Below are positions 1-44,386 of a stretch of DNA of 44,386 nucleotides, piece after piece (positions within the stretch are counted from its first letter, which is position 1; the number at the start of each line of letters is the position of its first letter). The position numbers and the translations under genes were made by a program. The notes beneath the pieces are model-generated. The model saw only the letters and a list, made by a program, of their open reading frames with translations, made no database searches and had not been told where the DNA came from. The stretch comes from Flavobacteriaceae bacterium (GTDB taxonomy: Bacteria; Bacteroidota; Bacteroidia; Flavobacteriales; Flavobacteriaceae): assembly GCA_021648265.1 (NCBI GenBank), contig JAKITD010000015.1:1-44386 (forward strand), in the 5' to 3' direction.

Positions 1-78
1 TATCCAAAGTAATATCAATTCTGTTGATGCCAACCAGAAGTAGATGGAAAATAACCGAACTACACACAGAGCATCATA

Positions 79-1461
79 GTGGACAACTTAATTTATCGTT
101 CAACTAAAAAAAACGGGGGATGGCTAACTATATATAATATTGGTGGAGCATTAAATAGAAATTCAACTTCTCGTACCAACCAAAACGGCCCAAAAGAATA
201 TGGGTTTAGAGGAAATGCACGCAATTACGACCTTAATAGAGATTTTATAAAATCTGATACCAAAAACTCTAAGGCTTTTGCTGAAATATTTAGGACAGTA
301 AAACCAAACCTTTTTATAGACAATCACGTAAGTAATGGCGCCGATTACCAATACACCTTAACTCATCTTTTTACACAACATAACAAATTGGGTGGTAAAT
401 TAGGGAACTACCTTCACACCTATTTTATGCCAGAACTGGAAGATTCCTTAGCTCAAAAACAATGGGGTATTACTCCTTATGTAACTATTTTTAACCGAAC
501 TCCAGAAAGTGGATTTTCACAGTTTTTAGATTCCCCAAGATATTCAACTGGATACACCACACTTTTTAATACGTTGGGAATGATGGTCGAAACACACATG
601 CTAAAACCTTATAAACAAAGAGTGGATGGCACTTACGAGTTAATGAAAAGTTTTATTTCAATTGTAGAAAAAGATGCTGACAAAATTAAAAAACTAACCA
701 ACTATTCTTCTAAAAGATATAAAGTTGGTGACTCCTACCCTATTTCTTGGCAAATTGATACTACGCAATCTTCAATATTAAAGTTTAAAGGTTATGAAGG
801 AGAAATGATTAAGAGTAAAATTACAGGAACCAATCGTTTAAAATATGATAGAGCAAAACCATTCACCAAAGAAGTTGTTTATCAGAATTATTTTATTCCA
901 AAAGAAAAAATTATTATTCCAGAGAAATACATCATCCCTCAAGGTTGGTGGAATGTTATAGAGCTATTAAAACTGAATAAAATTAAAATGAAGCGTGTAT
1001 CAAAAGACACAATAATAACCGCTTCCATCTATAAAATTAAAAGTTATGAATCTGTAAAGTCACCTTACGAAGGTCATTATTTACATTACAACACACAAGT
1101 TGAAAACACTATTGAAAATACTAAAATCAATAAAGGAGATTACATTGTAAACACCCAACAAGAAGGAGTACGTTATATATTAGAAACCTTGGAGCCCTCT
1201 GCACCAGATTCATTTTTTAATTGGAATTTCTTCGATACCATACTTCAGCAAAAAGAAGGTTTTTCGCCTTATGTTTGGGAAGATCTTGCACTTGAATTTT
1301 TAGAAAACAATCCTGAAATTAAAAAAGAATTTGAAGAAAAGAAAGTATTAGATTCAGAATTTTCGAAAAACTGTCACCTACAATTGGATTGGATTCATAA
1401 AAAATCTCCCAATTACGAGAAAGCTCATTTACGGTATCCGGTCGTTCGGGTGGGTGGTTAA
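79..1461 (+). pseudogene. M14-family zinc carboxypeptidase-like protein, 5' part missing or damaged
   Basis: The readable part encodes about 460 residues resembling the large secreted M14 metallocarboxypeptidase-like proteins of Flavobacteriaceae. Recognisable blocks are YNIGGALNRN followed by a run ending NYDLNRDFIK, the metal-ligand-type segment FIDNHVSNGADYQYT, and VETHMLKPYKQRV in the region that carries the catalytic Glu in this family. The C-terminus looks complete (YEKAHLRYPVVRV). The N-terminal HxxE zinc motif should lie just upstream, but bases 1-78 have stops in this frame (10, 25, 52) and no frame reads through. Fragments such as QPEVDGK suggest the coding sequence continues with indels. 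The GTG at 79 is therefore only the first usable codon, not a believable start. It is either a pseudogene or a contig end with base errors. The 3' end overlaps the convergent Nudix gene by 33 bp. Confidence 0.7.
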
Positions 1462-2052
1462 ATATTCTTTCGGAAAAAGGAGCTTTACATTTTCATAAGA
1501 ATCTTGTAATGCTTTTTGAGATTTTTCAAAATTTTTCCACTTTGCTTTTTTTATACCTTCATCTAATTGCGGTGTTAATTCACCCTTATATTCGGTGTAC
1601 ATCTCGTACCAATAGGTAATTTTTAATTTAAAGGTATCGTTGCGTTTAAATACATGATAGGTTTTCATGATAAAATCTTTAATCTCCAATCCTTCAACTC
1701 CAGTCTCTTCCTCTACTTCTCTTATTGCAGCAGCTTCATAGGTTTCTTTTTTCTCAACACCGCCTTTTGGCAAATCCCATTTGGAGTTTCTGTAAATAAA
1801 TAATATTTCTTTTTTCTGATTGTAAACCAAACCACCAGCAGCTTCAACCACCGGAAGTTTTTTCCGAAGTTGTTTTTCTAGTTTCTTTTCGTTTTTATGA
1901 AATAAATTCACATAATGCAACTCTCCTTTTACTATTTTTTCAATTAAATTAGTGAAATCTACTTCCTTTAATGAATATGAAGTGTACTGACTCCCAATAT
2001 TTTTTTTAGAAGAAAGAATTATAGGAATATCTTTTACAAAAACTTTATACAT
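1429..2052 (-). CDS. Nudix hydrolase
   Basis: A 207-aa Nudix protein. The full Nudix box GX5EX7REUXEEXGU is present at about residues 97-119 (GGVEKKE, then REVEEETGV), with WDLPKGG just before it. Family members hydrolyse nucleoside-diphosphate-linked substrates with Mg2+ or Mn2+; the substrate cannot be read from the sequence. About 65 residues precede the Nudix fold, an arrangement common in flavobacterial homologues. I start at the ATG giving MYKVFVKDIP (2052), not the upstream ATG at 2073, because the latter would overlap the divergent pyrE start. The two starts are then 7 bp apart, so control regions overlap the neighbouring coding sequence. The 3' end overlaps the peptidase remnant. Confidence 0.88.
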   Translation of the reverse strand: MYKVFVKDIPIILSSKKNIGSQYTSYSLKEVDFTNLIEKIVKGELHYVNLFHKNEKKLEKQLRKKLPVVEAAGGLVYNQKKEILFIYRNSKWDLPKGGVEKKETYEAAAIREVEEETGVEGLEIKDFIMKTYHVFKRNDTFKLKITYWYEMYTEYKGELTPQLDEGIKKAKWKNFEKSQKALQDSYENVKLLFPKEYLTTHPNDRIP

Positions 2053-2055
2053 TTG
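2048..2055 (+). promoter_or_regulatory. Candidate Bacteroidota -7 element for pyrE
   Basis: TACATTTG matches TAnnTTTG exactly and lies 4 nt before the pyrE ATG, which implies a leaderless or nearly leaderless mRNA. I see no good TTTG -33 element upstream, so this rests on the -7 box and its position. Confidence 0.4.
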
Positions 2056-2059
2056 CACT

Positions 2060-2701
2060 ATGATTTTAAACAAAGAAACTGCCCAGAAAACAGCCGAATT
2101 GCTATTGCAAATTAATGCAATTAAATTACAACCACAAAACCCTTTTACATGGGCTTCGGGTTGGAAATCTCCAATTTACTGTGACAACCGCATAACATTG
2201 TCATTTCCAATGATTAGAAATTACATTCGTGAAAATTTAGCCAAACAAATTGAAGAACTTTACGGAAAACCAGACGTAATTGTAGGTGTTGCAACTGGAG
2301 CAATTGGCATTGGTGCTTTGGTAGCAGATGTGCTAAATATTCCTTTTTGTTATGTTAGACCGGAGGCAAAAAAACATGGAAGACAAAATAAAATTGAAGG
2401 TTATATTGAAAAAGGGCAAACAGCTATTATCGTAGAAGACCTTATTAGTACTGGCAAAAGCAGCCTTTTAGCGGTAGATGCTCTTAGAGAAGCTGAGGTA
2501 AAAGTAAAGGGAATGGTGGCAATTTTTACTTATGGATTTGATATTGCTGAAGAAAACTTCAAAAATGCAAACGTTACTTTAAACACCTTAAGCAATTACG
2601 ATAACCTATTAGTACTTGCCGAAAAGTCTAATTATATAACTTCAACAGAAGCGGAAGTACTTTCAAAATGGAAAAAAGACCCAGGAAATTGGTCAAAATA
2701 A
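2060..2701 (+). CDS. pyrE: Orotate phosphoribosyltransferase
   Basis: A 213-aa enzyme converting orotate and PRPP to orotidine 5'-phosphate in de novo pyrimidine synthesis, in the cytoplasm. The PRPP-binding loop is VEDLISTGKSS (residues 125-135), preceded by the hydrophobic strand TAII. The segment VGVATGAIGIGALVAD (about 75-90) and YVRPEAKKHGRQN (about 98-110, flexible catalytic loop with Lys/His) are typical. Length matches the family. The start is the ATG 4 nt after a TAnnTTTG box. It is followed after 73 bp by a SRPBCC-domain gene that often accompanies pyrE in Flavobacteriaceae. Divergent from the Nudix gene. Confidence 0.97.
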   Translation: MILNKETAQKTAELLLQINAIKLQPQNPFTWASGWKSPIYCDNRITLSFPMIRNYIRENLAKQIEELYGKPDVIVGVATGAIGIGALVADVLNIPFCYVRPEAKKHGRQNKIEGYIEKGQTAIIVEDLISTGKSSLLAVDALREAEVKVKGMVAIFTYGFDIAEENFKNANVTLNTLSNYDNLLVLAEKSNYITSTEAEVLSKWKKDPGNWSK

Positions 2702-2717
2702 ATAATTTTAAGAATTA

Positions 2718-2757
2718 AAACTTAGTGTGCTTTGTGAAAAACTTAGTGTACTTTGTG
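2718..2757 (+). repeat. Two tandem 19-nt units before the SRPBCC gene
   Basis: AAACTTAGTGTGCTTTGTG (2718-2736) and AAACTTAGTGTACTTTGTG (2739-2757) differ at one base and are spaced with a 21-bp period. The second unit contains TACTTTG, close to a -7 box. The pair ends 17 bp before the ATG at 2775, so it may carry promoter function or be a dispersed repeat. Confidence 0.7.
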
Positions 2758-2774
2758 GCTAAATAAAAGATAAA

Positions 2775-3167
2775 ATGAATTTAAATAGTAAAAAAGTAAC
2801 CGTTCAAAAATCGGCAACAGAACTTTGCGATTTTCTTTGCGATGTAAAAAACTTCGAACAGTTAATGCCAGATAACATTAGTAAATTTGAAGTAATTAGA
2901 GACAATGCTTTTGTTTTTGCTTTAAAGGGAATGCCAGAAATTGCTTTGGAAGTAAAAGAGGTAATCGTACCAAATAAAGTAGTCTTGGGAGCAATTAGCG
3001 ATAAAATTCCGTTTAACTTAACAGGAAATATTACAGAAATCAACGAAACCTCCTCGGAAGCAGAATTGCAATTTGAAGGAGATTTTAATCCGATGATGGC
3101 AATGATGATCAAAGGACCTATTACTAAATTTTTGGAGACTTTGTCTAGTAATTTAGAAAACATATAA
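2775..3167 (+). CDS. SRPBCC (START-like) family protein
   Basis: A small, Cys-poor protein of 130 aa without signal peptide or membrane segment. The layout fits the SRPBCC/START-like fold: an N-terminal strand (SKKVTVQKSATELCDFL), the helix DVKNFEQLMPDNI, a middle of alternating strands (FVFALKG, ALEVKEVIV) and a long C-terminal helix with MMAMMIKGPITKFLETL. Such proteins bind hydrophobic ligands in a deep pocket; no specific ligand can be named. In Flavobacteriaceae a gene of this type commonly follows pyrE, but no biochemical link follows from that. It converges on birA, with a perfect palindrome between the stops. Confidence 0.8.
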   Translation: MNLNSKKVTVQKSATELCDFLCDVKNFEQLMPDNISKFEVIRDNAFVFALKGMPEIALEVKEVIVPNKVVLGAISDKIPFNLTGNITEINETSSEAELQFEGDFNPMMAMMIKGPITKFLETLSSNLENI

Positions 3168-3174
3168 ATATTAC

Positions 3175-3207
3175 AGACCTACTAGGTTTTTAAAACCTAG
3201 TAGGTCT
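3175..3207. terminator. Perfect 16-bp inverted repeat between convergent genes (bidirectional terminator)
   Basis: Arm AGACCTACTAGGTTTT, central T, then the exact reverse complement. The T-run and A-run inside and beside the arms allow termination on both strands. It lies between the SRPBCC stop (3167) and the birA stop (3214). A second copy, differing only in the central base, lies at 43079-43111, so it is also a dispersed palindrome. Confidence 0.7.
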
Positions 3208-3213
3208 TATACT

Positions 3214-3945
3214 TTAAAACAATAGCTTTATTTTTTTTAACTGATAAGTATTAAGCACCTCTTCTTCATTTTCAATAATCAATTCACCCGTATTAGTAAC
3301 TCCTTTTATTTTTCCGTTAAATCGGGTTTTATTTGGAGTTTCAAAAACCGAAATAGTTTCTTTTCTGAAAAGATTTGCTTCATAACTCATTTTTAATTCA
3401 GAAAAAGAGTTGGTTCCAAGGGATTTTAATTCAGAAAAAACTGCTTCAGAAACCTCGTGAAGCACTTCATCAAGATTGTATTTTACACCCGTAGTCAACC
3501 TCATAGAAGTTGCTTGTGGTAAGTTGTTAAAATGCTCTTCATTTACATTAAGTCCAATTCCAATTACCGAAGACACAATTTTTCCTTGTTTAACTTGGTT
3601 TTCGATAAGGATTCCTGCCACCTTTTTTGACTGTGACATAATGTCGTTAGGCCATTTTATTTGAACCTTTGGAATTAAAAGTTTTTTTAACGCTTTTTGT
3701 ACTCCAAGTGAAGTGGCAAATGCAATACTCGAAATATCGGAAACTGACAAGCCGTAAAACCTATTAAATATACTAAAGGTAAGACTTTGTTGAGGTATGG
3801 ATTGCCAAGCTGCACCTTGTTGTCCACGTCCACTTATTTGCTTGTTAGCAAGGACTATTGTTTGGTCTTCTAACACTTCATTTTTAGCTAAATTAATTAG
3901 GTAAGAATTTGTTGAGTCAATGGCATTAAGTTTGATTATCTTCAC
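3214..3945 (-). CDS. birA: Biotin--[acetyl-CoA-carboxylase] ligase
   Basis: Attaches biotin to the carrier domain of acetyl-CoA carboxylase through biotinyl-AMP. The GTG start chosen here at 3945 gives 243 aa beginning VKIIKLNAIDSTNSYL; the longer reading from 4116 adds a hydrophobic stretch unlike the family and runs into rsfS. Family signatures are DSTNSYL, the biotinyl-AMP loop around ISGRGQQGAAW (normally GRGRxGRxW; here GRGQQGAAW), KWPNDI, KVAGILIE and GIGLNVN. No N-terminal DNA-binding domain is present, so this is a monofunctional ligase, not a repressor. Divergent from rsfS with 99 bp between starts. Confidence 0.93.
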   Translation of the reverse strand: MKIIKLNAIDSTNSYLINLAKNEVLEDQTIVLANKQISGRGQQGAAWQSIPQQSLTFSIFNRFYGLSVSDISSIAFATSLGVQKALKKLLIPKVQIKWPNDIMSQSKKVAGILIENQVKQGKIVSSVIGIGLNVNEEHFNNLPQATSMRLTTGVKYNLDEVLHEVSEAVFSELKSLGTNSFSELKMSYEANLFRKETISVFETPNKTRFNGKIKGVTNTGELIIENEEEVLNTYQLKKIKLLF

Positions 3946-4044
3946 CGCATATAAAATATGTGTTAATGTAACGTTATAAAAACGTTTCAATAAACAAAAA
4001 AAGAATAACTTTACAACCTTATTAAAAGGTAAAATTAAATTATA

Positions 4045-4428
4045 TTGAAGAAAGAAAAAGGTACCGACCAACTCATAACCCAAATTATTATTGGAATTGA
4101 AGAAGTTAAAGGTCAAGACATTGAAATTCTAGACCTTAGAGAATTAGAAAATACTGTTTGTGATTATTTTATTATTTGCAACGGTACTTCAAACACCCAA
4201 GTAAATGCTATTGTAAATTCAATTCAGAAAACAGTTAGCAAAGCAATTCAAGAAAAGCCATGGCACATTGAAGGTAGTAATAATGCCGAATGGGTGCTGA
4301 TTGACTATGTTCACGTTGTGGTTCATGTATTTCAGAAACACATTCGAGAATTTTACAATATTGAAGGATTGTGGGGCGATGCAAAGTCGGTAATAATTGA
4401 AACATCAACTAAAAAAGAAGAAGCCTAA
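4045..4428 (+). CDS. rsfS: Ribosome silencing factor RsfS
   Basis: A 127-aa protein of the RsfS/Iojap family, which binds ribosomal protein L14 and blocks 30S-50S joining when nutrients are short. Family features are DIEILDLRELENTVCDYFIIC, the helix SNTQVNAIVNSI, the PWHIEG motif, WVLIDY and the C-terminal REFYNIEGLWGDA. The start is a TTG (4045); no ATG fits the conserved N-terminus. The stop overlaps the ftsH ATG by one base (TAATG), indicating translational coupling, an order also seen in other Flavobacteriaceae. Confidence 0.95.
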   Translation: MKKEKGTDQLITQIIIGIEEVKGQDIEILDLRELENTVCDYFIICNGTSNTQVNAIVNSIQKTVSKAIQEKPWHIEGSNNAEWVLIDYVHVVVHVFQKHIREFYNIEGLWGDAKSVIIETSTKKEEA

Positions 4429-6449
4429 TGGCAAACGAAAATAAAAAATCAGACAATAAAAAACCGGAAATTAAAAAGCCTAAATTTAATAGTTATTGGA
4501 TTTATGCTGCTATAATATTGGTTTTTCTAGCCTTAAATGTTTTTGGTGGTGGAAGTTGGTCTCAGCCTGAAAAAATAACGCAATCTAAATTTAATTCCTT
4601 TTTATTAGATGGAGACATTGAAAAAATTGACATTGTAAATAAAAAGACCGTAAAAGTTTTTCTTACTTCTGAAGCAAAAAACAAAGAAGTTCACACAAAG
4701 AAAAAAGAGAAATCTGATTTTCTTGCTACAGGAAAGGAAGCTTCTTATCAATTTCAGATTGGAGATCTTGGTCATTTTCAAGAAAAATTCGACAAAATTG
4801 TAAAAGATAATAATCTACAAACCTACGACACCTATAGTGATGATAACAACGTAATGAGTGAGATATTAATTTCACTTTTACCATTTGTGGTTATTATTGG
4901 AATCTGGATTTTTATCATGCGACGTATGTCTGGTGGTGCTGGAGGTGGTCCAGGTGGACAAATATTTAATATCGGAAAATCGAAAGCTAAATTATTTGAT
5001 CAAAAAACCGATATAAAAACAAGCTTTAAAGATGTTGCAGGGTTAGAAGGTGCTAAAGAGGAAGTTCAAGAAATTGTAGATTTCCTTAAAAAACCTGAAA
5101 AATATACTGCCTTGGGAGGCAAAATTCCTAAAGGAGCTTTATTAGTTGGTTTACCAGGAACTGGAAAAACATTATTAGCAAAAGCAGTTGCTGGAGAAGC
5201 GCACGTACCTTTTTTCTCATTATCTGGATCCGATTTTGTAGAAATGTTTGTAGGTGTTGGTGCATCTCGTGTTCGTGACTTATTTAAACAAGCCAAAGAA
5301 AAAGCACCATCTATTATTTTTATTGATGAGATTGATGCTATTGGTCGTGCCAGAGGAAAAAACGCGATGTCTGGTTCAAACGACGAACGTGAAAACACAT
5401 TAAATCAATTACTAACTGAAATGGATGGTTTTGGATCTAATTCAAACGTAATTGTTTTGGCTGCTACTAACCGTGCAGATATTTTAGACAAAGCATTAAT
5501 TCGTGCTGGACGTTTTGACAGACAAATTTATATTGATCTTCCAGATATTAGAGAACGTAAAGAAATTTTCGAAGTGCATTTACGTCCATTAAAAGTAGAT
5601 AAGAATCTAGACACTGATTTCTTATCTAAACAAACTCCTGGTTTTTCTGGTGCCGACATAGCAAACGTGTGTAATGAAGCGGCTTTAATTGCAGCTAGAA
5701 GTGATAAAAAATCTGTTGAAAAACAAGACTTCTTAGATGCTGTTGACCGTATTGTTGGTGGATTGGAAAAGAAAAATAAAATTATTACTCCTTCCGAAAA
5801 GAAATCAATTGCATTTCACGAAGCAGGACATGCAACAGTAAGTTGGATGTTAGAACACGCTGCTCCATTGGTAAAAGTTACCATTGTACCAAGAGGAAAA
5901 TCCTTAGGTGCTGCTTGGTATTTACCCGAAGAGCGTCAATTGGTAAAACCAGACCAAATGTTGGATGAAATGTGTGCAACTCTTGGTGGTCGTGCTGCTG
6001 AAAGAGTAATTTTTAACGAAATTTCTACTGGAGCATTAAACGATTTGGAGAAAGTAACTAAACAAGCAAGAGCAATGGTAACTATTTATGGTCTGAATGA
6101 CAAAATAGGAAACTTAACTTATTACGATTCTTCTGGCCAAAACGAATATGGTTTCACAAAACCTTATAGCGAAAAAACTGCTGAATTAATTGATCAAGAA
6201 ATTTCTAAATTAATTGAAACACAATATCAAAGAGCCATCAGTATTTTAGAGCAACATAAAGATAAACTTACCGATTTAGCAACTGTGCTACTTGATAAAG
6301 AGGTTATTTTTAAAGATGATCTTCAAAAAATATTTGGAGACCGTCCTTATGCAAAATCCGAAGAAACTGCTTCTGAAGAAATAAAAGAAGCTATGACTAA
6401 TGACCAAGAGGAAAAGGAAGTTGAAATCGAAAATAAAAACGATAAATAA
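4428..6449 (+). CDS. ftsH: ATP-dependent zinc metalloprotease FtsH
   Basis: A 673-aa membrane AAA+ protease that extracts and degrades membrane and short-lived cytosolic proteins. Two transmembrane helices (about residues 23-40 and 145-164) bracket a periplasmic domain. The AAA module follows with Walker A GLPGTGKT (241-248), Walker [10 protein letters not shown] (296-304), the [13 protein letters not shown] pore region and the arginine-finger region AGRFDRQ. The peptidase has the zinc motif HEAGH (464-468). The second Walker A residue is Leu where FtsH usually has Pro; the essential GTGKT residues are intact. The C-terminal tail is acidic and low complexity. It heads a cluster of membrane-lipid genes. 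Confidence 0.98.
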
Positions 6450-6461
6450 TCTATATTATAT

Positions 6462-6514
6462 ACAGCTGTTTTCGAAATAAATTTTCACGAAATTTAACAT
6501 TAGAAAACAGCTGT
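6462..6514. terminator. Long inverted repeat after ftsH
   Basis: Arms ACAGCTGTTTTC (6462-6473) and GAAAACAGCTGT (6503-6514) are exact complements around a 29-nt centre that contains a shorter nested pair (TTTCG/CGAAA). It follows the ftsH stop by 12 bp and precedes the next gene's start. No long T-run follows the second arm, so a role in mRNA stability or partial termination is as likely as full termination. Confidence 0.5.
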
Positions 6515-6529
6515 TATCTTTAGTTTTTA

Positions 6530-6537
6530 TATATTTG
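6530..6537 (+). promoter_or_regulatory. Candidate -7 element for the LUD-cdsA-psd genes
   Basis: TATATTTG matches TAnnTTTG and lies 38 nt before the ATG at 6576, directly after the inverted repeat. It would let the downstream genes be transcribed independently of ftsH. Confidence 0.4.
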
Positions 6538-6575
6538 ATGATTACAAACAGCTTCAATTCCCCAATAAATAGCAA

Positions 6576-7178
6576 ATGAATCTGCTAAAAAAAATTTTTG
6601 GTATAAAAGATAAGTCAGAGATTTCTATAAATCAAACTGATAAAAGTAGTTATGTCCCTAGAGAAGACACTCCCATTGACGAAAAATTCACTTATAATTT
6701 CAATGAAAATGGCGGAAAATTTCTTTATTGTTTAACAATGGACGAAGTTTTTGAAGCATTTAATAATATACTTGAAGAAAACCAATTAGATAAAAAAGAC
6801 GTTTATTGTATCAACAAACAATTAGGAGACGTGTTTAAATCGGATGATTTTAATTTTAATAAGGCAACGGATAATTCTTTTTTCTTAACAACTTGCGAAT
6901 CATTAATTGCTAAAAATGGTTCTATTTTATTTTCTTCTAACCAAATAAAAGAGAAAAAACTAAATGAACTTCCTTCAAAATTTATCGTTTTTGCTACAAC
7001 TAGTCAACTTACAGATACCATTAGTGAAGGAATGCGAAAAATAAAAAACCAGAGCAAAAATCTAATACCAAGTAATATTACAACCATCCAAGATTTTGAA
7101 ACCGAAAAAGAAAAGAATTTTATGAGTTATGGAAGTAGCACAAAAAACTTATATTTGTTGCTACTGGAAGACTTATAA
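6576..7178 (+). CDS. LUD (LutC/YkgG) domain protein
   Basis: A 200-aa soluble protein that looks like a stand-alone LUD domain. The C-terminal half carries the pattern FFLTTCESLIAKNGSILFSS, FIVFATTSQLTDTISEGMRKI and NLYLLLLEDL, where LutC proteins have their conserved core strands. LutC-type domains take part in lactate oxidation in other bacteria, but no lutA or lutB is nearby. In Flavobacteriaceae this gene sits between ftsH and cdsA as here, which suggests another, unknown role. It lies 3 bp before cdsA and is almost certainly co-transcribed with it. The first 50 residues are polar and poorly conserved. Confidence 0.75.
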   Translation: MNLLKKIFGIKDKSEISINQTDKSSYVPREDTPIDEKFTYNFNENGGKFLYCLTMDEVFEAFNNILEENQLDKKDVYCINKQLGDVFKSDDFNFNKATDNSFFLTTCESLIAKNGSILFSSNQIKEKKLNELPSKFIVFATTSQLTDTISEGMRKIKNQSKNLIPSNITTIQDFETEKEKNFMSYGSSTKNLYLLLLEDL

Positions 7179-7181
7179 TTT

Positions 7182-7985
7182 ATGAAAGAAGTTATCATTC
7201 GGTTTTTATCGGGAGTACTTTATGTCGCAATCATCTTTTTTACACTATTCACCTCTCGTGAATGGTTTATTGGACTCCTATTTATTCTTGCAGCTTTTAC
7301 ATTAAATGAATTTTTACGTTTAGTAAAACTAAAAGGTCTTATTGCTTATTTAATACTTGCAATTTCATTTTATTTTATTAGTTATAAAGAAATAAGTACA
7401 ATTATCACACCACTATTATTAGGTCTAACTATTATTGTAAATCTTTTTTTATTCAGAGATGTAATGATTTTTAATAAACTAAGATTGTTTAAAAAGCGGC
7501 GTTATTTCTGTATTATTTTTTACATAATAAGTGGATTTGTATTTTTGTCTTTAATCCCTTCAATAGAAGGAACATTTGAACCTAAAATAGTCCTCGGAAT
7601 TTTTATTCTTGCTTGGACAAATGATACTTTTGCTTATTTGGCTGGAAAACAATTTGGAAAAAGAAAATTAATGGAGAAAATTTCACCTAAAAAAACAATA
7701 GAAGGCTTTTTTGGAGGAATCGTTGGTGCTTTAATTGCAAGCTTTTTATTTTTTAGTTATTCTTCCTTATACACTCTAATTATTTGGTTAATTTTGGCGA
7801 TATTAGTTTCGGTGTTAGGAACCACTGGCGACTTAATTCAATCTAAATTTAAACGCCTTGCTGGAGTTAAAGACAGCGGAAAAATTATGCCTGGACACGG
7901 TGGCGTTTACGATAGATTGGATAGTATTATTTTTGCAAGCCCATTTATTTATTTATTTTTAATAATTGTAAAATATGTTTCATAA
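7182..7985 (+). CDS. cdsA: Phosphatidate cytidylyltransferase
   Basis: An integral membrane enzyme (267 aa) making CDP-diacylglycerol from phosphatidic acid and CTP, the precursor of all phospholipid head groups. Seven or so hydrophobic helices are visible. The family signature sits in the C-terminal third: SPKKTIEGFFGG, then GDLIQSKFKRLAGVKDSG followed by MPGHGGVYDRLDS, which includes the catalytic Asp residues. It begins 3 bp after the LUD gene and its 3' end overlaps psd by 11 bp, so the three are translated from one message. Confidence 0.97.
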   Translation: MKEVIIRFLSGVLYVAIIFFTLFTSREWFIGLLFILAAFTLNEFLRLVKLKGLIAYLILAISFYFISYKEISTIITPLLLGLTIIVNLFLFRDVMIFNKLRLFKKRRYFCIIFYIISGFVFLSLIPSIEGTFEPKIVLGIFILAWTNDTFAYLAGKQFGKRKLMEKISPKKTIEGFFGGIVGALIASFLFFSYSSLYTLIIWLILAILVSVLGTTGDLIQSKFKRLAGVKDSGKIMPGHGGVYDRLDSIIFASPFIYLFLIIVKYVS

Positions 7986-8625
7986 AGAAGGATTTAAAAT
8001 AATAACAATTACTTTTTTAATCTTTGCTATTCTAAGTCTTAGCACAAAGTATTTAGTTGAAAATAACTGGATTGAAAAGGGAATTTTAATCGTTTTATTT
8101 ATATTTTTATTTCTTATTCTTCAATTTTTTAGAAATCCAAAACGTAATTTCAAACTAAACAACAAGGAAATTTTATCACCTGTTGATGGAAAAGTAGTAG
8201 TAATTGAAGAAGTTTTTGAAAAGGAATATTTTAAAGACAAAAGATTGCAAGTTTCTGTTTTTATGTCGCCTTTAAATGTTCATATAACGAGATATCCTAT
8301 TGGCGGAAATGTTGTTTTTAGTAAATACCATCCTGGAAAATTTTTAGTTGCTTGGCATCCAAAATCTTCAGAAGAAAACGAACGCACTACTGTTGTAGTA
8401 AAATCTACAGAGTTTGGAGAAGTTTTGCATCGCCAAATTGCAGGAGCTGTTGCTAGGCGAATTGTAAATTATGCTGAGGAAGACCAAGATGTAGTACAAG
8501 CATCAGATAGTGGTTTTATAAAATTTGGGTCACGTGTAGATATTTTTTTACCTTTAGGGACAAATATTAATGTAAGTATTAACCAAGTTGTAAAAGGAGG
8601 AATTACTGTATTAGCACAAAAATGA
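7975..8625 (+). CDS. psd: Phosphatidylserine decarboxylase proenzyme, short (archaeal-like) type
   Basis: A 216-aa protein that decarboxylates phosphatidylserine to phosphatidylethanolamine. The N-terminus has two hydrophobic segments (about 10-25 and 36-51), followed by SPVDGKVV, the HITRYPIGG core, and FGSRVDIFLP near the C-terminus. The Gly-Ser of FGSR is the expected self-cleavage site giving the pyruvoyl group; the chain after it is short, as in the family. Its ATG lies inside the end of cdsA and its TGA overlaps the next ATG (ATGA). The location next to cdsA fits one phospholipid pathway. Confidence 0.95.
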   Translation: MFHKEGFKIITITFLIFAILSLSTKYLVENNWIEKGILIVLFIFLFLILQFFRNPKRNFKLNNKEILSPVDGKVVVIEEVFEKEYFKDKRLQVSVFMSPLNVHITRYPIGGNVVFSKYHPGKFLVAWHPKSSEENERTTVVVKSTEFGEVLHRQIAGAVARRIVNYAEEDQDVVQASDSGFIKFGSRVDIFLPLGTNINVSINQVVKGGITVLAQK

Positions 8626-8888
8626 CATCCGAAGAACTCGAAATCGTATTCAGAAAATCTGTAGCTAGTGTCAATGCACACAAGGAACCTTTTCCTGCGG
8701 ATTTGTTATTGCGTTTGTACTCTTTTTATAAAGTAGCAACAAACGATCAAGATACACCAAACAGTAGAATACCATTAATAAATGCATTTAAAACAAATGC
8801 GTTGTTTCAAGCACAAGGTCTAACTCCAGACGAAGCAAAAATTCAATATATAGAATGTGCTAAACATTATTTTTTATATAGAAAATAG
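8622..8888 (+). CDS. Acyl-CoA-binding protein (ACBP)
   Basis: An 88-aa all-helical protein of the ACBP family, which binds long-chain acyl-CoA in the cytoplasm. Visible family features are the acidic N-terminal helix (LEIVFRKSVASVN), LLLRLYSFYKVAT (the family's LxLYxxYKQAT), and the C-terminal helix where DEAKIQYIECAKHY replaces the usual EEAMxxYI. The central FxxKAKWxAW block is diverged (NAFKTNALFQAQG), so ligand affinity may differ from eukaryotic ACBP. The 4-bp overlap with psd suggests a link to lipid synthesis. Confidence 0.85.
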   Translation: MTSEELEIVFRKSVASVNAHKEPFPADLLLRLYSFYKVATNDQDTPNSRIPLINAFKTNALFQAQGLTPDEAKIQYIECAKHYFLYRK

Positions 8889-8894
8889 AATCTT

Positions 8895-9548
8895 ATGATT
8901 ATTCATCATTTAGAAAAAGAAAACTCCATTTTAAATAAATTTATTGCTGAAATAAGAGATCAAAACATTCAAAAAGATTCGTTGCGTTTTAGAAGAAATA
9001 TTGAACGTATTGGAGAAATTTTAGGTTATGAATTAAGCAAGTATTTAGAATATCAAGCTATTAAAATCTCCACACCATTAGGAACGAAAACAATTAATTT
9101 ACTTCAAAATAAAATTGTATTATGCTCCATTTTAAGAGCTGGACTTCCTTTACATCAAGGGCTTTTAAATTATTTTGATGATGCTGAGAATGCGTTTATT
9201 TCTGCCTATCGGCACCACCCAAATAACGATGCTGAATTTGAAATTGTAGTCGAATATTTTGCTGCACCCACTTTAGAAAACAAAACCTTGATTTTAGCAG
9301 ATCCAATGTTGGCTACAGGAAGATCTTTAGTAGAAGTTTATAAAGCTATTAAAAAACAACGTCCCGTTACTGAAATTCATTTAGTAGTAGTTTTAGGTGC
9401 AACCGAAGGAATCGATTACATAAAAAATCATTTCCCAGAAAACACACATCTTTGGATTGCTGCCATTGACGATACTTTAAACGACAACGGTTACATTATC
9501 CCGGGGCTAGGTGATGCTGGAGATTTAGCTTTTGGTGAAAAATTGTAG
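8895..9548 (+). CDS. upp: Uracil phosphoribosyltransferase
   Basis: A 217-aa salvage enzyme making UMP from uracil and PRPP. The PRPP-binding motif is LADPMLATGRSLVEVYKAI (about residues 134-152). LCSILRAGLPLHQGLL (about 76-91) and the C-terminal YIIPGLGDAGDLAFGEKL, the uracil-binding loop of this family, are both present. Length fits. It follows the ACBP gene by 6 bp and may be the last gene of that run. The stop is followed by a small palindrome and a pyrimidine tract, with valS converging from the other side. Confidence 0.96.
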   Translation: MIIHHLEKENSILNKFIAEIRDQNIQKDSLRFRRNIERIGEILGYELSKYLEYQAIKISTPLGTKTINLLQNKIVLCSILRAGLPLHQGLLNYFDDAENAFISAYRHHPNNDAEFEIVVEYFAAPTLENKTLILADPMLATGRSLVEVYKAIKKQRPVTEIHLVVVLGATEGIDYIKNHFPENTHLWIAAIDDTLNDNGYIIPGLGDAGDLAFGEKL

Positions 9549-9561
9549 CTTTCTCTCGCAA

Positions 9562-9579
9562 TCTCGATAATTATCGGGA
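9562..9579. repeat. Small palindrome of the TCCCGA...TCGGGA type
   Basis: The 18-bp sequence TCTCGATAATTATCGGGA is an inverted repeat with one mismatch (a G-U pair in RNA on one strand). It lies 13 bp after the upp stop, between convergent genes, and could act as a terminator. Its outer bases match the palindromes at 20121-20138 and in CRISPR repeats R1-R4, so I treat it as a relative of that element. Confidence 0.55.
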
Positions 9580-9605
9580 CGCAAGGTCGCTAAGTTTTAT
9601 TTTTG

Positions 9606-9706
9606 CTTTCTAGCTTCTTTTTTCTCTTCTCTCTTCTCTCTTCTCTCTTCTTTCTCTCTTCTCTTCTCTACTCTCTCTACTCTATTCTCTCTACTCTATC
9701 TTCTCA
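9606..9706. repeat. Pyrimidine-rich low-complexity tract with TCTCTTC heptamers
   Basis: About 100 bp of almost pure C/T on the plus strand. It contains four perfect consecutive TCTCTTC units (9623-9650) followed by irregular CTCTACT-type units. It occupies the space just past the valS stop (valS is on the minus strand), so on the valS-sense strand it is a GAAGAGA-type purine repeat. I see no coding signal. Confidence 0.85.
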
Positions 9707-9713
9707 TTAAAAC

Positions 9714-12350
9714 CTAAAGTAACCCTTTTAAACTACTTTTTAAAGTTTCAATTTTAGCCAAAGCATCGGTTTCTTTTTGTCGCTCCATCGTAATTACTTT
9801 CTCTGGTGCATTGTTTACAAAACGTTCATTTTTAAGTTTTCCTTGTACGCTTTTTAAGAACCCTTCGGTGTATTTTAATTCTTCTTTAATTTTTGAAATT
9901 TCTTCTTCCACATTAATCGCACCGCTCATCGGAATAAAATATTCATTCGATTTAACACGATAGGTTAAAGCACCGTCCATTTTTTCTGAAATATATTTTA
10001 GGCTTTCAATATTTCCCATTTTTTCAATTACGGTATCAAATGAAGTGGAAGCGTCTATATTATTAATCACCGATAAATTAATGGTTTCTTTAAACGAAAT
10101 ATTTTTTTCTTTTCTAATAGTTCTAATTCCTGAAATAACTTCGGAAGCAATTTCAAAGTCTTTTAAAATTTCAGTATTAATAGGTTTAACAGAAGGGTAA
10201 GAAGAAACAATCAAGGCTTCTTCTGTAGTTCTCTCTGCAATTTGATGCCAAATTTCTTCGGTAATAAATGGCATAAATGGATGCAATACTTTTAAATTAT
10301 TTTCAAATGCTTCAATAATTGCATCGAAAGTTCTTCGGTCGATAGGTTGCTGATATCCTGGTTTTACCATTTCTAATAGCCAGGAACAGAAATCATCCCA
10401 AATTAATTTATAAATGGTCATTAACGAATCTGAAAGTCGATATTTTGAAAAGTGATCTTCCATTTCAGCAAAAGCAGCTTGGAATTTAGAATCGTACCAT
10501 TCTAACGCAATTTTACTAGATGCAGATTGCGGAATTTCATCATTAACTTCCCAACCACTCACTAATTTATAAGCGTTAATTAGTTTGTTTTTGAAGGCTT
10601 TTCCTTGTTGTAATTTAGATTCATCAAACAATAAATCGTTTCCTGCACCAGAGCTTAATAACATCATTCCTGATCTTACTGCATCGGCGCTATAATCTTC
10701 AATTAATTTTAAAGCATCGGGAGAATTTCCTAATTGCTTCGACATTTTTCTACCTTGATTATCACGAACAATTCCAGTAAAATATACATTATTAAAAGGC
10801 TTTTCATTTCTGAATTCATAACCTGCAAAAATCATACGAGCTACCCAAAAGAAAATAATATCGGGTCCTGTTACCAAATCGTTTGTTGGATAGTAATAAT
10901 TGATTTCTTTATTATCAGGATTTCTAATTCCATCGAATACTGAAATTGGCCATAACCATGAGGAGAACCACGTATCAAGTGCATCGTTATCCTGTTTCAA
11001 GTCTTCAGCCTTCAGTCCTCGGTCTTCAGTCTTTTCTTGAGCTAATTTCAAAGCCTCTTCTATAGTTTCAGCAACTACGAAATCTTCTTTTCCATCACCA
11101 TAAAAATAAGCAGGAATTTGTTGTCCCCACCATAATTGACGCGATACATTCCAATCTCTAATGTTTTCTAACCAATGACGATACGTGTTTTCTATTTTCT
11201 TTGGATATAATTTAATATCCTGAGTTTCTAAAACAGCTTTTAAAGCAGGCTTCACCATATCCTCCATTTTCAAAAACCATTGGTCTGAAAGTCTTGGTTC
11301 GATTACAGCTTTAGTACGTTCTGAAGTTCCAACTTTATTTAAGTGGTTTTCAGTTTTCTGAAGACATCCTAATTTTTGTAATTCAGCCGAAATTTCCTCT
11401 CTTACCACAAAACGATCTTTGCCTTGGTAGTGCATTCCGAAGCTATTCAACGTAGCATCATCATTAAAAATATCGATTACTTCTAAGTTGTGCTTATCAC
11501 CTAAAGCTTTATCATTAATATCGTGAGCGGGAGTTACTTTAAGGCAACCTGTACCAAATTCTATATCTACATAATCGTCTTCAATAATAGGAATTACACG
11601 GTTACAGATAGGAACAATTGCTTTTCTTCCTTTTAAATGTGTAAAACGCACATCATTTGGATTGATACAAATGGCGGTATCTCCTAAAATAGTTTCTGGT
11701 CGTGTGGTAGCAATAGTTAACGTTTCTTCAGACCCTTCAATTTTATAATTAATGTAATAAAGTTTTCCGTTTTGCTCTACATATTCAACTTCTTCATCAG
11801 ATAAAGTCGTTTTTGCTTCCGGATCCCAATTTACCATTCGGTAGCCTCTATAAATTAATCCTTTGTTGTATAAATCTACAAAGGTTTTAATTACAGATTC
11901 ACTCATATCCTCGTCCAATGTGAATTTTGTCCTGTCCCAATCACAAGAACATCCTAATTTCTTTAATTGCTCTAAAATTACGCCACCATATTGGTGTGTC
12001 CAATCCCAAGCGTGTTTTAAAAACTCCTCACGAGTAAGGTCATTTTTATCGATTCCTTGTTCCTTCAACTTCGCAACCACTTTTGCTTCAGTAGCAATTG
12101 AGGCGTGATCTGTTCCTGGAACCCAACAAGCATTTTTACCTTGTAATCGTGCTCTACGAATCAAAACATCTTGGATCGTATTATTAAGCATATGACCCAT
12201 ATGTAAAATTCCTGTCACATTTGGTGGTGGAATTACAATAGTATAAGGCTCTCTTTCATCAACTTCAGAATGAAAATAATTGTTCTTCATCCAGTAGTCA
12301 TACCACTTATCTTCCACATTTTGAATACTATCTGTTGCTTCTAAAGCCAT
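9714..12350 (-). CDS. valS: Valine--tRNA ligase
   Basis: An 878-aa class I aminoacyl-tRNA synthetase. The ATP-binding HIGH-type motif is HMGH (residues 50-53) inside PPPNVTGILHMGHM, and the KMSKS-type motif is KMSKQ (near residue 535) in GRKMSKQLGNSPDA. The editing (CP1) domain includes TTRPETILGDTAI. DTWFSSWLWPISVF precedes the catalytic half. The C-terminus is the usual coiled coil that grips tRNA-Val (EEISKIKEELKYTEG onward). A stretch of five 7-bp units lies in frame at 11000-11034 and encodes a charged segment around TEDRGLKAEDL; the frame is intact. Divergent from the DUF1573 gene. Confidence 0.98.
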   Translation of the reverse strand: MALEATDSIQNVEDKWYDYWMKNNYFHSEVDEREPYTIVIPPPNVTGILHMGHMLNNTIQDVLIRRARLQGKNACWVPGTDHASIATEAKVVAKLKEQGIDKNDLTREEFLKHAWDWTHQYGGVILEQLKKLGCSCDWDRTKFTLDEDMSESVIKTFVDLYNKGLIYRGYRMVNWDPEAKTTLSDEEVEYVEQNGKLYYINYKIEGSEETLTIATTRPETILGDTAICINPNDVRFTHLKGRKAIVPICNRVIPIIEDDYVDIEFGTGCLKVTPAHDINDKALGDKHNLEVIDIFNDDATLNSFGMHYQGKDRFVVREEISAELQKLGCLQKTENHLNKVGTSERTKAVIEPRLSDQWFLKMEDMVKPALKAVLETQDIKLYPKKIENTYRHWLENIRDWNVSRQLWWGQQIPAYFYGDGKEDFVVAETIEEALKLAQEKTEDRGLKAEDLKQDNDALDTWFSSWLWPISVFDGIRNPDNKEINYYYPTNDLVTGPDIIFFWVARMIFAGYEFRNEKPFNNVYFTGIVRDNQGRKMSKQLGNSPDALKLIEDYSADAVRSGMMLLSSGAGNDLLFDESKLQQGKAFKNKLINAYKLVSGWEVNDEIPQSASSKIALEWYDSKFQAAFAEMEDHFSKYRLSDSLMTIYKLIWDDFCSWLLEMVKPGYQQPIDRRTFDAIIEAFENNLKVLHPFMPFITEEIWHQIAERTTEEALIVSSYPSVKPINTEILKDFEIASEVISGIRTIRKEKNISFKETINLSVINNIDASTSFDTVIEKMGNIESLKYISEKMDGALTYRVKSNEYFIPMSGAINVEEEISKIKEELKYTEGFLKSVQGKLKNERFVNNAPEKVITMERQKETDALAKIETLKSSLKGLL
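11000..11034. repeat. Five imperfect 7-bp tandem units inside valS
   Basis: On the plus strand the units are AGTCTTC, AGCCTTC, AGTCCTC, GGTCTTC and AGTCTTT; on the coding strand the consensus is GAAGACT. They encode part of a variable charged loop of ValRS, so the repeat is tolerated by the protein. Confidence 0.75.
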
Positions 12351-12378
12351 TTTGGTCTAATTTTTGAATAATAGTTTG

Positions 12379-12386
12379 CAAAAGTA
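12379..12386 (-). promoter_or_regulatory. Candidate -7 element for valS
   Basis: On the minus strand this reads TACTTTTG, an exact TAnnTTTG match, 28 nt upstream of the valS ATG in the 125-bp divergent region. No clear -33 TTTG stands at the usual spacing. Confidence 0.35.
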
Positions 12387-12422
12387 AGTATAACTACAAG
12401 ATTATAAAAGTGAATAAATTAT

Positions 12423-12453
12423 TTTGCGAATGTTTTAAACTTAATTACATTAG
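12423..12453 (+). promoter_or_regulatory. Candidate promoter for the DUF1573 gene
   Basis: TTTG at 12423-12426 and TACATTAG at 12446-12453 are separated by 19 bp. This fits the Bacteroidota pattern TTTG-N17..23-TAnnTTTG with one mismatch in the -7 box, 22 nt before the ATG at 12476. Confidence 0.45.
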
Positions 12454-12475
12454 CAACAATTAAAACCTATATGTT

Positions 12476-12880
12476 ATGAAAAAAATATTAGTAATTGCTT
12501 TATTAGCAATCGTATCATTTGCAACTCAAGCAAATGCACAAGCAAAAATTGAATTTAAATCGGAAACCGTAGATTATGGTGAAATTAAACACGGAAGTGA
12601 TGGAACTCGAACTTTTGAGTTTACAAACACTGGAAATGAACCATTAATTATTTCTGAAGTAAAATCTACTTGCGGTTGTACAGTCCCTTCAAAACCAAAT
12701 GGACCAATCGCTCCAGGTGCTTCAGATATTATTAAGGTAAAATACGATACCAAACGTGTGGGACCCATTAGAAAAACAATAACTGTATATTCTAACGCTG
12801 AAAAGCCTATTGTTTCATTAAAAATAAAAGGAAAAGTTTTAAGTAATGATGGCAAAAGTGTATTAGAAAAAAAGAACTAA
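12476..12880 (+). CDS. DUF1573 domain secreted protein
   Basis: A 134-aa exported protein with a clear Sec signal peptide (KK start, LVIALLAIVSFA core, cleavage near ANAQA). The mature part is one DUF1573 domain, an Ig-like (ASPM-SPD-2-Hydin type) fold. It shows VDYGEIKHGSDGTRTFEFTN, the conserved STCGCTVPSKP with two Cys, and APGASDIIKVKYDTKRVGP. Function is unknown; such proteins are abundant in Bacteroidota and probably work in the periplasm or on the surface. Transcribed alone: divergent from valS, with a hairpin after the stop. Confidence 0.92.
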   Translation: MKKILVIALLAIVSFATQANAQAKIEFKSETVDYGEIKHGSDGTRTFEFTNTGNEPLIISEVKSTCGCTVPSKPNGPIAPGASDIIKVKYDTKRVGPIRKTITVYSNAEKPIVSLKIKGKVLSNDGKSVLEKKN

Positions 12881-12900
12881 TAATATTATTACACCTATTT

Positions 12901-12935
12901 AATAAGCTAGTAACAATTTATGTTGCTAGCTTATT
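12901..12935. terminator. Bidirectional hairpin terminator
   Basis: AATAAGCTAG (12901-12910) pairs with CTAGCTTATT (12926-12935). The stem extends inward through AACA/TGTT after one mismatch, around a 5-nt loop. It lies between the convergent stops of the DUF1573 gene (12880) and the aspartyl-protease gene (12939). Confidence 0.7.
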
Positions 12936-12938
12936 TAT

Positions 12939-14228
12939 TTATAAAACTTTCAATAAATTAAACTTATTAGTGAATAAAATTCCATTACGACTTACTTTTA
13001 AAGTTATTCTTTTTCCTGCTTTTGAAGCAAAGAGTCCAATAATTTCAGATAATTGGTATTTGTGAATTGCCTTACCATTAATAGTTTTTATTTCATCATC
13101 AGCTTTAAATCCAGCTAATTCTGCAGGAGATCCATTTCTAATTTCTGAAATCACAAACCTTGGTGCTAAATAAAAGTTGTAGATGGTACTTAGTCTTATA
13201 GTAATTGCACCCTCATTCTCCGAATTATTTAAAGGAGTTCCTTGTTTTTCTTTTATTAATATCACTCCGTCGTGTTTGATAGAAATACCACTCATATTAT
13301 AATGAAATGGTTTTTTATAGTGACTGTTTTTTTTAAGATATAATTTTTTAGAGGAATAATCTATAATTACGGTAAATCGCATTAACAATTCGCCACCTAA
13401 GCTCCCATCTCTTTCTTTGTAGAATTTAATATTCTCTATTGCGTTTTTATCTGGATAGGCTACTTTTACTTCTTCTAGTTTAAAATTTCCAATTGAAAGG
13501 TTTGATAATTTTGATCGTTTGCCAAAAACTACACCGCTTAAACCTTGACCTAAAAAATCGTCAAAATATTTTTTTAGTGGATTATTTTTAAATACTACAT
13601 CATTAAATAACCAAATAGCGTCACTTGATCCTGAATCTATTAATAATGTTTTATTTTCAATTGTGTTTTCTTCGGAAATATCAACATTTAAAAAAGGTTT
13701 ATTCTTTTCAATAATTAGTTCAAACTTTTCAAATTTATTCAATTTAGATACGCTGTAATCAAAATTATAAAAAACAATCTTTTCAGATAAATAATTGGTT
13801 TTCACTATAAAACTATTAAAAAAATCATATCCAATTATTCCATGAATTGGTATTCCCATTCTTGCAGATAAATCTAATTCATCTCCATAAATCACAAAAA
13901 TTGAATGATTAATATCAATTGCTTTTCCAATTTTAATAGTGTTATTATTACTTTTTAATGCAGTGACGGGTTTTTCGTTTCCAATCCCTCTTAATTTAAT
14001 AGATTTCGCATTTATTAATAGTAACGAATCTGCTTCAATCATACTAAACATAATTGTAGAACTTACCCCTGTATCCAATAAAAAATTTAATTTATTCCCA
14101 TTAACTTCAACAGGAATCACTACTAAATTATTTATTAATTGAAACGAAACCTTATCCTTTTCAACTCCATTAGGCAAAGAAAATCCCTTTTGAGCATTTC
14201 CTTTAAATAATACTAAAAAGAAAAACAC
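12939..14228 (-). CDS. Retropepsin-like aspartyl protease with C-terminal PDZ domain
   Basis: About 429 aa from the GTG at 14228. Two retropepsin-type half-sites are visible, LLDTGVSS (near residue 50) and LLIDSGSSDAIW (near 195), matching the D-T/S-G motif of aspartic peptidases. A PDZ domain follows at about 335-425 (PRFVISEIRNGSPAELAGFKADDEIKTINGK). It is probably periplasmic or surface-bound. The GTG leaves only a stub of a signal peptide ending GNAQ. The same frame stays open upstream and would give a normal signal peptide (KTSFKIIHHSF plus the hydrophobic core), but its first candidate codon is ATT at 14270. The true start may therefore be non-canonical, or an ATG has been lost. Confidence 0.85.
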   Translation of the reverse strand: MFFFLVLFKGNAQKGFSLPNGVEKDKVSFQLINNLVVIPVEVNGNKLNFLLDTGVSSTIMFSMIEADSLLLINAKSIKLRGIGNEKPVTALKSNNNTIKIGKAIDINHSIFVIYGDELDLSARMGIPIHGIIGYDFFNSFIVKTNYLSEKIVFYNFDYSVSKLNKFEKFELIIEKNKPFLNVDISEENTIENKTLLIDSGSSDAIWLFNDVVFKNNPLKKYFDDFLGQGLSGVVFGKRSKLSNLSIGNFKLEEVKVAYPDKNAIENIKFYKERDGSLGGELLMRFTVIIDYSSKKLYLKKNSHYKKPFHYNMSGISIKHDGVILIKEKQGTPLNNSENEGAITIRLSTIYNFYLAPRFVISEIRNGSPAELAGFKADDEIKTINGKAIHKYQLSEIIGLFASKAGKRITLKVSRNGILFTNKFNLLKVL

Positions 14229-14361
14229 AACAATAAAAGAATGATGAATTATTTTGAATGACGTTTTAATAGTGTTAAGATAAATAAATTAAGTAAAAGA
14301 GCGATCATTAAGGAGAAAATTTAAGAAATATTTTGCAACTTTGTATCTTAAATCATTAATT

Positions 14362-15552
14362 ATGCCTTCAATATCTTCAAAAGGGAAAAACATGCCAGAA
14401 TCACCAATTAGAAAATTGGTCCCTTTTTCTGAAAAAGCAATAAAACAAGGAAAAAAAATCTATCATTTAAACATTGGACAACCCGATATTAAATCGCCAC
14501 AAGTAGCTTTAGACGCTGTTAAAAATAATGATATAAAAGTGTTAGCTTATTCTCGTTCTGAAGGATCTGAAGAATACCGTAAGAAAATTTCTGGTTACTA
14601 TAAAAAGAATGACATTCCTGTTGAAGCAAACGAAATTATTGTTACAACTGGAGGAAGTGAAGCACTACTTTTTGCAATGGGGACTATTGCCGATCAAGCT
14701 GATGAAATCATTATACCAGAACCCTTTTATGCGAATTACAATGGATTTGCAACTGCATCTGGAGTAACTATTGTTCCTGTAATTTCGAAAATTGAAGATA
14801 ATTTTGCTCTACCTCCTATTTCGGAATTTGAAAAATTAATCACTTCAAAAACCAAAGCAATAATTATTTGTAACCCTGGAAATCCTACGGGTTATTTATA
14901 TTCAAAAGAAGAAATAAAAAAGTTAGCTTCCATCGTTTTAAAACATAATTTATTTTTAGTTGCCGATGAAGTTTACCGTGAATTTACCTATGATGGAGCT
15001 GAGCATTATTCAATATTACAAGAAGATAGTTTGTTTGAAAACGGAATCATAATCGATTCGGTTTCAAAAAGATACAGTATGTGTGGTGCTAGAATTGGTT
15101 GCTTGGTTTCCAAAAATAAAGAAGTGATAGCGACGGCTTTAAAATTTGCACAAGCAAGATTAAGCCCTCCAACATACGCTCAAATCGCAAGTGAAGCTGC
15201 ACTAGAAACACCACAAAGTTATTTTGATGAAGTAATTGTAGAATATAAAGATCGTCGAGATACATTGGTGCAACATTTACAAACCATATCTGGCGTAAAA
15301 GTTGGAGTTCCAAAAGGAGCTTTTTATTGTATTGTGGAACTTCCTATTAAAAACAGTGATAACTTTGCACAATGGCTTTTAGAAGAATTCGATTTGAACG
15401 GAGAAACTATTATGGTTGCTCCTGCCGCTGGATTTTATTCAACAAAAGGAGTTGGTTTAAACCAAATACGAATTGCTTATGTTCTTAAAAAAGAAGATTT
15501 AATAAAAGCGGTTGAAATTTTAAGACAAGCACTTCAACAATACCAAGATTAA
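14362..15552 (+). CDS. Class I/II PLP-dependent aminotransferase (aspartate aminotransferase-like)
   Basis: A 396-aa fold-type I aminotransferase. The start is the ATG at 14362 (MPSISSKGKNMPESPIRK); an upstream TTG at 14341 adds seven unlikely residues. Family motifs are LNIGQPDI (substrate strand), TTGGSEALLFA (cofactor phosphate), CNPGNPTGYLYS, VADEVYREFTYDG and SVSKRYSMCGARIG with the Schiff-base Lys. The C-terminal Arg that binds the substrate carboxylate is in QIRIAYVL. The exact amino donor cannot be fixed; aspartate or aromatic amino acids are plausible. Its stop overlaps the murB start by one base, so the two are coupled. Confidence 0.93.
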   Translation: MPSISSKGKNMPESPIRKLVPFSEKAIKQGKKIYHLNIGQPDIKSPQVALDAVKNNDIKVLAYSRSEGSEEYRKKISGYYKKNDIPVEANEIIVTTGGSEALLFAMGTIADQADEIIIPEPFYANYNGFATASGVTIVPVISKIEDNFALPPISEFEKLITSKTKAIIICNPGNPTGYLYSKEEIKKLASIVLKHNLFLVADEVYREFTYDGAEHYSILQEDSLFENGIIIDSVSKRYSMCGARIGCLVSKNKEVIATALKFAQARLSPPTYAQIASEAALETPQSYFDEVIVEYKDRRDTLVQHLQTISGVKVGVPKGAFYCIVELPIKNSDNFAQWLLEEFDLNGETIMVAPAAGFYSTKGVGLNQIRIAYVLKKEDLIKAVEILRQALQQYQD

Positions 15553-16565
15553 TGCAAATTGAAGAACATAAATCTTTAAAAAACTACAACACTTTCGGAA
15601 TTGATTGTGAAGCTCGCTATTTTGTTTCTGTTGCTACAATAACAGAGCTTTATAACGTTTTAAACGCTAAAGTTAATCCTAATCTATTAGTGCTTGGAGG
15701 TGGTAGTAATTTATTGCTTACCAAAAATATAGATGCGCTGGTTCTGCATATTAATTTTAAAGGAATTGAAATTGTTTCAGAAGATGAAAATTTTGTCTAT
15801 TTAAAAGTGATGGCTGGCGAAAATTGGCATCAATTTGTTCAGTATTGCATTGAAAACAACTACGGTGGTATTGAGAATTTATCGTTAATACCAGGTAATG
15901 TTGGTACAGCCCCAATACAGAATATTGGAGCCTATGGAGTTGAATTAAAAGATGTTTTTGAAAGTTGTAATGCATTATCAATAAACAATTTATCAACTAC
16001 TAATTTTAATATAAAGGATTGTAATTTTGCATATCGGAATTCTATATTTAAAAATGAAGCAAAGGGAAAGTACATTATAACCGATGTCACTTTTAAACTT
16101 ACTAAAAAGAATCATAATTTAAAAATTGGATATGGTGCAATTCAAGATAAATTAGCAGAAAACAATATTAAAAAACCAAGTTTAAAAAGCATATCAGAAG
16201 CTGTTATTGAAATTCGAAAATCTAAACTCCCCGACCCTTCTATACTTGGAAATAGTGGTTCGTTTTTTAAAAACCCAATTATCGATTTAAATGCTTTTAA
16301 TATATTTCAGGAAAAGAACCCTGATGCTCCCTATTATAAAATTTCTGAAACCGAATATAAAATCCCAGCGGGTTGGTTAATTGAAAAAGCAGGGTTTAAA
16401 GGCAAACGATTTGGTGACGCAGGAGTTCATAATAAACAAGCGTTGGTTTTAGTAAACTACGGAAATGCATCTGGACAAGAAATTATCGCATTAGCCAATA
16501 AAATTCAAAAAGAAGTAATTCGTATTTTTAAAATAAAAATTGCACCTGAAGTTAACATCATTTAA
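15552..16565 (+). CDS. murB: UDP-N-acetylmuramate dehydrogenase
   Basis: A 337-aa FAD enzyme reducing UDP-GlcNAc-enolpyruvate to UDP-MurNAc in peptidoglycan synthesis. FAD-binding motifs LVLGGGSNLLLT (about 46-57) and LSLIPGNVGTAPIQNIGAYGVE (split around residue 118) are clear. The proton-donor Ser region is LGNSGSFFKNP, and the C-terminal block AGWLIEKAGFKGKRFGDAGVHNKQALVLVN is standard. The length and the YRNSIFK loop match type I MurB. It is coupled to the aminotransferase (TAATG). Its 3' end overlaps the convergent fasciclin gene by 4 bp. Confidence 0.97.
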   Translation: MQIEEHKSLKNYNTFGIDCEARYFVSVATITELYNVLNAKVNPNLLVLGGGSNLLLTKNIDALVLHINFKGIEIVSEDENFVYLKVMAGENWHQFVQYCIENNYGGIENLSLIPGNVGTAPIQNIGAYGVELKDVFESCNALSINNLSTTNFNIKDCNFAYRNSIFKNEAKGKYIITDVTFKLTKKNHNLKIGYGAIQDKLAENNIKKPSLKSISEAVIEIRKSKLPDPSILGNSGSFFKNPIIDLNAFNIFQEKNPDAPYYKISETEYKIPAGWLIEKAGFKGKRFGDAGVHNKQALVLVNYGNASGQEIIALANKIQKEVIRIFKIKIAPEVNII

Positions 16566-17182
16566 TCAATAACAATCATAGCATCAATAATATGAAGCAC
16601 TCCATTGGTGCCTTTAATATTACCTTTTTCTATCGTCGCTTTAGTTCCGTTTTCATCCTTAATAATAATAGATTTTCCTTTCTTAGAGGCTGTAAGTGAA
16701 GACCCTGACAATGATTTTAATGTAAATTTTCCTCCGTTATTTTTAATTTCAGACTTTAACTCATCCATTGTATAGCTTCCTTCAACTATAAGAGAATTTA
16801 TAAAAATCATTAAACTATCCTTATTTTTTGTATTGAATAACCGTTTTTTATTTTCTTTATCTAAACTATTAAACACATTATTAGAAGGTGCAAATACAGT
16901 AAATGGTCCATCTTGATCTGAAAGCGTTTTGGTTAAACCCGCAGAAATTGTCGCACTTACAAAACCCTTAGATTCTGGTGTCTTCATAGCTGAGCTTAAC
17001 AAACTACCAATCACCTTTTTTTCTTGTTCTGTTAAAACTTTCGGTTCTTTTTTTATTGTTGCTTCTGTTTTTTTAATTTCTTTAATAACTTGTTCTCCAT
17101 TTGATTTATCAGAATCGTTTTTACACGATGTAACTATAAAAACAAAGCATAAAATGTAAAGAAAAGAGGAAATAGATTTCAT
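16562..17182 (-). CDS. Fasciclin (FAS1) domain lipoprotein
   Basis: A 206-aa lipoprotein. A short hydrophobic signal ends in the lipobox FIVTSC with Cys at residue 20, followed by Asn/Asp-rich residues. A charged Lys/Glu-rich linker leads to one FAS1 domain (about 65-206). It has DGPFTVFAPSNNVFNSL (the FAS1 H1-type motif) and GVLHIIDAMIVI at the end (the YH-type second motif). FAS1 domains mediate adhesion or protein contacts; here it is probably anchored to the outer membrane. Monocistronic, divergent from the small Cys-rich protein gene at 17270. Confidence 0.93.
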   Translation of the reverse strand: MKSISSFLYILCFVFIVTSCKNDSDKSNGEQVIKEIKKTEATIKKEPKVLTEQEKKVIGSLLSSAMKTPESKGFVSATISAGLTKTLSDQDGPFTVFAPSNNVFNSLDKENKKRLFNTKNKDSLMIFINSLIVEGSYTMDELKSEIKNNGGKFTLKSLSGSSLTASKKGKSIIIKDENGTKATIEKGNIKGTNGVLHIIDAMIVID

Positions 17183-17245
17183 AAAATAGTGTTATAATTC
17201 TTGCTAAAAATACTAAAATAGATACTATAAAAACAAGAAAGATTG

Positions 17246-17253
17246 TATTTTTG
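17246..17253 (+). promoter_or_regulatory. Candidate -7 element for the 17270 gene set
   Basis: TATTTTTG is an exact TAnnTTTG match 16 nt before the ATG at 17270, in the divergent region after the fasciclin gene. It probably drives the small membrane protein, glycosyltransferase and sigma factor genes together. Confidence 0.45.
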
Positions 17254-17269
17254 CAATTAAATATTTGTT

Positions 17270-17473
17270 ATGGGAATCTTTATTATAACTATCGGATTAT
17301 TACTTTTTGCTTTTGCGGGCATTGCAATAAAAATTTGGGCTAAAAAAGATGGGGAATTTGGTGGTACTTGTGCTAGTCAAAATCCATTTTTAAATAAAGA
17401 AGGTGCTACTTGTGGCTACTGTGGAAAAACTCCTGACCAGTTTGACACATGTAGTAATGAAGAAGATAAATAA
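17270..17473 (+). CDS. Small Cys-rich single-pass membrane protein
   Basis: A 67-aa protein with one N-terminal transmembrane helix (IFIITIGLLLFAFAGIAIKIW) and a short soluble tail with four Cys. Cys residues lie in GTCASQN, ATCGYCGK and DTCSN, a CxxC plus two flanking Cys that could bind a metal ion or an Fe-S centre. Similar short proteins are annotated only as membrane or secreted protein in Flavobacteriaceae; I know no function. It lies 2 bp before the glycosyltransferase gene and is co-transcribed with it. Confidence 0.8.
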   Translation: MGIFIITIGLLLFAFAGIAIKIWAKKDGEFGGTCASQNPFLNKEGATCGYCGKTPDQFDTCSNEEDK

Positions 17474-17475
17474 AA

Positions 17476-18579
17476 ATGTGTCTTATGGTATTGCTTTACA
17501 TTTTTGCTTTTGTAGTACTTATTAATTGTTTTTATTTTTTATTGTTCTCAAAATTTTCTTTTGCCTCTTCAATTAATATAGTAGAAAACAAAACCTACCC
17601 TGTTTCGTTAATAGTTTGCGCTAAAAACGAATCGGAAAATTTAAAAAAAAACATTCCTTTTTGGCTTGAACAGGAATACTCCAACTTTGAAATTATTTTA
17701 ATTAATGACGCGTCTTATGATGATTCATTAGAAGTTATGGAATCTTTCGCCGAAATAAACACAAACATCAAAATTGTAGATGTAGAAAATAATGAAGCTT
17801 TTTGGGGTTCAAAAAAATACGCACTTACTTTAGGAATTAAAAAGGCAAGCCATCAACGTTTAATTTTTACTGATGCCGATTGTAAGCCAGCTTCAAAAAA
17901 ATGGTTGCAAGAAATGGCAAATCATTTTTCTAAAGAAAAACAAATAGTTTTGGGTTTTGGAACTTATAATAAACTCTCGGGGCTTTTAAATAAACTCATT
18001 CGGTTTGAAACTTTTATGACCGCGGTTCAGTATTTTTCGTATGCAAAAAATGGGATGCCTTATATGGGAGTTGGCAGAAATTTAGCTTATACAAACAACG
18101 TTTTTTTTGACAACAGCGGTTTTATGTCGCATATGGATATTAAATCTGGCGATGATGATTTATTTATAAATGAAGTTGCAAACAATGTAAACACAACCAT
18201 TTGTTTTTCAAAAGAATCTTTTACAATATCAGAACCAAAAAAAACTTGGAAAGAATGGATACATCAAAAAAGAAGACATATTAGTACCGCAAAACATTAC
18301 AAACAAAAACATAAGTTTTTACTAGGACTATACTATGTTTCTAACCTTTTATTCTGGCTATTAGCAATTGTTACTTTGGTTTTTTTAGATTGGAAAATAC
18401 CATTGGCAATCATTATTTTCCGTATTATTTTTCAATTTATTATTTTAAGAAAAGCAGCAATTAAATTAGAGGTTAAAGACCTGCTTATTTGGCTCCCATT
18501 TTTAGAACTGTTTTTGATATTGTTTCAATTTAGTATCTTTATTTCCAATAGCTCATCAAAATCTACTTCGTGGAAATAA
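17476..18579 (+). CDS. Glycosyltransferase family 2, membrane-bound
   Basis: A 367-aa GT-A-fold enzyme. An N-terminal membrane helix (residues 3-24) is followed by the GT2 core. That core shows SLIVCAKNESENLKKNIPFWLEQ (nucleotide-sugar site), LINDASYDDS, LIFTDADCKPAS with the metal-binding DxD-type TDAD, GDDDLFINE, and QKRRH where processive and related GT2 enzymes have QxxRW. Two to three C-terminal membrane helices follow (about 285-355). The sugar donor and acceptor are unknown; a cell-envelope glycan or glycolipid is likely. Its 3' end overlaps the sigma-factor start by 10 bp. Confidence 0.92.
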   Translation: MCLMVLLYIFAFVVLINCFYFLLFSKFSFASSINIVENKTYPVSLIVCAKNESENLKKNIPFWLEQEYSNFEIILINDASYDDSLEVMESFAEINTNIKIVDVENNEAFWGSKKYALTLGIKKASHQRLIFTDADCKPASKKWLQEMANHFSKEKQIVLGFGTYNKLSGLLNKLIRFETFMTAVQYFSYAKNGMPYMGVGRNLAYTNNVFFDNSGFMSHMDIKSGDDDLFINEVANNVNTTICFSKESFTISEPKKTWKEWIHQKRRHISTAKHYKQKHKFLLGLYYVSNLLFWLLAIVTLVFLDWKIPLAIIIFRIIFQFIILRKAAIKLEVKDLLIWLPFLELFLILFQFSIFISNSSSKSTSWK

Positions 18580-19142
18580 CCAAAAAAGAAATAACCCTTC
18601 AAATTAAAAATGCAAAAGAAGGCTCACAAACTGCATTTAATATACTACTAGATTTTTACTGGAGTGACGTTTATCGTTTTCTATTAAAGCGAATTAAAAA
18701 CGAATATGAAGCCGAAGATATTACTATTGAAACGTTCTCAAAGGCATTCGATAAAATTAAAATTTTTAATGAAGATTACGAATTTGGAACTTGGTTAATT
18801 ACCATCTCAAAAAATATACAAATTGATAAAAGCAGAAAAAAAAATGCTTCCATTCATTCACAATCTTCTGATGCTTCTGATGAGCAAGTAAGAAGAATTC
18901 CAGATGACGCACCAACTCCTGAAGACAAATTAATTACCAAGCAAAATCTTGCCGAATTATTAAATTTTATCAAGCAATTAAAACCTCATTATCAAGATGT
19001 AATTAATCTTCGTTATTTTCAAGAAATGAGTTATTTAGAAATTTCGGAAGAGCTAAATGAACCTTTAAATAATGTAAAAATTAGGTTGTTAAGAGCACGT
19101 AAATTATTAGCCGAAATTATAACACAAAACCATCGTAATTGA
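18570..19142 (+). CDS. ECF-type RNA polymerase sigma factor
   Basis: A 190-aa sigma-70 family factor with only regions 2 and 4. Region 2 holds YRFLLKRIKNEYEAEDITIETFSKAFDKI and FGTWLITISKNIQIDKSRK (the -10 recognition helix). Region 4 holds LKPHYQDVINLRYFQEMSYLEISEELNEPLNNVKIRLLRARKLL in pieces, a helix-turn-helix. The start is a GTG inside the end of the glycosyltransferase gene. No anti-sigma factor gene follows; the next gene is lipA with its own promoter-like box. Regulation may therefore be by transcription, or the anti-sigma factor lies elsewhere. Confidence 0.93.
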   Translation: MEITKKEITLQIKNAKEGSQTAFNILLDFYWSDVYRFLLKRIKNEYEAEDITIETFSKAFDKIKIFNEDYEFGTWLITISKNIQIDKSRKKNASIHSQSSDASDEQVRRIPDDAPTPEDKLITKQNLAELLNFIKQLKPHYQDVINLRYFQEMSYLEISEELNEPLNNVKIRLLRARKLLAEIITQNHRN

Positions 19143-19179
19143 TTTGATAAATCACTCTTTTCTTTATATGGAATCTTTG

Positions 19180-19187
19180 TATCTTTG
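19180..19187 (+). promoter_or_regulatory. Candidate -7 element for lipA
   Basis: TATCTTTG is an exact TAnnTTTG match, 9 nt before the chosen lipA ATG. It supports the ATG at 19197 over the TTG at 19185, which lies inside the box. Confidence 0.45.
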
Positions 19188-19196
19188 ACCCCAATT

Positions 19197-20069
19197 ATGA
19201 ACATAGAAACTACTACAAAAAAACAATATACACCCAAACCAAAATGGCTTCGGGTAAAGCTTCCAACTGGAAAAAAATATACCGATTTAAGAAACCTGGT
19301 AGATAAATACCAACTCAACACCATTTGTACATCAGGCAGTTGTCCAAATATGGGAGAATGTTGGACAGAAGGTACTGCAACTTTCATGATTTTAGGAAAT
19401 ATTTGCACCCGTTCTTGTGGGTTTTGTGGTGTAAAAACTGGACGACCAGATACCGTAGATTGGGACGAACCTGAAAAAGTTGCACGATCTATTAAACTTA
19501 TGAAAATTAAACATGCCGTGATCACATCGGTAGATCGTGACGATTTAAAAGATATGGGTTCTATACTTTGGGCGGAAACAGTTAAGTCGATTAGACGAAT
19601 GAATCCAGACATAACAATGGAAACTTTAATTCCAGATTTTCAAGGAAACACGACCAATATAGATCGAATTTTAGCGGTGAAACCTGAAATTATTTCTCAT
19701 AACATGGAAACGGTAAAACGGTTGTCAAGAGAAGTACGAATTCAAGCAAAATACGAAAGAAGTCTAGAGGTTTTAAACTACCTGAAACAACAAGGCGCTC
19801 CTCGAACCAAAAGCGGAATTATGCTTGGTTTGGGAGAAACTGAAGACGAAGTATTGCAAACCATGAAGGATTTACGAAACGTTGGATTGGATATTATTAC
19901 TATAGGTCAATATTTACAGCCTTCTAAAAAACACTTATCCGTAAAGGAATTTATTACTCCAGAACAATTTAAAAAATACGAAACCATTGGATTGGAAATG
20001 GGCTTCCGCCACGTAGAAAGCGGCGCATTAGTCCGTTCCTCTTACAAAGCTCAAAAACATCTTACCTAG
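19197..20069 (+). CDS. lipA: Lipoyl synthase
   Basis: A 290-aa radical SAM enzyme inserting two sulfur atoms into octanoyl chains on lipoyl-dependent enzymes. Both Fe-S clusters are evident. The auxiliary cluster Cys are in [12 protein letters not shown] and the SAM cluster is CTRSCGFC (CxxxCxxC). The C-terminal RSSYKA motif, whose Ser ligates the auxiliary cluster, is present in [13 protein letters not shown]. The start at ATG 19197 ([10 protein letters not shown]) is preferred because the upstream TTG falls in the promoter-like box. Transcribed alone; the following 108 bp hold a small palindrome before gap. Confidence 0.97.
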
Positions 20070-20120
20070 TTTTTGATTATGAAACGAGCAAGTTAAAAAG
20101 CCTATCACCCAAGGGAATGA

Positions 20121-20138
20121 CTCCCGACGCTTCGGGAG
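20121..20138. repeat. Small palindrome shared with the CRISPR repeats
   Basis: CTCCCGACGCTTCGGGAG has 7-bp perfect arms and a 4-nt loop. It differs from the palindrome inside CRISPR repeats R1-R4 (TCCCGATGCTTCGGGA plus a following G) by one base over 17 shared bases. It lies between lipA and gap, 39 bp before the gap ATG. It lacks a T-run, so it is a poor intrinsic terminator. Confidence 0.75.
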
Positions 20139-20177
20139 CGAACAGCATGTGACCGATTCAACAAATATTATAGACAC

Positions 20178-21176
20178 ATGAAAAACAATATTCAAATAGG
20201 TATAAATGGTTTTGGAAGGATAGGAAGAACACTTTTTAGGCTTTTACGAAACCATCCTTCTATTAAAGTTGTTGCTATCAATGACCTTTCGGATGCTAAA
20301 ACAATGAGTCATTTATTAAAATATGACAGTATTCACGGTGTTTTAAAAGAAGAAATTAGTTTTTCAGAAAGCGAAATAATTGTTTCAGGAGAAAAAATAA
20401 CATTCACTTCAGAAAAAGATATTGAGCAATTAAATTGGGGAAAACTTGATTTTGTAATTGAATGTTCTGGAAAGTTTAAAACAAAAATTCAATTAGAAAA
20501 TCACTTAAAAAATGGTGCTAAAAAAGTAATTTTATCGGTTCCTCCAGCCGATGATTCTATAAAAATGGTAGTATTTGGCGTAAATGATTCTATAATAAAT
20601 TCGGAAGACACAATTATTTCAAGTGCTTCATGTACTACTAATAATGCTGCACCAATGCTTCAAATCATCAACAATCTTTGCGGAATTGAACAAGCCTACA
20701 TAACGACAGTACACTCCTACACAACCGACCAAAGTTTACACGATCAACCCCATCGTGATTTACGGAGAGCGAGGGCTGCAAGTCAATCAATAATCCCTAC
20801 AACAACGGGAGCTGCCAAGGCATTGACTAAAATATTTCCTGACTTGGAAAATGTAATTGGAGGTTGCGGTATTAGAGTACCTGTACCCAATGGTTCACTT
20901 ACCGATATTACCATAAATGCAAAAAGAGAAGTAAGTATTTCTGAAATAAATAAAGCCTTCAAAAAAGCGTCAGAAAATCAATTTAAGAATATACTTCAAT
21001 ACACCGAAGACCCAATAGTCTCGGTTGATATTAACGGAAACACTAACTCCTGTGTTTTCGATGCAGGAATGACTTCTGCCATCGGTAAAATGATAAAAAT
21101 TATTGGTTGGTATGATAACGAAGTTGGATATTCGTCAAGAATTATAGATTTAATTCAACTAATAACGAAGAAATAA
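20178..21176 (+). CDS. gap: Type I glyceraldehyde-3-phosphate dehydrogenase
   Basis: A 332-aa NAD(P)-dependent glycolytic/gluconeogenic enzyme. The Rossmann motif GINGFGRIGRTLFRLL is at residues 8-23, and the catalytic Cys152 is in SSASCTTNNAAP. TVHSYTTDQSLHD holds the catalytic His, and RRARAASQSIIPTTTGAAKA and the C-terminal WYDNEVGYSSR are standard. The coenzyme segment after the second strand reads INDLSD, with Asp at the position that usually selects NAD. It is slightly diverged from the usual glycolytic GapA, so it may be a second paralogue; the window alone cannot settle that. Confidence 0.96.
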   Translation: MKNNIQIGINGFGRIGRTLFRLLRNHPSIKVVAINDLSDAKTMSHLLKYDSIHGVLKEEISFSESEIIVSGEKITFTSEKDIEQLNWGKLDFVIECSGKFKTKIQLENHLKNGAKKVILSVPPADDSIKMVVFGVNDSIINSEDTIISSASCTTNNAAPMLQIINNLCGIEQAYITTVHSYTTDQSLHDQPHRDLRRARAASQSIIPTTTGAAKALTKIFPDLENVIGGCGIRVPVPNGSLTDITINAKREVSISEINKAFKKASENQFKNILQYTEDPIVSVDINGNTNSCVFDAGMTSAIGKMIKIIGWYDNEVGYSSRIIDLIQLITKK

Positions 21177-21195
21177 GTATATTTAGCCTTTAAGA

Positions 21196-23445
21196 ATGAC
21201 TTCTTTTTTAAATAAAAATATCACATTATCTGCCGTTTTTGTATGGTTCTTTTTTTTGCTTCAAATTCAAGCACAAGAGAATATACAAGATACATTGTCG
21301 TTAGTAAAATCTCATCAAAAAGAAGCAAATAAAGCCATTCTTTCTCAAGATTTTTCAAAAGCAATTAACTACCTAAATAAGGCTTGCGATCTTGTAACAC
21401 CAACAAATAACATTCTTTTAAAAGCAAGTGTGAATATTAGTTTTGCAAAATTTCATTATAACTTGCATAATTATAATAAAGCATCTTCCTTAATTATTAA
21501 AGCCATCGCTCAATTAAAAGATACTGACGATAAACTTCAACAGGCCAATGCAGCACTTTTATATGGTCAAATATTAACACAACTTGAAAAATTTAAAAAT
21601 GCTGAAAAACAATTAAAAATTGCTGATTCTTATTTTACTGAATTAAAAAATGATACAAATCAAGCCTTAACACTAGTAGCAATAGGAAAATTAGAATTAA
21701 AAAGAGGAAACCCTAAAGTTGCAATCAACTATTTTGAAGCAAGTTTGCCTATTTTAATTTCAAATAAATTAAAGCATAATGAAGCAGAAGTTTATGTTTT
21801 TGAAGCAGAAGCACTACTCCAATTACAAGATACAGAAAATAACAAAAACTTATTTCAAGCAAAAGAAATTTTAGCAAAAGCAATTACAATAATTGAAACT
21901 AATAAGTTTAACGAATTAAAAATAGATAGTTTTCGAATTTCATCTTTAATTGCTATTAGAGAAAACAATCCTAACCTAGCATCAAGATTTTTAATTTCTT
22001 ATACTCATAAGAAAGATTCGATGTACAGTTCCTACCTCAACATCATATCTTCCAATATAGAACGAAATACAAACATTGGCGATTTAAATGAAATTATCGC
22101 GTCGCAGCAAGACGACATAGAGAAAAAACAGAAATCTATTGATTTTGGCAGAATGACAACAGGCTTGAGTATTGCCTTGATAATTATACTCTCATTACTA
22201 GCACTTTCGTTATTTAAAAACAATAATTTACGAGCAAAAGCAAACAATCTATTAAAAGATAAAAATATAGAGCTAACACTTGCAAAAGAAAAAGCCGAAA
22301 GAGCATCGTTAGCAAAAGCTCAATTTTTATCAACCATTACACACGAGCTTAGGACACCGCTTTATGCAGTAACAGGACTTACGCATTTGTTATTAGAAGA
22401 AGACCCTAAACCCAATCAAAAAGAACATCTTAATTCATTGAAATTTTCTGGTGAATATCTACTATCTCTAATAAATAACATTTTAGATTTAAATAAATTA
22501 GAAGCCAATAAAGTTGAAGTTGAAAAAACTACTTTTAGCCTTAAAAAGAGAATTAACGATGTGCTAATTGCTTTAAAGAAAACTGCCGAAGATCGTAAAA
22601 ACACATTAACATTCGAGTACGACGAAAGTATTCCAGAAAAGCTAATTGGTGACCCTTTAAAATTATCGCAAGTATTAATTAATTTAATTGGAAACTCAGT
22701 TAAATTTACACAGAATGGAGATGTAACTATTCGTGTTCAGAAAAACAATAGCTCGAAGGACCGTGTAAATTTACGCATAGAAATTGAAGATACTGGAGTT
22801 GGAATATCTAAGAAAAAACAAAAAAGTATTTTTGAAACATTTAATCAAGGATCCCTTCAAATAAACAGGAAATTTGGTGGTTCAGGGCTAGGACTGTCTA
22901 TTGTTAAAAATTTACTAGAATTAATGAATAGTAAAATCAATTTAGAAAGCACCCTAGGTCAAGGCTCTAAATTTTGGTTTGATATTTCATTTAACATTTC
23001 TGAAAGCTTGCAGGATGTGTCTAATTTAAATAATGAGACCTACAATATTGATTATAAAGCATTAGAAAATGTTTCGATTTTAGTGGTTGAAGACAATAAA
23101 ATCAACCAAATGATTACCAAGAAAATTCTCGAAAAAAATAAATTTATTTGTAAAGTTGCAGACAACGGAATGGATGCTATAAAAATGGTTCACGAAAACG
23201 ATTTTGAAGTCATTTTAATGGACATTCATATGCCAGGAATTAGCGGTATTGAAACAACACAACGTATTAGAGAGTTCAACAAAGAACTTCCAATTATAGC
23301 ATTAACGGCAGTTACAATTGATGAGAATTTAGACGAGTTTTACAAGGCTGGGTTTAACGAAATTATCCCAAAACCATTTAAACCTGAAGACTTTTTCGAG
23401 AAAATTTATCGCACTCTTGAAGCTAGTAAAACCTCTGCTAGTTAG
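21196..23445 (+). CDS. TPR-containing hybrid histidine kinase / response regulator
   Basis: A 749-aa membrane sensor kinase. A signal peptide (about 1-26) is followed by a periplasmic array of TPR-like helices (about 35-290) and one membrane helix (about 320-340). A short coiled coil then leads to HisKA with FLSTITHELRTPL (His near 383). HATPase_c follows with N box LINLIGNSVKFT and G boxes DTGVGIS and GGSGLGLSIV. A C-terminal receiver carries the phospho-acceptor Asp in ILMDIHMPGISG (near 675) and the switch Lys in IPKPFKP. There is no DNA-binding output domain, so the signal must pass to a partner. The signal sensed is unknown. It overlaps the convergent lpxK by 4 bp. Confidence 0.94.
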   Translation: MTSFLNKNITLSAVFVWFFFLLQIQAQENIQDTLSLVKSHQKEANKAILSQDFSKAINYLNKACDLVTPTNNILLKASVNISFAKFHYNLHNYNKASSLIIKAIAQLKDTDDKLQQANAALLYGQILTQLEKFKNAEKQLKIADSYFTELKNDTNQALTLVAIGKLELKRGNPKVAINYFEASLPILISNKLKHNEAEVYVFEAEALLQLQDTENNKNLFQAKEILAKAITIIETNKFNELKIDSFRISSLIAIRENNPNLASRFLISYTHKKDSMYSSYLNIISSNIERNTNIGDLNEIIASQQDDIEKKQKSIDFGRMTTGLSIALIIILSLLALSLFKNNNLRAKANNLLKDKNIELTLAKEKAERASLAKAQFLSTITHELRTPLYAVTGLTHLLLEEDPKPNQKEHLNSLKFSGEYLLSLINNILDLNKLEANKVEVEKTTFSLKKRINDVLIALKKTAEDRKNTLTFEYDESIPEKLIGDPLKLSQVLINLIGNSVKFTQNGDVTIRVQKNNSSKDRVNLRIEIEDTGVGISKKKQKSIFETFNQGSLQINRKFGGSGLGLSIVKNLLELMNSKINLESTLGQGSKFWFDISFNISESLQDVSNLNNETYNIDYKALENVSILVVEDNKINQMITKKILEKNKFICKVADNGMDAIKMVHENDFEVILMDIHMPGISGIETTQRIREFNKELPIIALTAVTIDENLDEFYKAGFNEIIPKPFKPEDFFEKIYRTLEASKTSAS

Positions 23446-24452
23446 CTATTAAATTTTTCAATTTCTTCAACAACAAAATCTTTAAAAAACCTTTCTTGTT
23501 TTTTTAAAATAATCGTTTTAATAGGAAGGTAATAAATTGCAAACTTCTCTAATTTTGGCTGTAATCTTACAAAGTCTTTTTCGGTAGTTAGTATAATTTC
23601 TTTCTCTTTTAAATCATCAATTTCTGAAGTAGTAAAATGGTGATGATCAGCATATTTTTTATGATCGAATTTAAAATTATTTTCTTTTAAAAAATCAACC
23701 AATAATTTTGGATTTGCAATTCCTGTAACCAGTGTGAATTTTTTTTCTAACAAATATTTTATCGGAAGTTTTTCAGAAATTCCAATAATATTTTCGGCAT
23801 AACCAATCTTTGAAAAATATATTTTCTGATGTGGTTTCAATTTCATTTCAAACTGAATTTCTTGTAGTCTAGCATACGATACTTTTTCTGGACACTTCGT
23901 TACTACAATAACATCTGCACGTCTTGCTCCAGCTTTAGATTCTCGTAAATTTCCGGCAGGAAGTACAAGGTCCTTATAAAATAAATCGCTAAAAGTGGTC
24001 AATAAAATATTTAAAGAAGCTTTTACTTTTCTGTGCTGAAAAGCATCGTCCAACAAAATAACATCTGCTTTTATTTTCAGTTTTTCAATTCCTTCTTGCC
24101 TATTTGCACAAACAGCCACTCTAATATTTGGAAATTTTTTTTTAAACTGAAGTGGCTCGTCTCCTACCTCTTCAACGGTACTATTTGTAAAAACTTCTTT
24201 AAATCCCCTAGTCTTTCTTTTATAGCCTCTGCTTAAAACAGCCACTTGATATTCTTCTCTTAAAAACCCGATTAAAAACTCAATCATAGGCGATTTTCCT
24301 GTTCCTCCTGTCGATAGGTTTCCGACACAAATTATTGGTTTGTTGTATGATTTGCTTTCAAACCAGTCCAAATCAAAAAACAAATTACGCAAAGCAAGTA
24401 CACTTCCGTATATCCAAGAAAAGGGTAATAATAATTTCCGAAGAAGTTTCAT
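23442..24452 (-). CDS. lpxK: Tetraacyldisaccharide 4'-kinase
   Basis: A 336-aa membrane-associated kinase that phosphorylates the lipid A precursor at the 4' position. The start is the ATG giving MKLLRKLLLPFSWIYG; a longer reading to 24491 adds 13 unlikely residues. The P-loop is in VGNLSTGGTGKSP (about 45-57), followed by VAVLSRGYKRKTRGF and GDEPLQFKKKFP. LLDDAFQHRKV is the catalytic Asp/His region, and LPAGNLRES and ILTTEKDFVRL are further family signatures. It indicates an LPS-type lipid A outer membrane. Monocistronic here. Confidence 0.97.
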   Translation of the reverse strand: MKLLRKLLLPFSWIYGSVLALRNLFFDLDWFESKSYNKPIICVGNLSTGGTGKSPMIEFLIGFLREEYQVAVLSRGYKRKTRGFKEVFTNSTVEEVGDEPLQFKKKFPNIRVAVCANRQEGIEKLKIKADVILLDDAFQHRKVKASLNILLTTFSDLFYKDLVLPAGNLRESKAGARRADVIVVTKCPEKVSYARLQEIQFEMKLKPHQKIYFSKIGYAENIIGISEKLPIKYLLEKKFTLVTGIANPKLLVDFLKENNFKFDHKKYADHHHFTTSEIDDLKEKEIILTTEKDFVRLQPKLEKFAIYYLPIKTIILKKQERFFKDFVVEEIEKFNS

Positions 24453-24633
24453 AAGGCGAAAATACAACTTCCCATTAAAAGAGAAACTCAAATTATATTT
24501 CTTGTGTCTTTAATATTTATCATATCTTTTATAAGGTTCACCTATAATAGTCATTACTATATATGGCAATGTTTTTTTTAGTCTTGGATGTTTCAAAAAA
24601 GGAATACATTATATTTACCCTAAATTATTTTTT

Positions 24634-25728
24634 ATGAAAATTAAAGAAGTCATTCATCTTTTAGAGAATTTAGCGCCCCTCGCCTACTCCGAAGATTTTG
24701 ATAATACGGGCTTGCTGGTTGGAAATTACAACACAGATGTTTCAGGAATCTTAGTTACTTTAGACACTTTAGAAGACGTTGTAGATGAAGCAATAGCAAA
24801 CAATTGTAATTTAATTGTGAGTTTTCATCCCATCATTTTTTCAGGATTAAAAAAACTAACTGGAAAAAATTATGTGGAACGTGTGGTCATTAAAGCCATT
24901 CAAAATAACATTGCAATTTTCTCAATGCACACTGCCTTAGACAATTCTTGGAATGGAGTAAATGCAATGATTTGCGAAAAATTAGGGTTGATTAATAGAA
25001 AGATCTTAATTCCGAAGAAAGAAACCATTAAAAAGCTAACAACTTATGTTCCTACTGAGAATGCAGAAAAAGTTAGAAATGCCTTATTTAAAGCAGGAGC
25101 TGGAAACATAGGAAACTATAGTAATTGTAGTTTTAACACGGAAGGAAAAGGTAGCTTTAAAGGAGGTCAAAATTCCAAACCTGCCATCGGAAAAATTGGT
25201 GAACTCCATTTTGAAAACGAAACACAAATTAGCGTAACCTTCCATAAACATACAGAATCATCAATACTTCAAGCTATGTTTAAATCTCACCCTTATGAAG
25301 AAGTTGCATATGAAATCAATACTTTAGAAAATACCAATCAGCATTTAGGAATGGGAATGATTGCAGAATTAGAAACACCTATTTCTGAAAAAGAATTTTT
25401 AAAATATCTGAAAATCACTATGAAAACAGACTGTGTTCGTCATTCAAAATTATTAAAAAAATCCATTAAAAAAATTGCTGTTTTGGGAGGCAGTGGAAGC
25501 TTTGCAATAAATGCTGCAAAACAAGCTGGAGCAGATGTATTTATTACCGCAGATTGCAAGTACCATGACTTTTTTAATGCAGAAAACGACTTGCTTTTGG
25601 CAGACATTGGTCATTATGAAAGCGAACAATACACAAAAGAGTTATTAGTTGCATTCCTTTCCGAAAAAATTAGTACTTTTGCAGTCGTTTTATCACAAAC
25701 AAACACCAATCCTATTACCTATTTTTAA
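24634..25728 (+). CDS. Nif3-like dinuclear metal center protein
   Basis: A 364-aa member of the NIF3/DUF34 family, which forms hexameric rings with a two-metal site. Metal ligands are expected in VSFHPIIFSGLKKLTG, MHTALDNSWNGVNAM and, near the C-terminus, LLADIGHYESEQ; all three blocks are intact. The central insert (about 125-235, with SHPYEEVAYEI) is the PII/CutA-like domain seen in longer Nif3 proteins. Proposed roles in nucleotide or folate metabolism are unproven. It lies 3 bp before the coiled-coil gene; this pairing is conserved in Bacteroidota. Confidence 0.93.
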   Translation: MKIKEVIHLLENLAPLAYSEDFDNTGLLVGNYNTDVSGILVTLDTLEDVVDEAIANNCNLIVSFHPIIFSGLKKLTGKNYVERVVIKAIQNNIAIFSMHTALDNSWNGVNAMICEKLGLINRKILIPKKETIKKLTTYVPTENAEKVRNALFKAGAGNIGNYSNCSFNTEGKGSFKGGQNSKPAIGKIGELHFENETQISVTFHKHTESSILQAMFKSHPYEEVAYEINTLENTNQHLGMGMIAELETPISEKEFLKYLKITMKTDCVRHSKLLKKSIKKIAVLGGSGSFAINAAKQAGADVFITADCKYHDFFNAENDLLLADIGHYESEQYTKELLVAFLSEKISTFAVVLSQTNTNPITYF

Positions 25729-25731
25729 AAT

Positions 25732-26511
25732 ATGGCAAAAAAAACCGAAATTACTGTAGAAGAAAAATTAAGAGCGTTATTTGATTTACAATTAATTGAT
25801 TCTCGAATAGACAAAATCCGTGACATCCGTGGAGAATTACCTTTAGAGGTTCAAGATCTTGAAGACGAATTAGTGGGTATGAACACACGTCTTGAAAAGT
25901 TAATTGATGGAATTGAAGTTGTTGAAAATGGTATTTCAGACAAGAAAAATCAGATTGAAGAATCTAAAATTCTTATAAAAAAATACGCTAAACAACAGGA
26001 TAATGTTCGAAATAATCGCGAATACGATTCTTTAAGCAAGGAAATGGAATTCCAAGAATTAGAAATGGAATTGAATGAAAAGCATATTAAAGAATTCAAG
26101 ATTCAAATAGAACAAAAGAAAATAATTCTTCAAGAAACGAAAGACCGTTTAACACAACGTGAAGATCATTTAGCTCACAAACAAGGTGAATTAGATGAGA
26201 TTTTAGCAGAAACTGAAAAAGAAGAAAAAGCACTGTTAAAAAAATCTGGAGATTTCGAAAAGAAAATCGAAGAGCGTTTAATCAAAGCATATAAAAGAAT
26301 TAGAACCAATGTAAAAAACGGATTAGCAGTTGTTGCTATTGACCGTGGTGCATCTGGAGGGTCATTCTTTACAATTCCTCCACAAATTCAAATGGAAATT
26401 GCAGGTCGTAAAAAAATTATTACCGATGAGCATAGTGGTCGGATTTTAGTGGATTTAGAACTTGCAACAGAAGAGCAAGCAAAAATGGAAAAAATGTTTA
26501 AAAAATTATAA
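25732..26511 (+). CDS. Coiled-coil protein of the C4-type zinc-ribbon family, cysteines lost
   Basis: A 259-aa protein: a long antiparallel coiled coil (about 10-185, heptads rich in Glu, Lys, Leu) followed by a small C-terminal domain. In many relatives that domain is a C4 zinc ribbon of the form CGGC...CEHCGR. Here the equivalent positions read SGGS and DEHSGR, so all four Cys are replaced and zinc binding by this site is not expected. The flanking residues (IPPQ, KKI, RILVD) are kept, so the fold may persist without metal. Related proteins have been linked to nucleic-acid or ribosome processes, but no function is firm. It follows the Nif3-like gene directly. Confidence 0.88.
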   Translation: MAKKTEITVEEKLRALFDLQLIDSRIDKIRDIRGELPLEVQDLEDELVGMNTRLEKLIDGIEVVENGISDKKNQIEESKILIKKYAKQQDNVRNNREYDSLSKEMEFQELEMELNEKHIKEFKIQIEQKKIILQETKDRLTQREDHLAHKQGELDEILAETEKEEKALLKKSGDFEKKIEERLIKAYKRIRTNVKNGLAVVAIDRGASGGSFFTIPPQIQMEIAGRKKIITDEHSGRILVDLELATEEQAKMEKMFKKL

Positions 26512-26535
26512 TCCATTTTTAAATACAAATTAAGT

Positions 26536-26566
26536 AAAGCCTTCATGTTTTGAAGGCTTTTTTTAT
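26536..26566 (+). terminator. Rho-independent terminator
   Basis: AAAGCCTTCA and TGAAGGCTTT form a perfect 10-bp stem around a 5-nt loop (TGTTT), followed by a T-run. It lies 24 bp after the coiled-coil gene's stop and ends the nif3-like transcription unit. Confidence 0.9.
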
Positions 26567-26619
26567 TCCTAAAAAGAAAGGTATTTTTGAAAGCAACGAC
26601 AAAGTAAAAAAACAAAAAA

Positions 26620-27306
26620 ATGGAGCCAAAAAAATTATATTTATTACTTGCACTTATTTTTGCTGCTGCTTTTGGTGGAACTTATTTCTTATTAAAAAAA
26701 GAAAGCCCCGAAATTGTAAAAAACAATGTGTCAATAAATTTACCTATACAAGTTGAGACTCAAAATAGGCTTAAAAAAGCTTATTTTGCAAGTGGTTGTT
26801 TTTGGTGTGTAGAAGCAATTTACGAAAGTGTAAAAGGTGTAAAGGAATCAATTTCAGGTTATAGCGGAGGACATACAAAAAACCCAACATACGACGAAAG
26901 CAACACTGGAAAAACAGGACATGCCGAAGCTGTTGAAATAATCTATGACCCAACAATAATTAATTTCAAACAATTAGTTACTATTTATTTTGGTTCGCAG
27001 AATGTTATCCAAGTAAATGGACAAGGAAACGATAGAGGGTCACAATACCGTTCTATCATTTTCTATCAAAATGAGGAAGAAAAAAAGATAATCGAAACTA
27101 AAATCGGACAATTAAACAAACAATTAAAAGGTAAGAAAGTCGCAGCAGAAGTGGTGCCTTTTCAAAAATTTTGGATCGCTGAAGAATACCATCAAAACTA
27201 TGAAAAATTACATCCTAACAATTCTTATATTCAAAATGTATCCATCCCAAGATTAAAAAAATTTCAGAAAAAATTTCCTGAATTATTAAGAGAAGATAAA
27301 CATTAA
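26620..27306 (+). CDS. msrA: Peptide-methionine (S)-S-oxide reductase MsrA, membrane-anchored or exported
   Basis: A 228-aa MsrA repairing methionine-S-sulfoxide in proteins. The active site is GCFWC (about 60-64) in ASGCFWCVEAIYESVKGV. Further conserved blocks are SGYSGGHTKNPTY, GHAEAVEIIYDP, GSQYRSIIFYQN and AEEYHQNYEKLHP. An N-terminal hydrophobic helix (about 6-24) without a clear cleavage site precedes the domain. The enzyme is therefore probably anchored in the inner membrane facing the periplasm, protecting envelope proteins. No MsrB gene is adjacent. Preceded by a strong terminator, so it has its own promoter. Confidence 0.95.
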   Translation: MEPKKLYLLLALIFAAAFGGTYFLLKKESPEIVKNNVSINLPIQVETQNRLKKAYFASGCFWCVEAIYESVKGVKESISGYSGGHTKNPTYDESNTGKTGHAEAVEIIYDPTIINFKQLVTIYFGSQNVIQVNGQGNDRGSQYRSIIFYQNEEEKKIIETKIGQLNKQLKGKKVAAEVVPFQKFWIAEEYHQNYEKLHPNNSYIQNVSIPRLKKFQKKFPELLREDKH

Positions 27307-27411
27307 TCATTAAGTTCAAAAGAAGAAATTAAATTTATTCTAAACCTACTACTTAATAATTTACAACAATAATATATTTGCAAGTACTATAGAAAACAAT
27401 AGAATAGACAG

Positions 27412-27419
27412 TAGTTTTG
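27412..27419 (+). promoter_or_regulatory. Candidate -7 element for the DUF1684 gene
   Basis: TAGTTTTG fits TAnnTTTG and lies 48 nt before the chosen ATG at 27468. The spacing to any -33 TTTG is not ideal. Confidence 0.3.
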
Positions 27420-27467
27420 TATATTTTGACTTTTAAATTTTACCCTATTAAAATCACAATAAATCTT

Positions 27468-28103
27468 ATGAAGAACGTACAAATATTTTTTTCAATACTA
27501 CTATTTACCACATTATCTAACTCTAATTTATTAGCACAACAATATGATAATAATCTAGACAATACAACTGCTTACAAAAAACAAATTGAAGATTTTAGAA
27601 AGCAAAAAGACATAGATTACATGATTCCTGAAAAAACAATGCTTACAAAGGAATTAATGGAAGATTTTAAAGGATTAAAATATTTTCCTATTGATTCTAA
27701 TTATAATTTAATAGGGAAACTAACTCGGCTAGAAAATTTGCCAATAATTAAAATTAAAACTTCTACTGGAAAAGTTTCAGATTATGCGATTTATGGAAAA
27801 ATAACCTTTGAAATTGGTAGTAAATCCTACGAATTAAGTGTTTATCAAAGTGCTAGGTTACCAGAAGAAAAAAGAAAAACGAGTACTCTTTTCCTTCCTT
27901 TTACAGATCAAACTTCTGGCGATGAAACGTATGGCGGAGGAAGGTATTTGGTTTTAGATAACCCCGAAGGAAATTTTTTAACTATCGATTTTAATATGAC
28001 GTACAATCCTTATTGTGTTTATAACCCTAATCATTCTTGTCCAATTCCTCCAATGGAAAATGATTTACCTATTAAAATACTTGCTGGAGAATTGATGTAT
28101 TAA
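27468..28103 (+). CDS. DUF1684 domain secreted protein
   Basis: A 211-aa exported protein from the ATG giving MKNVQIFFSILLF; the earlier TTG at 27417 adds residues ahead of a normal signal peptide and is rejected. The signal ends near LLAQQ. DUF1684 motifs are strong: DFRKQKD at the start of the mature chain, LPFTDQTSGDETYGGGRYL, LTIDFNMTYNPYCVYN and SCPIPPMENDLPI near the C-terminus with conserved Cys. The function of the domain is unknown. It converges on the next gene with only 4 bp between stops. Confidence 0.92.
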   Translation: MKNVQIFFSILLFTTLSNSNLLAQQYDNNLDNTTAYKKQIEDFRKQKDIDYMIPEKTMLTKELMEDFKGLKYFPIDSNYNLIGKLTRLENLPIIKIKTSTGKVSDYAIYGKITFEIGSKSYELSVYQSARLPEEKRKTSTLFLPFTDQTSGDETYGGGRYLVLDNPEGNFLTIDFNMTYNPYCVYNPNHSCPIPPMENDLPIKILAGELMY

Positions 28104-28107
28104 TTTA

Positions 28108-28647
28108 TTATTTTGGTAATAATAAAAGCTGTGCAAATTGAATTTGTAAGTGTTCATCTAATTCTGGAAACACCTTTAATAATCCAAAATCTGAAGCTAA
28201 AATTTCTCCTGTTGCACTAAACATACAAGAGTATGTAGCTTCTTGGAACATATGCTGTATAGTTGCATTAAGAGTTAAATTTATATTTTTATCTTGATAT
28301 TCTACATTTACTAACCATTTAAAATTTATAGGTGGATGTTCCCCTTGCATAAAATCAGTATCTGGAATTGATCCTGTAAATTTTAATAGTATTGGTTCGT
28401 TTGAATTTTTAATTTTTGAATTTATTTCATCATTATTAGAAAGTAACGATTTCATATCTATAGACCCAGATATGGTCTTATTTCGGTAGTCTAAAAATAA
28501 TGACATTTTATGACTTTCAGCCTTAACATTTTTATTGTCAAGCTCCGACATTATTATCATATGTCCCTTCTTGGTTGTATAAATATTTTGAGCATTAATA
28601 GTATTACTTAATAGAAAGAAAATAGCTAAAATATAAATTGTCTTCAT
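28108..28647 (-). CDS. Secreted protein of unknown function, weakly YceI-like
   Basis: A 179-aa protein with a Sec signal peptide (KTIYILAIFFLLSNTINA, cleavage before QNIY). The mature part shows strand-rich segments; GSIDMKSLLSNNDEINSKI and ILLKFTGSIP loosely recall YceI-type lipid-binding beta barrels, but the similarity is too weak to assign. One Cys is in the mature chain. It lies 82 bp after the P-type ATPase on the same strand and could be the last gene of the metal operon or independent. I see no strong terminator or promoter in the gap. Confidence 0.8.
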   Translation of the reverse strand: MKTIYILAIFFLLSNTINAQNIYTTKKGHMIIMSELDNKNVKAESHKMSLFLDYRNKTISGSIDMKSLLSNNDEINSKIKNSNEPILLKFTGSIPDTDFMQGEHPPINFKWLVNVEYQDKNINLTLNATIQHMFQEATYSCMFSATGEILASDFGLLKVFPELDEHLQIQFAQLLLLPK

Positions 28648-28729
28648 TTTGATTTTTGCTTTAAAGGTGGTTTAAAGTTAATTAAAATAAACTGATAATA
28701 CTCTAAAATTATCTTAAAGCTATACTTAA

Positions 28730-30706
28730 TTATTCCTTATATTTTAAGAGCCTTAAAGCATTTAAAACAACAATTAATGTAGAGCCTTCATGAATAGCAA
28801 CTGCCATACCAATACTTGCCCAACCAATTAAAGTTGATGGAATTAAAACAGCAACAATACCTAAGCTTATCCATAGGTTTTGCTTAATGATACTTTTTGA
28901 CTTTCGGCTCAATCCAATTACAAAAGGGAGATTTCCTATTTTGTCGGACATAAGAGCAACATCCGCTGTTTCGAGAGCAACATCGCTTCCAGCAGCACCC
29001 ATTGCGATACCAACTGTACTATTTGCCATTGCTGGAGCATCATTTACACCATCGCCAACCATTGCTATTTTGCCGTATTTTTCTTTTAATTCTTGAATAG
29101 CTCTTACTTTATCTTCTGGTAATAAATTTCCTTTTGCTTCCGTTAATCCAATTTGTTTAGCAATAGAATCTCCTACATTTTGATGATCTCCAGTAAGCAT
29201 AATCATTTTCTTAATGCCCATTTCTTTTAATCGTTTTAAGGTATTCTTTGCAGATTCTCTTGGCGTATCCATCACGCTTAATAATCCAATAATCTTTTCA
29301 TTTAAAGCAACCAACATTGCAGTATGACCGCTGTTGAGTAAATCTTCCATTTGCGAAGAAATCTCTTTATCTATAGTGATGTTTTCATCAATCATTAATT
29401 TTGCATTTCCTATAAAAACATTTTTGCCTTTGTAAGTTGCTCCTATTCCTTTTCCTTGAATAGCTTTTATATTTAAAGCTTGATTTTTAGTCTCTAATTT
29501 ATATTGTGATTTAATATCTTTCGCGATTGCCTTTGCTAATGGGTGATTACTTAAACTCTCCACATCTAATACCAACCCTAAAAACTCATTTTTATCAAAC
29601 CCATTTAAAGGAATGGCATTTGTGAGTTTTGGTTTTCCTTCGGTAAGTGTTCCTGTTTTATCGAATGCAATAGTGGTAAGACTTCCTAAATCTTCTAAGG
29701 GGCGACCTCCTTTAATTAAAACACCTCCTTTTGCTGCTCTAGAAATACCACTAAGTACAGCACTTGGTGTAGAAATTGCCAAAGCACAAGGACTAGCAGC
29801 AACCAACACACTAATGGCTCTATAGATACTTTCTACGGAAGTTTCGTCTATTACTAGATAAGCAAAACATAAGGAAACAACCAAGATAATGACAACTGGC
29901 ACAAACCATTTTTCAAATTTTTTGGTTAGTAGTTGTGTAGGTGATTTTTGGGTTTCTACTTCGCTTACCATTTTAACCAAGCGAGAAATTGTAGAGTCTT
30001 TACTCAATTTTAGTACTTTAACTTCTAAAGCACTATCTCCGTTGATGGTACCTGTAAAAACAACATTAAGTTTATCAATTTCATTAAATTCTGGTAACTT
30101 AGTTGCATCTGAAATTGCAAATTTATCTACTGGCATACTTTCGCCAGTTATTGAAGCTTGGTTTATACTACTAAATCCTTTAATAATTACACCATCGGCT
30201 GCTATTTTTGTATTGGGTCTTATTAAAATGATGTCGTTGATTTGCAATTCTTCAACCAGAATTTCTTCAACCTTTTCACCATTTTTTACCAAAGCCATTT
30301 TTGGAGACAAATTACCAAGTGCTTCTATAGACTTTTTGGCTTTATTCATCGCATATTTTTCCATTGCGTGACCAATACTAAAAAGAAATAGCAACAAAGC
30401 TCCTTCTTCCCAACTACCAATGTATGCAGCACCTGCTGCTGCAACAATCATTAAAAAATCAATTTCGAATTCGCCCTTTCTAATCTTACCAATGGCTTCA
30501 AGAGTTGTAAAATAACCACCAAAAAAATAAGTCACTACATAGCTATACAATGCCCATTTTTCAGGTAAATCTGTGGCAAATTCTAAAAATATTCCTGTAA
30601 AAAAGAAAATACCGCTTAAAACAGCAAAGTATAGTTCTGTTTTTTCTCCAAAAATCCCACCATGTTCGTGGTTGTGTCCGTCATTTTCAGAATGTTCTTT
30701 GCTCAT
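28730..30706 (-). CDS. Heavy-metal P-type ATPase, P1B-4-like (SPC motif)
   Basis: A 658-aa metal-exporting P1B ATPase. The N-terminus has no heavy-metal-associated domain but is His-rich (HSENDGHNHEHGG). The actuator domain carries TGES, the metal-site helix has SPCAL (near residue 304) in place of CPC, and the phosphorylation site is DKTGTLT (near 348). MLTGDH and VGDGVNDAPAM are standard, and the last helices carry HEGST close to the HEGGT signature. SPC plus HEG(G/S)T is typical of the P1B-4 subgroup, whose members export Co, Fe, Zn or Cd. It is preceded by a fur-family gene 30 bp upstream and belongs to the efflux operon. Confidence 0.95.
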   Translation of the reverse strand: MSKEHSENDGHNHEHGGIFGEKTELYFAVLSGIFFFTGIFLEFATDLPEKWALYSYVVTYFFGGYFTTLEAIGKIRKGEFEIDFLMIVAAAGAAYIGSWEEGALLLFLFSIGHAMEKYAMNKAKKSIEALGNLSPKMALVKNGEKVEEILVEELQINDIILIRPNTKIAADGVIIKGFSSINQASITGESMPVDKFAISDATKLPEFNEIDKLNVVFTGTINGDSALEVKVLKLSKDSTISRLVKMVSEVETQKSPTQLLTKKFEKWFVPVVIILVVSLCFAYLVIDETSVESIYRAISVLVAASPCALAISTPSAVLSGISRAAKGGVLIKGGRPLEDLGSLTTIAFDKTGTLTEGKPKLTNAIPLNGFDKNEFLGLVLDVESLSNHPLAKAIAKDIKSQYKLETKNQALNIKAIQGKGIGATYKGKNVFIGNAKLMIDENITIDKEISSQMEDLLNSGHTAMLVALNEKIIGLLSVMDTPRESAKNTLKRLKEMGIKKMIMLTGDHQNVGDSIAKQIGLTEAKGNLLPEDKVRAIQELKEKYGKIAMVGDGVNDAPAMANSTVGIAMGAAGSDVALETADVALMSDKIGNLPFVIGLSRKSKSIIKQNLWISLGIVAVLIPSTLIGWASIGMAVAIHEGSTLIVVLNALRLLKYKE

Positions 30707-30736
30707 GTTTATTTATTTTTTTGTAAAAATACTTTA

Positions 30737-31153
30737 TTATTCTTGATTGCAATTTTCACATATTCCTTTTACTACTAAATTAATGTTTTCGGCAGTATAT
30801 CCTTTTGGTAAATTTATATGTGGAATCCTATGTTCGGTTAAACAAGTGGTTTCTTTACATTTTGAACAGCGAAAATGTAGGTGCAAATCGGTTTCAATTT
30901 CGCATTCGCAATTTTCTTCACAAAGTGCATATTTTGTCACTCCCGTTCCATCATCAATCTGGTGAACCAAGCCTTTTTCTACAAAGGTTTTTATGGTTCG
31001 GAAAATGGTGGTTCTATCTGCATTATCAAAATAATTTTCCAACTGACTTAAACTTAAGGCTGTTCTTTTATTCAGTAAAAATTGTAAAACCAACAGACGC
31101 ATTGCTGTTGGTTTTATATGATTATTTTGTAATATCTGTTCGAAACCTTCCAT
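30737..31153 (-). CDS. Fur-family metalloregulator (Zur-like)
   Basis: A 138-aa transcription factor. The winged helix spans about 1-80 (IKPTAMRLLVLQFLLNK, then DRTTIFRTIKTFVEKGLV as recognition helix). The dimerisation half has the metal-sensor motif LHLHFRCSKCKET and a second CxxC in GICENCNQ, which together build the structural Cys4 zinc site of Fur/Zur proteins. The identity of the sensed metal cannot be read. Its place between the P-II-like and ATPase genes strongly suggests it controls this efflux operon. Candidate operators are the dyads at 37645-37666 and 37223-37244. Confidence 0.93.
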   Translation of the reverse strand: MEGFEQILQNNHIKPTAMRLLVLQFLLNKRTALSLSQLENYFDNADRTTIFRTIKTFVEKGLVHQIDDGTGVTKYALCEENCECEIETDLHLHFRCSKCKETTCLTEHRIPHINLPKGYTAENINLVVKGICENCNQE

Positions 31154-31165
31154 AAAGGGTAAACT

Positions 31166-31495
31166 TTATTTTTTTAAAGATTTACACGTTTTAATCTTGA
31201 AAGCTTCAATTACATCTGTTACATAGATGATCCCATCTCCAGGATAGTTGGTCGAAGCACTTCTACAAATAATCTGAATTATTTCTTGTTGCTTATCGTT
31301 TTGACAAACAATTTCTAATTTAATTATTTTACTATCTGTAAAGTGATACTTTAACGAAGGTGTTGAATCTTCCCGTTTATAGGAACCTGTTCCTTCACAT
31401 TCTGAAAGTGTTACGCAATCAAATCCTTTTTCTTTTAAAGCTTCGACTACGTTACCTAATCTTTTGGGTTTTATAAATGCTTTAATTTCTTTCAT
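31166..31495 (-). CDS. P-II-like signalling protein of a metal-efflux operon
   Basis: A 109-aa P-II-family protein. The ferredoxin-like core starts MKEIKAFIKPKRLGNVVEAL as in GlnB, and the B-loop region appears as YPGDGIIYVTDV, the expected nucleotide-phosphate-binding site. The T-loop (around GTGSYKREDSTPSLKYHF) is unlike GlnB and lacks the uridylylation context, and no amtB or glutamine-synthetase gene is near. A distinct P-II group associated with RND metal pumps has been described in the literature (PII-NG), and this protein fits it by position and sequence. It may sense nucleotide and gate the pump. It lies 11 bp after the adaptor gene. Confidence 0.85.
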   Translation of the reverse strand: MKEIKAFIKPKRLGNVVEALKEKGFDCVTLSECEGTGSYKREDSTPSLKYHFTDSKIIKLEIVCQNDKQQEIIQIICRSASTNYPGDGIIYVTDVIEAFKIKTCKSLKK

Positions 31496-31506
31496 TGTTT
31501 TGTTTT

Positions 31507-32748
31507 TTAATGTTCATGTTCTTCAAACTCTCCTTTATTTAATTCAGCATTCACATAATATGCTCCTTTTACAACCACTATGGTATCTTTATGATTTTGT
31601 TTTATAAAAACTATTTCAGAATAACCCAAATCAGATTTCCCTCGATTTATTTGTATTCTCTCCAACTCTACATAATCTGCATCTTTATTCTTCTGAATAA
31701 AAATATAGTCTAACCCTTTTTCGGTTACAAAAGCTTCATTTGGTAGTGCATCTACTTTTTTAGCAGCTATAATTATTCTAGCATCTACAAACATTCCTGT
31801 TAATAATCCTTCATGATTCCCAACAATTTTAGCGTGTACTTTTACCGCACGTGTTTGCATATCGAATGCTTTTCCAACTGCAAAAATTTCAGCATGATAA
31901 ATTTTATCAGGTCTCGTGGTTAAAGCAAAAGTGACTTCTTGTCCTAGGGCAACTTGGTTTATATCTTTTTCAAAAACCTTTAAACCAATATGAAGAAACT
32001 CATTATCTATAATTTCAAACATTTCTTGTTCTGGTACCACAAATTTTCCAATATTAATTTCTACATTCTGAATATGACCTGCAATAGGAGCTGTAATCGG
32101 AATGGCAGAAACAATCTGACCTTTTTCTAAAGTAGAAACACTAACACCCATCAACTGCAAAGTTGCTTTTGAAGCGTTTAAATCAGATTTTCCTTGAAAA
32201 TAAGCAGCCTCCGATTGCTGAAAAGATTTAGAGGAAGTAATCCCATCTTTTAACAATTCTTTTTTACGCAAATAATCGTTTTCTAAAAATGAAATATTGC
32301 TTTTAGCTGAAAGGTATTCTTGTTGCATCGTAATAAATACTGGATTGCTCAATCTAGCAATTACCTGCCCCTTTCTTACTTTATCCCCTTCAATTACATG
32401 AACACTTTGCACTCTACCGCCAATTAAAGCACTTACACTCGCCATATTTTGTGGAGGTAATTCTAGCTGCCCGTTTACTTTTAATTTCGCTCCCAAACTC
32501 ACTTGCTCAACAGTACCAATTTCAATATTCATCACCTCTAGTTGTTTAGTTTCCAAAGTGATTTTAGTATTTGCTTCTTCCTCTCCATGTTCATCGCCAA
32601 GCTCATCTGCGTGATCATCATGGTCTTTTTTTGCTTTTTCTTCGTGACCATGTTCATCTGCACTTGCTTTCGTTTCTGTTTTGTTTCCACAACTTCCTAA
32701 AATTAGAATGAAGAGGATTAGGGCACTTAATTTTAATATATTTTTCAT
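31507..32748 (-). CDS. RND efflux periplasmic adaptor lipoprotein (CusB/CzcB-like)
   Basis: A 413-aa membrane-fusion protein linking the inner-membrane pump to the outer-membrane channel. The signal ends in the lipobox LILGSC with Cys at residue 20. The next about 40 residues are very rich in His, Asp and Glu (DEHGHEEKAKKDHDDHADE), a likely metal-binding tail. The fold is then typical: barrel-sandwich halves with GGRVQSVHVIEGDKVRKGQVIARL and PITAPIAGHIQNVEINIGKFV flanking an alpha hairpin, then the beta-barrel and membrane-proximal domains. It lies 36 bp downstream of the RND gene in the same operon. Confidence 0.95.
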   Translation of the reverse strand: MKNILKLSALILFILILGSCGNKTETKASADEHGHEEKAKKDHDDHADELGDEHGEEEANTKITLETKQLEVMNIEIGTVEQVSLGAKLKVNGQLELPPQNMASVSALIGGRVQSVHVIEGDKVRKGQVIARLSNPVFITMQQEYLSAKSNISFLENDYLRKKELLKDGITSSKSFQQSEAAYFQGKSDLNASKATLQLMGVSVSTLEKGQIVSAIPITAPIAGHIQNVEINIGKFVVPEQEMFEIIDNEFLHIGLKVFEKDINQVALGQEVTFALTTRPDKIYHAEIFAVGKAFDMQTRAVKVHAKIVGNHEGLLTGMFVDARIIIAAKKVDALPNEAFVTEKGLDYIFIQKNKDADYVELERIQINRGKSDLGYSEIVFIKQNHKDTIVVVKGAYYVNAELNKGEFEEHEH

Positions 32749-32784
32749 TTTATTCTGGTTTTATAGTATCTTTTTTTGGTTGAC

Positions 32785-35700
32785 TTATTGGTTATATTTT
32801 CCTGTTAAATAGTTAATTTCATTTGCAGTTTGGTTGTACAAATTAAGTCGGTCTAAATATCCATTCTTAATAGCAATTGCTTGTTCCAAAGTAGCAATGT
32901 ATTCTACATAACCAATCTCCCCTTCTTTATATGCTTTGTTTGCCGAAAAGAATAGTTTATCTGAAAGCTGTAAACCTTGTGTTTCATAATAATTTAAAGA
33001 AGCTTGATGTTTTTCAAACTCCTGAATGTTAGATTTTAAAACCGCATTCATATCTAATTTTGTTTGCTCATAATTAAGTTGAGCAATCTCTGAATTTACT
33101 CTGGCAGCTTTCGATTTTCCATCTTGTGACCATAAAAATATAGGAACTTTAACACCGACTTGAAATCCAGAAAAGTTTTTTACACCATCTATTTGCTGAT
33201 TGAAATAACCTGCTGAAATGTCTGGTAAAAATTGAGCTTTTTCTAATTTATGCTCTCTTTCTGAAATGGCTACCTTTTTTTCTTGAATCACTAAAAAAGG
33301 ACTTTCACTTGAAAGACTATCCACCATTACAAACGGAACCTTTGTTAGTTCCACTTCTGAAATAGTTACCTGCTCTTCAATATTTAACAAAAATTGAAGT
33401 TGCTTTTGAAGGTTTCCTACATCTAAACCAGCTTCAGACTTTAATAAACGAACCTCTTCTCGTTTACCTTGAGCTGACATTTTTTCAATCAAATTGGTTT
33501 CTCCGGTTTCAAAGCGTTTACCAGCAATAACAGCAAAGTTTTTAAATTCGTCTTCCAGTTCGCCAATCAATATTAATTTACTTTTTGCATATTGAAGTTG
33601 CCAATAAATAGCTCTTACTCTTCGTTCTAAATTATTTTTATGAAGCTGCATAGTACTTTCACTTAATGCTACTTTCTCCTTTTGTAATTTAGATTGGGTG
33701 CCATAAACCGTAGGAAATTTAAAGTCTTGCGAAATCTCCCATTGATAATCTGTTGCTACGCTATTAATTTGACCTCGAGTATAGGTTACCGAAGTTTTGT
33801 CGAAATCAATAGCAGCACTATTTAAGTTTTTTTGCCTTTCAATTTCAAAATTGGCAGCTTTTAAACTCGGGTTATTTTCAAAAGCGATGGTTAAAGCATC
33901 TTCTACGGTTAATTCTTTTGTATTTAATACGGGTGCTACTTCTTGAGCAAATGAATTCTGACTTCCTGCGAAAGTTAAGAATCCGATAAACACAAGGCTT
34001 GCTAACTTTTTATTCATATTTTTAAGATGTCGTTTTTCTACTCTTTTTTCAAATACATAATATAAAACTGGCACCACTAATAAGGTTAGTAATGTTGAAG
34101 AAATAAGTCCTCCAATTACTACGGTTGCCAATGGTCGTTGTACTTCGGCACCTGCAGATGCAGAAATTGCCATAGGTACAAATCCCATAATCGCAGCAAC
34201 GGCGGTTAATAAGATAGGACGTAAACGTTCTTTGGTTCCTAGTAAGATTCGGTCTTTTAAATTGGAATGTCCTTCTTCTTTTAAACTATTGAATCTACTT
34301 ACTAAAACCAGTCCGTTTAATACAGCAACTCCAAAAAGAACTACAAAACCAACTCCTGCCGATATACTAAAAGGCATTCCTCGAAGCGACAAACTAAAGA
34401 TCCCGCCGATAGCAGCTAAAGGAACCGCCATATAAATCATCGAAGCTTGGGAAATAGAGTTTAATGCAAAATAAAGCAATATAAAAATCAAGAATAATGC
34501 AATCGGTACTACAATAGAAAGGCGTTCTTTTGCTCGTTTTAAATTCTCAAAAGAACCACCATATTCTATAAAATACCCTTCAGGTAATTCTAATTCGGCA
34601 TCTAATCGCTCTTGAACTTCTTCTACCATCGATTCTACATCACGACCTCTTACGTTTACACCAACGGAAACTCTTCTGTAAGTATTATCTCTTGAAATCT
34701 GCATAGGACCAGGTTTATAACTAATTTCAGCTAATTCTTTTAAAGGAATTTGAGCTTTTTCATTAGGAAGATCTACGAATAAATTTTTTAAATCGTCGAT
34801 GCTTTGTCTGTATGTTTCTGAAAATCGAACCACTAAATCGAATCGTTTTTCACCTTCAAAAATAATTCCTGCATTTGCACCAGAAAAAGCAGCACTTACA
34901 TAACTATTCAGTTTATCGATGGTAAGACCGTATTTCGCTAATTTTTCACGTTGATAAATTACGGTAATTTGCGGAAGTCCGTCGGTAGCTTCCGCACGAA
35001 CATCAGCAGCACCATCTATCGTTTGAATAATTGCCGCCATTTCTTCGGATTTTACGGCTAAAACATCAAGATCATTTCCGTAGAGTTTTATCGCAACATC
35101 TTCGCGAACACCTGTTAGTAATTCATTAAAACGAAGTTCAAGAGGTTGAGTGAAAATAAAATTAGCTCCTATAATCACCTTTAATTTATCCTTCATTTTT
35201 TCGATTAATTCTGCTTTTGTTGAAGCTGAAGTCCATTTATCCATATCTTTTTCTAGAATAATAAAACAATCGGCAATATCCATTGGCATTGGATCGGTAG
35301 GAATTTCAGCAACACCAATACGAGATACCATTGTTTTTACCTCGGGAAAATTTTCGTTAATAATATTTTCGACTTGTTTTGAAACTTTAATAGATTCAGA
35401 AAGTGAAGAACCAGGCTTCATAATAATCTGCATTGCCATATCACCTTCATCTAACTTTGGAATAAATTCTCCTCCCATTCTTGAAAATACAAATCCTGCA
35501 ACTACGAATAATAAAACTGCAACTGCAATAACCAAAGTTCTAACTTTTAAAGCTCCATTTATTAAGGGTTTATACGCATTAAAAATAGCACCCATTGTTT
35601 TTTCGCTAATTTTAGTAAGCCAATCTTCAACATTGGTAAACCAGTTTCTTTTTTTCTGAGAAGTAGGCTTCATAAATAAGGTTGCCATTACTGGAACATA

Positions 35701-37185
35701 CGTTAAACAAAGCAATAATGCTCCTAAAACGGCATAACCAAAAGTAAATGCCATAGGTCTGAACATTTTTCCTTCCACTCCTGTTAAAAATAAGATTGGA
35801 GTAAAAACGATTAGAATAATTAGCTGTCCGAAGAAAGCCGAATTCATCATCATACTACTCGATTTATAGGTGAGTTCATCCATTTCTTCAGAAGTAAAAT
35901 CTGCTTTATTTTTCTTGACCCTTTCTTGAATATGATGTACGGTTCCTTCCACAATAATTACGGCTCCATCTACGATAATTCCGAAGTCAATTGCTCCTAA
36001 AGACATTAAGTTTGCCCATACTCCTGTTGCCTTCATTAAAATAAAAGCGAAGAGCAATGATAAAGGGATAATAGAAGCGGTTAATAAGCCTCCACGAATA
36101 CTCCCCAATAAGAAAACCAATACAAAAATTACAATTAAAGCACCTTCTAAAAGGTTTTTTGTTACGGTACTTGTGGTACGTGCTATTAAATCGCTACGGT
36201 CTAAGAATGGACGAATTTCCAATCCTTCAGGTAATGATTTCTGAATGCTTGCAATACGCTTTTTTACATTTTTAATAACTTCATTTGGATTTTCACCTTT
36301 CAACATTAAAACTTGTCCTCCAACAGATTCTTGACCGTCTTCCGTAAAAGCTCCAAATCGTACTGCTGAACCATATTGTACAGCATCTGCAACATCTTTT
36401 ATAAGTATAGGTGTGTTATTATTATTTTCAACTACAATGTTTTCGATGTCTTCGATGGTTCTTGCCAATCCTTCTCCACGTATAAAATTAGCTTGATGAT
36501 TTTTTTCAATATAAGCACCACCAGTGTTTGAATTGTTTTTTTCTAAGGCTTCAAAAACTTCGCTAATGCTTATTCCCATACTGTTTAAACGGTTTGGGTT
36601 AAGGGCGACTTCATATTGTTTTACATTTCCTCCAAAGGAATTAATTTCAACCACACCTGGCACTAAAGCCATTTGTCGCTTTACAATCCAATCTTGAATA
36701 GTACGCAATTCTGAAGGAGAATATTTATGTTCATAACCTTCTTTAGCTACCAACGAATATTGGTAAATTTCACCTAAACCAGTAGCTATTGGTGCCATAA
36801 AAGGTATTCCGAAGCCAGCAGGAATATCCTCTTTAATTTGGGTTAATTTCTCTTGTACCAATTGTCTTGGAAGGTAGGTTCCCATATCGTCTTTAAAAAC
36901 GATGGTTACTACCGAAAGCCCGAAACGAGAAACCGAACGAAGCTCGATTACACTCGGTAAATTTGCTACGGCAAGTTCTACTGGATATGTTACAAACTGC
37001 TCAATGTCTTCCGTACCAAGATTAGGGGCAACGGTAATAACTTGTACTTGATTATTGGTAATATCGGGTACCGACCCTAATTTAATAGTCATCATAGAAT
37101 AGGTTCCTGCACCAATTAACACAAGTACCATCAAACCTATGATGAATTTATTATTTATAGAAAAGTTAATGATTTTATTAATCAT
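32785..37185 (-). CDS. CusA/CzcA-type heavy-metal RND pump fused to a TolC-like outer-membrane domain
   Basis: A 1466-aa fusion. Residues 1 to about 1045 form a complete heavy-metal RND pump: membrane helix near 14-30, two large periplasmic loops, and the transmembrane block with GAIDFGIIVDGAVIIVEG (proton-relay Asp). Residues from about 1057 begin MNKKLASLVFIGFLTFAG with SFAQ further on, a full signal-peptide-like segment. They continue as a TolC/OEP domain (VEDALTIAFENNPSLKAANFEIE and long helices to the end, LTGKYNQ). RND C-termini normally lie in the cytoplasm, so this segment could act as a thirteenth helix or cleavable signal carrying the channel domain outward. The ATG at 34017 could also start a separate channel protein. 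Similar fusions are known in Bacteroidota. Confidence 0.95.
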   Translation of the reverse strand: MINKIINFSINNKFIIGLMVLVLIGAGTYSMMTIKLGSVPDITNNQVQVITVAPNLGTEDIEQFVTYPVELAVANLPSVIELRSVSRFGLSVVTIVFKDDMGTYLPRQLVQEKLTQIKEDIPAGFGIPFMAPIATGLGEIYQYSLVAKEGYEHKYSPSELRTIQDWIVKRQMALVPGVVEINSFGGNVKQYEVALNPNRLNSMGISISEVFEALEKNNSNTGGAYIEKNHQANFIRGEGLARTIEDIENIVVENNNNTPILIKDVADAVQYGSAVRFGAFTEDGQESVGGQVLMLKGENPNEVIKNVKKRIASIQKSLPEGLEIRPFLDRSDLIARTTSTVTKNLLEGALIVIFVLVFLLGSIRGGLLTASIIPLSLLFAFILMKATGVWANLMSLGAIDFGIIVDGAVIIVEGTVHHIQERVKKNKADFTSEEMDELTYKSSSMMMNSAFFGQLIILIVFTPILFLTGVEGKMFRPMAFTFGYAVLGALLLCLTYVPVMATLFMKPTSQKKRNWFTNVEDWLTKISEKTMGAIFNAYKPLINGALKVRTLVIAVAVLLFVVAGFVFSRMGGEFIPKLDEGDMAMQIIMKPGSSLSESIKVSKQVENIINENFPEVKTMVSRIGVAEIPTDPMPMDIADCFIILEKDMDKWTSASTKAELIEKMKDKLKVIIGANFIFTQPLELRFNELLTGVREDVAIKLYGNDLDVLAVKSEEMAAIIQTIDGAADVRAEATDGLPQITVIYQREKLAKYGLTIDKLNSYVSAAFSGANAGIIFEGEKRFDLVVRFSETYRQSIDDLKNLFVDLPNEKAQIPLKELAEISYKPGPMQISRDNTYRRVSVGVNVRGRDVESMVEEVQERLDAELELPEGYFIEYGGSFENLKRAKERLSIVVPIALFLIFILLYFALNSISQASMIYMAVPLAAIGGIFSLSLRGMPFSISAGVGFVVLFGVAVLNGLVLVSRFNSLKEEGHSNLKDRILLGTKERLRPILLTAVAAIMGFVPMAISASAGAEVQRPLATVVIGGLISSTLLTLLVVPVLYYVFEKRVEKRHLKNMNKKLASLVFIGFLTFAGSQNSFAQEVAPVLNTKELTVEDALTIAFENNPSLKAANFEIERQKNLNSAAIDFDKTSVTYTRGQINSVATDYQWEISQDFKFPTVYGTQSKLQKEKVALSESTMQLHKNNLERRVRAIYWQLQYAKSKLILIGELEDEFKNFAVIAGKRFETGETNLIEKMSAQGKREEVRLLKSEAGLDVGNLQKQLQFLLNIEEQVTISEVELTKVPFVMVDSLSSESPFLVIQEKKVAISEREHKLEKAQFLPDISAGYFNQQIDGVKNFSGFQVGVKVPIFLWSQDGKSKAARVNSEIAQLNYEQTKLDMNAVLKSNIQEFEKHQASLNYYETQGLQLSDKLFFSANKAYKEGEIGYVEYIATLEQAIAIKNGYLDRLNLYNQTANEINYLTGKYNQ

Positions 37186-37222
37186 GAATTTTGAGTTTAA
37201 AATTTTTGAAATAAGGGAATTG

Positions 37223-37244
37223 ACTTATAATGAAGATTATAAGT
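37223..37244. promoter_or_regulatory. Perfect 9-4-9 dyad before the RND gene
   Basis: ACTTATAAT (37223-37231), spacer GAAG, then ATTATAAGT (37236-37244): an exact inverted repeat 38 bp upstream of the RND start codon on the minus strand. It is AT-rich and operator-sized, so it is a candidate binding site for the operon's Fur-family protein or a small RNA hairpin. Confidence 0.45.
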
Positions 37245-37257
37245 GATAAATTAAAAG

Positions 37258-37309
37258 ATTCCTGCCTTGTTCCTCCGCTAAAGCTTCAGCGGTACTAGGT
37301 TATAGGAAT
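37258..37309. repeat. Nested inverted repeat between the Cys/His-rich gene and the RND gene
   Basis: An outer pair ATTCCT (37258-37263) / AGGAAT (37304-37309) encloses the near-palindrome CCGCTAAAGCTTCAGCGG (37275-37292). It sits 4 bp after the stop of the gene at 37314-37625 (minus strand) and before the RND gene, where it could attenuate transcription or shape mRNA levels. The GC-rich core stands out from the AT-rich surroundings and resembles a small dispersed palindrome. Confidence 0.5.
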
Positions 37310-37313
37310 TAGT

Positions 37314-37625
37314 TTAAACCCTCGGGGGTTGGAGAATAGATTTAGGGATGTCTTTTCCTAAATTATCGAAATGAAAAAATACTTCTGAAGAGATTTCAGT
37401 AGTAAGAGTTGTAAAATCAATCATACCAATACCTTCCGCGTGTACTTGACAACATTGACAATGACAAAAAGGAGAGCAAAGATCTAAAGCGTTATGATCG
37501 TGATTAAAATCTTGCAATTGTGCCAATTCGGTATTTGATGAATTATCGAATACCGAACTATCTTCACAAGGAGTAAAGTTGAGTGCTAAGATATAAATTG
37601 ATAATATGAATGCTAAAATTTTCAC
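37314..37625 (-). CDS. Small secreted Cys/His-rich protein (DUF6660-like) heading the metal operon
   Basis: A 103-aa protein from the GTG at 37625 (KILAFILSIYILALNFTPCED); a longer reading from 37655 crosses the promoter box and is rejected. An N-terminal hydrophobic segment acts as signal or anchor. The middle is acidic with His (FNHDHNALD), followed by the dense cluster CSPFCHCQCCQVH, five Cys and two His in 13 residues, an obvious metal-binding candidate. Homologous short proteins upstream of CusA-type genes in Flavobacteriaceae are annotated only as a domain of unknown function. A role as periplasmic metal chaperone or buffer is an inference from sequence and place. Confidence 0.8.
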   Translation of the reverse strand: MKILAFILSIYILALNFTPCEDSSVFDNSSNTELAQLQDFNHDHNALDLCSPFCHCQCCQVHAEGIGMIDFTTLTTEISSEVFFHFDNLGKDIPKSILQPPRV

Positions 37626-37630
37626 TTCGG

Positions 37631-37666
37631 CAAATATACAAATTATTGCTTGCAATGGTTATGCAA
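37631..37666 (-). promoter_or_regulatory. Promoter of the metal-efflux operon with overlapping operator-like dyads
   Basis: On the minus strand TATATTTG (37638-37631) matches the -7 box exactly, 5 nt before the GTG. Just upstream is TTGCATAACCATTGCAA (37666-37650), a TTGCA-N7-TGCAA dyad, overlapped by ATTGCAAGCAAT (37656-37645), a second small dyad. These sit between the expected -33 and -7 positions, where a bound repressor would block RNA polymerase. The Fur-family protein encoded in the operon is the obvious candidate. Confidence 0.5.
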
Positions 37667-37761
37667 AATAAAAGATAACTTATTTTTACTATTATAAAGT
37701 AATTGTTAAAAATATGTGGAAAACATATTTTTTGTTTTCATTATAAAATGATTTTTTTATA

Positions 37762-37769
37762 TAAATTTG
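37762..37769 (+). promoter_or_regulatory. Candidate -7 element for the OmpA-family gene
   Basis: TAAATTTG fits TAnnTTTG, 51 nt before the ATG at 37821. A TTTG lies at 37731-37734, a spacing of 27 bp and longer than the usual 17-23. The 165-bp divergent region 37656-37820 contains no gene. Confidence 0.35.
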
Positions 37770-37820
37770 AAAACCAACCTCACAGAGCAATAGTTTCTAA
37801 AAAACTACTGTTTATTTAGT

Positions 37821-38804
37821 ATGAAGAATTTTTTAACAGCCTTTATTGTATTTATGGTTTGGTCCGTTTTTGGACTTTGGATTTATTCTTGGTTATTACC
37901 AGAAAATGCAACTGCAAAAACTGAAATAAAAAACACTACTCCTATCCCTGAGATTGTTAATGAATCAAAACAGGATCCTTCAAAAGCAGATACTTCAGTT
38001 ACAAATGAATTAGAAAACAAAATGCAAGTAGTATTAGAGTCTTCTAATATTGAACTTAAAAATGAAAACATTCAGTTAAAAGCAACAAATGCAAATGGTG
38101 ATATTATTTTTGTTTTTAATGAAGGAATTGGAATTTTAAAAGATAAAACTGAGGTTTTTATTCCGAAAAAATCAATTGACTATAAATATAAAATTAATAC
38201 TTATCTAATAGAACATCCAAATCAAGAAGTACATATCAACTCACTTTATAGTCCAACTGAAAGTGTTTCTAGTCCAAATATGGGTATTAGAAGAGGCTTT
38301 GAAATTGAAAAACAATTAATTAAAACTGGAGTTAATAAAGAAAGAATCGTTATAAAACCGATTATTAAAGATATTAACTTTAATAATGAAGGAAATTATA
38401 ATTCTGCTATCAATTTTTCATTTAAAGAACTTGATTTTAAACGCGTAGAGGAAACTAGAAATAGTATTCCAGATTCAAGAATTGTATATCCAAATTTTAC
38501 AGATTCGGGCATTTCAGTAAATAATGATTTAAAAATATTATTGAGTGAGTTAATTGTTTATTTTAGCGAGAACCCTGATAGTGTAATAACCATCGTTGGA
38601 CATACTGATAATATTGGTAATAGTAACGATAATTATAATGTTGGTTTAAAATATGCACGACAAGTGCGGTGGTATTTAATTTCAAAAGGTGATTTGAAAA
38701 AATCTCAATTAAAAGCAGCATCAAAAGGAGAATCGGAACCAATTGAAAGTAATTATTCAAAAAAAGGTAGAACTGTAAACAAAAGAATAGAAGTTATTTA
38801 TTAA
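37821..38804 (+). CDS. OmpA-family protein with two OmpA-like domains
   Basis: A 327-aa protein with an N-terminal membrane anchor (FLTAFIVFMVWSVFGLWIYSW) and a Pro/Thr/Lys linker. The C-terminal domain (about 225-327) is a clear OmpA/MotB peptidoglycan-binding fold: SVITIVGHTDNIGNSNDNY, LKYARQVRWYLISKG and the end GRTVNKRIEVIY. The preceding region (about 105-200) repeats the same strand-helix pattern in degenerate form (VFIPKKSIDYKYKINTYLIE), so it is probably a diverged second copy. It should tether the inner membrane to peptidoglycan. Followed after 2 bp by a membrane protein with an HhH domain, so the two are likely partners. Confidence 0.9.
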   Translation: MKNFLTAFIVFMVWSVFGLWIYSWLLPENATAKTEIKNTTPIPEIVNESKQDPSKADTSVTNELENKMQVVLESSNIELKNENIQLKATNANGDIIFVFNEGIGILKDKTEVFIPKKSIDYKYKINTYLIEHPNQEVHINSLYSPTESVSSPNMGIRRGFEIEKQLIKTGVNKERIVIKPIIKDINFNNEGNYNSAINFSFKELDFKRVEETRNSIPDSRIVYPNFTDSGISVNNDLKILLSELIVYFSENPDSVITIVGHTDNIGNSNDNYNVGLKYARQVRWYLISKGDLKKSQLKAASKGESEPIESNYSKKGRTVNKRIEVIY

Positions 38805-38806
38805 AT

Positions 38807-39406
38807 ATGACCATACCAATTTCTATAATTGATTTATTACAACCACAATATGTGGGTATATTTTTATTAATGCTTAGTGCCTTTTTAATTGGTTATTTTT
38901 CTTCACTAATAATGGAGAAAAACAGAAATAAGACTATTATTAAAAAGCTTAAAAAGAAAGTCAATAATCTAAAAATTCAACATAACTCTACTGTTAAAAA
39001 TAAAGGTATTAATAATATTGAAACTATTTTCACTGAAATAAAACCCAAAATATTAAAAGTAGTTCACGAAGCGCAAGAAAAAATTGAAGAAGTAAAAAAC
39101 AACCAACAAGAAATTGCAGAACGAACAAGAACAAGCTTTGTAACTTATACAAAATCTAAACCAGAACTTAACTTTGAAAATTTTGGAGAAGCCACAAAAA
39201 GCAATAGTAACGATCTTACCAAATTAAATGGAATTGGTCCTTACATAGAGCAACGTCTTAATGATATTGGTATTTATAACTACGATCAAATTAGCAGATT
39301 AACTCCCGATGATATTCGTAAAATTACTGAACTAATCGATTTCTTTCCTGAAAGAATAGAGCGTGATGATTGGGTTGGTCAAGCCTATGCTTTATTAGTA
39401 CATTAA
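38807..39406 (+). CDS. Membrane-anchored protein with C-terminal helix-hairpin-helix-like domain
   Basis: A 199-aa protein. One membrane helix (about 15-33, YVGIFLLMLSAFLIGYFSSL) is followed by a Lys-rich coiled coil (about 38-110) and a polar linker. The C-terminal domain (about 138-199) reads LTKLNGIGPYIEQRLNDIGIYNYDQISRL in overlapping pieces and ends ERDDWVGQAYALLV. This is the HhH-like fold often fused to L21, NuoE or membrane proteins in Bacteroidota. Its role is unknown; it may bind nucleic acid or another protein on the cytoplasmic side. The 2-bp gap to the OmpA-like gene suggests a shared function. Confidence 0.85.
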   Translation: MTIPISIIDLLQPQYVGIFLLMLSAFLIGYFSSLIMEKNRNKTIIKKLKKKVNNLKIQHNSTVKNKGINNIETIFTEIKPKILKVVHEAQEKIEEVKNNQQEIAERTRTSFVTYTKSKPELNFENFGEATKSNSNDLTKLNGIGPYIEQRLNDIGIYNYDQISRLTPDDIRKITELIDFFPERIERDDWVGQAYALLVH

Positions 39407-39419
39407 CAACAAAATATTT

Positions 39420-41255
39420 ATGGAATTAACAACACTCGACTGGGTAATAATTATTTCTTTTTTTACTTTAGTTCTTGCCATTGGAATCATCGTTTCAAAA
39501 AAATCTGGTAAAAACACTTCAGAATATTTCTTATCCAACCGCAGTATGCCTTGGTGGTTGCTAGGATTTTCGATGGTTGCTACTACTTTTTCTACAGACA
39601 CACCCAATTTAGTCACCGATATTGTTCGTAATAATGGCGTTTCAGGAAACTGGGTTTGGTGGGCTTTTTTGCTTACAGGATTATTAACAGTTTTTGTCTA
39701 TGCTAAACTATGGCGAAAATCGAATGTAAGTACCGATATGGAATTCTACGATCTTCGGTATGGTGGTAAACCTGCTCATTTTCTTAGAGGATTTAGATCG
39801 GTATATCTAGGTGTGGTTTTTAATATTATGGCAATGGCAGCTGTAACCTTAGCAGCTATTAAAATTGGTCAAGTAATGTTAGGACTCTCTCCTATCGAAA
39901 CGGTATTAATCGCAGGAACCATTACGGTAGTATTTAGTGCTTTAGGAGGATTTAGAGGCGTTGTTTATACAGACTTCGTGTTGTTTTTTGTTGCCATAGC
40001 AGGTGCTATTGGTGCAGCTTATTATTTAGTTAATATTCCTGAAATAGGCGGATTGGAAAAACTATTTCAGAATGAAAATGTAGCAGGAAAACTAAATATA
40101 TTTCCAGACTTTTCAGATACCGAAGCCTTGATTGGTATTTTTATAATTCCGTTGGCAGTACAATGGTGGAGTGCTTGGTATCCTGGTGCAGAACCTGGAG
40201 GTGGTGGTTATATTGCTCAACGTATGTTGGCTGCAAAAAATGAAAATCATGCGATTGGTGCTACTTTCTTTTTTAATATAATGCATTATGCTTTGCGACC
40301 TTGGCCTTGGATATTGGTGGCTTTGGCTTCGTTGGTAATATATCCAGATTTGGCTAGTATTCAACAGGCATTCCCAAATGTGGATGAAAGTAAATTAGGT
40401 CACGATTTAGCATACTCTGCAATGCTTACCAAATTACCTGCTGGTCTTTTAGGCTTGGTATTGGCTTCTTTGGGAGCGGCTTATATGTCAACCATTTCCA
40501 CGCATTTAAATTGGGGATCTTCCTATATAGTTAATGATTTTTACAAGCAGCAAATTAATAAAAATGCTTCAGAAAAAGAATTGGTAAACGTTGGAAGACT
40601 TTCAACCGTAGTTTTGATGTTTTTTAGTGCTATTCTTGCTTTAACTCTTACTAATGCGCTTCAGTTATTTGAGATTATTTTAATGTTTGGTGCAGGTACA
40701 GGATTAATTTTTATTCTTCGTTGGTTTTGGTGGCGTATCAATGCTTGGAGTGAAATTTCTGCGATGTTTGCTTCTGGAGTCATTTCTATCCTTCTGAATT
40801 TCACTTCGTTAAAAACAATATTATTCGACCATAAAATTGATGGGGGAATTATTGTAGATGGTGTATTCCCTGCTTGGGCTAAATTTCCGTTGGTTGTTTT
40901 AATAACAACAATCGTATGGGTATTGGTAACTTTTTTAACCAAACCTGAAGCCAATGAAACGCTTCGAAATTTCTACAAACAAACCACGCCTGGTGGTCCG
41001 GGTTGGAAAAATGTGATAAATTCATTCACTGATAAAGATTTTATAGAAAAAGAAAATACCAAAGAATGGTCGGTTCCTTCGGGGATTTTAGCGATGGTTT
41101 TGGGTTGTATTATGGTATATAGTATCATGTTTGCTACTGGAAATGTTCTCTACGGAAACTATCAATTAGCAGCAGGACTCCTTGTTGTAATCTTCGTTTC
41201 AGCTTTTTTATTAATCCGTCTTTGGAAAACCAATAAAATTTCTCCTTTGGATTAA
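39420..41255 (+). CDS. Sodium:solute symporter (SSS family)
   Basis: A 611-aa secondary transporter with about 13-15 transmembrane helices. SSS hallmarks are the N-terminal YFLSNRSMPWWLLGFSMVATTFSTDTP (sodium-site helix), SALGGFRGVVYTDFVLFF, and LGLVLASLGAAYMSTISTHLNWGSSYIVNDFY in overlapping pieces, where the Ser/Thr-rich segment holds the second sodium ligands. The motif YPGAEPGGGGYIAQRMLAAKN is typical of the Bacteroidota subgroup. The substrate (sugar, amino acid or organic acid) cannot be read. It starts 13 bp after the HhH gene and may share its transcript. It converges on a lipoprotein gene 9 bp away. Confidence 0.95.
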   Translation: MELTTLDWVIIISFFTLVLAIGIIVSKKSGKNTSEYFLSNRSMPWWLLGFSMVATTFSTDTPNLVTDIVRNNGVSGNWVWWAFLLTGLLTVFVYAKLWRKSNVSTDMEFYDLRYGGKPAHFLRGFRSVYLGVVFNIMAMAAVTLAAIKIGQVMLGLSPIETVLIAGTITVVFSALGGFRGVVYTDFVLFFVAIAGAIGAAYYLVNIPEIGGLEKLFQNENVAGKLNIFPDFSDTEALIGIFIIPLAVQWWSAWYPGAEPGGGGYIAQRMLAAKNENHAIGATFFFNIMHYALRPWPWILVALASLVIYPDLASIQQAFPNVDESKLGHDLAYSAMLTKLPAGLLGLVLASLGAAYMSTISTHLNWGSSYIVNDFYKQQINKNASEKELVNVGRLSTVVLMFFSAILALTLTNALQLFEIILMFGAGTGLIFILRWFWWRINAWSEISAMFASGVISILLNFTSLKTILFDHKIDGGIIVDGVFPAWAKFPLVVLITTIVWVLVTFLTKPEANETLRNFYKQTTPGGPGWKNVINSFTDKDFIEKENTKEWSVPSGILAMVLGCIMVYSIMFATGNVLYGNYQLAAGLLVVIFVSAFLLIRLWKTNKISPLD

Positions 41256-41264
41256 TTCTGAAAA

Positions 41265-41750
41265 CTAAAACGCACAACTGGTAGCCAATGGGTCTTGTGT
41301 TTCTAAATTTGTTGCAAACCCTTCGGAAAGTGTAAAAGCTGTAAATCCAGAAGCAACTGTCCCCTTAAAAACCTTTATTCCGTAACTAGAAGTATTTATA
41401 TGAGCACGAATAATTACGGATTGATTATCTGTAATTTCAACCAGACCTCCCGAACGAACAAAAGGTTGTTCGTTTACGTGACTATGACTTAAAATTTTTC
41501 TGTAAATGAGTTCGGTTCCATCTTCCGAGATAACTTCCCACCAATTTGTATATTGCTCACAACCTGTGTCTGAACTAAGAATTCCAACGCTAAAACTATA
41601 ATCATTTTCACTTCCACTAACTAAAACGCAAACAATTTCAGCTTGCTCAGTAATCGGTATAACTTCATTATCGGTATTTATAACAGGGTTATCTGAAGAA
41701 TTGCAAGAGGTTATAAATAATAACGGAAAAATTAAATGTAAGAAATTCAT
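41265..41750 (-). CDS. Lipoprotein of unknown function
   Basis: A 161-aa lipoprotein with signal LHLIFPLLFITSC, lipobox FITSC and Cys at residue 16. The mature part is strand-rich and has four more Cys (EIVCVLV, TGCEQY, ATSCAF among them), possibly forming disulfides outside the cytoplasm. I recognise no domain. It is a single gene, convergent with the symporter, with its promoter in the 82-bp gap before the insertion sequence. The IS may sit in or near this promoter region but not in the coding sequence. Confidence 0.8.
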   Translation of the reverse strand: MNFLHLIFPLLFITSCNSSDNPVINTDNEVIPITEQAEIVCVLVSGSENDYSFSVGILSSDTGCEQYTNWWEVISEDGTELIYRKILSHSHVNEQPFVRSGGLVEITDNQSVIIRAHINTSSYGIKVFKGTVASGFTAFTLSEGFATNLETQDPLATSCAF

Positions 41751-41832
41751 AATTGGATATTTATTAAAAAGGCTCTATGTTGATTTAGGTAGGTAAATAT
41801 AAATCCAAATTTTGGTTTTTAGTAAATTTTAC

Positions 41833-43040
41833 CTTAGTACATGACAAAAATATAATTCACTAATTTTCAGCAAATTAAGTGTTAAAAAATTAGAATAAAG
41901 CATTGATTTTCAGTATATTAGATGAATAATTCGACTTATTTTTCTAATGAAGAAAACCAATGCAGTCACTAAAAATAGTGAATTAATTTCAGTTCTGAAC
42001 ACTCATTTACAAGGTAAAATTAATTTAGCCCGATTAAAGCTCATTTCTCACTTTGTCATTGCTTTGTGCAAAGTACAAACAGTTACTTTTGAAAAACTTG
42101 CTAATGCCTTTGATTCCCAATCCAATTCTGATTCCTCCTTGAGGCGTATACAGCGATTTATAGCAGGCTATAGTTTGGATTCTGACCTTATTGCTCGTCT
42201 TGTTTTTAATCTTCTTCCTACCCAAGGCAAACTCATTTTAAGCATTGATAGAACCAACTGGAAGTTTGGACAAACGAACATTAATATTTTTATGCTCGGT
42301 GTAGTTTATAAGGGTGTCGCCTTTCCTTTATTGTTTACCATGCTTGATAAAAGAGGGAATTCTAATAGTGAGGAACGGATCGATTTAATCAATAGATTTA
42401 TCCGTCTTTTCGGAAAAGATTTATTGAATCCGTTGTTGCTGATAGAGAGTTTGTGGGTAAAGACTGGTTAGCGTTTTTAAACAGAAATGAGATTCGATAT
42501 TACATTCGTATCCGTAATAATTTCAAGATATTTCTACCGCACAAAAACAAAGAAATCAAAGCATCTCACTTGTTTAATCGACTTAAAACCAATGAGTTTG
42601 TGTATTATCATAAAATTGTGAGAGTAAATGGACAACTATGCTATTTGTCAGGTTGTAAACTCAATCCAAAGAACTTAAAACAAGAATTTTTAATCATCGT
42701 ATCATTTAATAAACCTGAAAAGGCACAAGAAGACTATCAAAAAAGATGGCAAATTGAAATGTGTTTTAAGGCAATGAAATCTAGTGGGTTTGATATTGAA
42801 AAAACACATCTACAAGATATTCAAAGAATAGAAAAATTGATTTTACTGGTTATCATAGCCTTTGTGTGGTGTTATAAAATTGGAATCTATTTGCATCAAA
42901 TAAATCCAATCACAATTAAAAAGCACGGTAGAAAGGCTAAAAGTATTTTTAAATATAGGCTAACCTTTGTAGCGAATGTCTTGTTAAACTCTGAAAATCA
43001 AAACAATATTGATATATTTAGTTTTTTGTCATGTACTTAG
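41833..43040 (+). mobile_element. IS4-family-like insertion sequence, 1208 bp, intact ends
   Basis: The 18-bp terminal inverted repeats are CTTAGTACATGACAAAAA on the left (41833-41850) and CTAAGTACATGACAAAAA on the right (43040-43023, minus strand), with one mismatch. Immediately outside both is the 9-bp direct repeat AAATTTTAC (41824-41832 and 43041-43049), an exact target-site duplication. Its size fits the IS4 family. The single transposase frame ends exactly in the right inverted repeat (stop TAG = last three bases). Perfect flanking repeats mean the insertion is recent. The transposase is frameshifted. Confidence 0.93.
41947..43040 (+). pseudogene. IS4-family transposase with a -1 frameshift
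   Basis: Two adjacent frames together give one DDE transposase of about 364 aa. The first part (41947 onward) holds the N-terminal region and the first catalytic Asp in LILSIDRTNWKFG. The second part is in the -1 frame and holds the second Asp in VVADREFVGKDW and the IS4 signature Y-2-R-3-E-6-K in YQKRWQIEMCFKAMK with the catalytic Glu. The frames cross near 42411-42424, in GGAAAAGATTTATTG, where one missing T would restore a normal protein. No classical slippery heptamer is in the right phase. It is a fresh inactivating deletion, a sequencing error, or less likely a programmed shift on AAA. Confidence 0.88.
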
Positions 43041-43245
43041 AAATTTTACTTAAAAGAAAGCCTTATGTATGTGTTTACAGACCTACTAGGTTTTAAAAAC
43101 CTAGTAGGTCTAAATTCCTAAATCAAAACCTACTGAGGAAGGAATCTAAAAATAAGCCACCCACTACAAACAACATAGAACCATTAAAAATGGGTAGTCG
43201 TAAGCTTTTACTATTTATTTCATTTTACTATAAAAAAAAAGATTG
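43041..43245. other. Gene-free stretch between the IS and the CRISPR array
   Basis: 205 bp: the right target duplication (43041-43049), a 33-bp perfect palindrome (43079-43111) and about 130 bp of AT-rich sequence without a credible reading frame. No cas gene, no match to an anti-repeat and no obvious promoter is present. It borders the degenerate end of the array. Confidence 0.8.
43079..43111. repeat. Second copy of the AGACCTACTAGG palindrome
   Basis: Arms AGACCTACTAGGTTTT and its exact complement around a single central A. It is identical to 3175-3207 except for the central base (T there), which makes it the same element in inverted orientation. The preceding ACAG is shared too. Here it is not between convergent genes, which favours a dispersed repeat over a gene-specific terminator. 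Confidence 0.75.
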
Positions 43246-44381
43246 ATTGTATTTTTACTTAGCATTCGCAGTCTTGTTTTTATTTTCATCTTTCGGTTTA
43301 ATGTTGTGAATTACTTTCAATCCCGATGCTTCGGGAGTATTTTTACTTAGCATTCGCAGTAATGAGATAATAGAAGTGATTGAAGACTTAGTTGTGAATT
43401 GCTTTCAATCCCGATGCTTCGGGAGTATTTTTACTTAGCATTCGCAGTCATGGGAAAAATTTTAAGCAAAATTACATGGTTGTGAATTGCTTTCAATCCC
43501 GATGCTTCGGGAGTATTTTTACTTAGCATTCGCAGTACCGAAATTTGGTAAGCATCTGATAATGGGTTGTGAATTGCTTTCAATCCCGATGCTTCGGGAG
43601 TATTTTTACTTAGCATTCGCAGTAAAGATTCACTTTGTTAGAAATGAATACTGGTTGTGAATTGCTTTCAAAATTGTATTTTTACTTAGCATTCGCAGTT
43701 AATCCCTTTATCTGTTGATAACCCTGTAGTTGTGAATTGCTTTCAAAATTGTATTTTTACTTAGCATTCGCAGTCAACGTTATAAACATATCTCTTTCGT
43801 TTCCGTTGTGAATTGCTTTCAAAATTGTATTTTTACTTAGCATTCGCAGTTGGGAAGATGGCAACAGCTATAGATGCACGTTGTGAATTGCTTTCAAAAT
43901 TGTATTTTTACTTAGCATTCGCAGTAAATGCTTTTTTTAGTATTTATCACCCTTTGTTGTGAATTGCTTTCAAAATTGTATTTTTACTTAGCATTCGCAG
44001 TGGATTATGATGCAGGAAACAATGTTGGTGTGTTGTGAATTGCTTTCAAAATTGTATTTTTACTTAGCATTCGCAGTTAAAAGCGCCACGCAGGTTGTAG
44101 GGCTACAGTTGTGAATTGCTTTCAAAATTGTATTTTTACTTAGCATTCGCAGTATAGCTAGAGAAGTTGCTGAAGCTTTTATAGTTGTGAATTGCTTTCA
44201 AAATTGTATTTTTACTTAGCATTCGCAGTAATAGCAATTGGCGTATATATAGCTTCGATGTTGTGAATTGCTTTCAAAATTGTATTTTTACTTAGCATTC
44301 GCAGTTTGAGCATTCATTACTATCGGTAGCTTTTCGTTGTGAATTGCTTTCAAAATTGTATTTTTACTTAGCATTCGCAGT
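43246..44381 (+). CRISPR. CRISPR array, 15 repeats, type II-C-like dimensions, no cas genes in window
   Basis: The 46-nt repeat begins GTTGTGAATTGCTTTCAA and ends TTAGCATTCGCAGT. R0 is a 27-nt 3' fragment (43246-43272). R1-R4 are 58 nt and carry a palindrome (43303-43360, 43391-43448, 43479-43536, 43566-43623). R5-R14 are the plain 46-nt form (starts 43654, 43729, 43805, 43880, 43956, 44032, 44108, 44184, 44260, 44336). The fourteen spacers are all different and 29-30 nt long. Repeat length, the GTTGTGAATTGCTTTC start and spacer size match Bacteroidota type II-C (Cas9) arrays, which is why I suggest that type. Five bases follow R14, so the array may continue. The truncated repeat and the mutated R1 (G to A at position 11) mark the left side as the degenerate end. 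Confidence 0.97.
43303..43623 (+). repeat. Block of four CRISPR repeats carrying an inserted palindrome
   Basis: In R1-R4 the four bases AATT at repeat positions 19-22 are replaced by TCCCGATGCTTCGGGA, making each repeat 12 nt longer. The flanks are unchanged: GTTGTGAATTGCTTTCAA before (R1 has one change) and GTATTTTTACTTAGC onward after. The insert can form a 6-bp stem with a 4-nt loop in RNA or DNA. The same 17-bp word with one base changed occurs at 20121-20138. All four copies are identical, so they come from one event followed by copying. Confidence 0.95.
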
Positions 44382-44386
44382 ACGTA

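Follow-up and report, generated by a model that had tools for sequence, protein, structure and literature searches.

How does a single CRISPR array come to hold repeats of two lengths, the longer ones standing together in one block? The window, by which we mean the whole 44,386-nucleotide stretch of DNA analysed here, lies on contig C81 of a Flavobacteriaceae draft genome (112 contigs, 2.83 Mb); an array occupies its right end, and the contig stops inside that array, five bases into a spacer. Four consecutive repeats on the forward strand between 43303 and 43623, R1 (43303-43360), R2 (43391-43448), R3 (43479-43536) and R4 (43566-43623, the last long one), are 58 nt in length. In each of them the hairpin sequence TCCCGATGCTTCGGGA (43321-43336, 43409-43424, 43497-43512 and 43584-43599, respectively, with no strand assigned) stands where the 46-nt form has AATT. 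The other 33 complete repeats of the genome, found on C81 and a second contig, C70, are all 46 nt long. Both the run of four enlarged repeats lacking AATT and the presence of two repeat lengths in the array are as given in the original prediction, which had also called R0 and R5-R14 plain. This is right for R5-R14, ten 46-nt repeats with AATT and 29-30-nt spacers that occupy 43654-44381 of the forward strand up to the contig end. R0 (43246-43272, forward strand), the leader-distal terminal repeat, is truncated to its 3' 27 nt with a plain core, ATTGTA, and is plain by three of the four AATT bases only.

The Rfam family CRISPR-DR50 at its gathering score matches R5-R14 (10/10) and none of the 58-nt repeats. 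R1 has in addition a G-to-A change of its own (GAATTACTTTC), absent from the other repeats of the genome. The spacers between the long repeats are of the normal 29-30 nt, S0 to S4 measuring 30, 30, 30, 29 and 30 nt. Pieces of 19-20 nt from S1, S2, S3 and S4 matched 33, 0, 0 and 1 viral contigs, respectively; over the full spacer there were 5-9 mismatches for the S1 matches and 5 for the S4 match, and we claim no protospacer for S1-S4.

The array is of type II-C as judged by the presence of cas9, cas1 and cas2, which lie on C70 together with the tracrRNA and the leader. Eight open reading frames of at least 80 aa were found in C70 40000-52101. Four were identified as Cas9, type II Cas1 (TIGR03639), Cas2 and a RAYT-like gene, with neither csn2 nor cas4 among these four family-assigned frames; the remainder comprise two upstream of cas9 and two antisense to it. 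Beside cas2 and up to the contig's own end, C70 carries 23 further 46-nt repeats, one with its first base changed, in an orientation compatible with that of C81. A genome search with the repeat gave only partial matches (E >= 0.16) outside these two contigs. The simplest reading is that C81 and C70 hold one array broken by assembly; their ends show no overlap, so the assembly may lack the array's middle part. A predicted tracrRNA antirepeat of 24 nt (C70 43451-43474) is identical to positions 2-25 of the plain repeat.

The RAYT/Y1-like transposase gene lies between cas9 and cas1 (8279-8866 of the fetched locus L012, which is C70 48278-48865), matches NF047646 (E 1e-10) and Pfam Y1_Tnp (19.3 bits), both below cut-off, and has GACCTACTAGGTTTTCAAAACCTAGTAGGTC on either side. 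No gene separates cas9 from cas1 in the four nearest relatives. The flanking palindrome occurs at 29 genome places (<=3 mismatches), with copies at window 3176-3206 and 43080-43110 and at L012 9827 and 10235; the places include the far end of the array and both sides of cas2, in the gaps towards cas1 and towards the array. Just beyond the far end, at window 41947-43040, is an IS4-family transposase in two overlapping frames that match different parts of NF033591 and appear to have been broken by a frameshift.

To read the array as a sequence of events its growing end has to be placed, and for this we used the arrays of relatives. A cas1 match (E <= 1e-30) was present in 78 of 397 family genomes, 77 besides our own, and 60 of these 77 loci were fetched. 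Eight had no array and two were dropped (one array mostly N, one a false 17-nt repeat), leaving 50 arrays. By sequence comparison the growing end appears to be the cas2/leader side, with the 3' end of the repeat leader-proximal, because the leader is similar to that of the nearest relatives, because R0 is truncated, and because published type II-C work agrees. The sequence following the cas2-side repeat begins ATATCAAGCCTTAATAATTTGATATACTGCTTGTTAAGT; at the same place TGATATACTG is common to all four nearest relatives (L041-L044) and TTAAGT to three of the four, and four short exact leader motifs were not found in the left flank of the window. A leader-distal unit without its 5' part, like R0, was seen in 23/50 relatives' arrays by a strict count; in the control, counted in the same way, one of the two units nearest the leader was of this kind in 6/50. 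A looser count gave 36/50, at least one artefact (L068) included. In L043 the terminal repeat is broken in the R0 manner. Published work places the GTTGT end of the Flavobacterium columnare repeat leader-distally, with spacers added at the leader end (PMC8092290), and type II-C work including that on Riemerella anatipestifer agrees with growth at the leader end (PMC8092290, PMC6008519). With growth at the cas2 side, R0-R4 would therefore be the oldest units, and by repeat orientation this would hold even were C81 and C70 separate arrays. Five loci (L078, L079, L080, L084 and L085) have a different leader type that starts GTCAATCC; an inverted repeat stands right where leader and repeat meet.

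This polarity upsets one part of the original prediction, namely that a changed repeat is inherited by later ones: the array grows at the cas2 side, yet R5 and all later repeats are plain. The reverse history, with a 58-nt ancestor, had been named there as a refutation, and on checking it the sequence comparison shows the 46-nt form to be ancestral and the 58-nt form derived, because AATT is present in the tracrRNA antirepeat and in the 33 other repeats, R0 retains ATT in its core, and the nearest relatives are plain. In L041-L044, whose Cas1 proteins are 79-82% identical to ours, the consensus repeat is 46 nt and none of the 116 full repeats scored deviates from this length by 3 nt or more. 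The arrays of these four thus have the plain form, and the 58-nt form was found only in our own genome of the 397, by an exact-flank family search with our repeat and any core of 0-30 nt; such a search misses near relatives with small changes, which were found through cas1 instead. Within the genus no array was found: G188 and G359, the two genomes searched there, have no cas1 match. The only match of a pattern scan that required exact letters, in a Parachlamydia metagenome-assembled genome, fell within a protein gene with no array and was put down to chance.

Hence the 58-nt form was kept for a time and then superseded by the 46-nt form, and R5 and the later repeats descend from a plain repeat. 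AATT was replaced by the insert rather than merely interrupted, therefore a simple deletion cannot restore it and recombination is required to go back from 58 to 46 nt.

Where did the insert come from? The original prediction of a dispersed palindrome is borne out. The genome has 83 places with the pattern TCCCGA-N2-10-TCGGGA and none with the reversed pattern, used as a control. When up to 2 mismatches are allowed, the window matches the insert 16-mer 10 times, at 5 places that each match on both strands, where shuffling gave a mean of 0.01, and a dispersed relative outside the array (TCCCGACGCTTCGGGA) lies at 20122-20137, no strand being assigned. The whole genome has seven exact copies of TCCCGATGCTTCGGGA, of which four belong to the array and three lie outside it; every one reads in the listed orientation.

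These sequences are best explained by one insertion and subsequent copying, in keeping with the single insertion and duplication proposed originally, because the four copies share loop and orientation, in a form found in only 3 of the 79 family members outside the array. That the hairpin inserted four times independently at the same site of four repeats we consider very improbable. In favour of it, the family is dispersed (83 places), and other arrays do have another element at one site in several repeats, as described below; against this, all four copies have in common the loop, the orientation and the exact loss of AATT, the 3/79 frequency of that form speaks against recurrence, and 0/33 other complete repeats are affected.

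The insert has no target-site duplication; 4 bp (AATT) are replaced. Short dispersed hairpins in many copies are also a feature of REP/RAYT elements, which our family (83 places by the loose pattern) resembles in this respect. REP elements carry a GTAG or CGTC tag at one end, as defined in PMC3733652, whereas those of our hairpin copies that were read in context are without it: no such tag stands directly beside the four inserts or five other TCCCGAYGCTTCGGGA copies. The genome has 13 Y1-transposase matches, none of which could be named as the mobiliser of the insert. The flanks of the RAYT-like gene on C70 lack the insert palindrome, and the transposase genes on C70 and C1 are flanked by different palindromes, CCTACTAGG/CCTAACAGG. 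A longer, insert-related hairpin, CCCGACGC...GCGTCGGG, lies near two IS200-like genes (C4 and C68), which is only a hint of a link between such genes and the insert family.

We then ask how a single insert reached four adjacent repeats. The original prediction allowed either adaptation or recombination within the array; of these we favour adaptation as the copying route, on the evidence of the 50 relatives' arrays. Here 29 length variants were counted, nearly all of them anchor matches inside spacers, and the variants were judged by eye and by an interval walk. Six arrays were flagged as having shared variants; L049 and L068 proved to be script artefacts and L048 a matter of a boundary base. 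Nearly all repeat variants are confined to one unit, and the genuine variants in at least two units (L045, L054 and L086) lie towards the leader-distal end; therefore existing repeats seem to exchange little among themselves. The variant blocks look as if the template repeat had passed through one state after another, and L045 has blocks of small changes that include a return to an earlier type.

The same data bear on the proposal of a single entry into an old repeat, from which gene conversion or template switching carried the insert into the neighbouring repeats without adaptation. The four copies are indeed adjacent, and in the relative G021 described below one spacer occurs twice in a row among long units, where recombination may act. 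Such spread would nevertheless require conversion tracts confined to one 46-nt repeat between unrelated spacers, variants common to several units are rare in the 50 arrays, and repair of hairpin breaks should, we infer, favour loss of the insert. We regard this route as improbable.

Enlarged repeats are not confined to our genome. Internal inserts in repeats were found in 4/50 arrays (L054, L061, L086 and L059), towards the leader-distal end. The clearest case is L054 (genome G021), on a single contig, which reads from the far end LLLLpppLL followed by 29 plain repeats (L, 103 nt; p, 46 nt), which makes six repeats of 103 nt and 32 plain ones; the first 14 spacers measure 29-30 nt. L061 (G351) reads LpLppL and then 13 plain repeats, with long repeats of 99-100 nt, degenerate repeats and one 76-nt gap near the far end. 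L086 (G128) has two long repeats of 104 nt and then 20 plain ones, and a 96-nt gap hides a degenerate repeat. In L059 (G173) a single unit near the far end carries two inserts, one of which contains GCTTGTCCTGAGCGCAGACGAAGGG. This last sequence may resemble a common dispersed repeat.

G021, G351 and G128 carry as their insert a related element, 53 or 57 nt in length, that follows GTTGTGAATTGCTTT (GTTGTGAATTCCTTT in G128). Its core pattern is present in 14/397 family genomes; in G021, G351, G128 and G387 it stands in CRISPR repeats, and in the ten others it is a single copy without repeat flanks. No Rfam family matches the element where it stands in the loci scanned, and it is no tRNA. In G387 (L109), at a contig end, a repeat with the same type of element lies beside an apparent array start. 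These cases are parallel to that of the window and not the same event, because the element differs from the window hairpin.

The mixture in G021 bears on whether the mixture in the window is real. An assembly artefact in a repetitive region comes to mind in a draft of 112 contigs in which both array contigs end within the array. Four identical inserts, each between unique spacers, would be an odd error, however, and the one-contig genome G021 shows the same kind of mixture, so that we give an artefact very little credence.

A stronger rival is that the array is a chimera, in which a mostly-58-nt array either traded its leader-side part with the all-plain array of another strain or was fused to such an array, the junction falling between R4 and R5. 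This would account for the single abrupt switch there with no need for conversion of a single repeat, and the nearest relatives normally have plain repeats. No other 58-nt array was found, however (only our own among 397 genomes, and no array at the contig-scan match, in searches by exact letters), and the three switches within the one array of G021 are less simply explained by exchange. We consider a chimera unlikely, though less so than the other rivals.

We therefore favour, at slightly better than even, a history in which the insert arose at the template repeat, was copied by at least three acquisitions, and the template was later rewritten to plain. The type II-C array would have begun with the truncated repeat R0 as its founder and grown in the direction of cas2. 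At an early stage, the AATT of the leader-proximal repeat, the template for new units, would have been replaced by a copy of the dispersed hairpin, and at least three further spacer acquisitions would have copied the 58-nt repeat to give R1-R4. Recombination would then have made the leader-proximal repeat plain again, with either an older plain repeat as donor in gene conversion or another strain's array as partner in exchange, and later units would be plain. Copying by adaptation, the rewriting step and the function of the RNA are the parts that we infer. There are points against this explanation. The return from 58 to 46 nt is a second event without an identified donor, R0, the only older repeat, being truncated. 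Furthermore, the order in G021 implies that the state switched three times, once back to long, for which template copying alone is insufficient; a deletion between the flanking TTT could turn long into plain there, never plain into long. The failure to find a same-genus array, the unjoined ends of C81 and C70 and the small size of the indels in the type II-A work discussed below weigh against it too.

If the long repeats were copied by adaptation, Cas1-Cas2 would have accepted a 58-nt repeat, as the original prediction supposed. The predicted cofold with the tracrRNA, whose 3' end we chose ourselves, has an energy of -57.4 kcal/mol for the 58-nt and -56.7 kcal/mol for the 46-nt repeat, and the predicted RNA places the insert hairpin above 18 bp of repeat:antirepeat pairing. 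With the two energies almost equal, the insert might be tolerated in the RNA. The window hairpin and the 53/57-nt element both lie 15-18 nt from the leader-distal border, with the leader-side part of the repeat intact. The idea that 12 bp, about one helical turn, might be favoured for reasons of helical phase is weakened by the parallel inserts being 53 and 57 nt.

A dispersed palindrome inside CRISPR repeats was not reported in the titles and abstract beginnings of the mainly open-access literature, among the matches listed. A wider reading, which we put forward as possible rather than probable, is that flavobacterial II-C arrays are recurrent homes for small dispersed elements at one tolerated position, 15-18 nt from the leader-distal border, multiplied by Cas1-Cas2 and toggled by rewriting of the template. 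If this were true the array would record successive states of its single template repeat. Repeats enlarged by 12, 53 and 57 nt beside spacers of normal size are natural tests of how Cas1-Cas2 measures a repeat. They suggest that an array can switch its repeat state and later revert, a point of importance where repeats and spacers are taken as a chronological record. CRISPR repeats can sometimes carry passengers.

The behaviour proposed here can be compared with the ruler of type II-A systems. In PMC6895254, the second integration site lies at a fixed distance from a ruler element near the far end of the repeat, and where one base is inserted to the leader side of this element the site moves by one; spurious sites appear in vitro and the unshifted site is also used in vivo. 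The indels tested there were of 1-3 nt, those on the leader side single bases only. Such a ruler predicts that a leader-side change in length is copied along, as we propose for our array, and by analogy the longer repeat would be copied whole. The II-A repeat is of 36 nt with indels of 1-3 nt, and here 12-57 nt are added to a 46-nt II-C repeat; to carry the analogy from 1-3 nt to 12 nt is an extrapolation. Closer to hand, the gene order of our locus, tracrRNA-cas9-cas1-cas2-leader-array, is that of R. anatipestifer II-C, the repeat has its GTTGT end away from the leader, as in F. columnare, and the 30-nt spacers are those of the Flavobacteriaceae type. Our locus is unlike the known Flavobacteriaceae-type II-C systems in having a transposase-like gene between cas9 and cas1 and four leader-distal repeats that are 12 nt longer through a hairpin.
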